Of a stretch of DNA of 64,000 bases, positions 1-64,000 are shown one piece after another. The stretch comes from Nesterenkonia ebinurensis (GTDB lineage: Bacteria > Actinomycetota > Actinomycetes > Actinomycetales > Micrococcaceae): assembly GCF_008711175.1 (NCBI RefSeq), contig NZ_VWNF01000021.1:62001-126000 (forward strand). The letters run 5' to 3'. The position numbers and the translations under genes are program-made. Below the pieces are notes generated by a model. It was given only the letters and a program-made list of their open reading frames with translations, was not told the DNA's origin and did no database searches. Position 1 is the first letter of the stretch, and every line of letters begins with the position of its first letter.

Positions 1-1
1 C

Positions 2-838
2 ATGACCGACTATATCGCCTGCGGAAAGGTGGAGCCGGCCCGGATCGCCGCAATCGTCTCCGGGATCGCGAAGGCCACTGCCGAGGCCGGCACTGCCTTG
101 GTGGGTGGTGAGACTGCTGAGCATCCCGGCCTGTTAGGCGAGCACGAGTATGACGTCGCCGGGGCGGCCACCGGCGTGGTGGACGCCTCCGCTGTGCTGG
201 GCCCGGAGCGGGTCCGGGCTGGGGATCTGGTCATCGGCATGGCCTCCTCCGGCATCCACTCCAACGGGTACTCACTGATCCGCCGGATTGTGCATGAGGC
301 CGGCTGGGCCTACAGCAGAGAGGTTCCGGAGTTCGGCCGCACCCTGGGCGAGGAGCTGCTGGAGCCCACCAAGCTCTACACTCAGCCCTGCCTGGATCTG
401 GTGTCCCACTTCAACGGCGACCCCGCTGAAGCCGAGATCTCCCCCGACGCACCGATCCGTGGTTTCAGCCATGTCACCGGCGGCGGTATGGCCGCCAATC
501 TGGCCCGCGTGCTGCCCAACGGGCTGATGGCCACTGTGGACCGGTCCACCTGGGCCTGGCCTTCGGTGTTCACCGTGATGGCGGATCTGGGCCAGGTGCC
601 GCAGGCTGATCTTGAGCGCACTCTCAATTTGGGGGTAGGCATGATCGCGGTGGTGGCACCTGAGGCTGCCGACGGCGTCGTCGAACGTCTCAATGCCGCA
701 GGTCTTCGCTCCTGGGTGATGGGTAGTATCAGTGCATACTCCCCGGGGGAGGTGGCCGATGCCGGTGAGGACTTTGTGCAGGGCGCCAAAGGCGTGGACG
801 GCGGCGGCGTCCTGCTCACCGGCACCTACGCCGGGTGA
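2..838 (+). CDS. purM: AIR synthase PurM, C-terminal part (5' end outside window)
   Basis: Phosphoribosylformylglycinamidine cyclo-ligase, the cytosolic step that closes the imidazole ring to make AIR in purine synthesis. The reading frame is open at the left edge, so the first visible ATG is internal; about 278 residues remain of a family near 350. Visible family signatures are LVGGETAEHPG, DLVIGMASSGIHSNGYSLIR and RGFSHVTGGGMAANL, typical of the PurM ATP-binding and C-terminal domains. The end is intact (TGA). A toxin-antitoxin pair follows after about 40 bp. Identification is by family recognition and is secure; the missing N-terminus is only a window effect. Confidence 0.95.
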   Translation: MTDYIACGKVEPARIAAIVSGIAKATAEAGTALVGGETAEHPGLLGEHEYDVAGAATGVVDASAVLGPERVRAGDLVIGMASSGIHSNGYSLIRRIVHEAGWAYSREVPEFGRTLGEELLEPTKLYTQPCLDLVSHFNGDPAEAEISPDAPIRGFSHVTGGGMAANLARVLPNGLMATVDRSTWAWPSVFTVMADLGQVPQADLERTLNLGVGMIAVVAPEAADGVVERLNAAGLRSWVMGSISAYSPGEVADAGEDFVQGAKGVDGGGVLLTGTYAG

Positions 839-856
839 CCGGAGACAGCGGAACGC

Positions 857-868
857 GTTACGCGTAAC
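857..868. promoter_or_regulatory. Palindromic operator candidate of the MazEF-like pair
   Basis: GTTACGCGTAAC is a perfect 12-bp palindrome ending 8 bp before the antitoxin start codon. Type II antitoxins usually repress their own promoter through such a site. Binding by this antitoxin is inferred from position only. Confidence 0.5.
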
Positions 869-876
869 ATGGAGGC

Positions 877-1092
877 ATGAGCAGCGCACAGCGTGTAGCG
901 GCCTACCGCCAGCGCATGAAGGACCGCGGCTACCGCGAGATCCGCATCTGGGTGCCGGACACCAACAGCGAGGAGTTCCGGCAGTACTGCCGCGAGTCCG
1001 CCCAGCGAATGGCTGAGGCAGACCGGAAAGAGGGCATCATGGACGAACTGGAGGAGTTCGCCGCTGACTTGCCCGAGGACGACTACTCGTGA
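877..1092 (+). CDS. MazE-like antitoxin (DUF3018 type)
   Basis: A 71-residue acidic protein of the MazE-like/DUF3018 antitoxin type. The central IRIWVPDTNSEEFRQ stretch and the acidic tail (EEFAADLPEDDYS) are characteristic; the tail would wrap the toxin. It lies directly upstream of a PemK/MazF toxin and overlaps it by the 4-nt GTGA. The start ATG at 877 has GGAGG only one base upstream, too close for a normal Shine-Dalgarno; the next in-frame Met is residue 14, which would cut into the conserved part, so 877 is kept. Translation may be weak or start otherwise. The N-terminal part presumably binds DNA together with the 857-868 palindrome. Confidence 0.75.
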   Translation: MSSAQRVAAYRQRMKDRGYREIRIWVPDTNSEEFRQYCRESAQRMAEADRKEGIMDELEEFAADLPEDDYS

Positions 1093-1427
1093 GGGAAGCC
1101 CGTCGCGGTGATGTCTGGACGATAGGCGGCGGACCGGGCGGTGACAGCAACAAGCCTCGGCCTGCGATCATCATCCGCAGCGATTCGTTTGAAAATCCGG
1201 AGTCGATCACAATGATTCCGCTGACCACCGTGCCTCTGGAATCACCAACCCGCGTTCACATCGGCTCTGACGAAGCCACCGGAATAGCGAATGACTCATA
1301 CGCAATGACGGACAAGATCCACACCTACAAACGCTCTGCACTTGGAACCTACTGCGGTCGCCTCACAGCTGAGCAGCTCGTGGAGGTGGAGCGCGCGCTG
1401 CTGCTCTACCTCGGCATCGCGGGCTGA
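1089..1427 (+). CDS. PemK/MazF-type endoribonuclease toxin
   Basis: A 112-residue PemK/MazF-family toxin, the mRNA-cleaving partner of the preceding antitoxin. The family pattern is clear: RRGDVWTIG near the N-terminus, NKPRPAIIIRSD (the KxRPxxxI motif), TMIPLTT, and a C-terminal LTAEQLVEVERALLLYLGI. Start is GTG at 1089, overlapping the antitoxin stop, as expected for translational coupling. Length matches the family (about 110). The pair sits between purM and a methyltransferase with nothing else attached, so it looks like a stand-alone chromosomal module. Confidence 0.85.
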   Translation: MREARRGDVWTIGGGPGGDSNKPRPAIIIRSDSFENPESITMIPLTTVPLESPTRVHIGSDEATGIANDSYAMTDKIHTYKRSALGTYCGRLTAEQLVEVERALLLYLGIAG

Positions 1428-1445
1428 CCCCAGGGCCACGCCGGG

Positions 1446-2330
1446 TCAGTCCCGCTCTGCGGTCAGAAACTGGGGCGAGGTGGCGGCGTCGTGCTCACTG
1501 GTCAGCCGGCGGCGCATGGTGGTGATGGCCTCCAGATTCTGGTCGATGAGCAGATAGCGACGGCCCAGTTCAGCCGCAGCCGCCCCGAGGGTCCCGGAGC
1601 CGGCGAAGAAGTCCAGCACCCAGTCCCCCGGCCGCGAGGACGCAGCCACCATGCGGCGGATGATGCCCAACGGTTTCTGGGTGGGGTAGCCGGTCTTCTC
1701 CCGGCCGTTGGGCGAGACGATGGTGTGCCACCAGACATCGGTGGGCAGCTTGCCGCGGGCGACCTTCTCGGCGGTCACCAGGCCCGGGGCCATATAGGGC
1801 TCCCGGTCCACCTCCGCACTGTTGAACCAGTAGCGCTTAGGATCCTTGACGTAGACCAGGATGGTGTCGTGCTTAGTGGGCCATTTCCGTTTGGTGCGTG
1901 CCCCATAGTCATAGGCCCAGATGATCTCGTTGAGGAAGCATTCCCGGCCGAACAGCGCATCCAGCAGCACCTTGGCGTAGTGCACTTCCCGGTAGTCCAG
2001 GTGCAGGTAGAGCGTGCCGGTCTCAGCCAGCAGGCGCCAAGCCTGCTCCAGCCGGGGGGAGAGGAACTCCCAGTAGTCGGCGAAGGCATCGTCATAGGCG
2101 GTCAGGGTGCCCTTCAGCGTCTGATAGGTCCGGCCCTTGAACCCCACCCGGTCGCCCTCGGCCGAGCGCACGGTGCTGATGGACTGCCTGCGCTGGATTC
2201 GGCCGGTGTTGAAGGGCGGATCGATGTAGATCATCTGGAAGGCCTCATCCGGAAGCTGCTGAAGCACCGGGAGGTTCTCGCCTTCGATCACGGTGTTCGG
2301 GCCATCCGGCCGCCACAGGGCAGAGCTCAT
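1446..2330 (-). CDS. Orphan site-specific DNA methyltransferase (N4-C or N6-A)
   Basis: AdoMet-dependent DNA amino-methyltransferase of about 295 residues. The catalytic motif DPPFNTGR is near residue 40, the AdoMet motif DFFAGSGTLGAAAAE is near the C-terminus, and GYPTQKPLGIIRRM precedes it: the order of the beta class. It methylates an adenine N6 or cytosine N4; the target site cannot be read from the sequence. The frame extends upstream to 2417, but ATG 2330 is preferred because it avoids overlap with the transporter that ends at 2336. No restriction nuclease is nearby, so it is an orphan enzyme, perhaps epigenetic. Confidence 0.88.
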   Translation of the reverse strand: MSSALWRPDGPNTVIEGENLPVLQQLPDEAFQMIYIDPPFNTGRIQRRQSISTVRSAEGDRVGFKGRTYQTLKGTLTAYDDAFADYWEFLSPRLEQAWRLLAETGTLYLHLDYREVHYAKVLLDALFGRECFLNEIIWAYDYGARTKRKWPTKHDTILVYVKDPKRYWFNSAEVDREPYMAPGLVTAEKVARGKLPTDVWWHTIVSPNGREKTGYPTQKPLGIIRRMVAASSRPGDWVLDFFAGSGTLGAAAAELGRRYLLIDQNLEAITTMRRRLTSEHDAATSPQFLTAERD

Positions 2331-2335
2331 CAGCC

Positions 2336-3124
2336 TCAAGCGACCCGCTGGTAATAACTGGGTTCGTGCCGCTTGAGCATACCCACCACGGCGTAGGTGA
2401 CCGGCAGCAGCACCCATTCAATGAGGCACTTGTAGACCACCCCAAGAATGAAGTAGTTCCAGAACTCGCCCCAGCCCATCAGCGGGAAGAGGTCGATGCC
2501 GGGCAGCGCATTGAGGAACAGCGGGAAGGTGGTGAAGGCGATGAGCCCGAAGATAAAGGTGTCGACGATCTGGCCGAAGACCGTGGAGGACATCAGGCGC
2601 GCCCAGAGATTGGATTCGCCGAACCGGGACTTGATCCAGGTGATGACATAGGCATTCATCAGCTGCCCCGCTACGAAGGCGATCAGCGAGGCGATGAGGA
2701 TACGGACGTATACCCCGTCCCAGCCGAAGAGAATCTCAAAGGCCTCCTGGTTGTAGGCGTCCCCCACCGGCGGTGAGGCGGTGACCAGGCCGAAGACCAC
2801 TGCGCCGACCACCATCACCGTGAAGCCAATGAGTACGGCTCTCAGGGCGGCCCGGAAGCCGTAGACCTCTGTGATGATTCCGCCGAGCAGATAAGTCAGC
2901 GGGAACAGGAAGACGCCGCCGTCGACCACCCAGTCGGTGAAGCCCAGGTTGAAAGACATCTGCTTGGTCGCGGCGATATTGGAGATGAGGTAGAAGGCCG
3001 CAAGCAGTGAAACAAGGATCGCGTAGTACTGGCTGCCGATGCTGGCGAAGCGTGTTTTTGTGGTTTCTCCGGGGGCCGCAGAGGCTGCGGACCCCTGCCC
3101 AGATCCGCTATCGGGCGTGGTCAT
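2336..3124 (-). CDS. Queuosine precursor transporter, YhhQ/COG1738 family
   Basis: Integral membrane protein of 262 residues with about six hydrophobic segments. The family signatures are YYAILVSLLAAFYLISNIAA with TKQ, the PLTYLLGGIITEVYGF stretch and AFVAGQLMNAYVITWIK. COG1738 proteins import queuosine precursors such as preQ0/preQ1 for tRNA modification. The N-terminal 25 residues are a Ser/Gly/Thr-rich cytoplasmic extension. It is followed 5 bp later by the methyltransferase on the same strand, so the two may be co-transcribed. GAGAGG lies upstream of the ATG. I looked for a preQ1 riboswitch in the 66 bp upstream and saw none. Confidence 0.88.
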   Translation of the reverse strand: MTTPDSGSGQGSAASAAPGETTKTRFASIGSQYYAILVSLLAAFYLISNIAATKQMSFNLGFTDWVVDGGVFLFPLTYLLGGIITEVYGFRAALRAVLIGFTVMVVGAVVFGLVTASPPVGDAYNQEAFEILFGWDGVYVRILIASLIAFVAGQLMNAYVITWIKSRFGESNLWARLMSSTVFGQIVDTFIFGLIAFTTFPLFLNALPGIDLFPLMGWGEFWNYFILGVVYKCLIEWVLLPVTYAVVGMLKRHEPSYYQRVA

Positions 3125-3229
3125 AGGGGTGTCCTCTCATCAAGGGGTTTGAAAGTAATTCGAAGAAGCCTGCTGCCTGGGCGTGGCTTCCTACCGGTCT
3201 AGCGTAGCTGAGGGCACTATTCTGTACCG

Positions 3230-4432
3230 GTGACCCAACAGCCCACTGTCGAGAGTACGGCCCAGATCACGGTGCGCAGCATCAGCTCCGCGGGGCATGC
3301 TGCGTTCCTCGCGGAGCATTCCACCAGCTCCTTCCTGCAGAACCCGAGGTGGCCGGCAGTGAAGATCGACTGGCGCGGTGAGTCTGTGGGAATCTTCTCC
3401 GGCACTGAGCTCATCGGTGCCGCCCTGGTGCTCTACCGCAGGCTCCCGCTGCCCAGGGCGATCCCCTACTTGGGGCGCCGTTGCCTGGTCTATATCGCCG
3501 AGGGCCCGGTGGTGGACTTGACCACCTATCCGGCGGATCAGGTGCTGCCCCCGCTGGTGAACTACCTGAAGTCCCAGGGCGCCTTCCTCATCCGGATGGG
3601 CCTGCCCGGGCAGGTACGCCGCTGGGAGGCCAGCACGGTTCGCAAAGCACTGGCCGCCGGGGAGCACAGCGGCCTGGCAGCCCTTGAGCCTGCCCAGGAG
3701 GATCACGACGCCGCCGGCCTGCATTCCCAGCTGCAGCAGTTGGGCTGGCAGCCTCCCACGGCCGAGGCGGACTTCGACGCCGGACAACCCCAGTTCACCA
3801 CCCGCATCCCCTTGGAGTCGGCCGATCCGCAGGCTGATCCCGAGGAGGACCTGGAGCGGCGGGTGGAGGCCGCCCTGTCCCGGATGGACTCCACCTCCCG
3901 GCGGCAGACCCGTAAGTCCACCCGCTCAGAGCTGAGCTTCAGCACCACAGGGGCTGAGCAGCTCGACGCCTGGCAGGTCCTCTATGAGGAGACCGCGCAG
4001 CGGGATGAGTTCCTGCTGCGGCCTCAGGAGTATTTCCAGCGCATGTTCGCCGCCCTAGAGGGCCAGCCGGACAGCGAATGCACACTGCATCTGGCGCATT
4101 GGAATGACACCCTGCTGGCAGCAGCCATTTACATCCGGCAGGGCAAAGCAGCCTGGTACGCCTATGGGGCCTCCAGCTCCCAGGAGCGCAAACGCTATGC
4201 CCCGCGCGGACTCCAGCTGCAGCAGCTGCGCCAGGCCCTGCGGTCTGACTGCACCTGGTACGACTTGGGTGGAATCAGCCCTTCCCTGGACCCGGAGCAT
4301 CCGCTGGCCGGGCTGACCCGGTTCAAGACCACGATGGGGGCTGATCCGGTGCAGACCCACGGGGAGTGGGACCTGCCGCTGAACCGGCCGTTGTCAGCAG
4401 CGTTCAAGGCCTATATGACCCGTCGCTGGTAG
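3230..4432 (+). CDS. FemAB/FemX-type peptidoglycan interpeptide-bridge transferase
   Basis: A 400-residue FemAB-family aminoacyl transferase, which adds amino acids from aminoacyl-tRNA to lipid II for the cross-bridge. Supporting features are the early FLQNPRWPAVK, the double GNAT-like fold with an intervening charged helical stretch (SRMDSTSRRQTRKSTR), AAWYAYGASS and the ending GLTRFKTTMGADPV, which is a strong family signature (FK..fG). Start is GTG 3230. It converges on and overlaps the nucleoside hydrolase by 22 bp at the 3' end. The substrate amino acid cannot be predicted. Confidence 0.85.
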   Translation: MTQQPTVESTAQITVRSISSAGHAAFLAEHSTSSFLQNPRWPAVKIDWRGESVGIFSGTELIGAALVLYRRLPLPRAIPYLGRRCLVYIAEGPVVDLTTYPADQVLPPLVNYLKSQGAFLIRMGLPGQVRRWEASTVRKALAAGEHSGLAALEPAQEDHDAAGLHSQLQQLGWQPPTAEADFDAGQPQFTTRIPLESADPQADPEEDLERRVEAALSRMDSTSRRQTRKSTRSELSFSTTGAEQLDAWQVLYEETAQRDEFLLRPQEYFQRMFAALEGQPDSECTLHLAHWNDTLLAAAIYIRQGKAAWYAYGASSSQERKRYAPRGLQLQQLRQALRSDCTWYDLGGISPSLDPEHPLAGLTRFKTTMGADPVQTHGEWDLPLNRPLSAAFKAYMTRRW

Positions 4433-5508
4433 GCGCTAACTGGCCCGGCAGTCAGCGTCTGCTCCAGATGGTCCAGGAAGCTGTCGGCGTCCAGGCGGCG
4501 GATCAGCTCCACGTTCGGCTCCCGGTCCCAGCGGCCCAGCCAGTCGGCCACCGTCTCCCCGCGGGTGAGCGTGCCGGACAGCTCCACGTCAACCACTACA
4601 GTGCTAGTCCCGGCGGCGGGCACATGTCCCGCCTCCCGGTCGGCAAAGCCTTGCCGGCCTCCGCGCCCAAAGCGTGGCTGATCTGTCCAGGGGATACCGG
4701 CTTCAGGGTGCCGGGCCCAGCCGATTGCGGCGGCCACTACGTAAGGGTCGTGGATCTGGGCCAGATAGCCGTGGCCGTCGGACTCGTGGAACTCGAAGTA
4801 GAAACGCAGCGCTTCAGCAATCTGCTCCAGCCAGGCTCTCCACTGCGGGTCAGCAGCACTGGTCAGGATCCGCTCCAGCCGCTGCGGGGTCATCACCACT
4901 GCCTCAGTGGCCTCAATGGGGCCGATCGCTGGCAGCTGCAGCGCAGCCCCGAACCCCTGGTAGACCCGGGCCGTGGACTCCGGGTCGAAGTCGGTGTTCC
5001 ACTCGGTGGTCGGTTTGGTGTTGCCCCGGTAGTTGAAGGCCCCACCCATGATGAACAGCCGCCGCAGCAGTTCAGGCAGCTGCGGCTCCACCTGCAGTGC
5101 CAGCGCCAGGTTGGTGCAGGGCCCGGTGACCACGCCGATCAGCTCCCCGGGATGAGCACGCGCGGCCTCGACCCACGCTTGGGCAGCCGGGACGGTGGAC
5201 GGCGTCGTTGTTGGTCCTGGCAGGACCGCATGGCCAGTCCCCAAAGAACCGTGGGTGTCATCGGCGTAGACCGGTGTGCTGCCCTGCTCTGCGGCCCGCA
5301 GCGGCAGCTCGGCTCCAGCGTGCACGGGGACATCACCCCGTCCGGCCAGTTCCAGCCAGGCCAGCGCGTTACGGACCACCTGCCGAGTCGGTACGTTGCC
5401 CCCGGAGGCGGCCACTCCGGTAATCTCCACATCAGGTTGACACACCAGGTAGCCCAGAGCCACAGCGTCGTCGATTCCTGGGTCACAGTCCAGAAAAAGC
5501 GGGATCAC
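4411..5508 (-). CDS. Nucleoside hydrolase (IunH family) carrying a repeat-derived peptide
   Basis: N-ribosyl hydrolase that splits nucleosides into base and ribose in the cytosol. The calcium/ribose-binding motif LDCDPGIDDAVAL is at residues 5-17; VVTGPCTNLALAL, the FIMGGAF strand, NTDFDPES and the active-site IHDPYVVAAA histidine are all present. Length is 365 rather than the usual 310-330. The excess lies at about residues 277-303, where palindromic repeat copy A (4601-4674) is translated in frame as ...DREAGHVPAAGTST between GIPWTDQ and the conserved VVVDVELSGTLTRGETVADW. The GTG start overlaps the TetR stop (GTGA), so it is the last gene of the MFS-tetR operon. Confidence 0.88.
   Translation of the reverse strand: MIPLFLDCDPGIDDAVALGYLVCQPDVEITGVAASGGNVPTRQVVRNALAWLELAGRGDVPVHAGAELPLRAAEQGSTPVYADDTHGSLGTGHAVLPGPTTTPSTVPAAQAWVEAARAHPGELIGVVTGPCTNLALALQVEPQLPELLRRLFIMGGAFNYRGNTKPTTEWNTDFDPESTARVYQGFGAALQLPAIGPIEATEAVVMTPQRLERILTSAADPQWRAWLEQIAEALRFYFEFHESDGHGYLAQIHDPYVVAAAIGWARHPEAGIPWTDQPRFGRGGRQGFADREAGHVPAAGTSTVVVDVELSGTLTRGETVADWLGRWDREPNVELIRRLDADSFLDHLEQTLTAGPVSAYQRRVI
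4601..4674. repeat. Dispersed palindromic repeat, copy A (in frame inside nucleoside hydrolase)
   Basis: Begins GTGCTAGTCCCGGCGGCG and contains the inverted repeat GGTCGGCAA/TTGCCGGCC at 4638-4659. It shares the same order of blocks with copies at 8277 and 37151: an 18-bp leader, a C-rich spacer, the palindrome, then CGC(A/G)CC(T/C)(A)AAAG. On the minus strand it reads AAGTST at its end, in the same frame as copy B. Confidence 0.8.
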
Positions 5509-6086
5509 TGCTGCTCCGATCGGTCCAGGGCGATGATTGCGCGCACCAGGTGCTCACGGATCTGCGGGTGCATGGGCTGCTCTGAGATGGACTCGTAGAG
5601 CCAGAGCCCGTCGGCGGCCAGCCGAGCGATGAACCGTGCCACGGCGTCGTGGTCCTCAGCTGATTCCGGCACCGGGGCCGCCCAGCGGTCATAGACTCCG
5701 TTCCACACTGCCCGGGCGGCCTGATCGGAGATGGCCTCAAGGGTCAGCAGCAGCTCCGCGCGGTCCGGGTTCTGGGAGGCGCGCACATAGGCGACGGTCT
5801 TGGCCGCCTCAGTCAGTGGGGCTGTGCCCCTGATATCCGGACCCGGTGCAGAGGTGTCAGGGACCTCGTCAGCTACCTCGTCGCGCATATGCTGCTCCCA
5901 CTGCCCGGCCACGTATTCATGCAAAGCCAGCAGCAGGTCCTCCCGCGTGGGGAAGTGATAGAGCAGCCCACCCTTGGTGAGACCGGCCTCTGCCGCCACC
6001 GACTCGTAGGACAGTGCGGTCACCCCGTCGCGCTGCACCACATGTTTGGCCGCTTCCAGGGCCGCTTCCCGCTTGGACTCTCTCAT
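5505..6086 (-). CDS. TetR-family repressor of the adjacent efflux pump
   Basis: A 193-residue TetR regulator. The N-terminal helix-turn-helix is clear (ALSYESVAAEAGLTKGGLLYHF, about residues 22-43); the rest is a variable ligand-binding domain. It lies 62 bp downstream of the MFS pump on the same strand and overlaps the nucleoside hydrolase start by 4 bp. A large palindrome at 7792-7819, right before the pump, is its probable operator, so the repressor would be encoded inside the operon it controls and be autoregulated. The inducer is unknown. Confidence 0.85.
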   Translation of the reverse strand: MRESKREAALEAAKHVVQRDGVTALSYESVAAEAGLTKGGLLYHFPTREDLLLALHEYVAGQWEQHMRDEVADEVPDTSAPGPDIRGTAPLTEAAKTVAYVRASQNPDRAELLLTLEAISDQAARAVWNGVYDRWAAPVPESAEDHDAVARFIARLAADGLWLYESISEQPMHPQIREHLVRAIIALDRSEQQ

Positions 6087-6148
6087 TACCGCTACACCCT
6101 ATCCAGTCTGAGGTGGTGTGTTGAGCTCCCCGGTGCCAGCACAGTGCC

Positions 6149-7786
6149 TCAGTGGTTATCCGGGTACTTCTGGGATTCAGTGCCGGGTGTGTATTTGCGC
6201 AGCACATAGACGACGACGCCGGCACCGAGAGTCATCACCGCAGCCAGCGCACCGAGCACGCTGAGGTAAGCCAGTTGGAAAGCTGCTGCGGCACGCTCCA
6301 CCAGCAGCACATGCCCGCTGTCCAGCGCGTTGGCCGGCGATGCTCCGGCCCAGGCTTCGGCGCCCTCAGGCACCTGCAGGGTCCAGGAGTAGACGAAGGT
6401 CAACACCGCGCCCAGCAGGGCCACACCCAGCAGATTGCCCATCTCGTAGGAGACCTCCTCGGTGGAAGCGGCCATCCCGGCCCGGTGCGGGGGCACATTG
6501 CCCATGATCGCGGTGGAGGCCACCGAGATGGAGCAGCCCATTCCGGCCCCGCCGATCACCAGTCCCACCACCAGCAGGGGGAGGGAGTCGGCCAGCGCAG
6601 CGGCCAGGCCGATCAGGGTACCGGCTGCGGCGATCCCCATCCCCCCGCCGATGAGCACCAGCAGTCCGAGTCTGTCCAATAGAGCCCCGCCCACCACTGC
6701 GAAGGGGGCGGAGCCGACTGCCACGGCGGTGACCAGCAGACCGGCCTGCAGCGGAGTGAAGTCCTCCAGCAGCTGGAATCGTTGGGCCACGGCCAGCTGG
6801 ACGCCGGCGGTGATGAAGGTAGCCAATCCGGCAGCGATCACTCCCCCGGTGAATCCGCTGTTGCGGAACATCGCGAAGTCCACCAGCGGCTCTGCAGTCT
6901 CGGCCAGGCGCAGCTGACGGCGAGTGAACAGGGTCAGTACCACCACCGCGATCAGTGTGGACCCGGCAGCAAGCGACAGGTTCAGCGGGGCCTCCGCCCA
7001 GGTCTTGATCGCCAGCACGAAGGCACCCATGCCCACCAGGGCCTGGGCTGAGGAGATGAAATCCCAGCGACGAGTGGAATCAGCGGCGTTGCGCGGGCCC
7101 AGGATGATCATCAGCACAGTCACCGCGGCCACCAGGGGCACGTTGATGAGGAAGACCGAGCCCCACCAGAACCATTCCAGCAAAAGCCCAGCCACAATGG
7201 GCCCCAGGGCCATGCCCACGGTGAAGGTGGCCGCCCAGATAGCGATGGCCACATTGCGCTCCTTGACGATTGCAAAGCTGATCCGGATCAGCGCCAGGGT
7301 GGCCGGCAGCATCAGCGCTGCCCCCACGGCGAGCAGGGCGCGGGCTGCAATCAGCGCATTGGCGGTGGGTGAGTAGGCGGCGGCCAGGGAGGCAATGCCG
7401 AAGATCACCAGTCCTACCTGGAAGATGCGCTTATGCCCGAACCGGTCGCCGAGAGCTCCGGATCCGGGCAGCAGGCCGGCCATCACCAGCGGATAGGCGT
7501 TGAGCACCCAGAGCTGCTGGGAGGAGGAGGCCCCCAGATCAGCGGTCAGCCGCGGCAGGGCGGTGTAGAGGATGGTCATGTCCAGGGAGATCAGCAGCAG
7601 ACCGGAGGAGACCAGGGCCAACACGGTCCAGCGCTGCCATCGAGTCAGTGAGGTGTCCGGGGCCGTGGTGGAGCGCAGGGTGCCTACGCTGCGGTGGTCG
7701 GCACGCGGGATGGGGGCGGTGTCAGTGGACACAGGTTCCCTGCGGCGTCCGCGCAGTCTGCGCATCTGATGCTTAAGCTGACTCAC
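6149..7786 (-). CDS. MFS drug-efflux transporter, DHA2 (14-TM, SmvA/LfrA/QacA-like)
   Basis: Proton-driven exporter of 545 residues with about 14 membrane segments. Motif D1 (LDMTILYTALPRLTADLGAS) in TM1, QLWVLNAYPLVMAGLLPGSG and GALGDRFGHKRIF between TM2 and TM3 are diagnostic of the DHA2/QacA class, which exports quaternary ammonium and other lipophilic cations. An Arg-rich cytoplasmic N-terminus of about 50 residues precedes TM1. Start is annotated at GTG 7786; no good Shine-Dalgarno is visible, and ATG 7765 is an alternative. It heads a MFS-tetR-nucleoside hydrolase operon with a TetR-like palindrome immediately upstream. Confidence 0.88.
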   Translation of the reverse strand: MSQLKHQMRRLRGRRREPVSTDTAPIPRADHRSVGTLRSTTAPDTSLTRWQRWTVLALVSSGLLLISLDMTILYTALPRLTADLGASSSQQLWVLNAYPLVMAGLLPGSGALGDRFGHKRIFQVGLVIFGIASLAAAYSPTANALIAARALLAVGAALMLPATLALIRISFAIVKERNVAIAIWAATFTVGMALGPIVAGLLLEWFWWGSVFLINVPLVAAVTVLMIILGPRNAADSTRRWDFISSAQALVGMGAFVLAIKTWAEAPLNLSLAAGSTLIAVVVLTLFTRRQLRLAETAEPLVDFAMFRNSGFTGGVIAAGLATFITAGVQLAVAQRFQLLEDFTPLQAGLLVTAVAVGSAPFAVVGGALLDRLGLLVLIGGGMGIAAAGTLIGLAAALADSLPLLVVGLVIGGAGMGCSISVASTAIMGNVPPHRAGMAASTEEVSYEMGNLLGVALLGAVLTFVYSWTLQVPEGAEAWAGASPANALDSGHVLLVERAAAAFQLAYLSVLGALAAVMTLGAGVVVYVLRKYTPGTESQKYPDNH

Positions 7787-7791
7787 AGCCC

Positions 7792-7819
7792 AAACTGTAC
7801 CTTACGTACGGTATAGTTT
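7792..7819. promoter_or_regulatory. 28-bp TetR-type operator upstream of the MFS gene
   Basis: Near-perfect inverted repeat with arms AAACTGTACC and CGGTATAGTTT around TTACGTA; it ends only 6 bp before the annotated GTG. Length and symmetry suit a TetR dimer pair. Assignment to the TetR encoded at 5505-6086 is inference from operon position. Confidence 0.65.
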
Positions 7820-7885
7820 GAAATAGCCCGGGCATGCATATCCTCTGTTCGTTATACCCAGCCCTTGTTTCACTGACCCCGCGAT

Positions 7886-9076
7886 TCAGGCAGAAGATGA
7901 AACAACGGTCGGGTGAATCTGCTCATGCAGGTCCTCCAGCGCCAGGGTGATCCGGGTGCGCCAGCGCCAATCTGCCTTGGCATCCACCCGGGAGGGCCCG
8001 CCGTTGATCACCGCCACCGGCTTGGCTGCCCGCACCATCTTCAGTGCGATCGAGTAGCCGCTCATCACTGCCATGGAGGAGCCCACCACCAGCAGGGACG
8101 ACGCCGCTTCAGCCAGTTCTGCCACCGCTGCCTTCCGCTCTGCCGGCACGTTCTCGCCGAAGTAGACGACGTCGGGCTTGAGGGTATCGGCTCCGCACAC
8201 CAAGCAGGTGACCAGAGTGAAGCGCTGCACCCAGGAGTCATCCAAAGTGACATCGCCGTCCGGGTTGACATTCTCAGTGCTGGTCCCGGCGGCGTGCGCC
8301 TGCCCCGCTCGCCTCTCGGCCGGCAAGGCGTTGCCGGCCTTCGCACCTAAAGACGCCACCGCAGCGGCCTCTGCGTAGCCGGGGTTCGCTTCCTCCAGCC
8401 GAGCGTCCAGGCTGCGCCGATGCTCGGTATTCCCGCAGGTCAGGCACACCACCTCGGACAGGTCGCCATGTAGAGCCACCACGGGGTCAGACCCGGCTGC
8501 CCTATGGAGACCATCGACGTTCTGGGTGATGAGTCCACTGAGAATCCCCGCCTGCTGCCAATCAGCCAGAATCTCGTGACCCCGGTTCGGCTCGGCCGCC
8601 TCCAGGTGCCGCCAGCCGACAAAGGAGCGCGCCCAGTAACGGCGGCGGGCCGCGGCGTCGTACTTGAACTCCTGGTAGGTCATCGGCCGGTGCTTGGTCA
8701 GTGATCCTGCCGGACCACGGTAATCAGGGATGCCGGAGTCGGTGGAGATGCCGGCCCCGGTCAGGCACAGCACATTGCCGGCCCGCAGCAGCTGAAGGAT
8801 ACCGGCACACGCAGCCTCGGCATCCTGCGGCGGTGCAGTCTCTTCAACGGTGCGCGCGATCGACCGCAGCGCCGCCTGATGGGCCCGTTCAGCACTCGTC
8901 CCGCCGGCGTCACCCAGGGTCCCTGACGTCTGGGACCCGTGCGGATCTTCGATCCGTGCGGGCAAGGTCAGGGAGTCGCTGCCGGTCTCGGCCGCATTCC
9001 CGCGACTTTCACGCCCTGAAGTCGGCACATTACTACGCTCGTGCCTCACCGCGCTGCCTGAGCCAGTGGAGAGCAC
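7886..9076 (-). CDS. cobB: Sirtuin NAD-dependent protein deacylase with repeat-derived insertions
   Basis: NAD-dependent lysine deacylase. Visible motifs are GAGISTDSGIPDYRG, TQNVDGLHRAAG (catalytic His region), HGDLSEVVC and the four zinc cysteines (CLTCG and CLVCG), then VVGSSMAVMSGY. Length is 396, far above the usual 240-300. Two regions explain this. First, about 75 residues precede the catalytic core and are encoded by hairpin-rich DNA (repeat D). Second, about 45 residues lie between the two Cys pairs, most encoded by repeat copy B (...LPAERRAGQAHAAGTST). Both stay in frame. GTG 9076 is the longest start; an internal start could remove part of the extension. The gene follows DUF3073 by 11 bp. 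The zinc module insertion could alter stability. Confidence 0.87.
   Translation of the reverse strand: MLSTGSGSAVRHERSNVPTSGRESRGNAAETGSDSLTLPARIEDPHGSQTSGTLGDAGGTSAERAHQAALRSIARTVEETAPPQDAEAACAGILQLLRAGNVLCLTGAGISTDSGIPDYRGPAGSLTKHRPMTYQEFKYDAAARRRYWARSFVGWRHLEAAEPNRGHEILADWQQAGILSGLITQNVDGLHRAAGSDPVVALHGDLSEVVCLTCGNTEHRRSLDARLEEANPGYAEAAAVASLGAKAGNALPAERRAGQAHAAGTSTENVNPDGDVTLDDSWVQRFTLVTCLVCGADTLKPDVVYFGENVPAERKAAVAELAEAASSLLVVGSSMAVMSGYSIALKMVRAAKPVAVINGGPSRVDAKADWRWRTRITLALEDLHEQIHPTVVSSSA
8277..8357. repeat. Dispersed palindromic repeat, copy B (in frame inside sirtuin)
   Basis: Begins GTGCTGGTCCCGGCGGCG; carries the perfect 9-bp inverted repeat GGCCGGCAA/TTGCCGGCC at 8318-8339 with loop GGCG, followed by TTCGCACCTAAAGACGCC. 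It is the most complete copy in the window and is translated on the minus strand between the two zinc-binding Cys pairs of the sirtuin. Confidence 0.85.
8893..9042. repeat. Decayed palindromic repeat, copy D, split by a hairpin cluster
   Basis: The left end (CACTCGTCCCGCCGGCG) and right end (TCTCGGCCGCATTCCCGCG, then TTTCACGCCCTGAAGTCG) resemble the leader and tail of copy C at 37151. About 70 bp of nested hairpins lie between them: GGGTCCC/GGGACCC at 8917-8938 and GCGGATC-TTC-GATCCG around 8941-8956. The encoded AGGTSA matches AAGTST of other copies in frame. Homology is judged by eye. Confidence 0.5.
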
Positions 9077-9087
9077 CCACCGCTGAC

Positions 9088-9273
9088 TCAGTCCTCATCA
9101 GCGTCTTGGTGCCAGTCATCGTGGTCCTGGTCGGCATTATTGTCGGAATCGGGGTTCTCTCCCCGGGCAGCGGCGAGCTCGCGCTCCAATGCGGACAGAT
9201 CAGTGTTCGGGGTGTAGTACTTGATCTCCCGCGCCTGCTTCGTCGCTTTCGCCTTCTGACGGCCACGCCCCAT
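9088..9273 (-). CDS. DUF3073 family small basic-to-acidic protein
   Basis: A 61-residue protein of the actinobacterial DUF3073 family, recognised by the invariant start MGRGRQKAKATKQAREIKYY and the ALERELAAARG helix. The C-terminal third is an acidic Asp/Asn/His tail. No function is established for the family. The frame opens at 9321, but ATG 9273 begins exactly at the conserved family start and has a G-rich Shine-Dalgarno region upstream. It is followed 11 bp later by the sirtuin on the same strand. Confidence 0.85.
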   Translation of the reverse strand: MGRGRQKAKATKQAREIKYYTPNTDLSALERELAAARGENPDSDNNADQDHDDWHQDADED

Positions 9274-9309
9274 GAGCGGGACCCCCTTAACGTCGTCTCG
9301 AAATAGCCT

Positions 9310-9329
9310 CGTGATGAACATTCATCGCG
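9310..9329. promoter_or_regulatory. Palindrome between divergent DUF3073 and septum-formation-like genes
   Basis: CGTGATGAA-CA-TTCATCGCG is a 9-bp inverted repeat with one mismatch in the 146-bp divergent intergenic region. It could be a regulator site shared by both directions. No regulator is assigned. Confidence 0.35.
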
Positions 9330-9419
9330 GGCTTGACTCTTGGATGAAGTGGTTGGTGCTCTCTAGGTTAACATGAAGCCCACCTAAGCGTCGCACTGAA
9401 CGGGGAGGTCCATACGGCA

Positions 9420-10091
9420 ATGAGCGAGTCACCGCAGGCCAGCCAGGGTTCGCAACAGCCCTTGTCACGGCGGGCTCGCCGCGAAGCTGCCGGGGACACC
9501 GGGTTCCGGCTGAACGCAATCCCCTTCCTGATCCTCGGAATTCTTGTGGTGGTCATCACAGTAATTCTGCTCTGGTGGTTCCTGGGCCGCGAAGAGGAAG
9601 AGGAGCCTATCGAGTGGACCTGGGTGGAGGACCCGGCCGACGGCGTGCATGCCCGCGGGGTGCCGCCGGAGGACTGGGAGGCCGGCTGGTGCCTCTCCGG
9701 GTACATCGACGAGGACACTGCTGCCGATGTGATGGACTGCGAGCGCAGCTACGACGTCCAGGTGCTGCTGCAGGATGAGCTTGAGGACGAAGTCACCGAC
9801 GGCGCCTACCCCGGTGACGACGTGGTCTCCCACAACGCCAATCTGCGCTGTGAGGAGATCGAGCTGAGCAGCTCTGCCATCGAATCGCTGGGTGCTGAGC
9901 TGCAGCGCGAAATCTGGTACCCCACCGAGTCCACCTGGAACAACGACGACGACCGGCTCGTCTCCTGTTTCCTCATCCGTACTGATGGCGGCAGCCTCCG
10001 CGGGGACTTCCTGGACACCTCAGGCGATGATCCCGAGGATGCGGACGAGGTAGAGATCGTCGACGAACAGGACGACGAGGATGAGGACTAA
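9420..10091 (+). CDS. Single-pass membrane protein, septum-formation-domain-like
   Basis: A 223-residue protein with a cytoplasmic Arg-rich N-terminus (SRRARREAAGD), one membrane segment at about residues 33-53 and an extracytoplasmic domain. That domain has spaced cysteines (GWCLSGY, VMDCERSYDVQVL, NLRCEE, VSCFLIR) and a very acidic C-terminal tail. The C...C-SYDVQV pattern resembles the actinobacterial septum-formation domain family, which is weakly characterised. The assignment is tentative; a conserved exported protein is certain. It converges on clpB. Confidence 0.6.
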   Translation: MSESPQASQGSQQPLSRRARREAAGDTGFRLNAIPFLILGILVVVITVILLWWFLGREEEEEPIEWTWVEDPADGVHARGVPPEDWEAGWCLSGYIDEDTAADVMDCERSYDVQVLLQDELEDEVTDGAYPGDDVVSHNANLRCEEIELSSSAIESLGAELQREIWYPTESTWNNDDDRLVSCFLIRTDGGSLRGDFLDTSGDDPEDADEVEIVDEQDDEDED

Positions 10092-10194
10092 GCGGACTGG
10101 GTCGTAGCCGAAACCCGGAAGGACTCTCCCTGAGGGGCCCACCCGAATCGAAGATACGCGCGGGCCTGCGAGTTCAGGCACCACTGTGTGAGTC

Positions 10195-10211
10195 TTCCGG
10201 CGAAGCCGGAA
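10195..10211. terminator. Short hairpin between convergent genes
   Basis: TTCCGGC-GAA-GCCGGAA, a 7-bp perfect stem with a 3-nt loop, lies between the end of the 9420 gene and the end of clpB. There is no T-run, so terminator function for either gene is a guess. Confidence 0.35.
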
Positions 10212-10262
10212 ACGAGCGCGGGCGGGAGGGTTCTGGCGAAGGAGCATCCAGCCCGCTCAACA

Positions 10263-12869
10263 TCAACGCTTCTGCACGGTCAGGCCGTGCACGGCATCCT
10301 CATCGAGGGAGAGCTTCTCATGGTCCACCTGTACGGCGTCGCCGTCGGTGATCTCTCCGGCAAGCAGTTCCTTGGCCAGCTGGTCGCCGATCTCGCGCTG
10401 CACCAGCCGGCGCAGCGGCCGGGCGCCGTAGGCGGGGTCGTAGCCGGTCAGCGCCAGCCATTCCTTGGCGGCCTCGGTGACCTCCAGGGTCAGCCGACGC
10501 CCGGAGAGCCGCTCGGCCAGGGCGCGGATCTGCAGGTCCACGATGGAGGTCAGCTGGTCCATGGACAGCGGGTCAAACATTACGATGTCATCCAGCCGGT
10601 TGAGGAACTCAGGCTTGAAACTGGCGTTGACCACACCCATGACTGCCTCGCGCTTGGCCCGGTCATCCTTCTCCTGGTCCACCAGGAACTGGCTGCCCAG
10701 GTTAGAGGTGAGGATCAGCACCACATTGCGGAAGTCCACCGTGCGGCCCTGCCCATCGGTGAGCCGGCCGTCGTCGAGCACCTGGAGCAGGATGTCGAAG
10801 ACTTCCGGGTGGGCCTTCTCCACCTCGTCGAGCAGCACCACGGAATAGGGGCGCCGTCGTACTGCCTCGGTGAGCTGGCCGCCCTCCTCATGGCCCACAT
10901 AGCCGGGCGGGGCGCCGACCAGCCGGGCCACTGAGTGCTTCTCGGAGTACTCGGACATGTCGATGCGGATCATCGAGCGCTCATCGTCGAAGAGGAACTC
11001 GGCCAGTGCCTTGGCCAGCTCGGTCTTGCCCACACCGGTGGGCCCCAGGAACAGGAAGGACCCGGTGGGCCGGTCGGGATCGGCCACCCCCGTCCGAGCG
11101 CGGCGGACGGCGTCGGAGACTGCGGTGACGGCCTTGGTCTGGCCGATCAGCCGGGAGCCGATGAGTTCCTCCATGGCCAGCAGCTTCTCAGTCTCGCCCT
11201 GCATCAGGCGGCCAGTGGGGATGCCGGTCCAGGCTGAGATGACCTCAGCGATGGCGTCGGCGTCCACCTTCTCGGAGACCATGCGATCTTCCTGGTCAGC
11301 GCCAGCCTCCTGTGCCTCAGCCTCGGCCAGAGCCTGTTCGGCCTGCGGGATCTCGCCGTAGCGCAGCCGGCCGACCTCGGCAAAGTCACCTTCACGCTCA
11401 GCCCGTTCGGCGGCAGACTTCAGCTCATCGAGCTTGCGGTGCAGCTCGGCGGCACGGTTGTGGGCACCCTGCTCGCGCTCCCAACGGGCGTTGAGCTCGT
11501 CAAGCTCCTCGCGCTTATTGGCCAGCTCCTCATCCAGGGCTGCCAAGCGTTCCTTGGAGGCGGGGTCAGTCTCTTGAGCCAGCCAGGTCCGCTCGGCCTG
11601 AAGCCGGTCCACTGCCCGGCGCAGCTCGTCGATCTCCACCGGATCGGAGTCGATCTCCATCTTCAGCCGAGAGGCGGCCTCATCGACGAGGTCGATGGCC
11701 TTATCCGGCAGCTGCCGCCCGGTGATGTAGCGGTCGGAGAGCTCGGCGGCGGCTACCAGAGCGGCATCGGAGATCTCCACGCCATGATGAGCCTGATACT
11801 TCTCCTTGATGCCGCGCAGAATCGCTACGGTGTCCTCCACGGAGGGCTCACCCACGTAGACCTGCTGGAAGCGGCGCTCCAGAGCGGCATCGGTCTCGAT
11901 GTTCTCGCGGTACTCATCCAGTGTGGTGGCACCGATCAACCGCAGCTCGCCGCGAGCCAGCATGGGCTTGAGCATGTTTCCGGCATCCATGGACCCGTCG
12001 GAGGATCCGCCGGCACCGACTACGGTGTGCACCTCATCGATGAAGCTGATGATCTCGCCCTCAGAGGCTTTGATCTCATCGAGTACGGCCTTCAGCCGCT
12101 CCTCGAACTCACCGCGGTACTTGGAGCCGGCCACCATCGCCCCTAGGTCCAGGGAGATCAGCCGCTTGTTCTTCAGCGCATTGGGCACATCCCCGGCCTC
12201 GATCCGCTGGGCCAGCCCCTCCACCACGGCGGTCTTGCCCACACCGGGCTCACCGATGAGCACCGGGTTGTTCTTGGTGCGCCGGGAGAGCACCTGCACC
12301 ACACGGCGGATTTCAGCATCTCGGCCGATCACCGGATCCAGCTTGCCCTCTTTGGCAAGCTCGGTGAGATCGGTGCCGAACTTGGCCAGGGCTTCAAAGG
12401 TGCCCTCGGGGTCCGGGTTGGTGACCTTGCGGCCCTGACGGACTGACTCCACCGCGGCTCGCAAGGCCTTGACATCAGCGCCGTGGTCAGTCAGCGCAGC
12501 GGCGGCGGGATCGCTGATCGCAGCGATGCCCAGCAGCAGGTGCTCAGTGGAGACGTATTCGTCGCCCATCCGTTCGGCCTCAGACTGGGCGTTCCTCATC
12601 ACCGTCAGCCCGTTGCGGGAGAACTGGGCGTTGGCCACTGAGGACCCGGATGAGCTGGGAAGATCCTTGATGGCCGCGGAAGCGCGGGTGGAGACGGCCT
12701 CAGGCTCTGCCCCGGCAGCTTTCAGGGCGGCCACGGCCACTGATTCACGGGTGTCCATGAGCGCCTTGAGGATATGCGCGGGCTCAATCTGCGGATTCCC
12801 GGCAGTGTTGGCGTTCATAGCAGCCGCACTGACAGCCTCTTGAGACTTGGTGGTGAGCTTGATGTCCAT
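10263..12869 (-). CDS. clpB: ClpB/Hsp100 disaggregase
   Basis: Hexameric AAA+ chaperone that works with DnaK to pull proteins from aggregates. At about 868 residues it is full length. It has the N-terminal Clp repeat domain, first Walker [10 protein letters not shown] with the [13 protein letters not shown] Walker B region, a coiled-coil middle domain (residues about 400-520, rich in Glu/Arg), second Walker [17 protein letters not shown] and a C-terminal domain starting [11 protein letters not shown]. Start is placed at ATG 12869 ([13 protein letters not shown]), the usual actinobacterial N-terminus, rather than at 12923. A HAIR box 45 bp upstream indicates HspR heat-shock control. The gene is monocistronic. 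Confidence 0.96.
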
Positions 12870-12913
12870 GGCCTTCGCGGCCCCTTTCCGTTCACTCAGC
12901 ATGTAGAAGAAAA

Positions 12914-12934
12914 CTTGAGTCAATCGTACTCAAC
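12914..12934. promoter_or_regulatory. HAIR box (HspR operator) of clpB
   Basis: CTTGAGT-N7-ACTCAAC matches the HAIR consensus CTTGAGT-N7-ACTCAAG at 13 of 14 arm positions. HspR represses clpB and dnaK through this element in Streptomyces and Mycobacterium. It lies 45-65 bp upstream of the chosen clpB start. Confidence 0.85.
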
Positions 12935-13007
12935 TTTGCAGCCGGCGTCGTTATTCCTCAGCCGGACCAGATTCATTCAAACTGAGGCTGCCCGTGCCGG
13001 TGCGAGC

Positions 13008-14594
13008 TCAGGTGGGTGGAGCGCCGAATGGCAGCGCGAGGACCGCACCCCAGTCGCGCCAGATCGGACAATCTCGTCCGGGCTGCCCCTCGAGGAACCG
13101 GATGAACTCTTCGGTGAAGGCATCAGAAAGCGGCAGATTGGGGTGCGCGGAACGGACAGGGCAGACGTTCCGGTCGACGTTGAGCTCCCACCCGCCAGGC
13201 ATCAGGGCAAGATCCCCGGCTGTCATCACACTGAGGGTCTGCACCTCCGCGGGCAGCTGTTGCTCGAGGATCTCTCGCGTGGAGTTCGGCGTGGCCTGCA
13301 GCTCCAGCGCCGCTGGAGACACCGGGTCGAATTCAAAATCTGCGAGTTCTCCCAAGGGTACGGCCAGCCGCAGCAGGTCCGCCAGCACCCGGCCCGTGCC
13401 GTTCTCCCCCGGGGGCGGGTAACCGGTGGGGCTGTCCGGCAAAGATCCGACCATCACCAGGACATCAATATCTGCTTTGCCTGCCGCAAGCGCTTCCCAA
13501 GCCACCCAAATGGCGTGGGAATGCCCTGCCACCACCAAGGGTCGCGGTAGGTCTTCGGTCTGCGCGGCAAAGGAAGCCACCTGATTGTCCAGGGGCTGCT
13601 GGGTATGTTCTGACTCATAAGGCGCCCCCGTGGTGATCGGGCAGACCGCGTTTCCCTGGGGTTGCCCGTCTCCGGCCCCGGCGTAGGAGAAGTAGTACAC
13701 CTGCGCACAGGAATAGCCCAACCTCTCCGGTCGGATCTCCACGATGGTCCCACCGCCTGAAGAGCTGACGATGCCGCCCATGATCATGAGAGATCCTGCA
13801 CGTGGCGGGGGCTCTTGGGCTCCTTCCTCGCTCCACCGCGGCCACATCAGCGCCGCAGCTCCCACCACTACCACCGCCGCGACTGTGGCAAGCAGCACCC
13901 CGGGGCGAGACACCGGCGGCCGGCTCAGCCCCCACAGCGCCAGAGCAGCAGCCGTCGCAGAGACCGGAACGAGCCAGAGGGTCAAAAAATCAGCACTCTG
14001 GGCCAGGGCACTGATACCCACCACGACGACGAAATAACTCAGCACAATCTCCAGCCGCAGACCGTCTCGCCAGTTCTGCCTGAAGGCGGAGCGAATACGC
14101 AGGCGGCGCGGCCAGGCCAGGGCAGAACCGAGAACCGCAGTAACGGCCAGCACGCCGATTCCTATCCAGAAAAGCCGCGAATTCGGCAGAGTAGAGGCAG
14201 CCGTCACCACGACCGCGGCGATGGTGGTGGGGATGCTGAGCACCCCGTACAACCGCGCGGCCCGGCCAAGATTGACCCATGTGAGCCCACCTACCAGGTA
14301 GGCCAATAGGCTGATACGCACCATCAGGGCCAAGCCCAGCGCACCTGCCGCCACTGGCCATGAGGGGGCATAGGCAATGATGAGCCGCAAGTCCGTGAAG
14401 AGATCCAGGGGTGGCAGGGCTACCAAGTGCACCATGCCTGGCCACTGTGGCAATATTCCCGATGCTGCCAGTATCACCACAGCGGCTGAAAGGCCCGCCA
14501 GCGGCCACATACGGCGCCATCCGAACCATGCGGCTGCCTCGGCGGCATTGGAGTGGCCGCCGTTCACCACGGCAAACTGATTACGAGGAGGCAT
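13008..14594 (-). CDS. Polytopic membrane protein fused to an alpha/beta-hydrolase-like domain
   Basis: A 528-residue protein of unknown function. The N-terminal half (about residues 25-260) has around eight hydrophobic segments. The C-terminal half is extracytoplasmic and resembles an alpha/beta hydrolase: LVVAGHSHAIWVAWEAL supplies a G-H-S-H nucleophile elbow, VLVMVGSLPDSP follows the next strand, and MTAGDLALMPGGW is a candidate acid loop. Two cysteine pairs (SCAQVYY/NAVCPIT and NVCPV/DCPIW) suit an oxidising exterior. An AGGAGA Shine-Dalgarno precedes ATG 14594. The substrate cannot be inferred; a secreted esterase/lipase-type activity is possible. Confidence 0.6.
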   Translation of the reverse strand: MPPRNQFAVVNGGHSNAAEAAAWFGWRRMWPLAGLSAAVVILAASGILPQWPGMVHLVALPPLDLFTDLRLIIAYAPSWPVAAGALGLALMVRISLLAYLVGGLTWVNLGRAARLYGVLSIPTTIAAVVVTAASTLPNSRLFWIGIGVLAVTAVLGSALAWPRRLRIRSAFRQNWRDGLRLEIVLSYFVVVVGISALAQSADFLTLWLVPVSATAAALALWGLSRPPVSRPGVLLATVAAVVVVGAAALMWPRWSEEGAQEPPPRAGSLMIMGGIVSSSGGGTIVEIRPERLGYSCAQVYYFSYAGAGDGQPQGNAVCPITTGAPYESEHTQQPLDNQVASFAAQTEDLPRPLVVAGHSHAIWVAWEALAAGKADIDVLVMVGSLPDSPTGYPPPGENGTGRVLADLLRLAVPLGELADFEFDPVSPAALELQATPNSTREILEQQLPAEVQTLSVMTAGDLALMPGGWELNVDRNVCPVRSAHPNLPLSDAFTEEFIRFLEGQPGRDCPIWRDWGAVLALPFGAPPT

Positions 14595-14873
14595 CGCTGT
14601 CTCCTGGGAGTCGGCTGAGCGTGGGGCTTTGCGCTTTCTCGCGCTGGCGTCAGTCTTTCACAGGCCAGCTCATCAGAGCGGCCGACCCCTTGTGGTGATG
14701 GGACAGAGATGGAGAGGGGTCCCAAGTAGAGAGGGATCCGACCAGGAGAAGATCTTCTGCCAGCAGTGGTAGAGCTACAACTACGGAGAGAACCTACAAA
14801 TTTGAAGGAATGATGACGACGCCGTCACCGTTGGTACTGCTGAAAAGTCGCCGGCAGCAGGAGAGCCCCATCC

Positions 14874-15944
14874 ATGAGCATCAGCACAGAGCGGTACAGC
14901 GAGAGTTTCGAGTTCGGTATCCACACCTTCGGCGATGTCACCAAGACCCCGGATGGAGAACGGGAGCTCTCCCAGCCCGAGGTGCTGCGCAATGTGCTGG
15001 CCGAAGCCACTCTGGCTGACCAGGTGGGAATCGACGTGGTCGGCATCGGTGAGCACCACCGGCCTGACTATGCTGTCTCAGCGCCAGATGTGGTGCTGGC
15101 CGCAGTGGGGGCGGCCACTAACCGGATCAAGCTCATCTCAGCGGTCACTGTGCTCAGCTCCGATGATCCGGTACGGGTCTACCAGCGCTTCGCCACCATC
15201 GATGGGCTCACCGGCGGGCGCGCCGAGGTCAGCCTGGGCCGGGGCAGCTTCATCGAGTCCTATCCCCTGTTCGGCTACGACCTGTCTGACTACGAGCAGC
15301 TCTTTGAGGAGAAGGTGGACCTGTTCGTCAAGCTGCGCAGTGAGGAAAAGATCACCTGGGAGGGACAGACCCGTGCGGGGTTGAAGGATCAGGAGATCTT
15401 TCCCAAGACTGACCATGAGTACGGGCTGCCCACCTGGATTGCGGTGGGCGGCACTCCCAACTCCGTGGTCCGTGCGGCCCGGCATGGAGTGGGCCTGGAG
15501 TTGGCGATCATCGGTGGGGCCCCGGGGCGGTTCGCACCTTTCGTAGAGCTCTACCGGCGTGCCCTGGCTGAGTTCGGCCAGCCTGAGAATCTGCGTGTGG
15601 CCAGCCACTCGCACGGATTCGTGGCTGAGACTGATGAGCGCGCCCAGGAGGTCTTCTATCCCTCCTGGGCGGAGTCTATGGCCAAGATCGGTGCCGAGCG
15701 CGGCTGGGGCAGCGGGGTCCCCAGCTTCGAGCAGTTCCAGCAGGAGATCACTCACGGCGCGCTGTTCGTGGGCTCTCCGCAGACCGTGGCGGCCAAGATC
15801 GTCAAGACCAAGAACCAGCTCGACATCAGCCGCTTCGGCCTCAAGTACGGGAACGGCTCTCTGGCTCATGAGCACATGATGGAGGCCATCGAACTCTATG
15901 GCACCAAGGTCAAGCCCTTGGTGCTCCAGCAGCTTCAGGGCTGA
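14874..15944 (+). CDS. LLM-class flavin-dependent oxidoreductase
   Basis: A luciferase-like monooxygenase-family protein of 356 residues (TIM barrel, FMN or F420 binding). Signatures include GIGEHHRPDYAVSAPDVVLA, TNRIKLISAVTVLSSDDPVRVYQRFATID, GRAEVSLGRGSF, LPTWIAVGGTPNSVVRAARHG and the C-terminal ITHGALFVGSPQTVAAKI. It belongs to the subgroup often annotated 'putative oxidoreductase, LLM family'. The substrate is not known. A strong AGGAG precedes the ATG. It stands alone, with about 280 bp upstream in which I see no clear regulatory element. Confidence 0.85.
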   Translation: MSISTERYSESFEFGIHTFGDVTKTPDGERELSQPEVLRNVLAEATLADQVGIDVVGIGEHHRPDYAVSAPDVVLAAVGAATNRIKLISAVTVLSSDDPVRVYQRFATIDGLTGGRAEVSLGRGSFIESYPLFGYDLSDYEQLFEEKVDLFVKLRSEEKITWEGQTRAGLKDQEIFPKTDHEYGLPTWIAVGGTPNSVVRAARHGVGLELAIIGGAPGRFAPFVELYRRALAEFGQPENLRVASHSHGFVAETDERAQEVFYPSWAESMAKIGAERGWGSGVPSFEQFQQEITHGALFVGSPQTVAAKIVKTKNQLDISRFGLKYGNGSLAHEHMMEAIELYGTKVKPLVLQQLQG

Positions 15945-16002
15945 GATCTGTAGCACCCCTGACTTCAGGTTTCTCATAGTCCGGATACCTACAGTGGAGG
16001 AC

Positions 16003-17079
16003 ATGTCTGACACTGAGGGCCTCAGCATCGCGATCTACTCGGATCCGGGGCGGACCTCCATGTTCCTACGACGAATCCTGGGACATCCTGACCAGAGCTG
16101 GGCGCAGGGTGCTTCGATCACCCATCATGAGGCGCTGATCCCGCTGCGCAGCGATGCCACCCTGGATTTGGATGAAGCCCTGGCCTGGGCCCAGAAGGAT
16201 GAGGCGGAGCTGACCATCATCGTCACTGAGATCCCTCGGATGGCAAAGCGCCGGCCTAAGACTTTGGAGCTGCACTTTGCTGACCGGCTGGGGGTGATCT
16301 CCCTGCCGTCTCTGGGACCGGCGGCCATCCATCGCTCACTGTGCCGGGAACTGGCGCGCGCGGTCAAGGCGCTGACCCACGATTCAGTTGAGGAAGCCGA
16401 GCACCCGCCGGAGAAGGCAGCAGCCCAGGGGCAGAACCTGATCGGCCGGGTGCAGGGAGGCTTCGGCTCCCGGGTCATGGACCAGCAGGGCCGCGAGACG
16501 GTCTACATCACACCGCGTGAGCCCTTCCCGGGGCGGCTGTGGATGACCCTGGGCATGGTCGCGGCCAATGAGCCGCTGCGCTCGCTACGCAAACTCTCCA
16601 AGATGTTCTCCGCGGCTGCGGCCACCGGGGCGTTCGGCATTTTCTTCACCACCATCTGGGAGATGGCCACGTTTCTGCCGTCCTGGCGGCTGGGGGCAGT
16701 GACGGTGGCTGCCGTCGTCGTACTGGTGCTGTGGCTGATTGTCTCCAACCGGCTCTGGGACCGTTCTCATACGGTGGGCGGCAAGCGTGAGGCTTTCATG
16801 TACAACGCCTCCACTCTGACCAGTCTGGCCGTCAGCGTGGGGCTGCTCTACCTGGGCCTGTTCACGGCGATCCTCGGTGCCGGGCTGCTGCTGATCGACC
16901 CTGAGTTCATGACTGAGACCATCGGAGAGGAGGCCAGTTTTGCCAACTATGCCGATATCGCCTGGCTTTCAGCCTCCATGGGGACGGTGGCCGGCGCCAT
17001 AGGCTCCAATTTTGACGACGACGCCGACCTGCGCAACCTCACCCAGGGCTCCCGCGAACTCCAGCGCTACCCTTCTTAG
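16003..17079 (+). CDS. Conserved membrane protein of unknown function
   Basis: A 358-residue protein. Residues 1-115 form a soluble domain (IAIYSDPGRTSMFLRRIL..., ELTIIVTEIPRM...) and a conserved middle part (PGRLWMTLGMVAANEP) precedes four membrane segments at about 208-226, 232-250, 273-300 and 318-340. ATG 16003 is chosen because GGAGG lies 3 bp upstream and the frame before it is not protein-like. I recognise it as a hypothetical-protein type seen in Micrococcaceae-like genomes but know no function. It follows the LLM gene by 58 bp and converges on the COG2426 gene. Confidence 0.65.
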   Translation: MSDTEGLSIAIYSDPGRTSMFLRRILGHPDQSWAQGASITHHEALIPLRSDATLDLDEALAWAQKDEAELTIIVTEIPRMAKRRPKTLELHFADRLGVISLPSLGPAAIHRSLCRELARAVKALTHDSVEEAEHPPEKAAAQGQNLIGRVQGGFGSRVMDQQGRETVYITPREPFPGRLWMTLGMVAANEPLRSLRKLSKMFSAAAATGAFGIFFTTIWEMATFLPSWRLGAVTVAAVVVLVLWLIVSNRLWDRSHTVGGKREAFMYNASTLTSLAVSVGLLYLGLFTAILGAGLLLIDPEFMTETIGEEASFANYADIAWLSASMGTVAGAIGSNFDDDADLRNLTQGSRELQRYPS

Positions 17080-17170
17080 CCGCGATGGCCCGATTCAACC
17101 GAGTGAAGACCCAAGCTTGCTTGAGATCTTCTGAGGTGTTTGCGGCCTGTGCGTGCGTCGCACTCCCCCA

Positions 17171-17761
17171 CTAACCGCTGATCAGGTTGAGGAATCCGAT
17201 ACCGAGGAGGGCAAAGCCGGCGCCCCAGACCACTACAGAGACGAACATCCAGAGCATCACCAGGTGCCGATTGGCGCCGAAGCTGACCATCAGCGGTGCG
17301 GTGATCTGACTGGGCAGCGCCAGCGGGCCCAACAGGGAGACCCCGGGGATGCCGAATTTGTCGAAGAGCCGCTTGGCCTTCTCCCGGCGTTTGCGCTGGC
17401 CCTCGCTCATCTCCTTGGGCTTCTGCCGTTTCAGCACCGCGGTGCGGATCCAGTGTGCCCCGTAGACCACAATGGCCAGGGCCAGCATATTGCCGACCAC
17501 TGCGGCGGCCAGGGCGGCCCAGAGCGGCATCCCGGCGATGATGCCGATGAAAGCCCCGAAGAACGACTCCACAAAGGGAATGGCGGAGATGGCGATGATG
17601 CCCAGCCACTGCAGGGCTTCGGGAAGGGATTCGGTCCAGCTGCGCAGCCGGCCCCAGAAGGAGTCCTCCGGAAAGACGATTTCCGTGGGATCCGTCTCGG
17701 CGCCGCCGGCCAGAGCTATGGTCTGTGCAGATTCGTTGAGTGCAGTCAGTGTCTCGATCAT
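17171..17761 (-). CDS. Small multidrug-export-type membrane protein (COG2426)
   Basis: About 196 residues with four to five hydrophobic segments and a basic cytoplasmic loop (KRQKPKEMSEGQRKRREKAKR). Features of COG2426/Sm_multidrug_ex are EALQWLGIIAISAIPFVES near the N-terminus and GIPGVSLLGPLALPSQITAPLMVSFG with the LGP...P pattern. These are DedA-like proteins; the export role in the family name is poorly supported. ATG 17761 has GGAAGA upstream and is preferred over the frame opening at 17800. It is the last core gene before the repeat-bounded island. Confidence 0.75.
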   Translation of the reverse strand: MIETLTALNESAQTIALAGGAETDPTEIVFPEDSFWGRLRSWTESLPEALQWLGIIAISAIPFVESFFGAFIGIIAGMPLWAALAAAVVGNMLALAIVVYGAHWIRTAVLKRQKPKEMSEGQRKRREKAKRLFDKFGIPGVSLLGPLALPSQITAPLMVSFGANRHLVMLWMFVSVVVWGAGFALLGIGFLNLISG

Positions 17762-17850
17762 GCGGATAAGTCTTCCGGATGAACGTGTCTGAAACGTCAC
17801 CCCCAGGGCTTATCTTGGCGCACCATCCTCAAGACTGACGAGTCAGGGAC

Positions 17851-17899
17851 AGCTGCCCGGCGATTGCCCCTTGCGATACACCTGGCCGGGTTCCCCCGG
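17851..17899. repeat. Left 49-bp direct repeat flanking the catabolic island
   Basis: Identical in 48 of 49 positions to 28006-28054, same orientation. The right copy is the last 49 bp of the polysaccharide deacetylase gene. Read in the deacetylase frame, the left copy encodes the same C-terminus and then continues Cys-Pro-stop (TGA at 17843-17845), so it looks like the original gene end left behind by insertion of 10,155 bp. Sequence between here and 18055 is AT-rich and holds the promoter region of the next operon. Confidence 0.85.
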
Positions 17900-18015
17900 A
17901 AGAGAAGGTGAGCATGAACGCATGGCGCACGAGATCGTGAAGGATAAACATTCTATACCTTATGAAATCTTGCTGTAACACCTTGGTTAAGAGTCAGAAA
18001 TATCGACATCCTAAG

Positions 18016-18036
18016 GTTTCGATACATAGTAGAAAC
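18016..18036. promoter_or_regulatory. GTTTC-N11-GAAAC inverted repeat before the island operon
   Basis: Lies 20-40 bp upstream of the ligase gene start. The block GTTTCGATACA recurs as GTTTCAATACA at 25296-25306, upstream of the ABC ATPase gene, beside a matching GAAAC at 25277. The two are candidate binding sites for the island's TetR protein. Binding is inference. Confidence 0.4.
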
Positions 18037-18055
18037 TAATCATGGAAGGAAAAAG

Positions 18056-19411
18056 GTGACATCAGAAGACTCGAAAGCTGAGCTGCTGGAGCGCCAGCTC
18101 AAGGAGCAAGGGGTACGCTTCGCCATCGCCGGCTACACCGACCTCCATGGGAACCTCAAGGGAAAGACGGTGCCCATTGATCACTTCGTGCAGATGGCGA
18201 ATGGTTCCGAACTCTTCACCGGCGCAGCCTTAGACGGCCTCCCGCAGGATGTCAGTGACGAGGAACTCTCCGCACGCCCCGATCTGGAGCGTGGTGTGGT
18301 CCTTCCTTACCGCGACGACGTCGCTCTCTTCCTCTCCAATCTCTACGTGGCTGGAGAGGAATTTGAGGCCTCCACTCGCAATATTCTCGGCCGCCAGATT
18401 AAGGCTGCCGCCGAACTAGGCTTCACCTTCAACCTCGGGGTGGAGACCGAGTTCTTTGTCCTGAAAGACGGCGAGACCGGCATGGACAATGTCAGTGACA
18501 GGGACACCTTGGACAAGCCCTGCTATACCGTGCCGGCTCTCATGGACAATTTCGGCTGGCTCCAGGAACTGGTCGACCACATGAACACCCTCGGCTGGGA
18601 CGTCTACTCCTTCGACCATGAGGACGCTCAAAGCCAGTTCGAGATCGACTTTGCCTATGCCGACGGCATGACCATGGCCGACCGGGTGGTCATCTTCCGT
18701 ACCATGGCCAGCGAAGTGGCCCGGAAGCACGGTGCCTACGCCACCTTCATGCCTAAGCCATTCGCAGATCGTACCGGCTCTGGCGCCCACTTCAACATGT
18801 CTTTGGCGGACCTGGAATCCGGACTCAACCTCTTCGACTCAGACGATGACCCCCGCCACGCGGGCCTTAGTGAACTCGGCTATCACTTTGCTGCCGGGAT
18901 CCTCCGTCACGCTGCTGCCATCTGCGCAGTCATTGCCCCCACGGTCAACAGTTACAAGCGACTGGTCCGTCAGGGGAGTATGTCCGGCTCCACCTGGGCT
19001 CCGATCTTTGCCAGCTGCGGCAATAACAACCGCACCAATATGCTGCGCATTCCACTCGGCGGAGGACGGGTGGAATGCCGTGCGGTGGACTCCGCTGCAA
19101 ACCCCCACCTGGCTGCCGCACTGCTGCTGGCTGCCGGGCTGGAAGGAATCCGGGAAAAGGCCGAGCTGCAGCATTTTCACACTGAGAACCTCTATGAAGT
19201 GGACCCCGCCGACTATGACAGGCGCGGCCTGAGCCTGTTGCCGCGCACTCTCGGTGACGCTATCGACGCTTTCGAAGACGACCCCTTCACCCGGGAGATC
19301 TGCGGCAAGGACTTCTGGAAGGCCTTTATCGAGTACAAGCGCAGCGAGTGGGAGTCCTACCAGACGGCTGTCACCGACTGGGAACGCGACCGTTATCTGA
19401 AGTTCTACTGA
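18056..19411 (+). CDS. Type III glutamine-synthetase-like gamma-glutamyl ligase
   Basis: A 451-residue glutamine synthetase fold enzyme of the GlnT/type III class, related to gamma-glutamylmethylamide synthetase. Motifs: FAIAGYTDLHGNLKGKTVP (N-terminal beta-grasp), GVETEFFV (metal Glu), the EDAQSQFEIDFAYADG block, PKPFADRTGSGAHFNMSL (ATP/Mg), VNSYKRLV and NRTNMLRIP with RVECRAVDSAANPHLAAA. All expected catalytic blocks are present. The likely reaction is ATP-dependent joining of glutamate to ammonia or an amine. Its place at the head of a catabolic operon, with no other nitrogen-assimilation gene, argues for amine activation or scavenging rather than housekeeping. GTG 18056 has GGAAGGA 5 bp upstream. 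Confidence 0.85.
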   Translation: MTSEDSKAELLERQLKEQGVRFAIAGYTDLHGNLKGKTVPIDHFVQMANGSELFTGAALDGLPQDVSDEELSARPDLERGVVLPYRDDVALFLSNLYVAGEEFEASTRNILGRQIKAAAELGFTFNLGVETEFFVLKDGETGMDNVSDRDTLDKPCYTVPALMDNFGWLQELVDHMNTLGWDVYSFDHEDAQSQFEIDFAYADGMTMADRVVIFRTMASEVARKHGAYATFMPKPFADRTGSGAHFNMSLADLESGLNLFDSDDDPRHAGLSELGYHFAAGILRHAAAICAVIAPTVNSYKRLVRQGSMSGSTWAPIFASCGNNNRTNMLRIPLGGGRVECRAVDSAANPHLAAALLLAAGLEGIREKAELQHFHTENLYEVDPADYDRRGLSLLPRTLGDAIDAFEDDPFTREICGKDFWKAFIEYKRSEWESYQTAVTDWERDRYLKFY

Positions 19412-19462
19412 ACCAGAACCACACCGCCAGCACGCACCTCAACGCCGATCAGGAGACTGAAT

Positions 19463-20488
19463 ATGAGCCACCCGCAGTCCCGTCCCGGGGTCCCCGAGCT
19501 GGAGACGCTCCTGCTCGAGGACTTCGGTCTGGTCTCCGGCCAGCGGCTGCCCGAGGCCCGGTTGCGTTACCGGGTCTACGGCCAGCTCAGCCCCGCCCGG
19601 GACAACTGCGTGGTGCTCTTCAGCTACTACACCGGCACCGACCTCAGCTACTCCCCCTGGTTCGGCCCCGGGCGGATCCTGGACCCCGGTCTGCACTGCA
19701 TCTTGGCGGTCAACCACTTCGGCAACGGGGTCTCCAGTTCGCCGTCGAACACCCCGGTGACAGGGGAGTTCCCTGAGGTGGGGATCGCCGATACCGTCCG
19801 GGCCACCAAGCAGTTGCTGGAGGGCCACGGAGTACAGCGGCTGCGCCTGGCCGCCGGATGGTCCCTCGGGGGCATGCAGTCCCTGGAGTTTGCCATCCGC
19901 TACCCCGAAGCCGTGGCCGCGGTCTTCGCCAGCTGCACCGCCGCCCGTTGCGCCGAGACCAACCAGGTGTTCCTCGACGGGCTCGCCGCAGCCCTGCAAG
20001 CCGACCCCCGGTACGCCACCGGCCCACACGGAGCTGCCCCGGAGGCCGGACTCGATGCTTTCGGCCGGATCTACGCAGGCTGGGCCTACTCCGAGGAGTT
20101 CTACGCCACCGGAATCTACCGTGAACTGGGATACCAGGATCTCGCCGACGTCCTCGCTTCCTGGGGGCAGGCGCACCAGGAGCACAACGCCCATGACCTC
20201 ATGGCCAGCCTCCGGATGTGGCGCGCCGCCGATCTCGGCGCCGGCCGCGGCGGGCTCGGCCCCGCCCTGAGCAGCATCCAGGCACCCACAGTGCTGATGC
20301 CCTCGACCACTGACACCTATTTCACCCTGCGGGAGAATCAGGCCGAGGCTGCCCACCTCACCGCCGGGCAGCTGCGCAAACTTGACTCCCCACTGGGCCA
20401 TATCGCCGGCCGACCTGGCATCCGCCAGCAGGAGAACCGTCAAGTCGAAGCCTGCCTGCAGAACCTGATGACCGCCACGACCATCTGA
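19463..20488 (+). CDS. MetX-like alpha/beta hydrolase (COG2021 family)
   Basis: A 341-residue alpha/beta-fold protein of the homoserine O-acetyltransferase superfamily. The nucleophile elbow is AAGWSLGGMQSLEFAIRYP (Ser about 138), with ARCAETNQVFLDGLAAAL downstream, the acid in MPSTTDTYFTL and the His in SPLGHIAG. The member set with NQVFLxG...AxPxY is a group of uncharacterised hydrolases or acyltransferases usually called 'alpha/beta fold hydrolase', not true MetX, and no Met or Cys genes are nearby. In this operon it may hydrolyse an amide, ester or gamma-glutamyl intermediate. An AGGAG precedes the ATG. Confidence 0.75.
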   Translation: MSHPQSRPGVPELETLLLEDFGLVSGQRLPEARLRYRVYGQLSPARDNCVVLFSYYTGTDLSYSPWFGPGRILDPGLHCILAVNHFGNGVSSSPSNTPVTGEFPEVGIADTVRATKQLLEGHGVQRLRLAAGWSLGGMQSLEFAIRYPEAVAAVFASCTAARCAETNQVFLDGLAAALQADPRYATGPHGAAPEAGLDAFGRIYAGWAYSEEFYATGIYRELGYQDLADVLASWGQAHQEHNAHDLMASLRMWRAADLGAGRGGLGPALSSIQAPTVLMPSTTDTYFTLRENQAEAAHLTAGQLRKLDSPLGHIAGRPGIRQQENRQVEACLQNLMTATTI

Positions 20489-20519
20489 CTGACCACTACA
20501 CCCTGAGGAGCCCACCCGC

Positions 20520-21554
20520 ATGTCACTCAACGTTGTTGTCGCCGGACTCCCCAAAGCCGTCCAAGGCGCCCCGGACACCGATGAAGGCATCTGGCTCACC
20601 GAGCAGCAGAAGCAGCGCATCACCGCCGTGGCCGAGGACGTCTGGCTCGAGCACATCCCGGTGTCCCAGCTGCACGCCGGAAAAGGCCCCGAACGGCCCC
20701 CGCACGCCATTATGGTCGAGACCAGCGGCTCCAAAAAAGGCATCGAAGGCGAACAGGGAATCTTGAAGATGCCCGGGCTGCAGCAACTTTTCAACCCGGA
20801 CCTGAAACTGCTGCAGTCCATGAGCGCCGGGGCCGAGCATCTGGTCGACATCATGCCCCAGGGCGTGGTCCTGGCCAATGCTGGGGGAGTCGCCGCCCAC
20901 GCCATCGCCGAAACGGTGATGGCCGGAATCCTCGCCGAGGCTAAGATGCTGCGCCAGCGCTGGGCGCACCAGGAAGCCAAGGAATGGCAGGAACTGCCCG
21001 CCCGCGAACTCGACGGCTCCGTGATGTCCGTGCTCGGCACCGGAAACATCGGCACCGCCACCGCCCGGATCGCACAGGCCCTGGGCATCAGGACCATTGG
21101 CATCAACCGACGCGGCAACCAGGTGGACGGTTTCGATGAGATCCGCACCACCAGTCAGCTGCACGAGGCGCTCGCCGTCTCCGACTACCTCATCATCGCC
21201 TGCCCGCTGACCCCAGAAACCAACGGGCTGGTCGACGCCGATGCGCTGGCCGCCATGAAACCCAGCGGCTGGGTGGCCAATGTTTCCCGTGGTGCTGTCC
21301 ATGACTCTGAGGCCCTGGTCAACGCGCTGTACGGCGGACATCTCAGCGGCGCGCTCATCGACTGCCACATCACCGAGCCGCTGCCCGCCGACGACCCGCT
21401 CTGGGAGGCCCCCGGAGCCCAGGTCTTCCCTCACGACTCCCACGCCTCCCAACTGCTGGGCGACCGGCAGGTCGACATCTTCGTAGACAACCTCCAGCGG
21501 CTCGTGGCAGGCAAGGAACTCCGCAACGTCGTTGACCCCACTCGCGGCTACTAA
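20520..21554 (+). CDS. D-isomer-specific 2-hydroxyacid dehydrogenase
   Basis: NAD(P)-dependent 2-hydroxyacid dehydrogenase, 344 residues. The Rossmann motif is SVLGTGNIGTATARIAQALG; catalytic Arg is in NVSRGAVHDSEAL, the Glu in LIDCHITEPLPADDPLW and the His in VFPHDSHASQ. DCHITEP and PHDSH differ slightly from the common DVF..EP and PH.S/SG, so substrate choice may be unusual. It would reduce a 2-oxoacid or oxidise a D-2-hydroxyacid. It sits 31 bp after the hydrolase with a strong GAGGAG. Confidence 0.85.
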   Translation: MSLNVVVAGLPKAVQGAPDTDEGIWLTEQQKQRITAVAEDVWLEHIPVSQLHAGKGPERPPHAIMVETSGSKKGIEGEQGILKMPGLQQLFNPDLKLLQSMSAGAEHLVDIMPQGVVLANAGGVAAHAIAETVMAGILAEAKMLRQRWAHQEAKEWQELPARELDGSVMSVLGTGNIGTATARIAQALGIRTIGINRRGNQVDGFDEIRTTSQLHEALAVSDYLIIACPLTPETNGLVDADALAAMKPSGWVANVSRGAVHDSEALVNALYGGHLSGALIDCHITEPLPADDPLWEAPGAQVFPHDSHASQLLGDRQVDIFVDNLQRLVAGKELRNVVDPTRGY

Positions 21555-21596
21555 GCGTCCGCGCACCAGACCATCACGACCCCCAAGGAGTAAGAG

Positions 21597-22499
21597 ATGA
21601 TGAAGGTCGGATTTATCGGACTCGGCGTTATGGGCAAGCCCATGGCCGGACACTTGGTGGACGCCGGGCACGAGCTGATTGTGTACAACCGCACCAGCGC
21701 CAAAGCGCAGGAGCTCATCGCCAAAGGTGCCACCGGAGCGGCAAGCACTGGCGAGGTCGGGCAGGTCTCCGACGTCGTGATCACCATGCTGCCGGATTCC
21801 CCTGACGTCGAAGCCGTCCTCTTCGAGGACGGCGGGCTGATCTCCACGCTGAAGCCGGGCTCTCTGCTCATCGACTGCAGCACGATCTCCCCGGAGGCCG
21901 CTGCCGCCATCGGGGGGCAGCTGGCTGCGACTGGAATACAGTTCGTTGACGCCCCGGTCAGCGGCGGAGAGATCGGTGCGGTCTCAGGGAAGCTGGCCAT
22001 CATGATGGGCGGTGAGGTTGAGGCCGTCACACGGGCCGAGGAGGTGCTCAACGCCTTTGCCGGCGCGATGGCCCATGTGGGGCCCGTCGGCTCCGGTCAG
22101 CTCGTCAAAGCCGCCAACCAGATGCTGGTGGCTGGAAACATCGCCATAGTCGGAGAGGCCCTGTCCTTGCTGCAACGCACGGAGGTGGACATCGATTCTG
22201 CCCTCGGGGTGCTCAACGGTGGGCTAGCCGCAAGCCGTGTACTGGAGGTCAAAGCGCCGAAGATGCTCGAGCGCGACTTCGCCCCTGGGTTCCGGCTTGA
22301 CCTGCATTACAAGGACCTGAGGATCGCCCTGGCCGCAGCCGAGCACGCCAAAATCGCTGTACCGCTCACCGGGATCATCACCCAACTCGTCCAGGCATTG
22401 CGCTCAGCCGGCGACGGCGGAGAAGACCATAGTGCCCTTATTAAAGCCATTGAGCGGCTCTCCGGCGCGGCCACTCCGGTCAAAGAAGGGGCCCTCTGA
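21597..22499 (+). CDS. GarR-like 2-hydroxy-3-oxopropionate / beta-hydroxyacid reductase
   Basis: A 300-residue beta-hydroxyacid dehydrogenase. It has the N-terminal NAD(P) motif VGFIGLGVMGKPMAGHL, the substrate motif FVDAPVSGGEIGAVSG, catalytic Lys in GQLVKAANQMLVAGN and the KDLRIALA segment. Close relatives are tartronate semialdehyde reductase and 3-hydroxyisobutyrate dehydrogenase; which one cannot be told. In the operon it would handle a three- to four-carbon semialdehyde released by the upstream steps. AAGGAG precedes the ATG and the stop overlaps the next start (TGATG). Confidence 0.87.
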   Translation: MMKVGFIGLGVMGKPMAGHLVDAGHELIVYNRTSAKAQELIAKGATGAASTGEVGQVSDVVITMLPDSPDVEAVLFEDGGLISTLKPGSLLIDCSTISPEAAAAIGGQLAATGIQFVDAPVSGGEIGAVSGKLAIMMGGEVEAVTRAEEVLNAFAGAMAHVGPVGSGQLVKAANQMLVAGNIAIVGEALSLLQRTEVDIDSALGVLNGGLAASRVLEVKAPKMLERDFAPGFRLDLHYKDLRIALAAAEHAKIAVPLTGIITQLVQALRSAGDGGEDHSALIKAIERLSGAATPVKEGAL

Positions 22500-23593
22500 T
22501 GCGCTCAGCACTGATATGTGGAGGCGGCGTCGCCGGCCTTTCCTCCGCCCTGCACCTGAGAAAGCATGGTTGGGAGGTCAAGCTATTCGAGAAGGACTCC
22601 GAACTGCGCACTGCCGGGGTCGGCCTCAACATCTGGCCCAACGGTGTCCGGGTCTTGAAAGGCCTGGGTCTGGGCGAGGAGTTCCTCTCCTTCGCCGCAG
22701 CCATGAACCGCTGGTGGGCCCTGGACAGTGATGGCACTATGACCTCAGACATCGATGTCAGCGACTGGTCCGAGCAACTGGGTGCCCCTATCACAGGAGC
22801 GCGCCGCCGCCGCCTCAACACCATGCTCGCCGAGGCCCTCGGCTACGAAGAAATCCGCTTCAACACTGCTGTGGAATCCTATGAGCAGAACGAGGACTCC
22901 GTCACGGTGTACTTTGCCAATGGCGGCTCGGCCACCGGCGATCTGCTGCTGGGTGCCGACGGTGTCGGTTCCAAGATCCGTAACCACATGCTCGGCGGAG
23001 TCCCTGAATTCACCGAGGACGGGATCACCCGCTGGCGCGGGGTCTTCGAAACCGCCAAGGCCGACGTCCCCCCAGATGTCCAAGCCGATGTCTACGGACC
23101 CAACGGGCACTTTGGGTGGATTCCCATCGACGCCACCCACGCTTACTGGTATGGCAGCCTCGGCGGGCTCTCCACCTTCGATGAGTTCTACAGCGTCTAC
23201 AGCACCTGGGCCGAAACCCCGGTGCCGACCATCATCGACGTCAGCGAACCCGAGACCATCATCGGCCGGGAGCTTGCCCACTACAAGAACCATCTGAACA
23301 GCTGGGCCGACGGGCGTGTGATTCTTCTCGGGGACTCCGCCCACCCGATGTACCCCGGTATGGCCCAGGGGGCCAACCAGGCACTCATTGACGGTCAAGT
23401 CCTTGCTGAGCAGCTCGATGCCCACGACAGTGTCCCCGAAGCCCTGAAAGCGTTCGAGGCCCAACGGATGCACGAGGCCCACACCATGGTCGAGTATTCC
23501 CGGCTGCACTTCAGCTGGGAGAAGACCCGGGATGAGTACCGCAGCGCAGGAAGCAATCTCCAGATAGACCGGTACATGGAGTTCGAAGCATGA
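22499..23593 (+). CDS. FAD-dependent aromatic-ring-type monooxygenase
   Basis: Single-component flavoprotein monooxygenase of the p-hydroxybenzoate-hydroxylase fold, 364 residues. The N-terminal ADP-binding motif is ALICGGGVAGLSSALHLRKHG, the DG motif is LLGADGVGSKIRNHML and the GD motif is VILLGDSAHPMYPGMAQGANQ. This group hydroxylates or opens aromatic and heteroaromatic rings (salicylate, 6-hydroxynicotinate, pyridine carboxylates). It is the only oxygenase in the cluster and the best hint that the imported substrate is cyclic. It overlaps its neighbours on both sides, so it is translationally coupled. Confidence 0.85.
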   Translation: MRSALICGGGVAGLSSALHLRKHGWEVKLFEKDSELRTAGVGLNIWPNGVRVLKGLGLGEEFLSFAAAMNRWWALDSDGTMTSDIDVSDWSEQLGAPITGARRRRLNTMLAEALGYEEIRFNTAVESYEQNEDSVTVYFANGGSATGDLLLGADGVGSKIRNHMLGGVPEFTEDGITRWRGVFETAKADVPPDVQADVYGPNGHFGWIPIDATHAYWYGSLGGLSTFDEFYSVYSTWAETPVPTIIDVSEPETIIGRELAHYKNHLNSWADGRVILLGDSAHPMYPGMAQGANQALIDGQVLAEQLDAHDSVPEALKAFEAQRMHEAHTMVEYSRLHFSWEKTRDEYRSAGSNLQIDRYMEFEA

Positions 23594-24405
23594 CAGCCGT
23601 TGTTGCCCCTACCGCACCCAAACGTCGCCACGGCGCGGCCGCTACCGTTGGGCGCCGTTTTATACTGCCTGCCGCGTTCATCGTATTCCTCATCGGCTTG
23701 CAGGAACTGCTCACCCGCACCGATGTGTTGCCCTCGAACTACTTCCCCCCTGCCAGCAAAATATTTATGGCTTTCATCGACGAGTTCAGCAGCCCGGCCC
23801 TGCCGGATGCGCTCTTCGGCACCCTGACCACTTGGATCCAAGCCCTGGTCATCTCTGTGGTGCTTGGCACCGCCGTCGGTATTCTGCTCGGGCTCATTGT
23901 CCCGTTGGAGGCCTTCCTGCGTCCGACCATCGAATTCCTGCGGCCGGTGCCTTCTGTGGCGCTGATCCCCCTAGTGGTGCTCACTATAGGCACCGGATCC
24001 GACTCCGCGCTGTTCCTTGCAGTCTTTGCCGCCTTCTGGCAGGTGCTCATCCCCGCCATCATTGGGGTGCGCTCAGCCCACCCGGTGGCTCTGGAGACCG
24101 CCAGATCCTATAACTTCACCCTCTGGCAGCGCATTCGGTACATACAGCTGCCCAGCATGATGCCCTACCTGGTCACCTCCATTCGGCTCGCCACCTCCAC
24201 CACCCTGATTCTCATTGTCACCGCGGAGATCATCATCCAGATGCCCGGACTCGGCTATGAGATCACCATGTCCCGCAGCGCGGGCAACCCTGCACGGATG
24301 TACGCCTACATCGCCCTGAGCGGCATCGCCGGCATCGTGCTCAACGGGCTAGTCCGTCAGGTAGAAGCCCGGGTGGCCAGCATCCACGGAAGCGGAGGAA
24401 AGTGA
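23590..24405 (+). CDS. ABC importer permease, SsuC/TauC/ThiX-like
   Basis: A 271-residue inner-membrane permease of the nitrate/sulfonate/taurine importer class, about six membrane segments. The EAA-like loop reads VALETARSYNFTLWQRIRYIQLPSMMPYLVTSIRLA. An Arg/Lys-rich start (PKRRHGAAATVGRR) precedes TM1 and a second signature is EFLRPVPSVALIPLVVL. It overlaps the monooxygenase stop by 4 bp and the next permease by 1 bp. With 24405 it forms a heterodimeric channel. Confidence 0.88.
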   Translation: MTAVVAPTAPKRRHGAAATVGRRFILPAAFIVFLIGLQELLTRTDVLPSNYFPPASKIFMAFIDEFSSPALPDALFGTLTTWIQALVISVVLGTAVGILLGLIVPLEAFLRPTIEFLRPVPSVALIPLVVLTIGTGSDSALFLAVFAAFWQVLIPAIIGVRSAHPVALETARSYNFTLWQRIRYIQLPSMMPYLVTSIRLATSTTLILIVTAEIIIQMPGLGYEITMSRSAGNPARMYAYIALSGIAGIVLNGLVRQVEARVASIHGSGGK

Positions 24406-25211
24406 TGAGTACCCTCACCGCCACAGCCAAGCTCAACGCGGCCGCAAAGACCAGAAAAGGCCGACTGATCCTCGGGACGCTCGGAGCTGCAACTGCCGTT
24501 GCCGCTTGGTTCCTCATCTCCCGAGAGAGTGACAACCCCTATTTCCCATCCTTGGAGGTCATCCTCGAACGCGCCTGGGAGTACTGGACCACTCCGGAGG
24601 GCGTGAACAATATCCTGGCCAGCCTCCGCACTCTCAGTGGTGGACTCTTCTTAGCCATCATCCTGGGAGTGGTCATCGGACTCATCATTGGCCAACTGGC
24701 CATTGTGGAACAGGCTGTCTCGCCAACCTTAGAGTTCGCCCGCGCCATTCCGGCCACGGCACTGATCCCGTTCGCTCTGATGCTCTTCGGGGTCAGTGAC
24801 CAGATGAAGATTTTCCTCATCGCGCTGGGCTGTATCTGGCCGATCTTGCTCAGTACCGCCGACGGGGCGCGCGGCATCGACAAAACCCTGAGCGCCTCTG
24901 CCCGGGCCTTTCAGATCACTGGGTGGAAGTTCCAGACCTATGTCATGCTGCCTGCAGTATTACCTCGCATTCTGGTGGGAATCAGGATTGCCATCCCACT
25001 GAGCCTGATTCTCATGGTGACCAGCGAAATGGTCGGAGTCCAACAAGGTCTTGGCTTTGTGATCACCCAGGCCCAGGCAACCTTTCAGATATTGACGATG
25101 TGGTCCGGCATCCTGATCCTCGGGGTTCTGGGATTTTTGCTGACCTTCATCTACTCACTGATCGAACGCCGGCTGCTGCGCTGGGCCGACCCGCGTCGCG
25201 ACCGCGAATAA
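24405..25211 (+). CDS. ABC importer permease, second subunit
   Basis: A 268-residue paralogue of the preceding permease. It has six hydrophobic segments, EFARAIPATALIPFALMLFGV, and the coupling loop DKTLSASARAFQITGWKFQTYVMLPAVLPRILVGIRIA. ATG 24405 is chosen over GTG 24402 because GGAGGAA then has normal spacing. Two different permeases plus one ATPase and one lipoprotein make a complete importer. A gap of about 190 bp with a possible internal regulatory motif separates it from the ATPase gene. Confidence 0.87.
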   Translation: MSTLTATAKLNAAAKTRKGRLILGTLGAATAVAAWFLISRESDNPYFPSLEVILERAWEYWTTPEGVNNILASLRTLSGGLFLAIILGVVIGLIIGQLAIVEQAVSPTLEFARAIPATALIPFALMLFGVSDQMKIFLIALGCIWPILLSTADGARGIDKTLSASARAFQITGWKFQTYVMLPAVLPRILVGIRIAIPLSLILMVTSEMVGVQQGLGFVITQAQATFQILTMWSGILILGVLGFLLTFIYSLIERRLLRWADPRRDRE

Positions 25212-25276
25212 GAACCGCGGAGATGGTGTTCGCAGCTCGGCATGAAACCTATCTTTAACATATCCGATAATCCATC

Positions 25277-25306
25277 GAAACCAACCAGTCCTACTGTTTC
25301 AATACA
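25277..25306. promoter_or_regulatory. GAAAC/GTTTCAATACA motif before the ABC ATPase gene
   Basis: GAAAC at 25277-25281 and GTTTC at 25296-25300 form an inverted pair, followed by AATACA. It echoes GTTTCGATACA at 18016. It may mark a second, co-regulated promoter inside the island, since the 25212-25404 gap is too long for tight coupling. Confidence 0.35.
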
Positions 25307-25404
25307 ACCTTGAAATGCGGGAAATTGCTCCCGTGGTGTATCCATCGAGTCACAAAAACGTTCATCCTCCCTCACTCAACAATCGATCTACCGAGAGATA
25401 CAAA

Positions 25405-26190
25405 ATGCTCATCGTTTCCGACATGGAGAAGACCTACCCGACCAAGTCAGGAGGGTTCACTGCCGTCAGCGGAATGTCCTTCCACGTGGAAGAAGGCGAG
25501 CTCTTCACCATCGTGGGCCCCTCCGGCGCAGGAAAGACCACCCTGCTGCGGTGCGTTGCCGGACTCGACGAGGTCACCGGGGGAAGCGTGACCTTTAACG
25601 GTGTGCCGGTCAGTGGTCCGCCCCGGGAGTTCGCCGTCGTCTTCCAGGACTATGCCCGTTCCCTGATGCCGTGGATCACTGTGGCCAAGAACGTAGAACT
25701 TCCCCTGATGAAGAACGGCATCTCAGCCCAGGAGCGCCGCAAGCGTGTCACCAGCGCATTGGAAGAAGTCGGCCTGGCCGACGCTATGGAGAAGAAGCCC
25801 TTTCAGCTATCCGGAGGCATGCAGCAGCGGGTAGCCATCGCCCGGGCCATCGCCTACCGGCCCCAGGTGCTCATCATGGACGAGCCTTTCGCCTCGGTGG
25901 ACGCCCAGACCCGCGCGGACCTTGAAGATCTCCTGCTGCGGATCCGTGCAGAAACCGGCACCACGGTGCTATTCGTTACCCACGATGTCGACGAATCCGT
26001 CTATCTGAGCAACCGGGTGGCCATCGTCTCTCGTTCGCCCAGCAGGATCGACGAAATAGTCGACATCCCGCTGCCATACCCACGCGACCAGATCGCCACC
26101 AAATCATTGCCCGAGTTTGCCACTCTGCGCGGCCACGTCTTCGGCCGCATCCGGGAAATGGTGAATTCCGCGGCTCTTACAGATGCCTGA
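25405..26190 (+). CDS. ABC importer ATPase, SsuB/TauB-like
   Basis: About 261 residues. Walker A is GPSGAGKTT, Q-loop VFQDYARSLMPW, ABC signature LSGGMQQRVAIARA, Walker B QVLIMDEPFASVD and the H-loop FVTHDVDES. It drives the two permeases upstream. The frame is open from 25315, but ATG 25405 begins at the typical MLIVSDMEKTYP start and has GAGAGA 6 bp upstream. The phrase 'PWITVAKNVELPL' after the Q-loop is typical of the nitrate/sulfonate class. Confidence 0.9.
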   Translation: MLIVSDMEKTYPTKSGGFTAVSGMSFHVEEGELFTIVGPSGAGKTTLLRCVAGLDEVTGGSVTFNGVPVSGPPREFAVVFQDYARSLMPWITVAKNVELPLMKNGISAQERRKRVTSALEEVGLADAMEKKPFQLSGGMQQRVAIARAIAYRPQVLIMDEPFASVDAQTRADLEDLLLRIRAETGTTVLFVTHDVDESVYLSNRVAIVSRSPSRIDEIVDIPLPYPRDQIATKSLPEFATLRGHVFGRIREMVNSAALTDA

Positions 26191-26222
26191 AATCCCCTTA
26201 CCCCAAAGAAAAAGGAAAGAAA

Positions 26223-27209
26223 ATGATCACTCGCACAACCCGCTCCCTTAAGCTGGGAGCTGTAGCCACTGCCGCTGCTCTGGCCCTTGCCGCCTGCGGA
26301 GGTGACGATGAGGACGCCCCCGGTGAAGACGGTGAACTCATCGAAGTCAGCGTCGGAACCCTCAACGGCATCCTCAGTGCCCCACTTTTCCTGGGGGTAT
26401 CTGAGGGCATCTTCGAGGAGTACGGGCTGGACGTCGACATAAGTTTCGCCGACGGCGGCGCCGCCGTCATCCCTGCCGTGCTCAGCGACGAGTATCAGTT
26501 CGGCTACTCCAACACCGTCAGCCAGCTGGCCGCCATCGAAGAAGGCCTGCCGCTTCAGCTGGTCCACCCCGCCTGGGCCCCGCATGGGGAGTTTGAAGAA
26601 GACGACCACGGCCTGCTCGTACTCCCCGACAGCGGTTTCGAGGAGCCGGAGGACCTCGAAGGCGCCAATATCGCGGTGAACACCCTGCAGAACATCGGTG
26701 AAGTCCACATCCGACGGGCTTTCGACAACCTTGGCCTGAATCACTCCGACCTCAGCTGGACTCAGTTGCCTTTCCCTGACATGGGCGAGGCCCTTGAGCG
26801 TGGTGACGTGGACGCTATCTGGGTCTCCGAGCCCTTCCTAGCCCCCGGCCTGGCCGCAGGTTACGAGTGGCTGATCGCTCCCGGTGCCCAATCCTTCCCG
26901 GAGCAGGTCGGCGGTTACTGGTCTACCTCTGAGACCTATGCCGGCGAGAACCCAGAAGTGGTTGAAGCCTTCCAAGATGCTATGACCGAGATCAACGATT
27001 TCGCCGAGGCGAACCCGGACCTGATACGCGAGGTCGCCGTCGAGGAAATGGGCTTCGATGCGGAGCACATCGACAACGTCAACCTACCGTTGTTCCCCAA
27101 TGACAACGAAGTGGAGACCCTCCAGGACTACGCAGAGGCTGCTGTGGAGTACGGCATCCTCAGCGAAGAACCTGAGGACTACGAAGCTCTCTTCGCCGGT
27201 AACGACTGA
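26223..27209 (+). CDS. Substrate-binding lipoprotein, NMT1/SsuA-like
   Basis: A 328-residue exported lipoprotein. The signal peptide ends in the lipobox LALAACGG, followed by an acidic linker (DDEDAPGEDGE). The mature part has the type II binding-protein pattern of the NMT1/THI5/SsuA class: SAPLFLGVSEGIFEEYGLDV, ADGGAAVIPAVLSDEYQFGYS, and LEGANIAVNTLQNIGEVHIRRAF. It would deliver a small organic solute to the 23590-26190 transporter. The family includes pyrimidine-precursor, sulfonate and aromatic binders; ligand unknown. AAGGAAAG lies upstream of the ATG. Confidence 0.88.
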   Translation: MITRTTRSLKLGAVATAAALALAACGGDDEDAPGEDGELIEVSVGTLNGILSAPLFLGVSEGIFEEYGLDVDISFADGGAAVIPAVLSDEYQFGYSNTVSQLAAIEEGLPLQLVHPAWAPHGEFEEDDHGLLVLPDSGFEEPEDLEGANIAVNTLQNIGEVHIRRAFDNLGLNHSDLSWTQLPFPDMGEALERGDVDAIWVSEPFLAPGLAAGYEWLIAPGAQSFPEQVGGYWSTSETYAGENPEVVEAFQDAMTEINDFAEANPDLIREVAVEEMGFDAEHIDNVNLPLFPNDNEVETLQDYAEAAVEYGILSEEPEDYEALFAGND

Positions 27210-27226
27210 CTCTGCACCGCTTCAGG

Positions 27227-27264
27227 TAGCACGAGGCCGCTCTCACCACGACGGTCTCGTGCTA
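27227..27264. promoter_or_regulatory. Inverted repeat between lipoprotein and tetR genes
   Basis: TAGCACGAG (27227-27235) and CTCGTGCTA (27256-27264) form a perfect 9-bp stem with a 20-nt loop, 18 bp before the tetR start. It may be a terminator/attenuator for the operon or a repressor site; no T-run follows. Confidence 0.4.
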
Positions 27265-27281
27265 TCGGTACGATCGATGGC

Positions 27282-28007
27282 ATGGCCACATCAGTCACTC
27301 CAGGAGGACGTCCTCGGCAAAGCGGCATTGTTACCGACGACCCACGGGAAGGCATCATCACCGCGGCAGCCGAGCTTTTCGCCGAGAAGGGCTTCAACGC
27401 CACCCGAATGACCCAGATCGCGGAGGCCTCCGGGCTACGGCAGTCCTCCATCTACTACTGGTTCCGGTCCAAGGACGAGATCCTGCGGGCTATCATGGAC
27501 CAAAACCGGGTCTCTTTGACCGCGGCCAGAGCTCTGGCAGAGCGTCAGGAACCCGCCCCGGTACGGCTCTATATTGTGCTCTACCAGGATGTGGTGCAGA
27601 TGTGCTCCGCTCCGCTGAACTTCTACGACCTGGAAGAAGCAGCCTCCCAGCAGCCCGATGTCTTCAGTGACTTCCACAACGACTACGGTGAACTCTTCGA
27701 GAAACTGCGAATGATCATCGAGGATGGGTTGCGCGAGGGCAGCTTCCGTGCCGGAGACGCTGGGGACTTCGTCCAGGTCGCTCTGAACCTCAACGAGGGA
27801 AGTCAGTACCGGTTCCATTCCCGGATGAGCACCATGGACGATATGCACCGCTATGCGGAGACTGCGGCAGAAATCTCGCTGAGGGCCTTTCTTGCGGACC
27901 CTTTCCAGATGGAGCAGGTTCAGGAGTCCGCCCGGGCCGGGATCGCAGGATTCCGCTCGGTGCTCAGTGCAGAGATGCAGCCTTCCGCCGCAAAGGCCGA
28001 TGCCTAG
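27282..28007 (+). CDS. TetR-family regulator of the island
   Basis: A 241-residue TetR protein. The helix-turn-helix is MTQIAEASGLRQSSIYYWFRSK (about residues 46-67), following EGIITAAAELFAEKGFNATR. It is the last gene of the cluster and reads in the same direction. Its TAG stop (28005-28007) overlaps the TAG stop of the convergent deacetylase (28004-28006 on the other strand), exactly at the start of the right 49-bp repeat. It probably controls the ligase operon and importer, perhaps through the GTTTC/GAAAC sites. Confidence 0.85.
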   Translation: MATSVTPGGRPRQSGIVTDDPREGIITAAAELFAEKGFNATRMTQIAEASGLRQSSIYYWFRSKDEILRAIMDQNRVSLTAARALAERQEPAPVRLYIVLYQDVVQMCSAPLNFYDLEEAASQQPDVFSDFHNDYGELFEKLRMIIEDGLREGSFRAGDAGDFVQVALNLNEGSQYRFHSRMSTMDDMHRYAETAAEISLRAFLADPFQMEQVQESARAGIAGFRSVLSAEMQPSAAKADA

Positions 28008-28933
28008 CTGCCCGGCGATTGCCCCTTGCGATAAACCTGGCCGGGTTCCCCCGGGTGGCCGAGAATCTCACTGACGGTCACCAGGTGATACCCCTCTGCC
28101 AGCAGATCCTGGAGGATCAGTGGCACCGCCTCGGCCGTGGAGCGCTCCAGATCGTGCAGCAGCACAATGTCTCCAGGCGAGACGCCGTCCATCACTCGCT
28201 CACGGGTCTTTGCGGCCGACTTATGCTGCCAATCCCGGGAGTCGGTGTCCCAGATGATCAGCGGCAGCCCTGAAACTTCTCTGACTCGGGAGTCCAGGGT
28301 GCCGTAGGGCGGCCGGGCCATGCCGGGCCGGATTCCGGCGGCCTGCTCAATGGCATCAGCTGTACGGTCCAGCTCCGAGCGCAGCTGACCATCACTGAGA
28401 TCTGTGAAATCGGTATGGCTCCAGCCGTGATTGCCCACCTCATGCCCGGCGTCCGCCACCTCAGCGACGATCTCCGGGTAATTGACCGCCATCTGCCCGG
28501 TCATGAAGAAGCTGGCCCGGGCATCGACCTCTGCTAGGGCTTCAAGCACTTCCCGGGTGTGCGGAACCGGCCCGTCGTCGAATGTCAGTGCCGCACAGGG
28601 CATCTGAGAGCAGTCCACCGGTCCAGAGGGATTGCGGATAAAGATCGGTTCGCTGGGCGGAGATCCGCTGCGGTCGGGCACTCCAGCCTCCTGGTCGTCG
28701 TCGTTGTCTGTCCGCTGGCGCAGCTGCTCGGCCCAAGGATAGGCCGAAATGCTGGTCCGGAGGTATTGGGTACGGTCATTGACCGTTTCCTGCCAGATCT
28801 GAGTGCTGGGCGAGAGGCTCAGCTTCGCGGGTGCCGGGGTATAGGCGGCGGGGGCGCCCAGAAGCACCAGCGTGGCTGCTAGAGCAGAGACGGCTGCGAG
28901 AAAAAACAGGGGAAGGTGCCGCACAGGAGGCAT
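28004..28933 (-). CDS. Exported polysaccharide deacetylase (NodB/CE4)
   Basis: A 309-residue secreted or membrane-anchored CE4 deacetylase acting on peptidoglycan or another N-acetylated polymer. An N-terminal hydrophobic segment (LPLFFLAAVSALAATLVLLG) is followed by a linker and the NodB domain. CE4 motifs are all present: ALTFDDGPVPHT (motif 1), HGWSHTDF (metal His), RPPYGTLD, WDTDSRDW and DIVLLHD. Its last 49 bp are the right copy of the direct repeat; the current stop codon is supplied at the junction with the island, replacing an older end (…SPGS-Cys-Pro-stop) still visible at 17843-17899. Confidence 0.88.
   Translation of the reverse strand: MPPVRHLPLFFLAAVSALAATLVLLGAPAAYTPAPAKLSLSPSTQIWQETVNDRTQYLRTSISAYPWAEQLRQRTDNDDDQEAGVPDRSGSPPSEPIFIRNPSGPVDCSQMPCAALTFDDGPVPHTREVLEALAEVDARASFFMTGQMAVNYPEIVAEVADAGHEVGNHGWSHTDFTDLSDGQLRSELDRTADAIEQAAGIRPGMARPPYGTLDSRVREVSGLPLIIWDTDSRDWQHKSAAKTRERVMDGVSPGDIVLLHDLERSTAEAVPLILQDLLAEGYHLVTVSEILGHPGEPGQVYRKGQSPGS
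28006..28054. repeat. Right 49-bp direct repeat flanking the catabolic island
   Basis: Matches 17851-17899 except A instead of C at 28034. It is the 3' end of the deacetylase gene. The first two bases also belong to the tetR stop codon, placing the island boundary at 28005/28006. Confidence 0.85.
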
Positions 28934-28979
28934 CCTATGCGCCAGTTTGGGGAACCCCGCTCAGCACACCCCGCGGGCC

Positions 28980-29624
28980 TTAATCTCCTACATCGATTCC
29001 GGCCTGGGCGGCTAGGTGCGGGGCGAGCTCCTGAAGCTGAAGACCCGAGATGGTGGCACCGCGCAGCCCCGCCAGGCCGGTGATGCTGTGAAACTGAGCA
29101 CCGCGAAGGTCAACATCGGTCAGCTCCGTGCCAGTGAGGGTCAGCGCACCGATGCTGCAGTCCTTGAACTGCGCCCTCCGTGCCTGCGCACTGCTGAGAT
29201 CGAGCTCTCCGATCTGGCAGGACTCGAAGAGCACATCTGTCAGCCGCGCCCCGCGCAGGTTCATCAGGTCCAGTTTGCTGGCGGTGATGTGCACACCGGA
29301 CCACTGGGCGTCGTAGAGCTCCGCAGCACCGATCCGTGACCTGGAGACGGAGGTGTCGCGCCAAGTGCACCGTGGGCTGTGCAGCTCCGGAGCGTTGAGC
29401 CGCTCAAGGTGGGACTCAATGACGCTCAGGCCTGTGAGGTCTGCCCCGGAGATCACCAGTCCTTCAGCCACGCACTCCACCAGGGTGGCTTCACGCAGCT
29501 CGAGACCGGTGATCGCCACCGAGTCGAGATACCCACCTTCGGCATGTGCTTCATGAATCAGCTGCTCAGCAGTCACAGGCGTCAGATCACGGGGTCGGTG
29601 CAGATTCAGCCGCGGCAATTTCAT
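28980..29624 (-). CDS. Pentapeptide-repeat-like protein
   Basis: About 214 residues, mostly degenerate A(D/N)LxG-type five-residue repeats: VISGADLTGLSVIES, LDLMNLRGARLTDV, ALTLTGTELTDVDLRGAQF and LRGATISGLQLQEL. Such repeats form a right-handed quadrilateral beta helix. Functions vary and none is predicted. The frame opens at 29702, but ATG 29624 (MKLPRLNLHRPRDL) is preferred because the longer form would overlap the operator at 29671. Confidence 0.7.
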   Translation of the reverse strand: MKLPRLNLHRPRDLTPVTAEQLIHEAHAEGGYLDSVAITGLELREATLVECVAEGLVISGADLTGLSVIESHLERLNAPELHSPRCTWRDTSVSRSRIGAAELYDAQWSGVHITASKLDLMNLRGARLTDVLFESCQIGELDLSSAQARRAQFKDCSIGALTLTGTELTDVDLRGAQFHSITGLAGLRGATISGLQLQELAPHLAAQAGIDVGD

Positions 29625-29670
29625 GGGGCCACGGTACCGCTCACCCCGGAGATACTCCCCCACTTGCGGT

Positions 29671-29684
29671 GGTAAACGTTTTCC
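29671..29684. promoter_or_regulatory. LacI-type operator 1 of the carbohydrate locus
   Basis: GGTAAACGTTTTCC, containing the AAACGTTT core of LacI-family sites. Its exact reverse complement occurs at 33265-33278 before the transporter genes. It lies inside a possible promoter spacer (TTGCGG 29664, TATGCT 29688), so a bound repressor would block RNA polymerase. Confidence 0.75.
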
Positions 29685-29692
29685 CGCTATGC

Positions 29693-29708
29693 TGTGACCC
29701 ACATCACC
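29693..29708. promoter_or_regulatory. CRP/GlxR-like site
   Basis: TGTGACCCACATCACC fits TGTGA-N6-TCACA in nine of ten arm positions. It lies just downstream of the putative -10, so its effect is uncertain; catabolite control is plausible for a sugar locus. Confidence 0.45.
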
Positions 29709-29760
29709 GGGAGGTGGACACTAACGACGGCGCGCCAGGGGGCGCAGAACGGATCGGGAC

Positions 29761-30945
29761 ATGATCGACCTCGAGACCGCCCAGCCATTGGGCATCATCG
29801 TCAACGGCGCCACCGGGCGCATGGGCTACCGGCAGCATCTGGTCCGCTCACTGCTGGCCATCCGCGACTCCGGCGGGGTCCCATTGCCCGATGGCAGCCG
29901 CCGCCCCATCGAGCTCTACCTGGTGGGGCGCAGCCCCGAGAAGCTCAAAGAGGTTGCCGAAACCCATGGCATCGACCGCTGGACCACCGACCTGGACGAA
30001 GCCCTCAACGCAGACGGGTTCGCCGTCTACTTCGATGCGCTGATCACCCAGCTGCGCGTTCCGGCCATCCGCAAAGCGATCGCTGCCGGTAAGCACATCT
30101 ACACCGAGAAGCCCACTGCTGAGTCCTACACCGAGGCGCTGGCTCTGGCCGAGGAGGCCGAGGCCGCCGGCATTCACAACGGCGTGGTCCATGACAAGCT
30201 CTACCTGCCCGGGCTGCTGAAGCTGCGCCGACTCATCGACTCCGGATTCTTCGGCGAGATCCTCTCAGTCCGCGGCGAGTTCGGCTACTGGGTCTTCGAG
30301 GGCGACTGGCAGCCCGCGCAGCGCCCCTCCTGGAACTACCGCACTGAGGACGGCGGCGGGATCGTCGTCGATATGTTCCCGCACTGGAACTACGTGATCG
30401 AGAACCTCTTCGGCTCCATCAGCACGGTCTACACCACCACCCGCACGCACATCCCCACCCGGGTGGATGAGGCCGGCCAGACCTATACTGCCACTGCCGA
30501 CGACGCCGCCTACGGCATCTTTGAGCTGGAGAACGGCCCCATCGTGCAGCTCAACTCCTCCTGGACCACCCGGGTCAACCGCGACGAGCTGGTGGAGTTC
30601 CACGTGGACGGCACCATGGGCTCCGCAGTGGTCGGCCTGTTCTCCGCCAAGATCCAGGAGCGCAACGCTACCCCGAAGCCGGTGTGGAACCCGGACATCC
30701 CAGATCCGCTGGACTACTCCGCCACCTGGTCCCCAATCCCGCAGAATGAGCCGGCAGAGAACGGTTTCAAACTGCAGTGGATCGAGTTCCTGCGCTCTGT
30801 ACTGGGCGTAGGCGAGCACCGCTACGACTTCCGCTCCGGGGCCGCCGGGATGCTGCTGGCCGAGGCCGCCCTGGCCTCACAAGAACAGGGGCGCAAAGTC
30901 AGCATCGCCGAGCACGCCAAGTCCCTCACCAGGAGCCCCCGATGA
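29761..30945 (+). CDS. Gfo/Idh/MocA-family sugar dehydrogenase
   Basis: NAD(P)-dependent oxidoreductase, 394 residues. The N-terminal Rossmann motif is IIVNGATGRMGYRQ, the catalytic EKP motif is in GKHIYTEKPTAESY (about residue 118), and the C-terminal domain has the DKLYLPGLLKLRRLIDSGFFGEI and GGGIVVDMFPHW family features. It would oxidise a sugar or sugar acid hydroxyl. It is the first gene of a tightly coupled trio with DUF993 and a sugar isomerase, and overlaps the next gene by ATGA. Confidence 0.87.
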   Translation: MIDLETAQPLGIIVNGATGRMGYRQHLVRSLLAIRDSGGVPLPDGSRRPIELYLVGRSPEKLKEVAETHGIDRWTTDLDEALNADGFAVYFDALITQLRVPAIRKAIAAGKHIYTEKPTAESYTEALALAEEAEAAGIHNGVVHDKLYLPGLLKLRRLIDSGFFGEILSVRGEFGYWVFEGDWQPAQRPSWNYRTEDGGGIVVDMFPHWNYVIENLFGSISTVYTTTRTHIPTRVDEAGQTYTATADDAAYGIFELENGPIVQLNSSWTTRVNRDELVEFHVDGTMGSAVVGLFSAKIQERNATPKPVWNPDIPDPLDYSATWSPIPQNEPAENGFKLQWIEFLRSVLGVGEHRYDFRSGAAGMLLAEAALASQEQGRKVSIAEHAKSLTRSPR

Positions 30946-32216
30946 GCACACAGGCAAAGCAGAGTACGACGACGCCCACCACTCCCCTGCCACACAGGAC
31001 CTCAGTACCGAAGAACCCGCTGGCGGCCCGCACTGAGACCGGGCTGCAGCTGACTCTGATCAGCCAGGAGCGGAAGCTGATCTCAGCCCCGCTGCTGAGC
31101 GCACCGGCCTTCCAGCGTCCCAGCGCACCGCTGGCCTCCCGCACCCTCTACGCCGCCGCACATGTGATCCCCGACCCGCTGAGCGAGACGGTGCCCGGCG
31201 AACCAGCCCAGCTGGACTGGGAGGCCACCCTTGACTACCGGGCCCAGATCTACTCCTGGGGGCTGGGCGTGGCCGATGCCATGGACACTGCCCAGCGGAA
31301 TATGGGCCTGGACGCTGCAGCCACCCGGGAGCTGATCGCCCGCTCCGCCGAAGTCGCCCGCGAGAAGGGCGCCTCGGTGGCGGTAGGGGTCAACACAGAT
31401 GCCCGCACCGAGGCAGAGCTGTCCTTGCAGGAGCTCACCGCCGCCTACCTGGACCAACTGGAGTTCGCTGAGACCCACCAGGCGGTACCGGTGGTGATGG
31501 CCTCCCGCCATCTGGCCAAGACCGCCAAGGATGCCACCGACTACCAGAACGTCTACGCCCAGGTGCTCAGCCGAGCCCAAACCCCGGTGATCATCCACTG
31601 GCTGGGTGAGGCCTTCGACCCGCAGCTGCGCGGCTATTTCGGCAGCACCGACTGGACTCAGGCCGCGGACACACTGATCGACATTATCTCCGCCCACCCG
31701 GACAGGGTGGCCGGGGTCAAGATGAGCCTGCTCGACGCCGCCGCCGAGCGGTCCGTACGTGCCCGCCTGCCGCAGTCAGCCACCATGTTCACCGGGGATG
31801 ACTTCAATTATGTGGACCTCATCGCCCCAGACGCAGAGGGTCAGTACTCCGACGCCCTGCTGGGCGCTTTCAGCGTGCTGGCCCCCAGTGCCTCCGCCGC
31901 GGTGCAGGCACTGGACACAGGAAACCCGGAGCTCTACCGCGACATCCTGCTGCCCACTCAGATGCTGAGCCGCCAGGTCTTCGCCGCCCCCACCTTCTAC
32001 TACAAGACAGGGGTTGCCTTCCTCTCCTGGCTCAACGGCCACCAGGCCAGTCCCGCCATGGTCGCCGGCCTTCACGCCGCCCGCAGCCTGCCGCATCTGA
32101 GCCGCATCCTGGAGCTGGCTAACAACTGCGGCGCCCTGGAGAGCCCGCAAACTGCCCACACCCGCTGGCACCAGCTGCTGGCCCTGCACGGTATCGGAGG
32201 CGCCTCATGGCACTGA
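30942..32216 (+). CDS. DUF993 dihydrodipicolinate-synthase-like protein
   Basis: A 424-residue DUF993 protein, a TIM-barrel group distantly related to dihydrodipicolinate synthase/aldolases. Recognisable parts are LDWEATLDYRAQIYSWGLGV, AVPVVMASRHLAKTAKDA, TPVIIHWLGEAFDP, VAGVKMSLLDAAAE (a candidate Schiff-base Lys) and FYYKTGVAFLSWLNGHQ. The family is regularly found beside Gfo/Idh/MocA dehydrogenases and sugar isomerases but its reaction is not established; an aldolase-type cleavage is a reasonable guess. ATG 30942 overlaps the previous stop, with AGGAG upstream. Residues 1-35 are a low-complexity Thr/Pro extension. Confidence 0.8.
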   Translation: MSTQAKQSTTTPTTPLPHRTSVPKNPLAARTETGLQLTLISQERKLISAPLLSAPAFQRPSAPLASRTLYAAAHVIPDPLSETVPGEPAQLDWEATLDYRAQIYSWGLGVADAMDTAQRNMGLDAAATRELIARSAEVAREKGASVAVGVNTDARTEAELSLQELTAAYLDQLEFAETHQAVPVVMASRHLAKTAKDATDYQNVYAQVLSRAQTPVIIHWLGEAFDPQLRGYFGSTDWTQAADTLIDIISAHPDRVAGVKMSLLDAAAERSVRARLPQSATMFTGDDFNYVDLIAPDAEGQYSDALLGAFSVLAPSASAAVQALDTGNPELYRDILLPTQMLSRQVFAAPTFYYKTGVAFLSWLNGHQASPAMVAGLHAARSLPHLSRILELANNCGALESPQTAHTRWHQLLALHGIGGASWH

Positions 32217-33217
32217 CCCCCACACAGACAACAACGACGCCCCACCCTCGGCTTTCCCTGAACCAGGCGACCATTAAGTACGCGAACTTGGAGCAGGCAC
32301 TCACCATCATCAAGCAGGCCGGTTACCAGTCGATCGGACTGTGGCGGGAACCGGTCAACGATGTGGGCCTGCAAAAGGCCGCCCAGCTGCTCAAAGATTC
32401 GGGCCTGCGATTCTCCAGCCTGTGCCGCGGCGGCTTCCTCACCGAGACCGATGAAGACGCCTTGGCCGCCTCGCTGGTGGAGAACCGTCGGGCTATCGCC
32501 GAGACCGCGGCGCTGGCCGAGGCCGGAGCTGAGGGCTCCGCCCCGGTGCTGGTGCTGGTAGCCGGGGGGATTCTGCCCGGTTCTACGATCCATGCGGCGC
32601 GTGAGCGGTTCTTCCAGGGGCTGTGCGAGCTGGTACCGGATGCCGCCGCGGCCGGAGTGACCCTGGCCATCGAGCCGCTGCATCCCATGTACGCCTCCGA
32701 CCGGGCGGTGATCTCCACGCTGGAACAGGCACTGGACCTGGCTGAGGAGGCAGAGAGTAAGCATGTGGGCGTCGTCGTGGATTCTTTTCATATTTGGTGG
32801 GACCCTCAGGCACTAGCCCAGATTCGGCGAGCAGGGGCGGCCGGACGAATTGCCAGCTACCAGGTATGCGACTGGCGCACCCCATTGGAGGCTGATGTGC
32901 TACTGTCCCGCCACCAGCCCGGCGATGGGGTGATCGACTTCGCTGCGATGACCCGCGCGGTGGAGAACACCGGATACACCGGGGACGTTGAGGTGGAGCT
33001 GTTCAACCAGACCACCTGGGAGGCCGATCCGGGCCGGACTGCCCACCAGACCGCTGCAGCCTTCCAAAGTGCTGTGGCCCCATATCTGCGTACCCTCAAT
33101 ACTCCCGCCGGCGGGGAAACCCCGCTCAGCTCTCAGCCGGCTGCAGGGACACCGGCCTCCGCGCCTGAAGCCACCACAGCCGACAAAACATCACATTTGG
33201 CTCACGATGTGACATAA
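32207..33217 (+). CDS. Sugar phosphate isomerase/epimerase (xylose-isomerase-like TIM barrel)
   Basis: A 336-residue AP-endonuclease-2/xylose-isomerase-like barrel. It shows LSLNQATIKYANLEQALTII, GVTLAIEPLHPMYASD (metal Glu), GVVVDSFHIWWDP (metal Asp and His) and GYTGDVEVELFN (last metal Glu). It would isomerise or epimerise the product of the dehydrogenase. It overlaps DUF993 by 10 bp. The C-terminal tail (about residues 298-336, Pro/Ala/Thr rich) lies outside the barrel and is largely encoded by decayed repeat copy E, so the natural end may once have been near residue 300. Confidence 0.82.
   Translation: MALTPTQTTTTPHPRLSLNQATIKYANLEQALTIIKQAGYQSIGLWREPVNDVGLQKAAQLLKDSGLRFSSLCRGGFLTETDEDALAASLVENRRAIAETAALAEAGAEGSAPVLVLVAGGILPGSTIHAARERFFQGLCELVPDAAAAGVTLAIEPLHPMYASDRAVISTLEQALDLAEEAESKHVGVVVDSFHIWWDPQALAQIRRAGAAGRIASYQVCDWRTPLEADVLLSRHQPGDGVIDFAAMTRAVENTGYTGDVEVELFNQTTWEADPGRTAHQTAAAFQSAVAPYLRTLNTPAGGETPLSSQPAAGTPASAPEATTADKTSHLAHDVT
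33097..33176. repeat. Decayed palindromic repeat, copy E (3' end of sugar isomerase gene)
   Basis: CCCCGCTC-x-x-CTCTC-x-GCCGGC, then CCGGCCT-x-CGC-x-CCT-x-AAG, in the same order and spacing as copy B (8305-8350). The left part ACTCCCGCCGGCGG resembles the leader. Here the host gene lies on the plus strand, opposite to copies A and B. Judged by eye, roughly three quarters identical. Confidence 0.6.
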
Positions 33218-33231
33218 ATCGAAGTCCCATC

Positions 33232-33260
33232 TTGACCTGTGATCTGACACACAGTTATAG
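33232..33260 (+). promoter_or_regulatory. Promoter of the LplB/LplC importer operon
   Basis: TTGACC (33232-33237) and TTATAG (33255-33260) separated by 17 bp, a near-consensus sigma-A-type promoter. The operator at 33265 begins 4 bp after the -10 box, over the start site. A CRP-like TGTGA-N6-ACACA lies in the spacer. Confidence 0.65.
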
Positions 33261-33264
33261 TTCA

Positions 33265-33278
33265 GGAAAACGTTTACC
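33265..33278. promoter_or_regulatory. LacI-type operator 2 of the carbohydrate locus
   Basis: GGAAAACGTTTACC, the exact reverse complement of the 29671 site. Position over the transcription start of the importer operon predicts repression. No lacI gene lies inside the locus, so the regulator must be encoded elsewhere. Confidence 0.78.
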
Positions 33279-33279
33279 G

Positions 33280-33291
33280 TGATGTACATCA
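33280..33291. promoter_or_regulatory. Perfect palindrome TGATGTACATCA
   Basis: A 12-bp perfect palindrome directly after operator 2 and just before the Shine-Dalgarno of the permease gene. It could be a second operator (GntR-type sites look similar). It does not occur before the 29761 operon. Confidence 0.4.
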
Positions 33292-33310
33292 TAAAGAGAG
33301 GGGCGTGCGT

Positions 33311-34351
33311 ATGACGGCGATCTCGCAGACGCCCGGGCAGCAGCCGACCCGGGGCACCCCGCCGGCTGCGGTGCTGACAAACCCCGATGAGGACACCAAG
33401 AAGCCCAAGCGAGCCCGAAAGAAGCACCTCTACCAGGGAACCAACCGCACCGATACCTGGAAGCACCACCTGAAGAAGGACTGGCGGCTCTACAGCCTGC
33501 TGATCCTGCCGGTCGTCTTCCTGCTGATCTTCCGGTACCTGCCGATGGCCGGTAATGTCATCGCTTTCCGCCGCTACCGGCCGGGATCGAATATTTTCGG
33601 TGATGAGTGGGTCGGGATGCACTACATCGAGATGTTCATCAATGACCCCACCTTCTGGCGGGTGTTCTGGAACACGGTGATCCTCGGTACCCTCACCCTG
33701 GCAATCTGTTTCCCGCTGCCGATCATCCTGGCGCTGATGTTCAACGAGCTGCGGTCCAATAAGTTCAAACGAATCGCCCAGTCGATCAGCTACCTGCCGC
33801 ACTTCATGTCGATTGTGATCGTGGCCGGTCTGGTGATCCAGCTGACCAGCATCAACGGCACGGTCAACCAAATCATCACTGGTCTCGGCGGCGACGCCAT
33901 ACCCTTCATGGGGCTGCCCGAATGGTTCCGCACCATCTATGTGACCTCTGAGGTGTGGCAGACCGTGGGCTGGGGCACCATCCTGTATCTGGCTGCGCTG
34001 ACCACCATCGATCCACAGCTCTACGAGGCCGCTCGGATCGACGGAGCCAACCGGTGGAAGCAGATGTGGCATGTGACTATCCCGGGGATCATGCCGACCA
34101 TGGTGGTGCTGCTGGTGCTCAATATCGGCACCTTCATGGCGGTGGGCTTCGAGAAGGTCCTGCTGCTGCAGAACAACCTCAACCGGGAGACCGCTGATGT
34201 GATCGCCACCTATGTATATCGGATGGGCATCAGCCAGGGCCAGTTCTCCTACGGTACGGCGATCGGGCTGTTCGAAGCGCTAATCGGCCTGATCCTGATC
34301 CTTTCCGCCAACTACGCCGCGCGCAGAATGACGGGGACCTCACTATGGTGA
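33311..34351 (+). CDS. Sugar ABC permease, LplB family
   Basis: A 346-residue permease with six membrane segments and a long charged N-terminal tail (KKPKRARKKHLYQG). The signature is the LplB EAA loop: YEAARIDGANRWKQMWHVTIPGIMP; also YLPMAGNVIAFRRYRPG, typical of polysaccharide/aldotetraouronate importers. ATG 33311 has AGAGAGGGG at correct spacing; GTG 33305 is too close. It pairs with the LplC-type permease that overlaps its 3' end. No cognate ATPase is in the window, as is usual for this class, which borrows a shared MsmX/MsiK-type ATPase. Confidence 0.9.
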   Translation: MTAISQTPGQQPTRGTPPAAVLTNPDEDTKKPKRARKKHLYQGTNRTDTWKHHLKKDWRLYSLLILPVVFLLIFRYLPMAGNVIAFRRYRPGSNIFGDEWVGMHYIEMFINDPTFWRVFWNTVILGTLTLAICFPLPIILALMFNELRSNKFKRIAQSISYLPHFMSIVIVAGLVIQLTSINGTVNQIITGLGGDAIPFMGLPEWFRTIYVTSEVWQTVGWGTILYLAALTTIDPQLYEAARIDGANRWKQMWHVTIPGIMPTMVVLLVLNIGTFMAVGFEKVLLLQNNLNRETADVIATYVYRMGISQGQFSYGTAIGLFEALIGLILILSANYAARRMTGTSLW

Positions 34352-35301
34352 GCACAGCAGCCGAACCCGATACCGAGCCGCAGAAGGACAAGGACGTGGC
34401 ATTCGAGACCCGTCCCACCCGGTCCACCAAGATCAAGGACTCCACGTCCTACACCGCGTTCCGAGTGTTCAACGGAATCGCGATCATCCTGGTCTGCGCG
34501 GTGACCCTCTACCCGTTTTTGAACATCGTGGCCGAGTCTTTCTCCGGGGAGGGCTACATCCGGGCCGGGATGGTCAATATCATCCCGCGCGGATTCAACC
34601 TGACCACCTTTGAAGTGGTGATGAGTGATCCGATGTTCTGGCGCAACTACGCCAACACGGTGATCTACACCGTGGTGGCCACGGTCATTGCGATGATCCT
34701 GACCACCACCTTCGCCTATGCGTTGAGTAAGAAGCACCTGAAGGGCCGGACCTTCTTCATCGGGGTTGCGGTCTTCACCATGTTCTTCAACGGCGGCCTG
34801 ATCCCCAACTACGTGCTGATCAACTCGCTGGGGATGACCAACACCATCTGGGCGATTGTGATCCCCAACGCGATCAGCATCTTCAACCTGCTGGTGATGA
34901 AGGCCTTCTTCGAGAACTTCTCCACCGAGCTGGAGGAAGCTGCCGCCATCGACGGACTGACCACCTACGGCATTCTCTGGAGGGTGGTCATCCCGCTTTC
35001 CAAGGCGGTGATCGCCACCATGGTGCTCTTCTACGCGGTGCAGTTCTGGAACTCCTGGTTCCAGGCCTTCCTCTACCTGGACCGCCGCGAGCTCTACCCC
35101 GTCACCGTCTACCTGCGCAACCTGCTAGCAGGGGCTACCGGCACCCAAGACCTCGGCGGAGACCCCGGCGAATCCACCCAGATCGCAGCCAACGTCCGGG
35201 CAGTCACCATGCTGCTGACCACCCTGCCCATCATCTGCCTCTACCCCTTCCTGCAGAAGTACTTCGTCCGCGGCATCATGCTGGGTTCGGTGAAGCAGTA
35301 A
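34345..35301 (+). CDS. Sugar ABC permease, LplC family
   Basis: A 318-residue partner permease. Six hydrophobic segments; LplC-type landmarks are YPFLNIVAESFSG, MFFNGGLIPNYVLINSLGMTNT and the EAA loop LEEAAAIDGLTTYGILWRVVIPLSKAV. The start overlaps the LplB-type stop by 7 bp. The C-terminus ends KYFVRGIMLGSVK, the usual family end. It imports an oligosaccharide together with the lipoprotein that follows. Confidence 0.9.
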   Translation: MVSTAAEPDTEPQKDKDVAFETRPTRSTKIKDSTSYTAFRVFNGIAIILVCAVTLYPFLNIVAESFSGEGYIRAGMVNIIPRGFNLTTFEVVMSDPMFWRNYANTVIYTVVATVIAMILTTTFAYALSKKHLKGRTFFIGVAVFTMFFNGGLIPNYVLINSLGMTNTIWAIVIPNAISIFNLLVMKAFFENFSTELEEAAAIDGLTTYGILWRVVIPLSKAVIATMVLFYAVQFWNSWFQAFLYLDRRELYPVTVYLRNLLAGATGTQDLGGDPGESTQIAANVRAVTMLLTTLPIICLYPFLQKYFVRGIMLGSVKQ

Positions 35302-35372
35302 GCGCACAGCGTCCCCCACACCTGATGAATCCACTCAAGCCTTACCACCCCAAGGAAAGGAACACTCTCACC

Positions 35373-37070
35373 ATGAAAAACGCGACACACACGGCCGCAC
35401 CGCTGAACAAGCGACGCCGCCTGTACACCAGTACGGCCATGCTAGCCATCGGCGCACTTGTGCTCAGTGCCTGCGGCGGCGACGACGATGAGGAGGAGGT
35501 CGACACCGAGGAGCTCCTTGAGGAGGTCGGCTCAGGCGCGATGGAGGACTTCGAGGCCGGTGACACCTTCGTGGCCACCGAAGACGTGACCTTCACCCAG
35601 CTCTACCGGGACCACCCAAACTATCCGATCCAGAACGACTGGCGCTTCCTCACCTATCTGGAGGAAGAGCACAACGTCACCGTGGATACCTCCAACGCAC
35701 CGCTCTCGGACTGGGAGGATCGCCGTTCTCTGGTCATCGGTGCCGGTGATATGCCGGACTTCATCCCGATCTTCGACCCTGGTGATGAGACCCAGTTCGT
35801 TGCCGGTGGTTCACTGCTGGCAGTCAGTGACTACCTGGATCTGATGCCCAACCTGACTCAGAAGATCGAGGACTGGGAGCTGCAGGGTGACTTCGACGGC
35901 CTCTACCAGGCCGACGGCAAGTTCTACATCCTGCCCGGCATCCAGGAAGAACCGTTCTATGAGTACGGTATCGCCGTCCGCTGGGACATCTGGGAAGAGC
36001 TCGGCTATGACGAGCCCGAAACTTGGGATGAGTTCGCCGATCAGCTGCGTGGGGTCCAAGAGGCCTACCCAGATATGCACCCCTACTCCGATCGCTGGGA
36101 GTTCAACGCCACCCTCAACCAAGCTGCCGCCAGCTTCGACACCGTGGGCGGCTGGGGCTTCGGCGACGGCATGCAGTACGACGCCGACGCCGATGAGTTC
36201 GTCTACGCCCCCACCACCGACGGTTTCCGCGATATGGTCGGCTACTTCGCCGAGCTGGTGGACGAAGGTCTGCTCGACGGCGAGACACTGACCCAGGATG
36301 ACGATCTGGCCATCCAGAAGTTCGCCTCCGGCCAGTCCGCAGCGATCTTCGCCAACGACCAGGAGATCCTCAACTACCGCGACTCTATCGAGGAAGTCGG
36401 CGAGGAAGACTGGGAGGTGCGCCTACTGTCCATCCCGGCCGGCCCTGCTGGCAACGTGGTCGCCGGAGGGCGCCTCTGGGGCGGCCTGGTGGTCAACTCC
36501 AATGTGGTGGACGAGGACTACTTCGTGGCGCTGATGCAGTTCCTCGATTGGCTCTACTACTCCGATGAGGGCCTGGAATACGCCAAGTGGGGCATTGAGG
36601 GTGAGACCTTCGAGAGGGACGGCGATCAGCGCGTCCTGGATGAGAACATCGATATCAACAACCTCAACCCTGGTGCTGACGAGTCGCTGAACACGGACTA
36701 CGGCTTCCACAACGGTGTCTGGATGCTCGTCCACGGCTCCTCGGTGGATCTGATGAACTCCATGGCACGTGACGAGGTCATCGAGTTCCGCGAGTCCATG
36801 TTCGAGAAGGAAATCCAGCCGGTGGATCCGCCGCGTCCACTCGACGACCTGGAGCTCGAGCGGGCCAGCATTACCCAGAACGCTCTCAACGAGACCACGA
36901 ATACTCGCGTGGCTGAGTTCATCGCCGGAAATCGGTCCATGGACCAATGGGACGAGTTCCTCGCTGAGCTCGAGAACTCGGGCCTGGACGAGTACGTCGA
37001 GCTGCACAATGAGGCGTATCAGCGCGCTCAGGAGGAGCTCGACGGCATCGAGGAGGACATCGAGGACTGA
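35373..37070 (+). CDS. LplA-type oligosaccharide-binding lipoprotein
   Basis: A 565-residue extracellular lipoprotein. The signal peptide ends with the lipobox LVLSACGG, then a long acidic stretch (DDDEEEVDTEELLEE). The mature part shows large family-1 binding-protein features: FLTYLEEEHNVTVD, LVIGAGDMPDFIPIFD, YQADGKFYILPGIQEEPFYEY and WDIWEELGYDEPETWDEFADQL. Size is typical for partners of LplB/LplC. It supplies the substrate of the locus, probably a plant-polysaccharide fragment judging by the GH43 gene. ATG 35373 is used because it starts the signal peptide. A strong hairpin follows the stop. Confidence 0.9.
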   Translation: MKNATHTAAPLNKRRRLYTSTAMLAIGALVLSACGGDDDEEEVDTEELLEEVGSGAMEDFEAGDTFVATEDVTFTQLYRDHPNYPIQNDWRFLTYLEEEHNVTVDTSNAPLSDWEDRRSLVIGAGDMPDFIPIFDPGDETQFVAGGSLLAVSDYLDLMPNLTQKIEDWELQGDFDGLYQADGKFYILPGIQEEPFYEYGIAVRWDIWEELGYDEPETWDEFADQLRGVQEAYPDMHPYSDRWEFNATLNQAAASFDTVGGWGFGDGMQYDADADEFVYAPTTDGFRDMVGYFAELVDEGLLDGETLTQDDDLAIQKFASGQSAAIFANDQEILNYRDSIEEVGEEDWEVRLLSIPAGPAGNVVAGGRLWGGLVVNSNVVDEDYFVALMQFLDWLYYSDEGLEYAKWGIEGETFERDGDQRVLDENIDINNLNPGADESLNTDYGFHNGVWMLVHGSSVDLMNSMARDEVIEFRESMFEKEIQPVDPPRPLDDLELERASITQNALNETTNTRVAEFIAGNRSMDQWDEFLAELENSGLDEYVELHNEAYQRAQEELDGIEEDIED

Positions 37071-37096
37071 TCCTCGCCCCTCATCATAAACTGCGG

Positions 37097-37142
37097 ACCT
37101 CCGGTCCCACCGGCTTGAGGCAGTCCGGTCGGGACCGGAGGT
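37097..37142 (+). terminator. Strong hairpin after the lipoprotein gene
   Basis: ACCTCCGGTCCC (37097-37108) pairs perfectly with GGGACCGGAGGT (37131-37142); inside, ACCGG and CCGGT extend it. There is no U-run, so it may act as a partial terminator or as a 3' stabiliser raising lipoprotein mRNA relative to the downstream genes. Confidence 0.6.
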
Positions 37143-37150
37143 TCCGCTCT

Positions 37151-37250
37151 GTGCTGGTCCCGGCGGCGCGCACAGGTCGCACTCGCCTCTCGGCCGCGTT
37201 GCCGCGGCCATCACGCCTAAAGTCGCTGCATCGCTTCGCTCGCAGCTCAT
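37151..37250. repeat. Dispersed palindromic repeat, copy C (intergenic)
   Basis: Begins GTGCTGGTCCCGGCGGCG, has the perfect 7-bp inverted repeat GGCCGCG/CGCGGCC at 37192-37209, then CATCACGCCTAAAGTCG and a GCATCGCTTCGCTCGCAGC tail. It fills most of the gap between the lipoprotein and DUF624 genes, ending just before the DUF624 Shine-Dalgarno. One minus-strand frame encodes RAAGTSTE, as in copies A and B. Confidence 0.8.
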
Positions 37251-37265
37251 GCTAGGAAAGGACCT

Positions 37266-37934
37266 ATGGATCTGGATCGCGAAGGACCGCTGACCAGGCT
37301 GACGAACTTCGTCTACCGCCTGATCGTCATCGAGGCCGCCTTTGTGCTGGTCACCCTGCCGGCGCTGATCGGCATCTTCTTCCTGGAGCAGCACCCCAGC
37401 AACATCCCGCTCTATGCCGTCTTCACCCTGTTCTTCGGCCCGGCTATCAGCGCAGGCGTCTATGCCTGGCGAGCCGATCAGGACGTGGTGCCCTGGCTGC
37501 GTTACTGGAAGGGCTACATCGAATCCTTCGTGCAGACCATGGTGGTGTGGATCCCAGTGGTCACCCTCTGCACGCTGGTGGCTTTCAATGCCGCATACTC
37601 ACAGGTCTCCACAGTGTTCATCATCGGCGGGTTCATCATCGCTGCCGGTGCCGCGATCTACGGTGTGGCCCTGCTCTGCATCATCGCAAACTTCAGCTTC
37701 CGCACCCGAGACCTGTTCGCCGTGGTGATGTTTGGCACCGCACATGCTCCACTGTCAGCCCTGGGCATCGTCTCGCACACGATTCTGGCCGGGGCCATCG
37801 TATTCTTCTGGGCCGACTGGGTGCTGGTGCTGCTGGCCAGCTTCATGCTGGTGCTGCTGGCCAGGATCGTCCGACCGATGCTCATCCAGATCAACGAGGG
37901 CCTGGTTAAACCCGGCCACGGCCCCCTGCCATGA
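37266..37934 (+). CDS. DUF624 (YesL-like) membrane protein
   Basis: A 222-residue membrane protein with about five hydrophobic segments. DUF624/YesL landmarks are LTRLTNFVYRLIVIEAAFVLVTLPAL with the following GIFF, and a Trp-rich loop VVPWLRYWKGYIESF. The family is constantly found in LplABC-type sugar loci, where its role is unknown. AGGAAAGGA precedes the ATG; the stop overlaps the GH43 start (ATGA). Confidence 0.8.
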   Translation: MDLDREGPLTRLTNFVYRLIVIEAAFVLVTLPALIGIFFLEQHPSNIPLYAVFTLFFGPAISAGVYAWRADQDVVPWLRYWKGYIESFVQTMVVWIPVVTLCTLVAFNAAYSQVSTVFIIGGFIIAAGAAIYGVALLCIIANFSFRTRDLFAVVMFGTAHAPLSALGIVSHTILAGAIVFFWADWVLVLLASFMLVLLARIVRPMLIQINEGLVKPGHGPLP

Positions 37935-39673
37935 GGATCTCCAATCCGCTGCTGCCGGGCTGCTACCCGGACCCCAGCATCTGCCGCGCCGGTAACTGGT
38001 ACTACCTGGTGACCTCCACCTTTGAGATGTGGCCGGGACTGCCGATCTTCCGCAGCCGCGACCTGGCGAACTGGGAACAGATCGGGCATGTGATCGACCG
38101 GCCCGCCCAGATGACTTTCGACGGCGTGGAATCTTCTCGCGGACTGTTCGCGCCCACTATCCGCCACCACAACGGCACCTTCTACCTCGTGTGCACCCGC
38201 GTCGGAGCCCCTGACGCCCCGCACCACGGGAACTTCCTGGTCACCGCGGAGGACCCAGCCGGGGACTGGTCGGAGCCGCGCTGGCTTCGCGACGAGCACG
38301 GCACCCCGGTGGACGGCATCGACCCCTCGATCTTCTTCGCCGATGACGACCGGATCTGGCTCCACGGCACCCGCCCGGCGCCCACCCCGGAATGGGAGGG
38401 GCAGACCGAAGTGTGGCTGCGGGAGTACGACCCGGACCGCGGCTTGGTCGGTGCCGAGCACATCATCTGGACAGGTGCGATGCGCGGCGCGGTGTGGGCC
38501 GAGGGACCACATCTCTTCGAGCGCAGCGGCCGATTCTACCTGCTGGCAGCTGAGGGCGGCACCGAGTTCCACCATGCGGTGTGCATCGCCCGCAGTGAGG
38601 CGGTGACCGGCCCCTATGAGGGCAGCAGGGCCAATCCGGTGCTCACCCACCGGCACCTGGGCCATCCCGGGCACGGGCGCGGACCGGAGGTGGTCGGCGT
38701 GGGGCATGCCGATCTGGTGGAGGCTCCCGACAACTCCTGGTGGGCGGTGCTGCTGGGTATGCGCACCTACGGCGGGTACCACTACAACCTAGGCCGGGAG
38801 ACCTTCCTGGTGCCCGTGGAGTGGCAAGACGGCTGGCCGGTCTTCGCCCCTGACGAGGGTCGAGTGCCTGCCGTGGTCGAGGTTCCCGAAAGTGTCCAGC
38901 TGGGACAGCGGAAGCCCACTGTCCCAGCTGCTTTAGACACGAAAGCCGGTGACACCACAGCCGGTCGAGGCGGACCCCTGATAGCAGGGACCCGCGCGAA
39001 TGCAAAGCATTCAGGTGGGCCACCTCAGGAAGCGGCGGGACATACACTCGCCACCGCCCCCAACACCGTCACCGGCGGTCCGGTGCTCCCTAGTGATCCG
39101 CGTTGGACCTCACTGCGTGGGCCCTGGGACGGCTTCGCTTCAGTGGAGGACGAGAGGTGGATACTTCGGGTTCAGCCAACGACTCTGACCGAACGCACTA
39201 CACCGACTTTCCTGGGGATCCGGCAGCAGCATAGGCGCCTGGACCTCACTGCTGAGTTGAACCTCTCCACCCTGACACCCGGGGAGGAGACTGGTGTCGT
39301 CGTACGTCAGTCCGAGGAGCACCACGCCTACCTCGCGCTGCTGCGCCGGGAGGATGATTGGCTGCTGCGTGCGGTGCTCCACCAGCCTGGGGGCGACACG
39401 GTTCTCGGCGAGCAGCCCTGGTCCGAAGCGGACTGCGTGGTGCTCGGTCTGCAGGCCCGTGAGCAGGACTACACGTTCACGCTGGACGGCGCCGCCGTCG
39501 CCACGGCCGACGGCCGCCAGCTGGACACGGTGACCACCGGTGGATTCCTAGGCCTGTGGCTGGGTGTCTTCGCCACCAGCCACGGCCGCCCCACCAGTTC
39601 CTCCATGGTTCTCCGAGAACTGGTCTATTCGCCAGTGGGTACCGAGGATGTCTTATACCCCCATCGAAGGTGA
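37931..39673 (+). CDS. Glycoside hydrolase family 43 with an unusual linker
   Basis: Five-bladed beta-propeller glycosidase (beta-xylosidase/alpha-arabinofuranosidase group), 580 residues, no signal peptide, so intracellular. Catalytic Asp is in GCYPDPSICRAGNWYYLVTS, a pKa-modulating Asp in DGIDPSIFF and the acid Glu in VWAEGPHLFERSGRFYLL. A C-terminal beta-sandwich begins near residue 380 (SDPRWTSLRGPWDGF). Between the domains is a low-complexity linker (about residues 322-377) encoded by a series of palindromes (38897-39025). It would cleave the imported oligosaccharide. It is the last gene of the operon. Confidence 0.88.
   Translation: MRISNPLLPGCYPDPSICRAGNWYYLVTSTFEMWPGLPIFRSRDLANWEQIGHVIDRPAQMTFDGVESSRGLFAPTIRHHNGTFYLVCTRVGAPDAPHHGNFLVTAEDPAGDWSEPRWLRDEHGTPVDGIDPSIFFADDDRIWLHGTRPAPTPEWEGQTEVWLREYDPDRGLVGAEHIIWTGAMRGAVWAEGPHLFERSGRFYLLAAEGGTEFHHAVCIARSEAVTGPYEGSRANPVLTHRHLGHPGHGRGPEVVGVGHADLVEAPDNSWWAVLLGMRTYGGYHYNLGRETFLVPVEWQDGWPVFAPDEGRVPAVVEVPESVQLGQRKPTVPAALDTKAGDTTAGRGGPLIAGTRANAKHSGGPPQEAAGHTLATAPNTVTGGPVLPSDPRWTSLRGPWDGFASVEDERWILRVQPTTLTERTTPTFLGIRQQHRRLDLTAELNLSTLTPGEETGVVVRQSEEHHAYLALLRREDDWLLRAVLHQPGGDTVLGEQPWSEADCVVLGLQAREQDYTFTLDGAAVATADGRQLDTVTTGGFLGLWLGVFATSHGRPTSSSMVLRELVYSPVGTEDVLYPHRR
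38897..39029. repeat. Cluster of hairpins inside the GH43 linker coding sequence
   Basis: CAGCTGGGACAG pairs with CTGTCCCAGCTG (38897-38930, perfect 12-bp stem). Next come CCCTG-ATAG-CAGGG (38976-38989), GAATGC-AAA-GCATTC (38998-39012) and AGGTGG-G-CCACCT (39013-39025). The part from 38971 resembles the hairpin insert in the sirtuin 5' end (8913-8972). Confidence 0.65.
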
Positions 39674-39788
39674 GCGGCGCAAACGCAACGAAGTTTTCGA
39701 CCGACGCAGCCGTGAGGATGATCAATCCATCCCTTGGAATTCGGATGAGTACCGCGTGGCTGTTGAGGGTCTGAGCAAAGATCCTTGA
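39648..39788 (+). CDS. Possible small ORF after GH43
   Basis: A 46-codon frame starting ATG 39648 inside the GH43 3' end and ending TGA 39788; the product is highly charged (GERRKRNEVFDRRSREDDQ). GAGG precedes the ATG. No family is recognised. It may be a decayed gene end or chance; the rest of 39674-39934 shows nothing else except the HigBA promoter region. Confidence 0.2.
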   Translation: MSYTPIEGERRKRNEVFDRRSREDDQSIPWNSDEYRVAVEGLSKDP

Positions 39789-39905
39789 GGGAGCGGCCCC
39801 TCAGTGAAATCAGCCTCGAGAAACACATAGCCGAGCTCAGAACCTTCACCTGAGGCTCCTGACGTGCCGCTCTCGTCCACGCCTTGAGAAATCAACCATT
39901 GCTGA

Positions 39906-39926
39906 CTGTATAGCTATACTATACAG
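39906..39926. promoter_or_regulatory. Operator of the HigBA toxin-antitoxin operon
   Basis: CTGTATAG-CTATA-CTATACAG, a perfect 8-bp inverted repeat, 8 bp before the toxin start, containing a TATACT -10-like box. Position and symmetry fit autorepression by the HigA antitoxin. Confidence 0.7.
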
Positions 39927-39934
39927 CTGAATAT

Positions 39935-40213
39935 GTGATCATCAGCTTCCGTCACAAGGGCTTGCAGAAGTATTTTGAGACCGGGTCGAAACGTGGGATA
40001 GAGCCTGAGCATGCACCACGCTTGCGCCTGATCCTGGCCACATTGCACCAAACAACCGGACCGGAGGATCTGAGTCTTCCCTCATTCCGATTACACCAGC
40101 TGACCGGTGACGTGAAAGAGCATTGGTCCATGAGGGTCAGTGGCAACTGGCGAGTGACGTTTCGGTTCGTAGGGCAGGACGTGGAACTGGTGGACTATCA
40201 GGACTATCACTGA
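39935..40213 (+). CDS. higB: HigB/RelE-type toxin
   Basis: A 92-residue plasmid-maintenance killer (HigB) toxin, a ribosome-dependent mRNA interferase. Family pattern: FRHKGLQKYFETGSKRGI, an LRLILATLHQTTGPEDL helix, and the C-terminal EHWSMRVSGNWRVTFRF that carries the catalytic basic residues, ending DVELVDYQDYH. Start is GTG 39935, with only a weak Shine-Dalgarno. As in other HigBA loci the toxin gene precedes the antitoxin, 13 bp apart. Confidence 0.88.
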   Translation: MIISFRHKGLQKYFETGSKRGIEPEHAPRLRLILATLHQTTGPEDLSLPSFRLHQLTGDVKEHWSMRVSGNWRVTFRFVGQDVELVDYQDYH

Positions 40214-40226
40214 GAGGAGCAAACCA

Positions 40227-40511
40227 ATGGAGATGTTTGAAGCGGTGCACCCCGGTAAGATCCTCCGGGAGGAGATCGTCAACGAGCTTGGCCTGTCAGT
40301 GTCTGAGGCGGCAGAACGGCTTGGCGTGACTCGTGCTGCACTCAGCCGGGTGCTCAACTGCCGGGCAGCCGTGAGCGCCTCACTTGCCCGTCGGCTCGAG
40401 ACATCCGGGCTGAGTACTGCACAGCAGTGGCTGCGGATTCAGCTCGCTTACGACCTGGCGCAGGAGCGCAATAAGGAGCTACCACAGGTGAAGTCTCTCC
40501 TGGAGTCCTAG
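40227..40511 (+). CDS. higA: HigA-type Xre antitoxin
   Basis: A 94-residue HigA/VapI antitoxin. It begins with the family phrase HPGKILREEIVNELGLSVSEAA, followed by the Xre helix-turn-helix (ERLGVTRAALSRVLN) and ARRLETSGLSTAQQWLRIQLAYDLAQ. It neutralises HigB and probably binds the 39906-39926 palindrome. GAGAGGAG lies upstream of the ATG. Confidence 0.9.
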   Translation: MEMFEAVHPGKILREEIVNELGLSVSEAAERLGVTRAALSRVLNCRAAVSASLARRLETSGLSTAQQWLRIQLAYDLAQERNKELPQVKSLLES

Positions 40512-40523
40512 TCGCAATTCTGC

Positions 40524-41384
40524 TTATTTAAGGGCGAAGCCGGCGCGTTCGAAGACACGGCGTAGCAGGTGGCGCTTGGCGACTTTGACCGCCTTAGGGC
40601 CGACCCGTGAGACCAGTCCCGAGGTCCAGGAGCTGGGCTTGCCGTACTGGGCGAAGTAGTCGGCCAGGATCTGGTCATAGTCCCCCACATCGGTGGCGGC
40701 CGCAGCGTCGTATGAATCCCAGTGCAGGTAGGCGCTCTGTGGAATCCGCGGCTTAATACCAGCCGGCTCTTCCGGATCCGGGTAGCCGACCAGCAGGCCC
40801 AGGAACGGCACCACATGCTCAGGGGCGCCCAGGATTTCGCCGACCCGCTCCACGTTGTTGCGCAGCGAGCCGAGGTAGCAGGTGCCCAGGCCCAGGGAAC
40901 GGGCAGCGACCACGGCGTTCTGAGCGTTAACGCCGATATCGCAGGCACCGACCAGAATCTCGTCCAGATACTCAGCCCCGGTGTATTCGATCTGGGGCTT
41001 CTCTGCCTGAGCCTGCTCTACTGCTTTGCGGATCCGAGAGGTGTCGATCAGCCAGACCAGCACCACCGGTGCTGTGGAGATATGCGGGAACTGGTTCGGG
41101 CCGCCGACCTCTCCCAAAGCACGCTTGGCCTCCGGGTCGCGGACCGCCACCACGGAGACCACCTGCTTATTGGAGCTTGTGGAGCCGGACTGCGCAGCCG
41201 CAGCGATGGTGCGGATCTGGTTCTCGGTGACCTCACGGTCCAACCATTGGCGCACCGATCGGTGCGAGACCATGGTCTCCAGAGTGGGGTTCCATTCCTC
41301 AGGAGTGAACCCAGGCTCGGCCCCCCAGCGGGCGCGCAGTTGGTCAGTGGGCGTGGTCATCGGTGTCGAGGCAGTCTCAGGCAT
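40524..41384 (-). CDS. NADPH-dependent nitroreductase, NfsA-like
   Basis: An FMN flavoprotein of about 286 residues. Signatures are HRSVRQWLDREVT with the following IRTIAAAAQSGSTSSNKQ, the middle GACDIGVNAQNAVVAARSLGLGTCYLG and HVVPFLGLLVGYPD. These fit oxygen-insensitive nitro/quinone reductases acting with NADPH. ATG 41384 is used; GTG 41390 and ATG 41360 are alternatives, none with a good Shine-Dalgarno. It converges on HigA (12-bp gap) and is divergent from the peptide ABC ATPase gene. Confidence 0.82.
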   Translation of the reverse strand: MPETASTPMTTPTDQLRARWGAEPGFTPEEWNPTLETMVSHRSVRQWLDREVTENQIRTIAAAAQSGSTSSNKQVVSVVAVRDPEAKRALGEVGGPNQFPHISTAPVVLVWLIDTSRIRKAVEQAQAEKPQIEYTGAEYLDEILVGACDIGVNAQNAVVAARSLGLGTCYLGSLRNNVERVGEILGAPEHVVPFLGLLVGYPDPEEPAGIKPRIPQSAYLHWDSYDAAAATDVGDYDQILADYFAQYGKPSSWTSGLVSRVGPKAVKVAKRHLLRRVFERAGFALK

Positions 41385-41443
41385 ACCCACAAATCTACCG
41401 ACTTACTTTTACACCTCTGAAACACTCCTCTATGTACCCTAGA

Positions 41444-41456
41444 TGCAAACGTGTGC
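41444..41456. promoter_or_regulatory. LacI-type operator, left end of the amidohydrolase/Opp locus
   Basis: TGCAAACGTGTGC, a near-palindrome (GCA-n-ACGT-n-TGC). The same 13 bp occur at 51322-51334 before the other operon of the locus. It is 33 bp upstream of the ATPase start. Confidence 0.75.
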
Positions 41457-41488
41457 GAACTTATACTCATTCACGATTGGAGACCCTT

Positions 41489-43105
41489 GTGAACTCGCTT
41501 CTTGAAATCGATGATTTGACGGTCAGCTTTCGGACCCCCTCCGGAAAGTCGACAGCTGTCAAGAATCTGAGTCTCTCCCTGCATCCAGGAGAGACTCTCG
41601 CCATCGTTGGCGAGTCGGGGTCGGGGAAATCCACCACCGCAGCAGCCATCAATCGGCTGCTGCCCTCCAACGGTGAGCTCACCACTGGACGAGTGATGTT
41701 CGACGGTCAGGACCTCGCTGCGCTCTCGGACCGTGAAATGACCAAGGTTCGCGGCAAAGGGATCGGCTACGTCCCACAGGACCCCATGTCTAATCTCAAC
41801 CCCCTGCACAAGATCGGCCGGCAAATCGCCGAGGCTTTGATCCAGCACGGCCAGGCTTCGAACAGGCGGACCGCCCTACCAAAGGTTGTAGAACTGCTGG
41901 AAATGGTGGGAATTCCCGATCCACAAAGACGGGCTGACCAGTTTCCCCATGAGTTCTCCGGAGGCATGCGGCAACGCGCGCTCATCGCCATGGGTCTTGC
42001 CTGCAACCCACGCTTGCTTATCGCCGATGAGCCGACCTCAGCTCTGGATGTCACTGTTCAGAGGAAGATTCTCGACCGCCTGGAGCACATCACTGATGAG
42101 CTGGGCACCGCGGTCATCCTCATCACACATGATCTAGCACTGGCAGCAGAGCGAGCAGACCGTGTTGCTGTGATGTACCGCGGAGAACTCGTGGAGTACG
42201 GGGCGGCGCAAGAAATCCTGGCCGCACCCAAGCATGAGTACACCCAGCGGCTCCTCAGCGCTGTGCCCACACTTACCAGCCGCGCGCTGGTCGAGCTGCG
42301 CCCGGCCCTTCAGCCCGATACCGCCGAGGACCTGATCGTCTCGGTAGAGGGCGTCTCCCAGCACTATCCGGTGCGCGGCTCGGGGCTTTTCAAGAAGGAA
42401 ACCTTCACCGCTGTAGACAATGTCTCACTCAGCATCCTACGCGGGACCACCGTGTCCCTGGTGGGAGAGTCAGGCTCCGGGAAATCCACCACAGCCCGCA
42501 TGGTGCTGGGGCTCGAGAAGCCAAGCTCCGGGCGGATCATCATCGACGGGATGGATCTCAACGCCATGGTCAAGGGTGATGAGCTAGCCTTCCGGCGCAA
42601 AGTCCAGCCCGTGTTCCAAAATCCCTATGCCTCGCTGGATCCCCGCTTCACCATAGGGCGCAGCATCTCCGAACCGCTACGCATACACCGGATCGAGCGC
42701 GACCATAAAACCAAAGTCGCCGAGCTGCTGGAGCAGGTGGCGCTGCCGAAGCACACCGCCGAGCGCTTCCCCCATGAACTCTCCGGCGGCCAGAGACAGC
42801 GGGTGGCGATCGCCCGCGCTCTCGCGCTCTCCCCTGAAATGCTGGTCCTGGACGAGGCAGTCTCCGCCCTGGACGTCATCGTCCAGGAACAGATCCTCGA
42901 CCTGCTAGTCTCCCTGCAAAATGAGCTGAACCTCAGCTACTTCTTCATCAGCCACGATCTGGCTGTGGTGCAAATGCTTTCCCACCAGGTCTACGTGATG
43001 AAAACCGGCTCCATAGTGGAATCAGGCTCTCCCCAGGAGATCTACCACCAGCCGGGCGCGGAGTACACCCAGGAACTGCTGGCCGCTATTCCCGGCGCCG
43101 CGTAG
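41489..43105 (+). CDS. Dipeptide/oligopeptide ABC ATPase, DppD-DppF fusion
   Basis: A 538-residue protein with two complete ABC domains. First: Walker A GESGSGKST, signature FSGGMRQRALIAMGLA, Walker B LLIADEPTSALDVT. Second: GESGSGKSTTARMVLGLE, LSGGQRQRVAIARALA and MLVLDEAVSALDV (Ala in place of the usual Pro-Thr after the catalytic Glu, common in DppF-type domains). It energises the permeases on the opposite strand at 46142-47974. GTG 41489 has GGAG at good spacing; the longer frame from 41363 would run through the operator. Confidence 0.92.
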   Translation: MNSLLEIDDLTVSFRTPSGKSTAVKNLSLSLHPGETLAIVGESGSGKSTTAAAINRLLPSNGELTTGRVMFDGQDLAALSDREMTKVRGKGIGYVPQDPMSNLNPLHKIGRQIAEALIQHGQASNRRTALPKVVELLEMVGIPDPQRRADQFPHEFSGGMRQRALIAMGLACNPRLLIADEPTSALDVTVQRKILDRLEHITDELGTAVILITHDLALAAERADRVAVMYRGELVEYGAAQEILAAPKHEYTQRLLSAVPTLTSRALVELRPALQPDTAEDLIVSVEGVSQHYPVRGSGLFKKETFTAVDNVSLSILRGTTVSLVGESGSGKSTTARMVLGLEKPSSGRIIIDGMDLNAMVKGDELAFRRKVQPVFQNPYASLDPRFTIGRSISEPLRIHRIERDHKTKVAELLEQVALPKHTAERFPHELSGGQRQRVAIARALALSPEMLVLDEAVSALDVIVQEQILDLLVSLQNELNLSYFFISHDLAVVQMLSHQVYVMKTGSIVESGSPQEIYHQPGAEYTQELLAAIPGAA

Positions 43106-43132
43106 CGGCACTCCAGGCCAGGCACCCACGGG

Positions 43133-43168
43133 GTGAGGGGGCAAGCTGTGACAGCCTTGCCCCCTCAC
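43133..43168. terminator. Bidirectional intrinsic terminator
   Basis: GAGGGGGCAAG and CTTGCCCCCTC form a perfect 11-bp stem, extended to 13 bp, with a 10-nt loop. It lies between the convergent ATPase and MFS genes and is followed by CTCGTTTCTT on the plus strand. Confidence 0.85.
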
Positions 43169-43184
43169 TCGTTTCTTGTATCGA

Positions 43185-44414
43185 TCAGTTGATACTGGTG
43201 CGATTCCCCAGCGCCTTGGTGGTCAGCGCCATCACAATCACAGTCACAGCGGCCAGCACCACCATGGTCCACAACCGATCGGTGTGCTCGTACACCGCAG
43301 CGATGGTCACCGGTCCCATGAACAGGCCCAGGTCGCCCAATGCACGATAGAGACCCATCCGGCGGCCCAGCACTCGCTTGGGCGAGCGGTCCGCGATCAC
43401 CGTGCTGGCGATAGCCACCCCTGAGGTAGCGAAAGCGAAGATGGTCACTCCGATGAACCAAGTCACAGTGTTGAGCGGGATGAACATTAGCGGACTCACG
43501 GCTAAGACGATCAGGCTCGGCAGAATGGCGGCCCGGCGAGAGACGCTGTCAGCGATCTTGCCGGAAATGTTCGCGCCTACGATGCGGGCAAAGCCAGCGA
43601 GCCCCAGACCCAATCCAATAACCACAGTGGACATGCCGAGCTCCTCATCGGCGATGAGAGCTGCCACAGTAAAGAGCAGGCCTCCCATGGTGAAGAACAC
43701 CGTGAAGGCGATCAAGCATACCGCCGCCATGCTCCAGGGGGTCAGTAGATCAGGTTGCTCAACGGGTTTAGCAGCTCCTCCCGCCGCAACCGCAGTTGCC
43801 GACCTCCTGGCGCTACGCCAAGCGATTGCGGCTATGGTCAGCAGTACCACCACGGCGAGCGACGCCGCTACGGAGTGGGTGACTCTCCAGGTGAAGGCGG
43901 CTGCGGCGAAGCCCGCGAGCGCGGGACCAAGCATCTGGCCGGCCATCAGGCTGGTGGAATAGATGGCCATGGCCTGGCCCCGCCGGTTGGGCGGTGCTTC
44001 CCGGGTCAACGAGGTCATAGCCACGGTGCTCATCGAAGCCGAGGCGATGCCGACCACCGTCACTCCGACGAGAATCACCGAAAGCAGCTGGCCGAAGGCC
44101 ACGGCATAGGTGCCCACGGCCATTAGGGCCGCCGAGCTCAGTGAGAGAACAGACGACGAGACTCGATCTGCCAACCACCCGGCGGGGAAGTTCGTCACCA
44201 CCCGGCCGAGTCCAAAGAAGGTCATGATCAGACCGATCTGCGTGGCGCTGAGCTGAAGTTCTTCGCCCATATCAGGCAACAGGGGGGTGCGCATGAAGGC
44301 CACAGCTGTGAGCAGAAACAGCGCCCCCACGATCACAATGTTAGTAGAGGTCATCACCTTTGAAGGGGCCCCAGAGGACTGAGCCTCAAGTGATTTCTGG
44401 GCGGTGGTCCTCAC
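43185..44414 (-). CDS. MFS transporter (12-TM)
   Basis: A 409-residue major-facilitator protein with about 12 membrane segments. Motif A-like sequence is FGLGRVVTNFPAGWLADRVS; RGQAMAIYSTSLMAGQMLGPALAG is the motif C-type segment in TM5. The GTG start overlaps the amidohydrolase stop (GTGA), so it is the last gene of the minus-strand operon. It may export or import a product of the amidohydrolases. Substrate unknown. Confidence 0.85.
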   Translation of the reverse strand: MRTTAQKSLEAQSSGAPSKVMTSTNIVIVGALFLLTAVAFMRTPLLPDMGEELQLSATQIGLIMTFFGLGRVVTNFPAGWLADRVSSSVLSLSSAALMAVGTYAVAFGQLLSVILVGVTVVGIASASMSTVAMTSLTREAPPNRRGQAMAIYSTSLMAGQMLGPALAGFAAAAFTWRVTHSVAASLAVVVLLTIAAIAWRSARRSATAVAAGGAAKPVEQPDLLTPWSMAAVCLIAFTVFFTMGGLLFTVAALIADEELGMSTVVIGLGLGLAGFARIVGANISGKIADSVSRRAAILPSLIVLAVSPLMFIPLNTVTWFIGVTIFAFATSGVAIASTVIADRSPKRVLGRRMGLYRALGDLGLFMGPVTIAAVYEHTDRLWTMVVLAAVTVIVMALTTKALGNRTSIN

Positions 44415-46084
44415 TCGCCACTCTCCATGATCTCAGGCACCGTGAGTGTTCCCGAGGAGTGCACAATACGTCCGCCAACCAGAGTCAGTATGGATTCTAG
44501 GTGGGGGATTTCGTCAACCTCCACTGTCATGATGTCCTTACTCAGCACGGCGATATCTGCAAGCTTGCCCGGCTCAAGAGTGCCACGCTCATTCTCTTCA
44601 AAGGTAGAGTATGCCCCGCCGTAGGTATAACCCAGCAGCGCCTCCTCCCGGCTGTGAAGATTCTCCCCGGTCAAGGTAGGGCTTCCGGTCACAGTGAGAC
44701 CAGTGATGAACCAGTGCAGGGAGGCGAAAGGGTTATAAGAAGCCACACGCATCGCGTCAGATCCCAGCACAACGGGAATGCCTGCCTCGTACAGAGCCCG
44801 GACTGGAGGCGCCTCTGCGACCCGTTCCTTACCCCAGAGCTCGATGGCATATTCGCCCGAGAGCCGCATCAGGGACTGGATGGACATGATAATGCCAAGC
44901 TTCTTCAGCCGTGGTATGTCTCGCTTTTCCACCGGCTCGCCGTGGACAATAGCCCAGCGCAGCTCGTCGATAGGGCACACTTCGTGGATACGCTCCCAGA
45001 CATCCAGAGCAACCTCCAGGAACTCCCGGGTATGGATATGCAGTTGAATGGTCCACCGCTTCTGCGCAGCCTCCAGAAGGAGCTCATACATTTCCTGGGC
45101 TGCTTCAGGGGAACAGTCCCCCGGCTGCCCAAAACGGTCATGACTTCGGAAGAGTACGACTTCACCCAGACCGCTAATGCGCAGCATGCTATCGCCTTCA
45201 TGGGGCTGCAGGAACCGCGCGTAGCCACGGAAATCCTCCTGCTCGGTTCCCCCGGAGGTAGCGTGCTTGAAGAGCCGGAAGCGAGTACGCAGCAGTCCGC
45301 GACGCCAGGCTTCATAAAGGGCGCTGTAAGTATCAGGGCCAGTATTGATACCTCCACCGTCCACTAATCCTGTCATTCCGAGACGGGCAAGTTCCTTGGT
45401 GAGAACTCCCGTTGAGGCCACCTGCTCCTCCTGGCTAGGAGTGGGTAACTGCCGGTAGAACCATCCCATGATGGGCAACTTGTACCCCCGGCCAGTGAGA
45501 TTGCCCTCCTCATCACGCTCAAAATAACCGCCGCCGGCAGTAGCCTGAGCAGCTTGCTCCGCCTCTTGGGCACGCTGCTCGGTGAGGTTAATGGCCTTCA
45601 TTCCAAGGGTGTTGAGCTGTGCCCAAGCATAGCGGGCCTGCACATAGACGCGGTGATGCGGAGCCGCAGCATCGAGCTCCTCCCGGGTAGGGCCGCGTCC
45701 CTGAGAAAACTGGCGCTCATCCCACCCACCGATGATCCTGATCCACTCTCCCGCCGGACGACGTTGGGCCTCTTCCTGAATCATTCGGAGGCCCTCTTCA
45801 AGATCGTAGACATCCTCGAATCGGAGCTCGTCATTCCAAGTCCGTCCAGCACGCAAGGCATGAATATGTCCATCAATAAGACCAGGGATGACGCGCTGTC
45901 CCTGGAGGTTGATACGAGGAGCGGCTCCTGCAGCGCTAAGGACCTCGTCGTCATTGCCTACTGCGGCGACCCGACCATTGCGGATGCCAAGTGCAGTAGC
46001 TTCAGCCGGAGTTGAACTCTTTCGAGCAAGAGTGGTGATCAAACCGGAGTGGAGAATCAGGTCATATGGGGCCGACTGGGCCAT
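44411..46084 (-). CDS. YtcJ-type metal-dependent amidohydrolase, paralogue 1
   Basis: Amidohydrolase_3 family enzyme, 557 residues, relatives of N-substituted formamide deformylase. The metal-binding HxH is in GLIDGHIHALRAGRTWND; further landmarks are RIIGGWDERQFSQGRGPTRE, TIQLHIHTREFLEV, IVHGEPVEKRDIPRLKKLGI and GSDAMRVASYNPFASLHWF (metal Asp). It is cytosolic (no signal). About half identical by eye to the paralogue at 49677. GGAAGG precedes the ATG. The substrate is probably an N-acyl or amide compound imported by the Opp system. Confidence 0.87.
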   Translation of the reverse strand: MAQSAPYDLILHSGLITTLARKSSTPAEATALGIRNGRVAAVGNDDEVLSAAGAAPRINLQGQRVIPGLIDGHIHALRAGRTWNDELRFEDVYDLEEGLRMIQEEAQRRPAGEWIRIIGGWDERQFSQGRGPTREELDAAAPHHRVYVQARYAWAQLNTLGMKAINLTEQRAQEAEQAAQATAGGGYFERDEEGNLTGRGYKLPIMGWFYRQLPTPSQEEQVASTGVLTKELARLGMTGLVDGGGINTGPDTYSALYEAWRRGLLRTRFRLFKHATSGGTEQEDFRGYARFLQPHEGDSMLRISGLGEVVLFRSHDRFGQPGDCSPEAAQEMYELLLEAAQKRWTIQLHIHTREFLEVALDVWERIHEVCPIDELRWAIVHGEPVEKRDIPRLKKLGIIMSIQSLMRLSGEYAIELWGKERVAEAPPVRALYEAGIPVVLGSDAMRVASYNPFASLHWFITGLTVTGSPTLTGENLHSREEALLGYTYGGAYSTFEENERGTLEPGKLADIAVLSKDIMTVEVDEIPHLESILTLVGGRIVHSSGTLTVPEIMESGE

Positions 46085-46141
46085 GAAGAGTTACCTTCCA
46101 TTGTTGTTTCTGAGTCGGTGAGAAGCGTGGGTTATCAGAGT

Positions 46142-47017
46142 TCAGCGGCGCTGAGACTTGGGATCCAGGGCGTCCCGCAGTGCATCACCAAAGAGGTTGA
46201 ACGCCAGGGTTATAGCCATGATCGCCAGACCTGGGATTACCGCCATCCACCAGGCGCTCTGCAGATAGGGCTGGGCATTGGAGAGCATGGTTCCTAGTGA
46301 CGGTGCAGGCGGCCGGATGCCAAGGCCTAGGAAAGAAAGCATCGCCTCACCTAGGACAGCGTTCGGGATAGTCACTGTGACCTGTACCAATAGAGCACTC
46401 ATAGCATTGGGCAGCAGATGGGTGCCAATGACACGAGTATGCGAAGCACCCAGTGCTACCGATGCAGTGATATAATCTTGACCTCTGAGTCTGAACATCT
46501 CACCGCGAATGATGCGGGCGAATCCTGGAACGTTGGAGATGGCCAGGGCGATAGTCACGTTAGTAGCTGAAGGACCGAGGATTGCAGCTAAGCCAAGCGC
46601 GACAATCAGGGCTGGAAAAGCCATCATGACTTCGATGATGCGGGAAATTACTGCATCTGCTGCACGGAAGTATCCGGCAAGTAACCCCATGGGCACCCCG
46701 ATAGCTGCCGAGAGCAGCACAGAGAGCAGCCCAATGGTCACGGAAGCGTTGATGCCGTACAGGACGCGGGAAAGTTGATCCCGGCCCAAGTCATCAGTGC
46801 CGAAGAGACCACCTTCTCCCGGGGGAAGAAAAATGCGGTCAAAGGCAGTGGCCTCCGGCGAGGAAGGGGCAATGAGCGGCGCGAGGATACCTAACAGAAC
46901 CATACTCACAGCAATAACGAATCCTACGAAACCAGCAGGTGAGGACAGTGCCTGGCGCAGTGGCTTGCGGCGCAGAGGGTTGCTTGGAGGAGCAGGTGCG
47001 GATGTAGTCAGAGTCAT
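46142..47017 (-). CDS. Oligopeptide-type ABC permease, OppC/DppC
   Basis: A 291-residue permease with an N-terminal OppC-type segment (LIAPSSPEATAFDRIFLPPG...FGTDDLGRDQLSRVLYG) and the EAA loop VALGASHTRVIGTHLLPNAMSALLVQ. Six membrane segments. It is 3 bp downstream of the OppB-type gene. The C-terminus (NLFGDALRDALDPKSQ) is canonical. Confidence 0.92.
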   Translation of the reverse strand: MTLTTSAPAPPSNPLRRKPLRQALSSPAGFVGFVIAVSMVLLGILAPLIAPSSPEATAFDRIFLPPGEGGLFGTDDLGRDQLSRVLYGINASVTIGLLSVLLSAAIGVPMGLLAGYFRAADAVISRIIEVMMAFPALIVALGLAAILGPSATNVTIALAISNVPGFARIIRGEMFRLRGQDYITASVALGASHTRVIGTHLLPNAMSALLVQVTVTIPNAVLGEAMLSFLGLGIRPPAPSLGTMLSNAQPYLQSAWWMAVIPGLAIMAITLAFNLFGDALRDALDPKSQRR

Positions 47018-47020
47018 TGG

Positions 47021-47974
47021 TCAGTTGCCCTCCTGAACTCGGATGCGAGGATCCACTAAGGAGTAGACGACGTCTGTCGCGAGGTTGATGAGCACATATC
47101 CTGCGGCCGTCACTAGGACCACCCCCTGAACCATCGCATAATCACGCGAGATGATGGCATCGATCGTCAGCTTGCCGAAGCCAGGTATGCCGAAAACCTG
47201 CTCAGTAACAACGGCACCGCTGATCAGGGTGCCCAGTTGCAGCCCCACCACTGTGATGACGGTAATCAAGCTGTTGCGCAGGGCGTGCCGTGTGATCACG
47301 GCTCCTGCAGGAATGCCCTTGGCCCGAGCAGTGCGCACGAAGTCAGCCGTGAGAGTTTCCAGCATAGCTGCCCTGGTTTGGCGCATGATGATCGCGGCAA
47401 AAGCAGTGCCCAACACGATGGATGGCAGAACCATCCTCCGCATAGAGTCCACCGGGTCTTCCCACAACGGTGTATAACCAGAAGCCGGCAGGACAGGCCA
47501 GATCACTGCAAAGGTCAGGATCAGTAGCAGGCCCAGCCAGAAGTTCGGCACAGAAAGCCCAAAGAGGGCTACACCATTAGCGAGCCACTCACCAGGTTTG
47601 CCTTGTTTGACGGCGGCAAGAATGCCACAAGAGATACCGACCAGCATGGCCACAAGCATGGAGAGCACCGCCAGCTGCACTGTGGCCGGTAGGGCCGAGG
47701 CGATAATGCTAGTGACTTCGCCACCCGTGTTGGATGATCGGCCCAAATCACCTCTCAGGAGGTTTCCGAGGTAAGTCAAGAACTGAGTGTGCAAGGGATC
47801 GTCAAGCCCGTACCGCTCACGAACCCTGGCGATCGCCTCGGGCGAGCCTTCTTGCCCGGCCAATGCCACGGCAGTGTCTCCAGGGAGCGCGCGCACTCCG
47901 AAGAAAATCACGACCACTGACACGAACAGCGTGATGAAAGCATGCCCGAGGCGACGCAACAGGTAGGACATCAT
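47021..47974 (-). CDS. Oligopeptide-type ABC permease, OppB/DppB
   Basis: A 317-residue permease. The canonical OppB start MSYLLRRLGHAFITLFVSVVVIFF is followed by RALPGDTAVALAGQEGSPE, VRTARAKGIPAGAVITRHALRNSLIT (EAA loop) and the end DVVYSLVDPRIRV. It works with the OppC-type protein and the fused ATPase at 41489. The spacing to the binding-protein gene is 37 bp. Confidence 0.92.
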   Translation of the reverse strand: MMSYLLRRLGHAFITLFVSVVVIFFGVRALPGDTAVALAGQEGSPEAIARVRERYGLDDPLHTQFLTYLGNLLRGDLGRSSNTGGEVTSIIASALPATVQLAVLSMLVAMLVGISCGILAAVKQGKPGEWLANGVALFGLSVPNFWLGLLLILTFAVIWPVLPASGYTPLWEDPVDSMRRMVLPSIVLGTAFAAIIMRQTRAAMLETLTADFVRTARAKGIPAGAVITRHALRNSLITVITVVGLQLGTLISGAVVTEQVFGIPGFGKLTIDAIISRDYAMVQGVVLVTAAGYVLINLATDVVYSLVDPRIRVQEGN

Positions 47975-48011
47975 AGAGAGTGGTTCCTAGACTCAGTGTT
48001 GTTCTGGGTAC

Positions 48012-49646
48012 TCAGTCTTCGACGAATCCGGCATAGGTGGGTACCACCGAACCATTAGGCCGCAGCTCGATTCCGGCCACATCATCCCGGATTCCCACCA
48101 GGTTGACGGGACGCACCAGGAAGATCATTGGAAGATCCTCACGCAGCTGAGCATTAATCTGCTCGTACATCTCGGCACGTTCCTCAGGATCCTGTGCAGC
48201 GCGAGCAGCAGCAAGCAGTTCGTCAACCTCTTCATTACTGTACTTCGTCATAGTCCGCGGGCTGTCTGAGGCGACAAACTGACTGATATTCGCATCAGGG
48301 TCGATACGGCCCGACCAAGAGTTGATATAGGTCTCGTAGTCTCCGCCGTAGCCCCGCTCAATGGTCACAGTGGACTCCTGAATATCGAGAGTCACCTCAA
48401 AGCCGACCTCCCCAGCCATGGACTGAATCATTTCGCCCATCCGACGCATCTCAGGCATGGTATTGATCATCAATTCGACTTCGAGAGGAGTATCGACTCC
48501 GGCTTGTTCAAGAAGATCTGCCGCACCGTCAGGATCGTAGCCTGGGCATGCCAAAGTAGCTTCGGTGGCAAGTTCTGAAGACGGCGCCATAAAGCCACAG
48601 GCCACTTCGTACTCTCCGTTGAAGACCACCTGGTTGATAGCCTCACGGTCAAGGCTCATCTCCAACGCGCGGCGTACATCAGGATTCTCAGCCAGCGGCC
48701 CCTCGACCTGCCCGGCGGGCTCCTGGTTGCCATCGACATTGCCAATGTTGATATCGATGTTCATATAGCCGAGTCCTTCCCGGCGTTCCAAAACAACTCC
48801 ACTAGCGCTTTCAAGGTCTTCTACATCAGTAGTCGGAACCCTCTCAATGACGTCGACATCGCCAGAACGCAGATTGGTCACCCGGACATTGGAGTCGGTG
48901 ATGACCTGGTAAGTGACTTCGTCGAGATAGACGTTATCTGCGTTGTAGTAATTTTCATCCTTCGTCAGTCTGATGTGGTCCTGGCTCATCCGGGATTCGA
49001 AAGCGAACGGCCCTACACAGACTGGGCTTTCAGCAAAAGCCTCATCCCCAGCCTCACCCACTGCGGTGGGCGAGACGATGATGCCGGCTCGGTCAGTAAA
49101 GATCACGTCGAAGGCACCTGGGGCGGTGGGTTCCACAAGATGGATGTCGACGGTGTGCTCGTCGACAACCTCCACGGACTCAACAGCGGAGAGCTCGCCA
49201 CTGCGCTGCGATCCTTCGGCCTCCATATGGCGGTCGATGGAGAACTTGACGGCCTCCGCGTCCATCAGAGTGCCGTCCTGGAAGACTACGTCCTCCCGCA
49301 GCGGGATCGTCGCGATCTGACCGTCTTCGCTGAACTCGGGAGAATCAGCTGCCAGTTGGGGGTACACGTTGCCTTCATCGTCGGCGTTGTACAGCAGCTC
49401 GCACATTGCGTTGTACACAGAGAGGGAGGTCAGAGTTGAGGCGAAGGTGGGGTCAAGGTTTCCCGGATCCCCTGAGATTCCGATGGTGAGACTTCCGCCT
49501 TCCTGGAGTTCTCCTGGGATGTTCTCATCTGTATCTCCAACTGCTTCCGTTTCGCCTCCGTTCCCGCAGGCTGTCAGTCCCAGGGCGGCGATAAGCCCAG
49601 CCCCGAGAGCTGTAGTTAGTCTGTTGTGCTTAGGTGTGATAGCCAT
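48012..49646 (-). CDS. Family 5 oligopeptide-binding lipoprotein
   Basis: A 544-residue extracellular solute-binding protein. The signal ends with lipobox LGLTACGN; the mature protein shows GGSLTIGISGDPGNLDPTFAS, QLAADSPEFSEDGQIATIPLREDVVFQDG and the C-terminal LREDLPMIFLVRPVNLVG. These are standard for the DppA/OppA/NikA class, which binds peptides, glutathione, opines or N-acyl amides. The context of two amidohydrolases suggests an amide-type ligand other than normal peptides. Confidence 0.9.
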   Translation of the reverse strand: MAITPKHNRLTTALGAGLIAALGLTACGNGGETEAVGDTDENIPGELQEGGSLTIGISGDPGNLDPTFASTLTSLSVYNAMCELLYNADDEGNVYPQLAADSPEFSEDGQIATIPLREDVVFQDGTLMDAEAVKFSIDRHMEAEGSQRSGELSAVESVEVVDEHTVDIHLVEPTAPGAFDVIFTDRAGIIVSPTAVGEAGDEAFAESPVCVGPFAFESRMSQDHIRLTKDENYYNADNVYLDEVTYQVITDSNVRVTNLRSGDVDVIERVPTTDVEDLESASGVVLERREGLGYMNIDINIGNVDGNQEPAGQVEGPLAENPDVRRALEMSLDREAINQVVFNGEYEVACGFMAPSSELATEATLACPGYDPDGAADLLEQAGVDTPLEVELMINTMPEMRRMGEMIQSMAGEVGFEVTLDIQESTVTIERGYGGDYETYINSWSGRIDPDANISQFVASDSPRTMTKYSNEEVDELLAAARAAQDPEERAEMYEQINAQLREDLPMIFLVRPVNLVGIRDDVAGIELRPNGSVVPTYAGFVED

Positions 49647-49676
49647 CGGTGGCTCCTTTATGGATAGAGGTTCTCA

Positions 49677-51293
49677 TCAGTGGTGGAGTGCTCCGGAGTC
49701 CCAAACAATCTCGCCGCCGACAATAGTGAGGTCAGAGGTGAGGGTATGAATCCGGTCGGTAGGGATGGTGAAGTAGTCCTCGCTGAGCACAGCGAGGTCT
49801 GCGTACTGCCCGGGAACCAGCTGCCCCCGAACATTTTCCTCATGCGTGAACCAAGCCCCGACTTGGGTGTATCCGCGCAGCGCACGATGCCGGTCCAGCA
49901 GGTATTTCTCGTCCAGGGTTTTATTGCCCCGCACAGTCTTCCCGGTGAGAAACCATTCGAGACTGGCGAAGGGATTGTAAGAAGCTACGCGCATAGCGTC
50001 GCTCCCCAAACCGATGGGCACACCGGCATCCCAAAGGTCAGCCAGCTCCGGGGAATGGGCTACCCTGTCTGCGCCCCATGCCTCAACGGCATACTCACCG
50101 TTGTAACGAAGCAGTGACTGGAAAAGAAGCCCCGCACCGAGCTTCTTGAGCCGCTCTGCGTCTTCGAGATAAGTAGATTCAGCATGGACGAAAGACCACC
50201 GAAGCTGGTTAATCGGGTGGATTGAGTCAATCTCCTCCCACAGATCTAACAGCTTGAGAAAAAACTCCCGCTGGTGCACGTGGATCTGCACCGTCCAGCC
50301 TTTTCGGGCGCACTCGAGCAGCACTTCCCGCGTTTCAGCCATGGCTTCTTCACCGTAGTCAGCAGGGGCCGCGATACGGTCGTGGGTACGGTACATGATG
50401 ACCTCGCCGATACCCGAGAAGCGCAGTATGTCATCACCAAAGCGAGGAGAGCCAAACCGTAAGTAGCCCGCATAGTCCGCCTGCTCAGTGCCTGCACGAG
50501 TTGCGTGCTTAAAGAGCCGGACACGGGTCTTCAAGCGCCCTTGGCGCCACGCCTCATACACCGCGGCATAGGCCTCGGGACCTGTGTTGACACCGCCGCC
50601 GTCGATGGCACCTGTCATACCCAAACGCGCAAATTCGTGAGAGAGGGCAACAGTCGACTCCACTTGCTCGTCATAACTTGGAGCGGGCAGCTGACGGTAA
50701 AACCAAGTCATCAGCGGCATGCCCGAGGCTTTGCCAGTGATAGAGCCCTCCGAGTCCTTCTCGAAGCCCTCCGGCAATGGAGTTTTATCAATAGTCTCAG
50801 TGGTGATACCTAGAGTTTTCAGCCCAAGACTGTTGAGCACAGCGTAGTCGTACTGCATCTGAACGTAGACAGGATGATTTGGGATGACCTGGTCCAGCTC
50901 TTCACGCGTGGGACCGCGTTGCTCAGCAAACTGGTGCTCGTCCCATCCTCCAATGACGCGTATCCAAGTGCCTGCCTTCTGGGAGGCTGCCCGCTCAGCG
51001 AGAGCATGCAAACCGTCTTTGAGGCTGTAGAGGTTTTCAAAACGGACTTCATCGTTCCAGGTTCGCCCGGCCCGGATGAAGTGAACGTGCGAGTCGATGA
51101 GCCCGGGAACCACCCTGGCGCCCTTGAGGTCGATGACATGTGTGCCATTGCCGATGTGGGCCTCAGCGTCAGTCACGCTGAGTACTTCGCTCCCCAGCAA
51201 GGCGATCGAGTCCACTGTCTCTGGGGCGGATGAACCCAGCGCCATTGTGGTGATCTTTCCACCACGGAGAACGATATCTGCCTGTTGTGTCAT
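49677..51293 (-). CDS. YtcJ-type metal-dependent amidohydrolase, paralogue 2
   Basis: A 538-residue paralogue of the 44411 gene with the same motif order: GLIDSHVHFIRAGRTWNDE, IRVIGGWDEHQFAEQRGPTR, VQIHVHQREFFLKLLDLW, SFVHAESTYLEDAERLKKLG and GSDAMRVASYNPFASLEWF. It is the first gene of the minus-strand operon, 30 bp before the binding protein. ATG 51293 has GGGAGC upstream, and starting there leaves the operator at 51322 outside the gene; the longer frame from 51341 would include it. Confidence 0.87.
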   Translation of the reverse strand: MTQQADIVLRGGKITTMALGSSAPETVDSIALLGSEVLSVTDAEAHIGNGTHVIDLKGARVVPGLIDSHVHFIRAGRTWNDEVRFENLYSLKDGLHALAERAASQKAGTWIRVIGGWDEHQFAEQRGPTREELDQVIPNHPVYVQMQYDYAVLNSLGLKTLGITTETIDKTPLPEGFEKDSEGSITGKASGMPLMTWFYRQLPAPSYDEQVESTVALSHEFARLGMTGAIDGGGVNTGPEAYAAVYEAWRQGRLKTRVRLFKHATRAGTEQADYAGYLRFGSPRFGDDILRFSGIGEVIMYRTHDRIAAPADYGEEAMAETREVLLECARKGWTVQIHVHQREFFLKLLDLWEEIDSIHPINQLRWSFVHAESTYLEDAERLKKLGAGLLFQSLLRYNGEYAVEAWGADRVAHSPELADLWDAGVPIGLGSDAMRVASYNPFASLEWFLTGKTVRGNKTLDEKYLLDRHRALRGYTQVGAWFTHEENVRGQLVPGQYADLAVLSEDYFTIPTDRIHTLTSDLTIVGGEIVWDSGALHH

Positions 51294-51321
51294 GGTGCTC
51301 CCAAAAGTTGGCAAATGATTA

Positions 51322-51334
51322 TGCAAACGTGTGC
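51322..51334. promoter_or_regulatory. LacI-type operator, right end of the amidohydrolase/Opp locus
   Basis: TGCAAACGTGTGC, identical to 41444-41456. It is 29 bp upstream of the amidohydrolase start and within the divergent region shared with lacI. Confidence 0.8.
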
Positions 51335-51470
51335 TGTACATCGATGCTACGAGCCGTTCGATTCGAGCGTCAACTCCCCAGGAGAAAATTTACATTGGTG
51401 TCATAAAAGGTCACTAGCGCTAGGAAAGGCAACGTGTTATGGAAATTATCGCTGCAACATAATAGGCTAT

Positions 51471-51478
51471 CGTTTGCA
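51471..51478. promoter_or_regulatory. Half-operator before the lacI gene
   Basis: CGTTTGCA, the reverse complement of the TGCAAACG half of the locus operator, 36 bp upstream of the lacI start. It could give weak autoregulation. Confidence 0.45.
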
Positions 51479-51513
51479 CTAATAGTCTTAAATGGGATTT
51501 GTGAGGAAGCGCT

Positions 51514-52533
51514 ATGAGAGTCACGATCCGGGAGGTAGCCAGCACCGCGGGAGTGCATTACGGCACAGTCAGTCGCGCCCTTAATCCCGATACAGCCCAT
51601 TTGGTGGCCAAAAAGACTCGAGAGCGCGTGCAGAAGGTGGCCGATGAACTTGGGTACACCCCGAACACTATCGCCCGCGGACTGAAGAAGAACCGGACTC
51701 AGACAGTTGGGGTAGTCGTCCCAGATATTGCTTCACCTGTAATAGGTCATCTTGTCCGCGGCGTCGAAGATCGGCTTAGCCCACACGGCTATATCGCATT
51801 GGTGGCCAATACTGACGATGACAGGGAACGTGAACAGACTCAGATCCGCGCACTGATGGGACGCAGCGTTGATGGCCTTATCGTGGCTTCAGCGCATCTT
51901 TCAGGCCCTACATTGGAAGAACTGGCTGAACATCGTATCCCTGTGGTCCACGCGAATCGGCACGGACACGGCGAATCGATAGCCAGCGTCACCAGCGACG
52001 ACGCTCCAGGGGTATATTCCGTGGTAGACCATTTGGTCAGGCTCGGTCACCGTCGCATTGCCTATCTGGGCGGACCACTAGACACTTCTACCGGCCAAAC
52101 GCGTTCCCAAGCCTTTAGATTCGCCATGGCGGAAAAGAATCTCGCAGTAGATGAGAAATTGGTAGTTCACGCCAAAACATTCCGCACCAAAGAGGGTGAA
52201 CAACTCGCGGCAGCGCTCTTAGCTGCTGGAGAGGAGTTCACTGCGATTGTGGCAGGTAATGACATGCTCGCCATCGGCTGTCTCGACACCTTACGGACTC
52301 ATCATATCGCCTGCCCCGACGACATCAGCGTAGTGGGTTTCAACGACATGCCCTTCGTGGACAAACTCAGCCCGCCGCTGACATCCGTGAAAGTGCCTCA
52401 CTATGATATCGGGACCGAGGCAGCCGCGCTTATGCTACAACTGATGCATGCCGAAGCCAGCAGCCCTCGTACTGTGCTGCTCCCAGTAGCACTTGTGGTA
52501 CGTGAGTCAACAGGTGCCGCGCAAGTCCCGTAA
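51514..52533 (+). CDS. LacI-family repressor of the amidohydrolase/Opp locus
   Basis: A 339-residue LacI/GalR regulator. The helix-turn-helix and hinge are MRVTIREVASTAGVHYGTVSRAL and ADELGYTPNTIARGLKK; the sensor domain follows (TVGVVVPDIASPVIGHL, DISVVGFNDMPFVDKLSPPL). It is divergent from the operon headed by paralogue 2 and lies beside the TGCAAACGTGTGC operator, so it is the probable repressor of both operons of the locus. The effector should be the imported amide or a product. GAGGAAG precedes the ATG. Confidence 0.88.
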   Translation: MRVTIREVASTAGVHYGTVSRALNPDTAHLVAKKTRERVQKVADELGYTPNTIARGLKKNRTQTVGVVVPDIASPVIGHLVRGVEDRLSPHGYIALVANTDDDREREQTQIRALMGRSVDGLIVASAHLSGPTLEELAEHRIPVVHANRHGHGESIASVTSDDAPGVYSVVDHLVRLGHRRIAYLGGPLDTSTGQTRSQAFRFAMAEKNLAVDEKLVVHAKTFRTKEGEQLAAALLAAGEEFTAIVAGNDMLAIGCLDTLRTHHIACPDDISVVGFNDMPFVDKLSPPLTSVKVPHYDIGTEAAALMLQLMHAEASSPRTVLLPVALVVRESTGAAQVP

Positions 52534-52650
52534 TCAAGGACTCATCTGTGCACAACAACGCCCAGCAGGGACTCATTCGCAGAGGTTCTTTACTATGTTC
52601 CGTTGGCGAGCTGAATCTGAAACCATTGCTACCAAGTTGCTAATCGTTCG

Positions 52651-55068
52651 TCAGCTGATGCGGGCAGGGGTGGTGAGGACGCGGTGACCGGTGACCTGAC
52701 GGGTCTCACCCACCAGAGTCACCTCCCCGGCCAGGGGCAGCTCGCCGGCGTTGGGGCCGACCCAGAGGTCGATGGCGCCGGGCTCCACGATCCGGGTGTA
52801 GTCCACCCCGGTGAAGGCGAAGCGATCGGCGTGTACCCAGAAGGTGACCTCCTTGGACTCCCCCGCAGCCAGCTCTACCTTGGCGTAGGAGAGCAGCTGC
52901 TTCACCGGGCGGGCCACCTGGGCGTTGCGGTCGCCGAAGTAGAGCTGCACCACTTCGGCCACCGGGCGCTGGCCGGAATTGGTGACCCTGGCCGAGACGT
53001 TGACCGTGCCGTCCACTGCGATCTCGGCGGACTCCACCAACAGATCGGAGTACTCCACACTGGAGTAGCTCAGCCCATAGCCGAAAGGGTAGAGCGGGGT
53101 GGGGTCCAGGTTGGAGACACCCTCGCTGTTCTGACCCAAGGGTGCGGCGATGTAGCCTACCGGCTGGCCGCCGGGGTGGGCGGGCACGCCGATGGGCAGC
53201 CTCCCGGTGGGCTCCACAGCACCGGTGAGCAGGTCCGCCAGCGCGGGACCGCCCTCCTCACCGGGGAAGAATCCCTGCACGATGGCAGCGCACTCATCAG
53301 CCACTGCACCCAGGGCGTAGGGTCTACCAGAGATCACCACCAACACGGTGGGGGTCCCGGTGGCCAACACGGCCTCGACCAGCTCCTGCTGGGCGCCGGG
53401 CAGCTTGAGGTCTTCGACGTCGCAGCCCTCGCCGGAGGTGCCGGCGCCGAACATGCCGGCCAGATCGCCTACCGTGACCACGGCCAGGTCAGCCTCAGCC
53501 GCAGCCCGGGCAGCTGCGACGATGCCAGCGTCGTTTCGCTCACGCTCCTCAATCGCCTCGGATGACTCGGAGCCAGCTCCGGTCTTCGCTTGGCTCAATC
53601 GGGCGTCGTCATAGTCCACGATAGGGCAACCGAACTCATAGACGACCTGGCTGAAGCGCTCACCCAAGGCGTCCAAGATGGAGGGCATAGGCACACCGAT
53701 GCCCTTATGTGGGAAGGTGTCAGCCGGGTACTTGGCCAGCACGTGGTTGGGGAAGGAGTAGCAGCCCATCATGGTGCGCGGCTCATCGGCGGAGGGGCCT
53801 ACCACTGCGACCTTGCCGGTACTTGCCGGATCGAGGGGGAGGATACCGTCATTTTTCAGCAGCACCAGAGACTCATGAGCCACCCGACGAGCCAGCTCGC
53901 GGTTGGCCTCGGAATCCAGGTCCACCGACTCGTCGATCTTTGGCTCCCAGCCGCTGCCGTCTTCGGCGATGTCGAGCAGGCCGAGCTCCGCCTTCTGCTT
54001 CAGCACCCGGCGCACCGAACGGTCCAGCACGGACTCGTCCAGCTTGCCCTCGCGGACCTGCTGGGCCAGGGTGCGGTAGCCACCGGTGTGCGGCAGCTCG
54101 ATGTCCAATCCTGCGCTGATCGCCAGGCGGGCGGCCTCAGCCTGGTCTTCGGCAATTCGGTGCATCTTCTCCAGGAAGGCCACCGACCAGTAATCAGCCA
54201 CCACGGTGCCCTCGAAGCCCCATTCCTCACGGAGGACTTCGGTGAGCAACCACTTGGAGGCCGCGGGTGCTTCGCCGTCGATATCGGCGTAGGAGTTCAT
54301 CACCGAGCCAACTTTGCCCTCGCGGACTGCCAGCTCGAAGGGGTAGAGAATCAGGTCGATCAGCTCACGCCTGCCCATATGCACCGGGGCGTGGTTTCGG
54401 GCGGCACGAGAGGCGGCGTAGCCGGCGAAGTGTTTCAGGGTGGCGATGATCCCGGCTGACTGCAGACCCTTCACATAGGCGGTGGCCAGGGTGCCGATCA
54501 CATAGGGGTCCTCACCGATGGTTTCCTCCACCCGGCCCCAGCGGGCATCGCGGACCACATCCAGCACCGGGGAGAGACCCTGCTGGACTCCGGTGGCGGC
54601 CATATCGGTGCCGATGGCTGCGGCCATCTCCTCGATCAGCTCGGGGTTGAACGTAGCCCCCCACGCCAGGGAGGTCGGGTAGACGGTGGCCTTATAGGCG
54701 GTGTAGCCGGTCAGGCACTCCTCATGGGCGATGGCCGGGATGCCGAACCGGTTTGCAGCGATCACCCCGGCCTGGCGCTCCCGCAGGTCGCGGGCTCCTT
54801 CCTGCACCTCCAGCGGGATGGTTCCGTAAGTGCGGGTCAAGTGACCCTCGCCATGGGCGATCTCCTGAGCGAAGGGCAGTTTGCCGGAGGACATCGCATC
54901 CTCCATGGGAGCGACCTCGCCCTGGGTGTCCGGGTCCTCGCGCATCTCCCAGTGGGAGCCGAGCTGGGCGACTTTCTCCTCCAGAGTCAGCTCAGCCAGA
55001 AGTGCCTCTACCCGCTCTTCGGTGGGTAGGGCGGCGTCGTTCCATTTTCCAGTGATGCGCTCGGTCAC
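52651..55068 (-). CDS. GH3 beta-glycosidase (beta-glucosidase/beta-xylosidase type)
   Basis: An 805-residue intracellular GH3 enzyme. The N-terminal barrel starts RVEALLAELTLEEKVAQLGS; the substrate Lys-His pair is in IIATLKHFAGYAASRAARNH and the nucleophile Asp in FEGTVVADYWSVAFL. The second domain has KVAVVGPSADEPRTMMGCYS and VVTVGDLAGMFGAGTSGEGCD, and a fibronectin III-like C-terminal domain begins near VNVSARVTNSGQRPVAEVV. There is no signal peptide. It lies downstream of a CUT1 importer on the same strand (126-bp gap) and would hydrolyse the imported beta-linked oligosaccharide. GTG start with AGGAGA. Confidence 0.92.
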   Translation of the reverse strand: MTERITGKWNDAALPTEERVEALLAELTLEEKVAQLGSHWEMREDPDTQGEVAPMEDAMSSGKLPFAQEIAHGEGHLTRTYGTIPLEVQEGARDLRERQAGVIAANRFGIPAIAHEECLTGYTAYKATVYPTSLAWGATFNPELIEEMAAAIGTDMAATGVQQGLSPVLDVVRDARWGRVEETIGEDPYVIGTLATAYVKGLQSAGIIATLKHFAGYAASRAARNHAPVHMGRRELIDLILYPFELAVREGKVGSVMNSYADIDGEAPAASKWLLTEVLREEWGFEGTVVADYWSVAFLEKMHRIAEDQAEAARLAISAGLDIELPHTGGYRTLAQQVREGKLDESVLDRSVRRVLKQKAELGLLDIAEDGSGWEPKIDESVDLDSEANRELARRVAHESLVLLKNDGILPLDPASTGKVAVVGPSADEPRTMMGCYSFPNHVLAKYPADTFPHKGIGVPMPSILDALGERFSQVVYEFGCPIVDYDDARLSQAKTGAGSESSEAIEERERNDAGIVAAARAAAEADLAVVTVGDLAGMFGAGTSGEGCDVEDLKLPGAQQELVEAVLATGTPTVLVVISGRPYALGAVADECAAIVQGFFPGEEGGPALADLLTGAVEPTGRLPIGVPAHPGGQPVGYIAAPLGQNSEGVSNLDPTPLYPFGYGLSYSSVEYSDLLVESAEIAVDGTVNVSARVTNSGQRPVAEVVQLYFGDRNAQVARPVKQLLSYAKVELAAGESKEVTFWVHADRFAFTGVDYTRIVEPGAIDLWVGPNAGELPLAGEVTLVGETRQVTGHRVLTTPARIS

Positions 55069-55193
55069 AATGCTTCTCCTCAGCGTGTTGGGGACGTCTT
55101 CACCCTTGGGTGCATGATCTGTGCAGCAGTTTGGGCTGTTATCGGGCGAAAATACTGCTCATAGCATGCACTCAACGGATGGGGGCGGGCGGA

Positions 55194-56141
55194 TTACTTG
55201 CCGAAGCCGGCGGTCAGGCCAGCCACAATGTAGCGGCGGCCCAGAATGTAGGCCACCAGCAGCGGCAGCGCGGAGAGCACCACAGCGGCCAGAGTGGCGG
55301 GCACATTGATGCCGAACTGTCCCTGGTATTCCCAGAGGCTCAACGGCAGCACGCGCACGTCACGGGACTGGGTGAGCACCAGCGGGAACAGGAACCCGTT
55401 CCAGACCTGCAGGGCCTGGTAGATGCCCACGGTCATCAGCGCCGGCTTGGCCATCGGCACCACAAGCGAGCCGAGGATCTTCCACTCTCCTGCTCCGTCC
55501 ACGCGCATGGACTCGAAGAGTTCGTTGGGAATATCGCGAACGAAGTTCACAATAATCAGCACACTCAGCGGGATCGCAAAGGCAATCTGCGGCAGGATCA
55601 GCGCCCACAGGGTGTCATAGAGACCCAGCTGCCGGATCAGGTAGTACACCGGGATGATGGTAGCCTGCACCGGAATGGCAATGCCCAGCAGGATCAGCTG
55701 GAACAGCCGAGTGCCGCCCCAGGTGGTAGAGCGGGTGATGTAGTAGGCGGCCATCAGCGAGACCGCCAGCACCACCGCCACCGTGGAGGCGGTGACGATC
55801 ACTGAGTTGAAGAAGAAGTGGAAGAAATCATTCTGGATGACCAGGATGAACGCGTCCAGCGTGGGCTCAGCGGTGGGGATCAGCTGGTTGTTGGCCCGCA
55901 GATCCTGGCTGGTCCGGAAGCTGGTGATGATGATGTAGTAGATCGGCAGGATGATCACTGCCAGCCAGACCCAGCCGAAGACCCCGGCAAAGATATTGGG
56001 AGACTCGCCGGGCTTCTTGGCCTTGCCCGGTTTGGGTTTCTTCAGCCCGACGACGCCGCCGTCAGGCTCGGTGGGATCCAGAGCAGTACCGGCCTGGGGA
56101 ACCTTGGACTCTGTGGATGCAGCGTGTGTCATGGGAGGCAT
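55194..56141 (-). CDS. CUT1 sugar ABC permease, MalG-type
   Basis: A 315-residue permease with a 45-residue cytoplasmic lead and six membrane segments. The EAA loop is NELFESMRVDGAGEWKILGSLVVPMAKPALMTVG; the end is LGRRYIVAGLTAGFGK, canonical for MalG-like subunits. AGGAG lies 3-4 bp before the ATG; ATG 56132 is an alternative. Paired with 56296; a 154-bp gap separates them, unusually long for such partners. Confidence 0.9.
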   Translation of the reverse strand: MPPMTHAASTESKVPQAGTALDPTEPDGGVVGLKKPKPGKAKKPGESPNIFAGVFGWVWLAVIILPIYYIIITSFRTSQDLRANNQLIPTAEPTLDAFILVIQNDFFHFFFNSVIVTASTVAVVLAVSLMAAYYITRSTTWGGTRLFQLILLGIAIPVQATIIPVYYLIRQLGLYDTLWALILPQIAFAIPLSVLIIVNFVRDIPNELFESMRVDGAGEWKILGSLVVPMAKPALMTVGIYQALQVWNGFLFPLVLTQSRDVRVLPLSLWEYQGQFGINVPATLAAVVLSALPLLVAYILGRRYIVAGLTAGFGK

Positions 56142-56295
56142 GTCTCCTGTTCATGAGCCGTGGCGAGCAGGCGCACTGTGAGGTGACTCGCAAAACGGTT
56201 GAGGGAGGGGATCCGGGAAGCATCTTTGACCGAATGAGGCGCCGCGAACTGTCCACGTGACGCCGCGCAGTATGCGATACGAGCTGGAGTCATGC

Positions 56296-57222
56296 CTAGG
56301 CACCTGCCTTGTCGGACTCCATTTTGGAAGAGCCGGAGAGCTTGTTGAGAGCCAGTGACATGGTCAGGCCGATGGCCACCAAGATCACCGCGATCACCGA
56401 GGCGTGGCCGAGGTTATTGGCGCTGAACCCGGTGATGTACATGTCCAGCGGCAGGATACGCACAGCGTTGGCGGGCTGGCCTCCGGTGAGTACGAAGATG
56501 AGGTCGAAGTAGGTCAGCGAGCCCACCAGCATCAGGGTGGATGAGGTGATGATGGTGTAGCGCAGCTGGGGCAGGGTGATGGAGAAGAACTGCCGGATTC
56601 GCCCTGCCCCGTCAATGGTGGCCGCCTCGTACATATCGGCCGGGATCTGCCGCACACCTGCCTGGTAGAGCAGGGCGTGGAAGGGGATGAAGCACCAACC
56701 GACCACAAAGATCATCACGTACATCACGATGTCAGAGTTGGTCAGCCAGTCATTGGGCAGCCAGTCGAAGGGTAACGCTGCGGACATGCCGTAGTAGGGG
56801 CTGAACAGCGACTGAAAAGTCAGACCCACTGCCACCGAGGAGAAAAGCAGCGGCAGGAAGTAAAGCACTGAGAGGAAGGCTCGGTAGCGCTGCTGACCAG
56901 CCATGAAGACGCCCAGCATCAGGGCAATTGGAGCCTGGAAGAGGTAGGAGCCCACCACGAACAGCAGGGTCAGGGTCAGCGCCCGCCAGGTGAACGGGCG
57001 GTCGTTGATCACGGTGTCCCAGTTGTCCAGGCCCACCCAGGAGGGTGTGCCCAGGATGTTCCACTCCATGAATGAGATGACCAGAACTCCGCCCAGAGGG
57101 ATCAGGGCGAAGAATCCGAAGAACAGGACGGCGGGAAGCGCCATCAGGAACGTGGGTCCCTGACGGCGCTTCCCGGCACCTGTGTCTCGGACTGCGGTGT
57201 CAGTTGAGGCAGTGGCAGTCAT
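56296..57222 (-). CDS. CUT1 sugar ABC permease, MalF-type
   Basis: A 308-residue permease. Six membrane segments; landmarks are LMALPAVLFFGFFALIPLGGVLVIS and the EAA loop DMYEAATIDGAGRIRQFFSITLPQLRYTI. It forms the channel with 55194 and the lipoprotein at 57271. No ATPase is encoded nearby, so a shared MsiK/MsmX-like ATPase is expected. Confidence 0.9.
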   Translation of the reverse strand: MTATASTDTAVRDTGAGKRRQGPTFLMALPAVLFFGFFALIPLGGVLVISFMEWNILGTPSWVGLDNWDTVINDRPFTWRALTLTLLFVVGSYLFQAPIALMLGVFMAGQQRYRAFLSVLYFLPLLFSSVAVGLTFQSLFSPYYGMSAALPFDWLPNDWLTNSDIVMYVMIFVVGWCFIPFHALLYQAGVRQIPADMYEAATIDGAGRIRQFFSITLPQLRYTIITSSTLMLVGSLTYFDLIFVLTGGQPANAVRILPLDMYITGFSANNLGHASVIAVILVAIGLTMSLALNKLSGSSKMESDKAGA

Positions 57223-57270
57223 TGATTAAGGACAGCTTCTTTCGGTTTTGGTGCGCAGTGAGCGGTCAGC

Positions 57271-58545
57271 TCACTGAGCGTTCATGGTGTCCACGAAGTC
57301 CTGCGGGGTGCTGCTGCCCTGCAGGATCTCGGCCAGCGCGTCACCGAAGGCCTGCTCCTCCGAGGGGGAGATGGCCTGGTCCCAGGAGAGCTGGAAGTGG
57401 TTGGCGTTGGCGGCCAGTTCGTTGGCGAAGGTCAGGAAGTCCTCGGCCTCAGCACCTGCGAACCGATCTTCGATGTCGTTAAGCGGCGGCAGCGAACCGT
57501 TGTCGAGCATCTGGTCTACGGTCTCGTCATTGTAGAGGTGCTCGGAAAGGTAGGTGCGGGCCACTTCCTGCTCCTCCTCAGAGGCATCGGCGGAGATCGA
57601 CCAGAAGTTGGCCGGGTTGCCCACGATGTTGCTGGGGTCTCCTGCGCCGTCCTCCAGGACCGGGAACTCGGTGAATCCGAAGTTGCCAGAGTCGGCAAAC
57701 TCGGGGAAGTCCTGGTTGATGGTGGCGTAGACCCAGGAGCCCTGCAGCAGGAAGGCAGCGCGGCCGTCAGCCAGCAGCTGGGCGTCCTCGTTCTGGTCGG
57801 CGGTCACGGCGTTGTAGTTGCCGATGAAGCCGTTCTCCCCGAGTTCCTGCATGGTCTCCAATGCCCAGATGATGGACTCGTTGTCCCAGGCGCCATCTTC
57901 GCCCTCGACCACAGCCTGGAAGGCGCCCTCGCCGCCGTGCCGGTCGGTGAGGTAGGCCAGCCACATGAAAGCGGGCCAGATGGAGCCCCCGGCCAGGGAG
58001 AAGGCGTCCACATCGTCCACCCCGTCCAGGGTGTCAATGATGTCTTCCACATCGGACCAGGTCTCGGGCAGGTCCAGGCCGTGCTCGTCGAGTACCTCCT
58101 GGTTGTAGTAGAGCACTACCGGCTGCACATCGTTCAGCGGCACAGCGTAGACAGAGCCATCCACCACACCGTTCTGCCACACCGACTCGTGGACTCGGCT
58201 CTCGAGATCGCCCGTCTCACCGTCGAGCGGGACCACGCGGTCCTCCTCGACGTACTCCAGCAGGGCACCCCCGGTCCAGGACATGATCAGGGTCGGGGCA
58301 TCGCCGGAGCCGACCGCTGTACGGATCTGCTGCTTATAGGCGTCGTTCTCCAGGGCCTCGACATCGATCTCGACGTCGTGGGCCTCCTCGAAACGCTCGA
58401 GGTCCTCTTCGATAGCGGGCCAACCGCCTCCGGTGAGAATCCAGGCGGAGGCCCCGTCCCCTCCCCCGCCGCAGGCGGTGAGAGCGAACAAAGAAGCGGC
58501 GGCAACACCGGCGGTGCCGGCGCGCATAGTGCGGTGACGTGACAT
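57271..58545 (-). CDS. Sugar-binding lipoprotein (CUT1)
   Basis: A 424-residue lipoprotein. The lipobox is ALTACGGGG; the mature part has ERFEEAHDVEIDVEAL, APTLIMSWTGGALLEYVEEDRVVPL, YAVPLNDVQPVVLYYNQEVLDEHG and GRAAFLLQGSWVYATI, typical of family 1 sugar-binding proteins. ATG 58545 follows GAAAGGA; the frame extends to 58722 but that part is not signal-like and runs towards the operator. It heads the SBP-permease-permease-GH3 transcription unit. Confidence 0.9.
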   Translation of the reverse strand: MSRHRTMRAGTAGVAAASLFALTACGGGGDGASAWILTGGGWPAIEEDLERFEEAHDVEIDVEALENDAYKQQIRTAVGSGDAPTLIMSWTGGALLEYVEEDRVVPLDGETGDLESRVHESVWQNGVVDGSVYAVPLNDVQPVVLYYNQEVLDEHGLDLPETWSDVEDIIDTLDGVDDVDAFSLAGGSIWPAFMWLAYLTDRHGGEGAFQAVVEGEDGAWDNESIIWALETMQELGENGFIGNYNAVTADQNEDAQLLADGRAAFLLQGSWVYATINQDFPEFADSGNFGFTEFPVLEDGAGDPSNIVGNPANFWSISADASEEEQEVARTYLSEHLYNDETVDQMLDNGSLPPLNDIEDRFAGAEAEDFLTFANELAANANHFQLSWDQAISPSEEQAFGDALAEILQGSSTPQDFVDTMNAQ

Positions 58546-58703
58546 CACGTAGGTCCTTTCATATTGCAGTGCGAGCGCCGTGCGGGCTGCGGGTACGAGT
58601 GCGGGCTGCAGCATCCGGATGGCCGAATGCGGACAGCTTCGCGCCCCACGGCAGATGTGACATACATTTCGTCTTTTCGCAAGACTAAATACCCGCGCCG
58701 AAG

Positions 58704-58717
58704 GTGTCAAACGACAC
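58704..58717. promoter_or_regulatory. LacI-like operator before the GH3-associated importer
   Basis: GTGTC-AAAC-GACAC, a perfect 5-bp inverted repeat about 160 bp upstream of the lipoprotein start. It differs from the other operator types here, so a separate regulator outside the window is likely. The rest of 58546-58823 shows nothing further. Confidence 0.45.
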
Positions 58718-58823
58718 AGCACAACTCAGCATGCGCCGCGCTCACCACTCAAACTCAGACCCCTACCCGCCTCCAACGAGACGACGGAGACGAAACCCCA
58801 CCTATCAGGGGTCAGTAAGTCAA

Positions 58824-58844
58824 CTCCCCGACCCATTGGGGGAG
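58824..58844 (-). terminator. Terminator hairpin after the second CUT1 operon
   Basis: CTCCCC and GGGGAG (6-bp stem, 9-nt loop) lie 6 bp after the permease stop on the minus strand, followed by TTGACTTACT. A moderately convincing intrinsic terminator. Confidence 0.55.
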
Positions 58845-58849
58845 AGTCG

Positions 58850-59740
58850 TCAGCTCTTCATTCCAGTTGTTGCGATACCTCGAATGATGTACCGCTGAGT
58901 GAAGATGAAGAACGCCACCACTGGAATCAGGGAGACTACTGACATTGCGAACAACGGACCGAGCCCCGCCCCTGACTCAGTACTCATCAACGTGCTGAGA
59001 CCCAGCGGCACTGTGTACTGATTGGGGTTGGTGAGATAGATCAGCGGCATGAAGAAGTCATTCCAATTCCAAATGAAGGTGAAGATCGTGGTGGTGATCA
59101 GGGCCGGCTTCATCAGGGGAAGAATGACACTGAGGAAGGTCCTCAGCGGCGAGGCCCCATCGATCGCAGCAGCCTCATCCAGTGACCTCGGCAATCCACG
59201 CAGGAACTGAACCATCAGGAAGACAAAGAACGCGTCAGTAGCGAGCAGCTTCGGCAGAATCAGGGGCCAGAACGTACCGACCAACCCAGCTTCCTGAAAA
59301 GCAATGTACTGGGGAATCGCGACCACATGGTACGGCAGCATAATTCCCGCAAGCATCAACGCGAATGCCGTGTTCTTGAACCGGAAGTCCAACCTGGCAA
59401 ATGCATAAGCCGCCAGCGAGCACGAGATGAGGTTCCCGATAACGCAACCAGTCACCACAATGAACGAATTGACGATATAAGTGGGGAAGCCGCCACCAGG
59501 ACCTGACCTGAAGCCGCTTTCATAGTTCTCCAGGGTCACATCCCCGGGAATGATAGAGAATGAACCCATGATCTGCCCTTCTGGCGTGAGCGAGCTCTTC
59601 AGGAGCCAGAGCAAGGGATAGAGCATCAAGAGTGCCCCGATCAATAGCCATAAATGCTTAAGTTTACGCGCCTTGACCGGCGACATAGACTTTTTCATTT
59701 TGGCAGACTTCTGGGGCGGCGCGTCAATTGTACTAGTCAT
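58850..59740 (-). CDS. CUT1 sugar ABC permease, MalG-type (second importer)
   Basis: A 296-residue permease. The N-terminus is basic (KMKKSMSPVKARKLKH), six membrane segments follow, and the EAA loop is RSLDEAAAIDGASPLRTFLSVILPLMKPALIT. The end FTQRYIIRGIATTGMKS is canonical. It overlaps the MalF-type gene by 8 bp. Confidence 0.9.
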   Translation of the reverse strand: MTSTIDAPPQKSAKMKKSMSPVKARKLKHLWLLIGALLMLYPLLWLLKSSLTPEGQIMGSFSIIPGDVTLENYESGFRSGPGGGFPTYIVNSFIVVTGCVIGNLISCSLAAYAFARLDFRFKNTAFALMLAGIMLPYHVVAIPQYIAFQEAGLVGTFWPLILPKLLATDAFFVFLMVQFLRGLPRSLDEAAAIDGASPLRTFLSVILPLMKPALITTTIFTFIWNWNDFFMPLIYLTNPNQYTVPLGLSTLMSTESGAGLGPLFAMSVVSLIPVVAFFIFTQRYIIRGIATTGMKS

Positions 59741-60734
59741 TGTAGAACACCCAGTATCTCGAAAACAGGAAATTCAGTGCGGTCAGCAGACCGATCAGCA
59801 TGAGCAGCATGACGCCCAGCGCCGAGGCATAGCCCATGTTGAATCGCGTAAACCCTTCGATGTACAGATACAACGTATAGAACATCGTGGAATCCGCAGG
59901 ACCACCTGTGCCACCACTAATGACGTGAGCTGGCGTGAATGCCTGGAACGCATTGATAGTCTGCAGAATTAGGTTGAAGAAGATCAGCGGAGTCAGCATG
60001 GGCAGCGTGATGGAGAAGAACTGTCGAGTCTTTCCTGCACCGTCGATGGACGCGGACTCATAAAGATCCGTTGGGATCTGCCGGAGCCCGGCGAGGAAGA
60101 TGATCATCGGGGACCCGAACGTCCACACATTAAGGACGATCAGCGTCATCAACGACGTGTTCGGATTGTCCACCCAGCTTGGAAGGTCCGTGAACCCCAG
60201 AGCTCTCAGTATCTGGTTGATACCACCTTCATACCCGAAGATTGTCCTCCAGAGGATACCGATCGCGACACTGCCGCCGATCAGCGACGGCAGATAGTAC
60301 AGGGCCCGGTAGTACGAGAGCCCACGGACGCCAGTATCCAGCAGCATAGCCAACGCCAACGCGATGAGCAGCTGCAGAGGAACGGAGATCACCACATAGA
60401 GCCCGGTAACCACCAGTGACCGGTAGAACCGGGGGTCCGAGGTGAACATATGGACGAAATTGTCCACACCGATAAACGTGGGGGCCGCCAACAGGTTGAA
60501 ATGTGTAAACGATAGATATATCGCCCCCAGCAACGGACCAGCGGTCAGCAGGACGAACCCCAAGGTCCATGGCCCCATGAAGATAAGCAGGTCGCGCTTA
60601 CGCACCCTGTTCATGGGGCTCTTCTTCTTGCGGCCACGGGTAGCGGCCTTCCGATCAGCCGTCCCTTCAGGACGATGCGGTGGTTCTGGCGGAGCAGTGC
60701 TAGGTGGCTCAACAGTGTTGACACTCTGAGGCAC
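59733..60734 (-). CDS. CUT1 sugar ABC permease, MalF-type (second importer)
   Basis: A permease of about 333 residues with a long charged cytoplasmic lead (RPEGTADRKAATRGRKKKS). The EAA loop is TDLYESASIDGAGKTRQFFSITLPMLTPLIFF; LRKRDLLIFMGPWTLGF-type sequence marks TM1. GTG 60734 is chosen because AAGGAG is then 6 bp upstream; TTG 60740 would touch the Shine-Dalgarno. Pairs with 58850. Confidence 0.9.
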   Translation of the reverse strand: MPQSVNTVEPPSTAPPEPPHRPEGTADRKAATRGRKKKSPMNRVRKRDLLIFMGPWTLGFVLLTAGPLLGAIYLSFTHFNLLAAPTFIGVDNFVHMFTSDPRFYRSLVVTGLYVVISVPLQLLIALALAMLLDTGVRGLSYYRALYYLPSLIGGSVAIGILWRTIFGYEGGINQILRALGFTDLPSWVDNPNTSLMTLIVLNVWTFGSPMIIFLAGLRQIPTDLYESASIDGAGKTRQFFSITLPMLTPLIFFNLILQTINAFQAFTPAHVISGGTGGPADSTMFYTLYLYIEGFTRFNMGYASALGVMLLMLIGLLTALNFLFSRYWVFYND

Positions 60735-60776
60735 GATCAACTCCTTCCTAGATAGCTAGATGGGGTCGGACGCACG

Positions 60777-62114
60777 TCAGCCACGTTCAAGCTGCTGCTC
60801 CAAGTCCTGAATTCCGGCGGCAACTGCATCGTCAATGTCCTGACCGCCATTGAAAATATTGTCGTTGGCGTTCTCGATCAGCTGCTGCCACCCTGCGCCT
60901 GCCGGAGGGGGCTCAGGCCTGTCTCGCATCGGCTGCTCGTCGACCCTAGCCTGCATGTCCAGCATCCGCTGTTCGGCTTCGTCGGCGTCCTGTTCAATGC
61001 GCTCGATGACGCTCGGATTCACAGGGAACCCGGTGGCCAGGCCCACCATCTCCGCTGCGCTCTCGTCGTTGAGGAAATAGTTCAGGAACGCTGCCGCTGC
61101 TTCAGGGTTATCCGCAGATCGCGCCACGCACATACGAATGTGATAGTGGAACTGGTAGTCATCCGTTGAGTCAGAGTCTTCTGGATACTTGAACAGGTCC
61201 AGGTCATGGTCTGAAGAGAAGCTGACGTTGTCCAAGTACTGGTTGAGCTGAACCAGGTAAAGCCCTGTCCGATGTCCCGTCTGCGTCCACTGCGTCTCGC
61301 TGCCGCTGACTTGCGGGGGCATGACCGCACCCCTGTCGATGGCGCTCTGCCACATAGCGAACCAGCCGGCGAGAATGTCTGGATCAAGGACGAGATTCCC
61401 ACCGCCGCCAAAGATCTCGCCACCCTGCTGCCTGATCCACAGGTGAGCATGCTGATAGAAGGCCCCCATTGAGGAGATTCCCCAGTTGCCTTCCTCTGTC
61501 GCATCGCTGTACTCCTGAGCAAGGTCCCAGAAGTCCTCCCAGCTCCAGCTTTCGTCGTCGGGAAGGTCTGTGATTCCGGCCTCTTCGAATGCGGTGCGGT
61601 CGATCTGCACGGCCGGGCTGTACTGGGTGTAGACCGGAGCGACCTGTCGACCGTTGATCTCCCATGACGAAACCAGGTCGGACGGCATCTCATTGAAGTT
61701 GATGATGTCGTCTGGCAGCTCATTGAGGTCAAGAAGCACATCGGCGTCGGCGAAGCTGGTCGCCTGGTTGGCCGGGATCCAGAAGGTGTCCGGGAGGTTC
61801 CGCCCACCGGCTTGGACAGAAATACGGTCGAGGTATGGGGAGTACTCCGCGGGCTCAAGCTGGATGGAAACGTCGGGCTCAACATCTTCGAAGCCTTGCG
61901 CGAAGGGAGCGTACAGCTCCTGGCGATGAGCATTGCCCCACCAAGCAAACCGCACGTTACCGGCGATCTCGCCATCTCCGACGGCTCCGCCACCATTTCC
62001 ACCGCAAGCAACGGCGAATGCACCGGCTCCCACTGTCGCTGAACTTAGCGCGAGGAAGTTCCTCCTTGAAAGTGGTCGCCGAGTCAGAGGCCGAGTTCTC
62101 TTACTGCTGTGCAT
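60777..62114 (-). CDS. Sugar-binding lipoprotein with Tat-type signal (second CUT1 importer)
   Basis: A 445-residue binding protein. The N-terminus carries a twin-arginine motif, LSRRNFLALSSATVGAG, directly followed by the lipobox FAVACGG, so it is probably exported folded by Tat and then lipidated, unlike the other binding proteins here. The mature part has VRFAWWGNAHRQELYAPFAQ, YLDRISVQAGGRNLPDTFWI and ESWSWEDFWDLAQEYSDATEEG. GAAGGAG precedes the ATG. It heads the second importer operon. Ligand unknown; the divergent glycosidase-like gene suggests an acidic or aminated oligosaccharide. Confidence 0.9.
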   Translation of the reverse strand: MHSSKRTRPLTRRPLSRRNFLALSSATVGAGAFAVACGGNGGGAVGDGEIAGNVRFAWWGNAHRQELYAPFAQGFEDVEPDVSIQLEPAEYSPYLDRISVQAGGRNLPDTFWIPANQATSFADADVLLDLNELPDDIINFNEMPSDLVSSWEINGRQVAPVYTQYSPAVQIDRTAFEEAGITDLPDDESWSWEDFWDLAQEYSDATEEGNWGISSMGAFYQHAHLWIRQQGGEIFGGGGNLVLDPDILAGWFAMWQSAIDRGAVMPPQVSGSETQWTQTGHRTGLYLVQLNQYLDNVSFSSDHDLDLFKYPEDSDSTDDYQFHYHIRMCVARSADNPEAAAAFLNYFLNDESAAEMVGLATGFPVNPSVIERIEQDADEAEQRMLDMQARVDEQPMRDRPEPPPAGAGWQQLIENANDNIFNGGQDIDDAVAAGIQDLEQQLERG

Positions 62115-62754
62115 TTCAGCTCCTTCAATTGGTGGGAGAATCAGTGTGCCCGGCTTTCAAACCTCTGGGCGACACTGCACCCCGCGATCTTCAAGATGCC
62201 CGAGTCTGGCAGGTGGTGATTAGCTCGAGACCTCCGGGACGGCGTGATCCACCCTACAAAGCTAAATAGGCACAACGTGAGGCGAAGCACATGTGCGCAA
62301 ATGCACTATTGAGGTGCAAACATGCACGCATGTGAGAATGCATGAAGTCCCCCTCGCGGCGCACGCAACCTCTCGCCTCAACACCTCCAACACGACCACC
62401 GAGAAGCGAATCCCCGAGGCATCAGCGGCCAGGCCCAACACTCACCCTCCAGCCCAATAAGCACACTGGAGAGTGACTTGTCCCACAGTAGTGGCGAACA
62501 GACTCCATGGGTGAAGCACCACGCCCTCTGCACCAGCAACGCGAAGCACGAAAGCACGCACTCCAACTCCATGCAGTCCTTTTGCGCAGAACCAGAACCC
62601 CTCACTGAACAATTGTGCTCACCCGTTGTGCAAGTTTGCTCATTTAGTGATGCTCCTCACTTGAGGCATCGTTATATGTGCTGTTGATTGTCAGGGCGAG
62701 TCCATGTGTAAGACCCGAGTCGCTCTACCGATGAGTACCCAAAGGAGTGTTGAG
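62115..62754. other. 640-bp divergent intergenic region with several inverted repeats
   Basis: No gene is supported here. It holds GCACATGTGC (62287-62296), GTGCA-AACA-TGCAC (62314-62327, a LacI-like site about 200 bp before the binding-protein gene) and GCAAGTTTGC (62630-62639, similar half-sites near the divergent gene). These suggest one regulator controlling both directions, encoded elsewhere. Base composition is lower in GC than the flanking genes on the left. Confidence 0.5.
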
Positions 62755-64000
62755 GTGACGGTTCGAGTGTCTTTGGTTGAGCAGGTTGTGAGGTCGTCTG
62801 TGGTTGATTGGGCTATTGGACGCTTGTCTTCAATCTTGGATGCTCAAGGTGTTCGTGTTGCTGATGGCCCGGTGGATGTATTGGCTCATGGTGGGGATGC
62901 GTTGTGGCTTCAGTGTGCTGTTGATGATGAGGGGCCAGCGGGTGAGGAAGCGTTTAGTTTTGAGGTCTCGGGGGAATCTTCTGTGCTCGTACTGAGAGTC
63001 ACCGGCGGTGGTGTACGGGGGTTGATGTATGGGGTCTTGGAGTTAGCTGATATCGCCAAGCATGCTGCTGACCCTGTGCAGGCACTGCGGGGGGTCGCTC
63101 CTGGAGTGTTCGAGCCCGCCACTGCGGTTCGCGGGGTACTGAGAACACTGGTCAGTGATGTGCAGGATATGTCCTGGTTCTTGGATAAGCGCTTTTGGTC
63201 TGAGTACTTGACAGCTCTTGCTACGCACCGGATCAACCGTTTTCATCTGGCTCTAGGAATGCAGTACAACTATTCGCATGATCCGGATGCGCAGGACAAC
63301 TACTTAGCATTTGCATATCCCTTTCTTGTAGATGTTGAAGGGTACGACGTTTCAGCTGACGGTGTGGACGCTGAAGAGCGTGCTCGAAATCTTGCGATGC
63401 TACGGTGGATCAGCTCCCAGGCCGCATTGCGAGGGATTCATTTCCAGTTGGGGCTGTGGAACCACGCTTATGACTTCATGGACAGTCCGCGCCAGCGATA
63501 CCGGATCCAGGGCTTGGACAAGTCAAATCATGCCCAATATTGCCGAGCTGGGTTGGCGCAGCTGCTACGGGAGTGCCCGGACATCAGCGGGGTGACGGTG
63601 CGTGTTCATTATGAAGGCGGGGTCCATGAACCCACTCATGAGTTCTGGTCTGAGGTGTTCCAAGGAGCAGGAGATTCTGGTCGTGCAGTAGAGATCGACA
63701 TGCACTCCAAAGGTGTGGATTCCAGGATTCTGGATTCTGCCCGCAGCGCTGGTGGACCGTTCATGATCTCGGGAAAGTACTGGGCTGAGCATCAGGGACT
63801 GCCGTACCACCAAGCTGCGGTGCGTGACATGGAGGCCGCACTCCCTCCGCGGGAAGGACTCAGTGGAGTCACCCGCGCAGTACGCAGGTTCACCCGGTAC
63901 GGGATGGGAGATTTCCTGCACCAGGACCGGGATTATGGTTTCTTGTTCCGGATCTGGCCTGGGACTCAGCGGGTACTGCATTGGGGGGATCCTGACCAGG
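62755..64000 (+). CDS. Glycosidase-like protein with GH20/GH67-type N-domain and TIM barrel (3' end outside window)
   Basis: An open frame from GTG 62755 (AAGGAG about 9 bp upstream) through the window edge, 415 codons visible. Residues about 30-110 look like the small alpha/beta domain that precedes GH20 and GH67 barrels (LRVTGGGVRGLMYGVLELADI). The barrel starts RGVLRTLVSDVQDMSWFLDKR, continues THRINRFHLALGMQYNYSHDP, GIHFQLGLWNHAYDF, VTVRVHYEGGVHEPTHEFW, VEIDMHSKGVDSRIL and ends RIWPGTQRVLHWGDPD. I recognise the family as conserved in polysaccharide-degrading bacteria, but no activity is established to my knowledge. No signal peptide. Codons end in T/G more often than in neighbouring genes. 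Confidence 0.75.
   Translation, partial: MTVRVSLVEQVVRSSVVDWAIGRLSSILDAQGVRVADGPVDVLAHGGDALWLQCAVDDEGPAGEEAFSFEVSGESSVLVLRVTGGGVRGLMYGVLELADIAKHAADPVQALRGVAPGVFEPATAVRGVLRTLVSDVQDMSWFLDKRFWSEYLTALATHRINRFHLALGMQYNYSHDPDAQDNYLAFAYPFLVDVEGYDVSADGVDAEERARNLAMLRWISSQAALRGIHFQLGLWNHAYDFMDSPRQRYRIQGLDKSNHAQYCRAGLAQLLRECPDISGVTVRVHYEGGVHEPTHEFWSEVFQGAGDSGRAVEIDMHSKGVDSRILDSARSAGGPFMISGKYWAEHQGLPYHQAAVRDMEAALPPREGLSGVTRAVRRFTRYGMGDFLHQDRDYGFLFRIWPGTQRVLHWGDPDQ

Follow-up and report, generated by a model that had tools for sequence, protein, structure and literature searches.

Short palindromic elements, some read in frame within conserved genes, form a repeat family in one clade of Nesterenkonia

The window, a 64,000-nucleotide stretch of Nesterenkonia ebinurensis DNA, contains on its minus strand a sirtuin ORF of the SIR2 family (7886..9076; Pfam PF02146, 2.7e-37), whose 5' limit is that of the ORF, with a putative start codon, and an ORF for an inosine-uridine-type nucleoside hydrolase (4411..5508; Pfam PF01156, 4.5e-77). 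Copies of a repeat element are found in both. The copy in the sirtuin gene, of a short form, is at 8277..8352 on the plus strand, opposite to the gene, and the copy in the hydrolase gene is at 4601..4672, also on the plus strand (83.3 and 63.5 bits, respectively, with the covariance model R1 described below). An earlier note had proposed that the two genes share one element, and this is confirmed by the cores, which are 79% identical. It had placed both copies correctly but extended them a few bases too far at the ends, and the tail of the hydrolase copy is CGCGCCCAAAG, not CGCACCTAAAG. In both genes the insert is read from the minus strand and its peptide closes with AAGTST. The common reading frame claimed for them holds only in the AAGTST half; the other half is read in different frames (SLGAKAG... 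versus FGRGGRQG...), since the core lengths differ by 4 bp.

Both inserts lie between conserved blocks, as had been suggested. The sirtuin insert is flanked by the cysteine pairs CLTC and CLVC and falls in the gap between two aligned blocks of PDB 5oj7, and the hydrolase insert falls between two aligned blocks of PDB 3g5i. The sirtuin was said to be longer than its relatives; indeed, its insert, a net gain of 75 bp or 25 codons over empty orthologues (codons were compared at five empty sites), is missing from 29 of the 29 other same-genus orthologues, none of which carries the residues. The hydrolase has matches in 20 other genomes, two of them distant, and among the other 18 the element is present at this site in one, G027 (L199:2126-2195). 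Since the site is thus occupied in another species, the hydrolase insertion may be older than the sirtuin insertion.

The leader of the element, GTGCTGGTCCCGGCGGCG, matches exactly at 8277-8294 and 37151-37168 and with a single mismatch at 4601-4618. These are its three sites in the window at three or fewer mismatches, compared with 0.17 expected, and three matches were reached in none of 100 shuffles. A repeat finder also grouped 4601, 8277 and 37151 as one family. With R1, five matches were observed in the window at E<0.01, starting at 4601, 8277, 33096, 37151 and 38931. The copy at 33096..33170 (plus strand, 55.7 bits), read on its plus strand, falls close to the C-terminal end of an ORF (32207-33217; Pfam PF01261) for a xylose-isomerase-like TIM barrel. 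The copy at 37151..37222 (plus strand, 84.7 bits) is intergenic, between ORFs 35325-37070 and 37266-37934, and is followed at 37223..37249 on the same strand by what reads as the third-hairpin 3' module that marks the long form of the element (TCGCTGC...GCAGCTCA). Finally, a degenerate copy at 38931..38997 (minus strand, 29.1 bits), composite with a sequence of a second repeat type, termed B-like, is in frame in a GH43 ORF (37931-39673; Pfam GH43). The window also contains a 49-bp direct repeat, 98% identical and 10 kb apart (17851-17899 and 28006-28054).

Two further palindromic families accompany the element. Family B-like sequences have the form CCCTGACGT...ACGTCAGGG and family C sequences the form ATCGCCTCGGAAGAC...GGCTCAATCGGG; both occur beside or inside hairpin 1 of several element copies. 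In the window, a B-like palindrome at 8916..8976 (plus strand) lies towards the 5' end of the sirtuin ORF, where it may precede the true start codon of the gene. It contains GGTCCCTGACGTC, exact at 8918 and with one mismatch at 8925 on the other strand, a count in the window that is not above chance, and it has at least one match outside the window (L012). B-like sequence was found inside or beside element copies in six loci (L007, L028, L169, L174, L187, L194). A family C repeat at 53528..53614 (plus strand) is in an open frame within an ORF of glycoside hydrolase family 3 (52651-55068, minus strand; Pfam GH3). Elsewhere in this genome, blast places nine matches to it in seven loci; at L010, L171 and L184 the repeat adjoins an element copy or lies within one.

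The element is not confined to the window. Thus neither of the outcomes that the earlier note had listed against its own reading was seen, the sirtuin residues being missing from the same-genus orthologues compared. A DNA search of the window's genome (G000) gave 50 matches at E<=10, and model R1, built after aligning 20 copies, gave 125 at E<=1 and 101 at E<0.01. The analyses below concern 100 of these 101 copies, C1:464756-464872 being left out. The unit is about 79 bp long and folds into two hairpins, so that the palindromic structure described earlier is present, not as a single palindrome but as two. Its core is C(A/T)GYGCTGGTCCCGGCGGCGGG-loop-CCCGCTCGCCTCTCGGCCGGC-loop-GCCGGCCTTCRCRCCTRAAG. 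In 69 copies scoring above 40 bits, conservation begins two bases before the model core and is low past AAAG on the right. A loose pattern for a third hairpin, ending near CTCA, matched 33 of the 100 copies, some by chance.

The hairpins are kept as nucleic-acid structure, as compensatory changes on both sides of the stems far exceed those in shuffled alignments. In alignment A1, from whose own sequences the structure was derived, 98.4% of cells pair, and two-sided changes number 13, where shuffles average 2.0. Alignment A2, consisting of 37 distinct rows from relatives and public Nesterenkonia contigs fitted to the model, has 41 two-sided pair-keeping changes against 5.3. In each case none of 500 shuffles reached the observed number, and slid controls gave up to 4 such changes in A1 and 11 in A2. 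The nearest dispersed neighbours of 57 copies are 75-93% identical (median 85%); no recent burst is thus visible, and amplification in this genome was not very recent. Across the same 57 copies, 219 of 342 reading frames are open, which looks unremarkable, as about 60% are expected to be open at such GC by a hand estimate.

No Rfam match was observed at E<=0.1 in six element loci, and none of the copies in 80 of the 81 loci scanned overlaps an Rfam RNA gene. Two copies (L003 at 1501 and L004 at 1583) follow a tRNA gene with no base in between. Tandem arrangements also occur. In L147 (G000 C15:18603-18787) the element and a 37-bp hairpin-capable flank are duplicated together as a 111-bp tandem unit, and a relative carries a tandem array of copies, of which four have a 134-bp period and identical scores. 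The latter was seen at L068 760-1570 and L078 1501-2311, probably one array in two overlapping loci.

By a codon-usage scan, 20 of the 100 copies are flanked by coding sequence on a single open frame. After removal of the window copy at 37151 (an antisense ORF over intergenic sequence) and of L181 (weak flanks), and addition of a C-terminal copy (L157), 19 of the 100 copies are placed in frame, in 17 genes. The host families are SIR2, IU_nuc_hydro, HAD (SerB-like), TruB, Lhr helicase (two copies in one ORF), amine-oxidase-like (HemG-like), TsaE, GrpE, TPP enzyme (MenD-like), FtsK (two copies), TIM-barrel isomerase, GH43, HGSNAT, Condensation, cytochrome b561-like and proton antiporter, together with one protein (L177) that has no Pfam hit and that we labelled AlkA. 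This label, like SerB, HemG, MenD, LipA, Era, CnoX, XerC and SufT, is what we take the protein to be from its sequence and domains. Several of the genic copies are degenerate (29-45 bits). The two copies in the Lhr helicase ORF, on contig C9 of G000 (L161 and L190), are in opposite orientations.

A stricter scan, in which openness was not selected, gave four copies in which one open frame joins two strongly coding flanks. The other 26 rows (25 copies) with such flanks lack a frame of this kind, each having a stop codon within the stretch from 46 nt upstream to 163 nt downstream of the start of the element. These stops fit gene boundaries, as a gene end lies within 90 nt of 45 of the 81 non-genic copies; broken genes are possible among them.

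The association with gene ends can be followed to the stop codon itself. In ten of the 100 copies the 5' boundary carries a TGA; in eight of these the upstream coding frame runs exactly into that TGA, and in none of the ten does an upstream coding frame arrive in another frame. Eight gene ends were looked up in three relatives, with 22 of 23 rows readable. Where relatives lack the element, the LipA-, Era-, XerC-, SufT- and permease-like proteins have the same last residues, so that the boundary TGA is most simply the host gene's own stop. The 14 clearly empty ends read TGAG in eight cases, TAG in two, TGAA in two, TGAT in one and TGAC in one. In some relatives the element recurs at the host stop codon, namely that of the LipA- and Era-like genes in G027 and of the CnoX-like gene in G001; in G015 the CnoX-like gene is followed by a degenerate copy. 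An element remnant follows the XerC-like gene in G015, and unscored element-like sequence follows the gene of the L154 protein in both G001 and G015.

Occupied and empty sites were compared using pieces of 8 of 14 genic sites and 8 of 9 gene ends, each in 3 of 29 relatives. At the SerB-like, TruB and HemG-like sites and the first Lhr site, the three relatives compared lack the insert of the window's genome, with two peculiarities in G027, an insert of its own in Lhr and an unrelated-looking extension in TruB. In G015, model R1 detects no copy at these four sites or at the sirtuin site, and compared with this genome the sirtuin and TruB each gain a net 25 residues, the HemG-like and SerB-like proteins 23 each. 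The host protein with no Pfam hit is also shorter in the three relatives, and the MenD-like loop varies in all genomes compared. Near the end of TsaE element matches were found in G027 and G015 as well, and this copy may be shared. At the first Lhr site the copy of G027 is in the orientation opposite to that of G000 and is therefore probably an independent insertion; at the second Lhr site element sequence is present in G027 too, at contig ends.

Among 58 genomes, R1 matches (E<=0.01, with stricter filters than in the window's genome) were observed in 11, all of them among the 30 of the same genus, and in none of the 28 outside it. An exact-pattern scan of public contigs, from which records of the window's own genome may be left out, gave 15 stretches, all from Nesterenkonia, and viral contigs gave no element match. 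In a sirtuin tree of the 30 genomes a split with 98/96 support separates 13 genomes, 11 of them carriers, from 17 that include no carrier. Of the 13, the element was not detected in G006 (79% complete) and G017 (62% complete). This distribution fits one gain followed by vertical descent and amplification; on the same tree the carrier pattern requires at least three changes.

Taken together, these data very probably describe a family of short non-autonomous mobile elements that has spread within one Nesterenkonia clade into permissive sites, including sites where it is read in frame. Copies would survive where they do little harm, presumably through selection: in intergenic sequence, at stop codons that end an upstream gene, and in frame at permissive positions of proteins. 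A GC-rich unit that is usually open in about four of six frames would be readable through when the copy has a suitable length, and such a copy, if translated, adds 23-25 residues relative to the empty sites, as seen in four genes. Insertion may have been aided by a short 5' match and by the hairpin fold, with an enzyme that is possibly already lost. A weak hint of such aid comes from some 5' junctions that share bases with the empty site, such as TGAG in 8 of 14 clearly empty ends and CAGCGCTG in truB.

The mode of movement can be approached through the junctions. No target duplication of constant length was observed at the sirtuin, HemG-like, TruB and SerB-like sites or in a scan of the flanks of 85 isolated copies. 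No duplication is evident at the sirtuin and SerB-like junctions, the TruB junction has at most an imperfect 6-bp repeat (4 of 6), and at the HemG-like junctions CGGGATCG is repeated; of its 8 bp, five resemble the element. Strong flanking direct repeats were found for 7 of the 85 isolated copies, compared with 0.1 expected. Six of these (all but L146, whose repeat is 17 bp away) and the tandem L147, seven copies in all, have flanking repeats of 22-64 bp, the left one ending 0-2 bp before the element, and such repeats do not fit a simple insertion that duplicates the target alone. The idea that these copies entered hairpin-shaped targets was not supported (combined p 0.13 over seven targets).

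One could suppose that the element is an ordinary MITE, derived from a DDE transposon with its autonomous parent elsewhere in the pan-genome. Some copies begin with TGAG(C/T)TG and the 3' module ends near CTCA, similar to short terminal inverted repeats, and the 8-bp repeat at the HemG-like junctions would agree with this. However, a target duplication of constant length is absent, and the genome does not contain the 5' and 3' halves at a transposon-like distance, except for one 581-bp pair on contig C26, the 5' half of which belongs to a complete copy. This comparison used 45 five-prime halves with at most one mismatch, from the best 100 of 118 matches. Of these, 22 have no 3' half within 70 bp downstream; for them it lies at 111-172 bp in five cases, at 212 bp in one and at 581 bp in one (the pair on C26), and in the rest there is none or it is more than 9 kb away. 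Thus no autonomous partner was seen in this genome among the 45 halves checked, and we consider an ordinary MITE rather unlikely.

Movement by a RAYT or IS200-like Y1 transposase, as for REP-type elements, would explain the hairpins, the short conserved 5' tag, the tandem copies and the proximity of non-genic copies to gene ends, all of which are REP-like according to PMC12306157. On the other hand, the transposase domain PF01797 was found in none of the 11 carriers; its sole occurrence is in G006, where no copy was detected (the control matched in 5 of 14 genomes). The copies that sit in genes, 19 of 100, also differ from REPs, which the same paper describes as seldom found there. This transposase was therefore rejected as the mover, and a REP-type origin is very unlikely.

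A still less credible possibility is the retro-insertion of a structured RNA with target duplications of variable length. It is suggested by the seven copies with 22-64 bp direct repeats adjoining the element, whereas most of the 85 isolated copies have none, and the reverse transcriptase domain PF00078 is found in 4 of the 11 carriers and 2 of the 19 non-carriers and is absent from the window's genome; as a mover this enzyme too was rejected. Equally hard to credit is removal of the element from the message, or its skipping by the ribosome, in the manner of an intron or a translational bypass, which would leave the proteins normal. Conserved hairpins within genes of conserved families could be read in this way, but the genic copies keep the frame open, which would be needless if they were removed, although this set had been selected for openness. 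Lastly, look-alike alanine- and proline-rich linkers that never moved, to which the low complexity of the peptides and the variable length of some host loops among orthologues might point, can be dismissed for the family as a whole, given a family defined at the nucleotide level, in both orientations and several frames, with covarying hairpins and many intergenic copies.

This family of probable mobile elements has counterparts elsewhere. To our knowledge, the mobiliser of the Rickettsia palindromic elements (RPE) and of the Wolbachia repeats has not been identified. Among Actinobacteria, the mycobacterial interspersed repetitive units are small repeats, said to overlap the start or stop codons of their neighbours, that occur mainly as tandem arrays between genes; their likeness to the present element, as small actinobacterial repeats, is by description only. 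Our search of the literature on Nesterenkonia repeats and palindromes and on actinobacterial coding repeats, with few subscription journals covered, gave no such family among the matches listed.

According to two papers (PMC2229807, PMC10969869), RPEs are short palindromes of several families, found between genes as well as in frame within conserved genes unrelated to one another, and a guanylate kinase modified by one is reported to be translated and active; for Wolbachia, the title of a reference speaks of protein-coding palindromic repeats. The Nesterenkonia family behaves like RPEs in these respects, and the analogy drawn in the earlier note is supported by the in-frame sites in unrelated conserved genes and by the several co-existing families; it is a likeness of kind. 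Unlike RPEs, the element belongs to another phylum, is GC-rich, measures about 79 bp rather than 105-146 bp, and has two separate hairpins, docking at stop codons and nested families. RPEs are also described in tmRNA and M1 RNA (PMC2229807), whereas the present element lies in no RNA gene (80 of 81 loci). The ERIC and RU elements of enterobacteria and the Correia or NEMIS elements of Neisseria are likewise small and non-autonomous and can fuse in frame, but most of these MITEs have terminal inverted repeats, TA ends and target duplications, as outlined in the same paper (PMC2229807), whereas no constant duplication accompanies the present element.

A bolder reading is that Nesterenkonia has a protein-coding palindrome system of its own, independent of that in Rickettsia, with several nesting hairpin families, an undescribed insertion machinery that tends to dock at host stop codons, and selfish peptides in many working proteins. 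It is possible but doubtful, and slightly more so because only 8 of the 14 clearly empty stop codons read TGAG.

Palindromic elements read in frame are best known from Rickettsia and Wolbachia, and here they are seen in a GC-rich actinobacterium. The empty sites in relatives, together with one site hit in both orientations in two species, make the mover testable. A second question that becomes testable is how often selfish DNA adds segments to working proteins. The thirty genomes of the genus allow carriers to be compared species by species and, further, at the level of strains.
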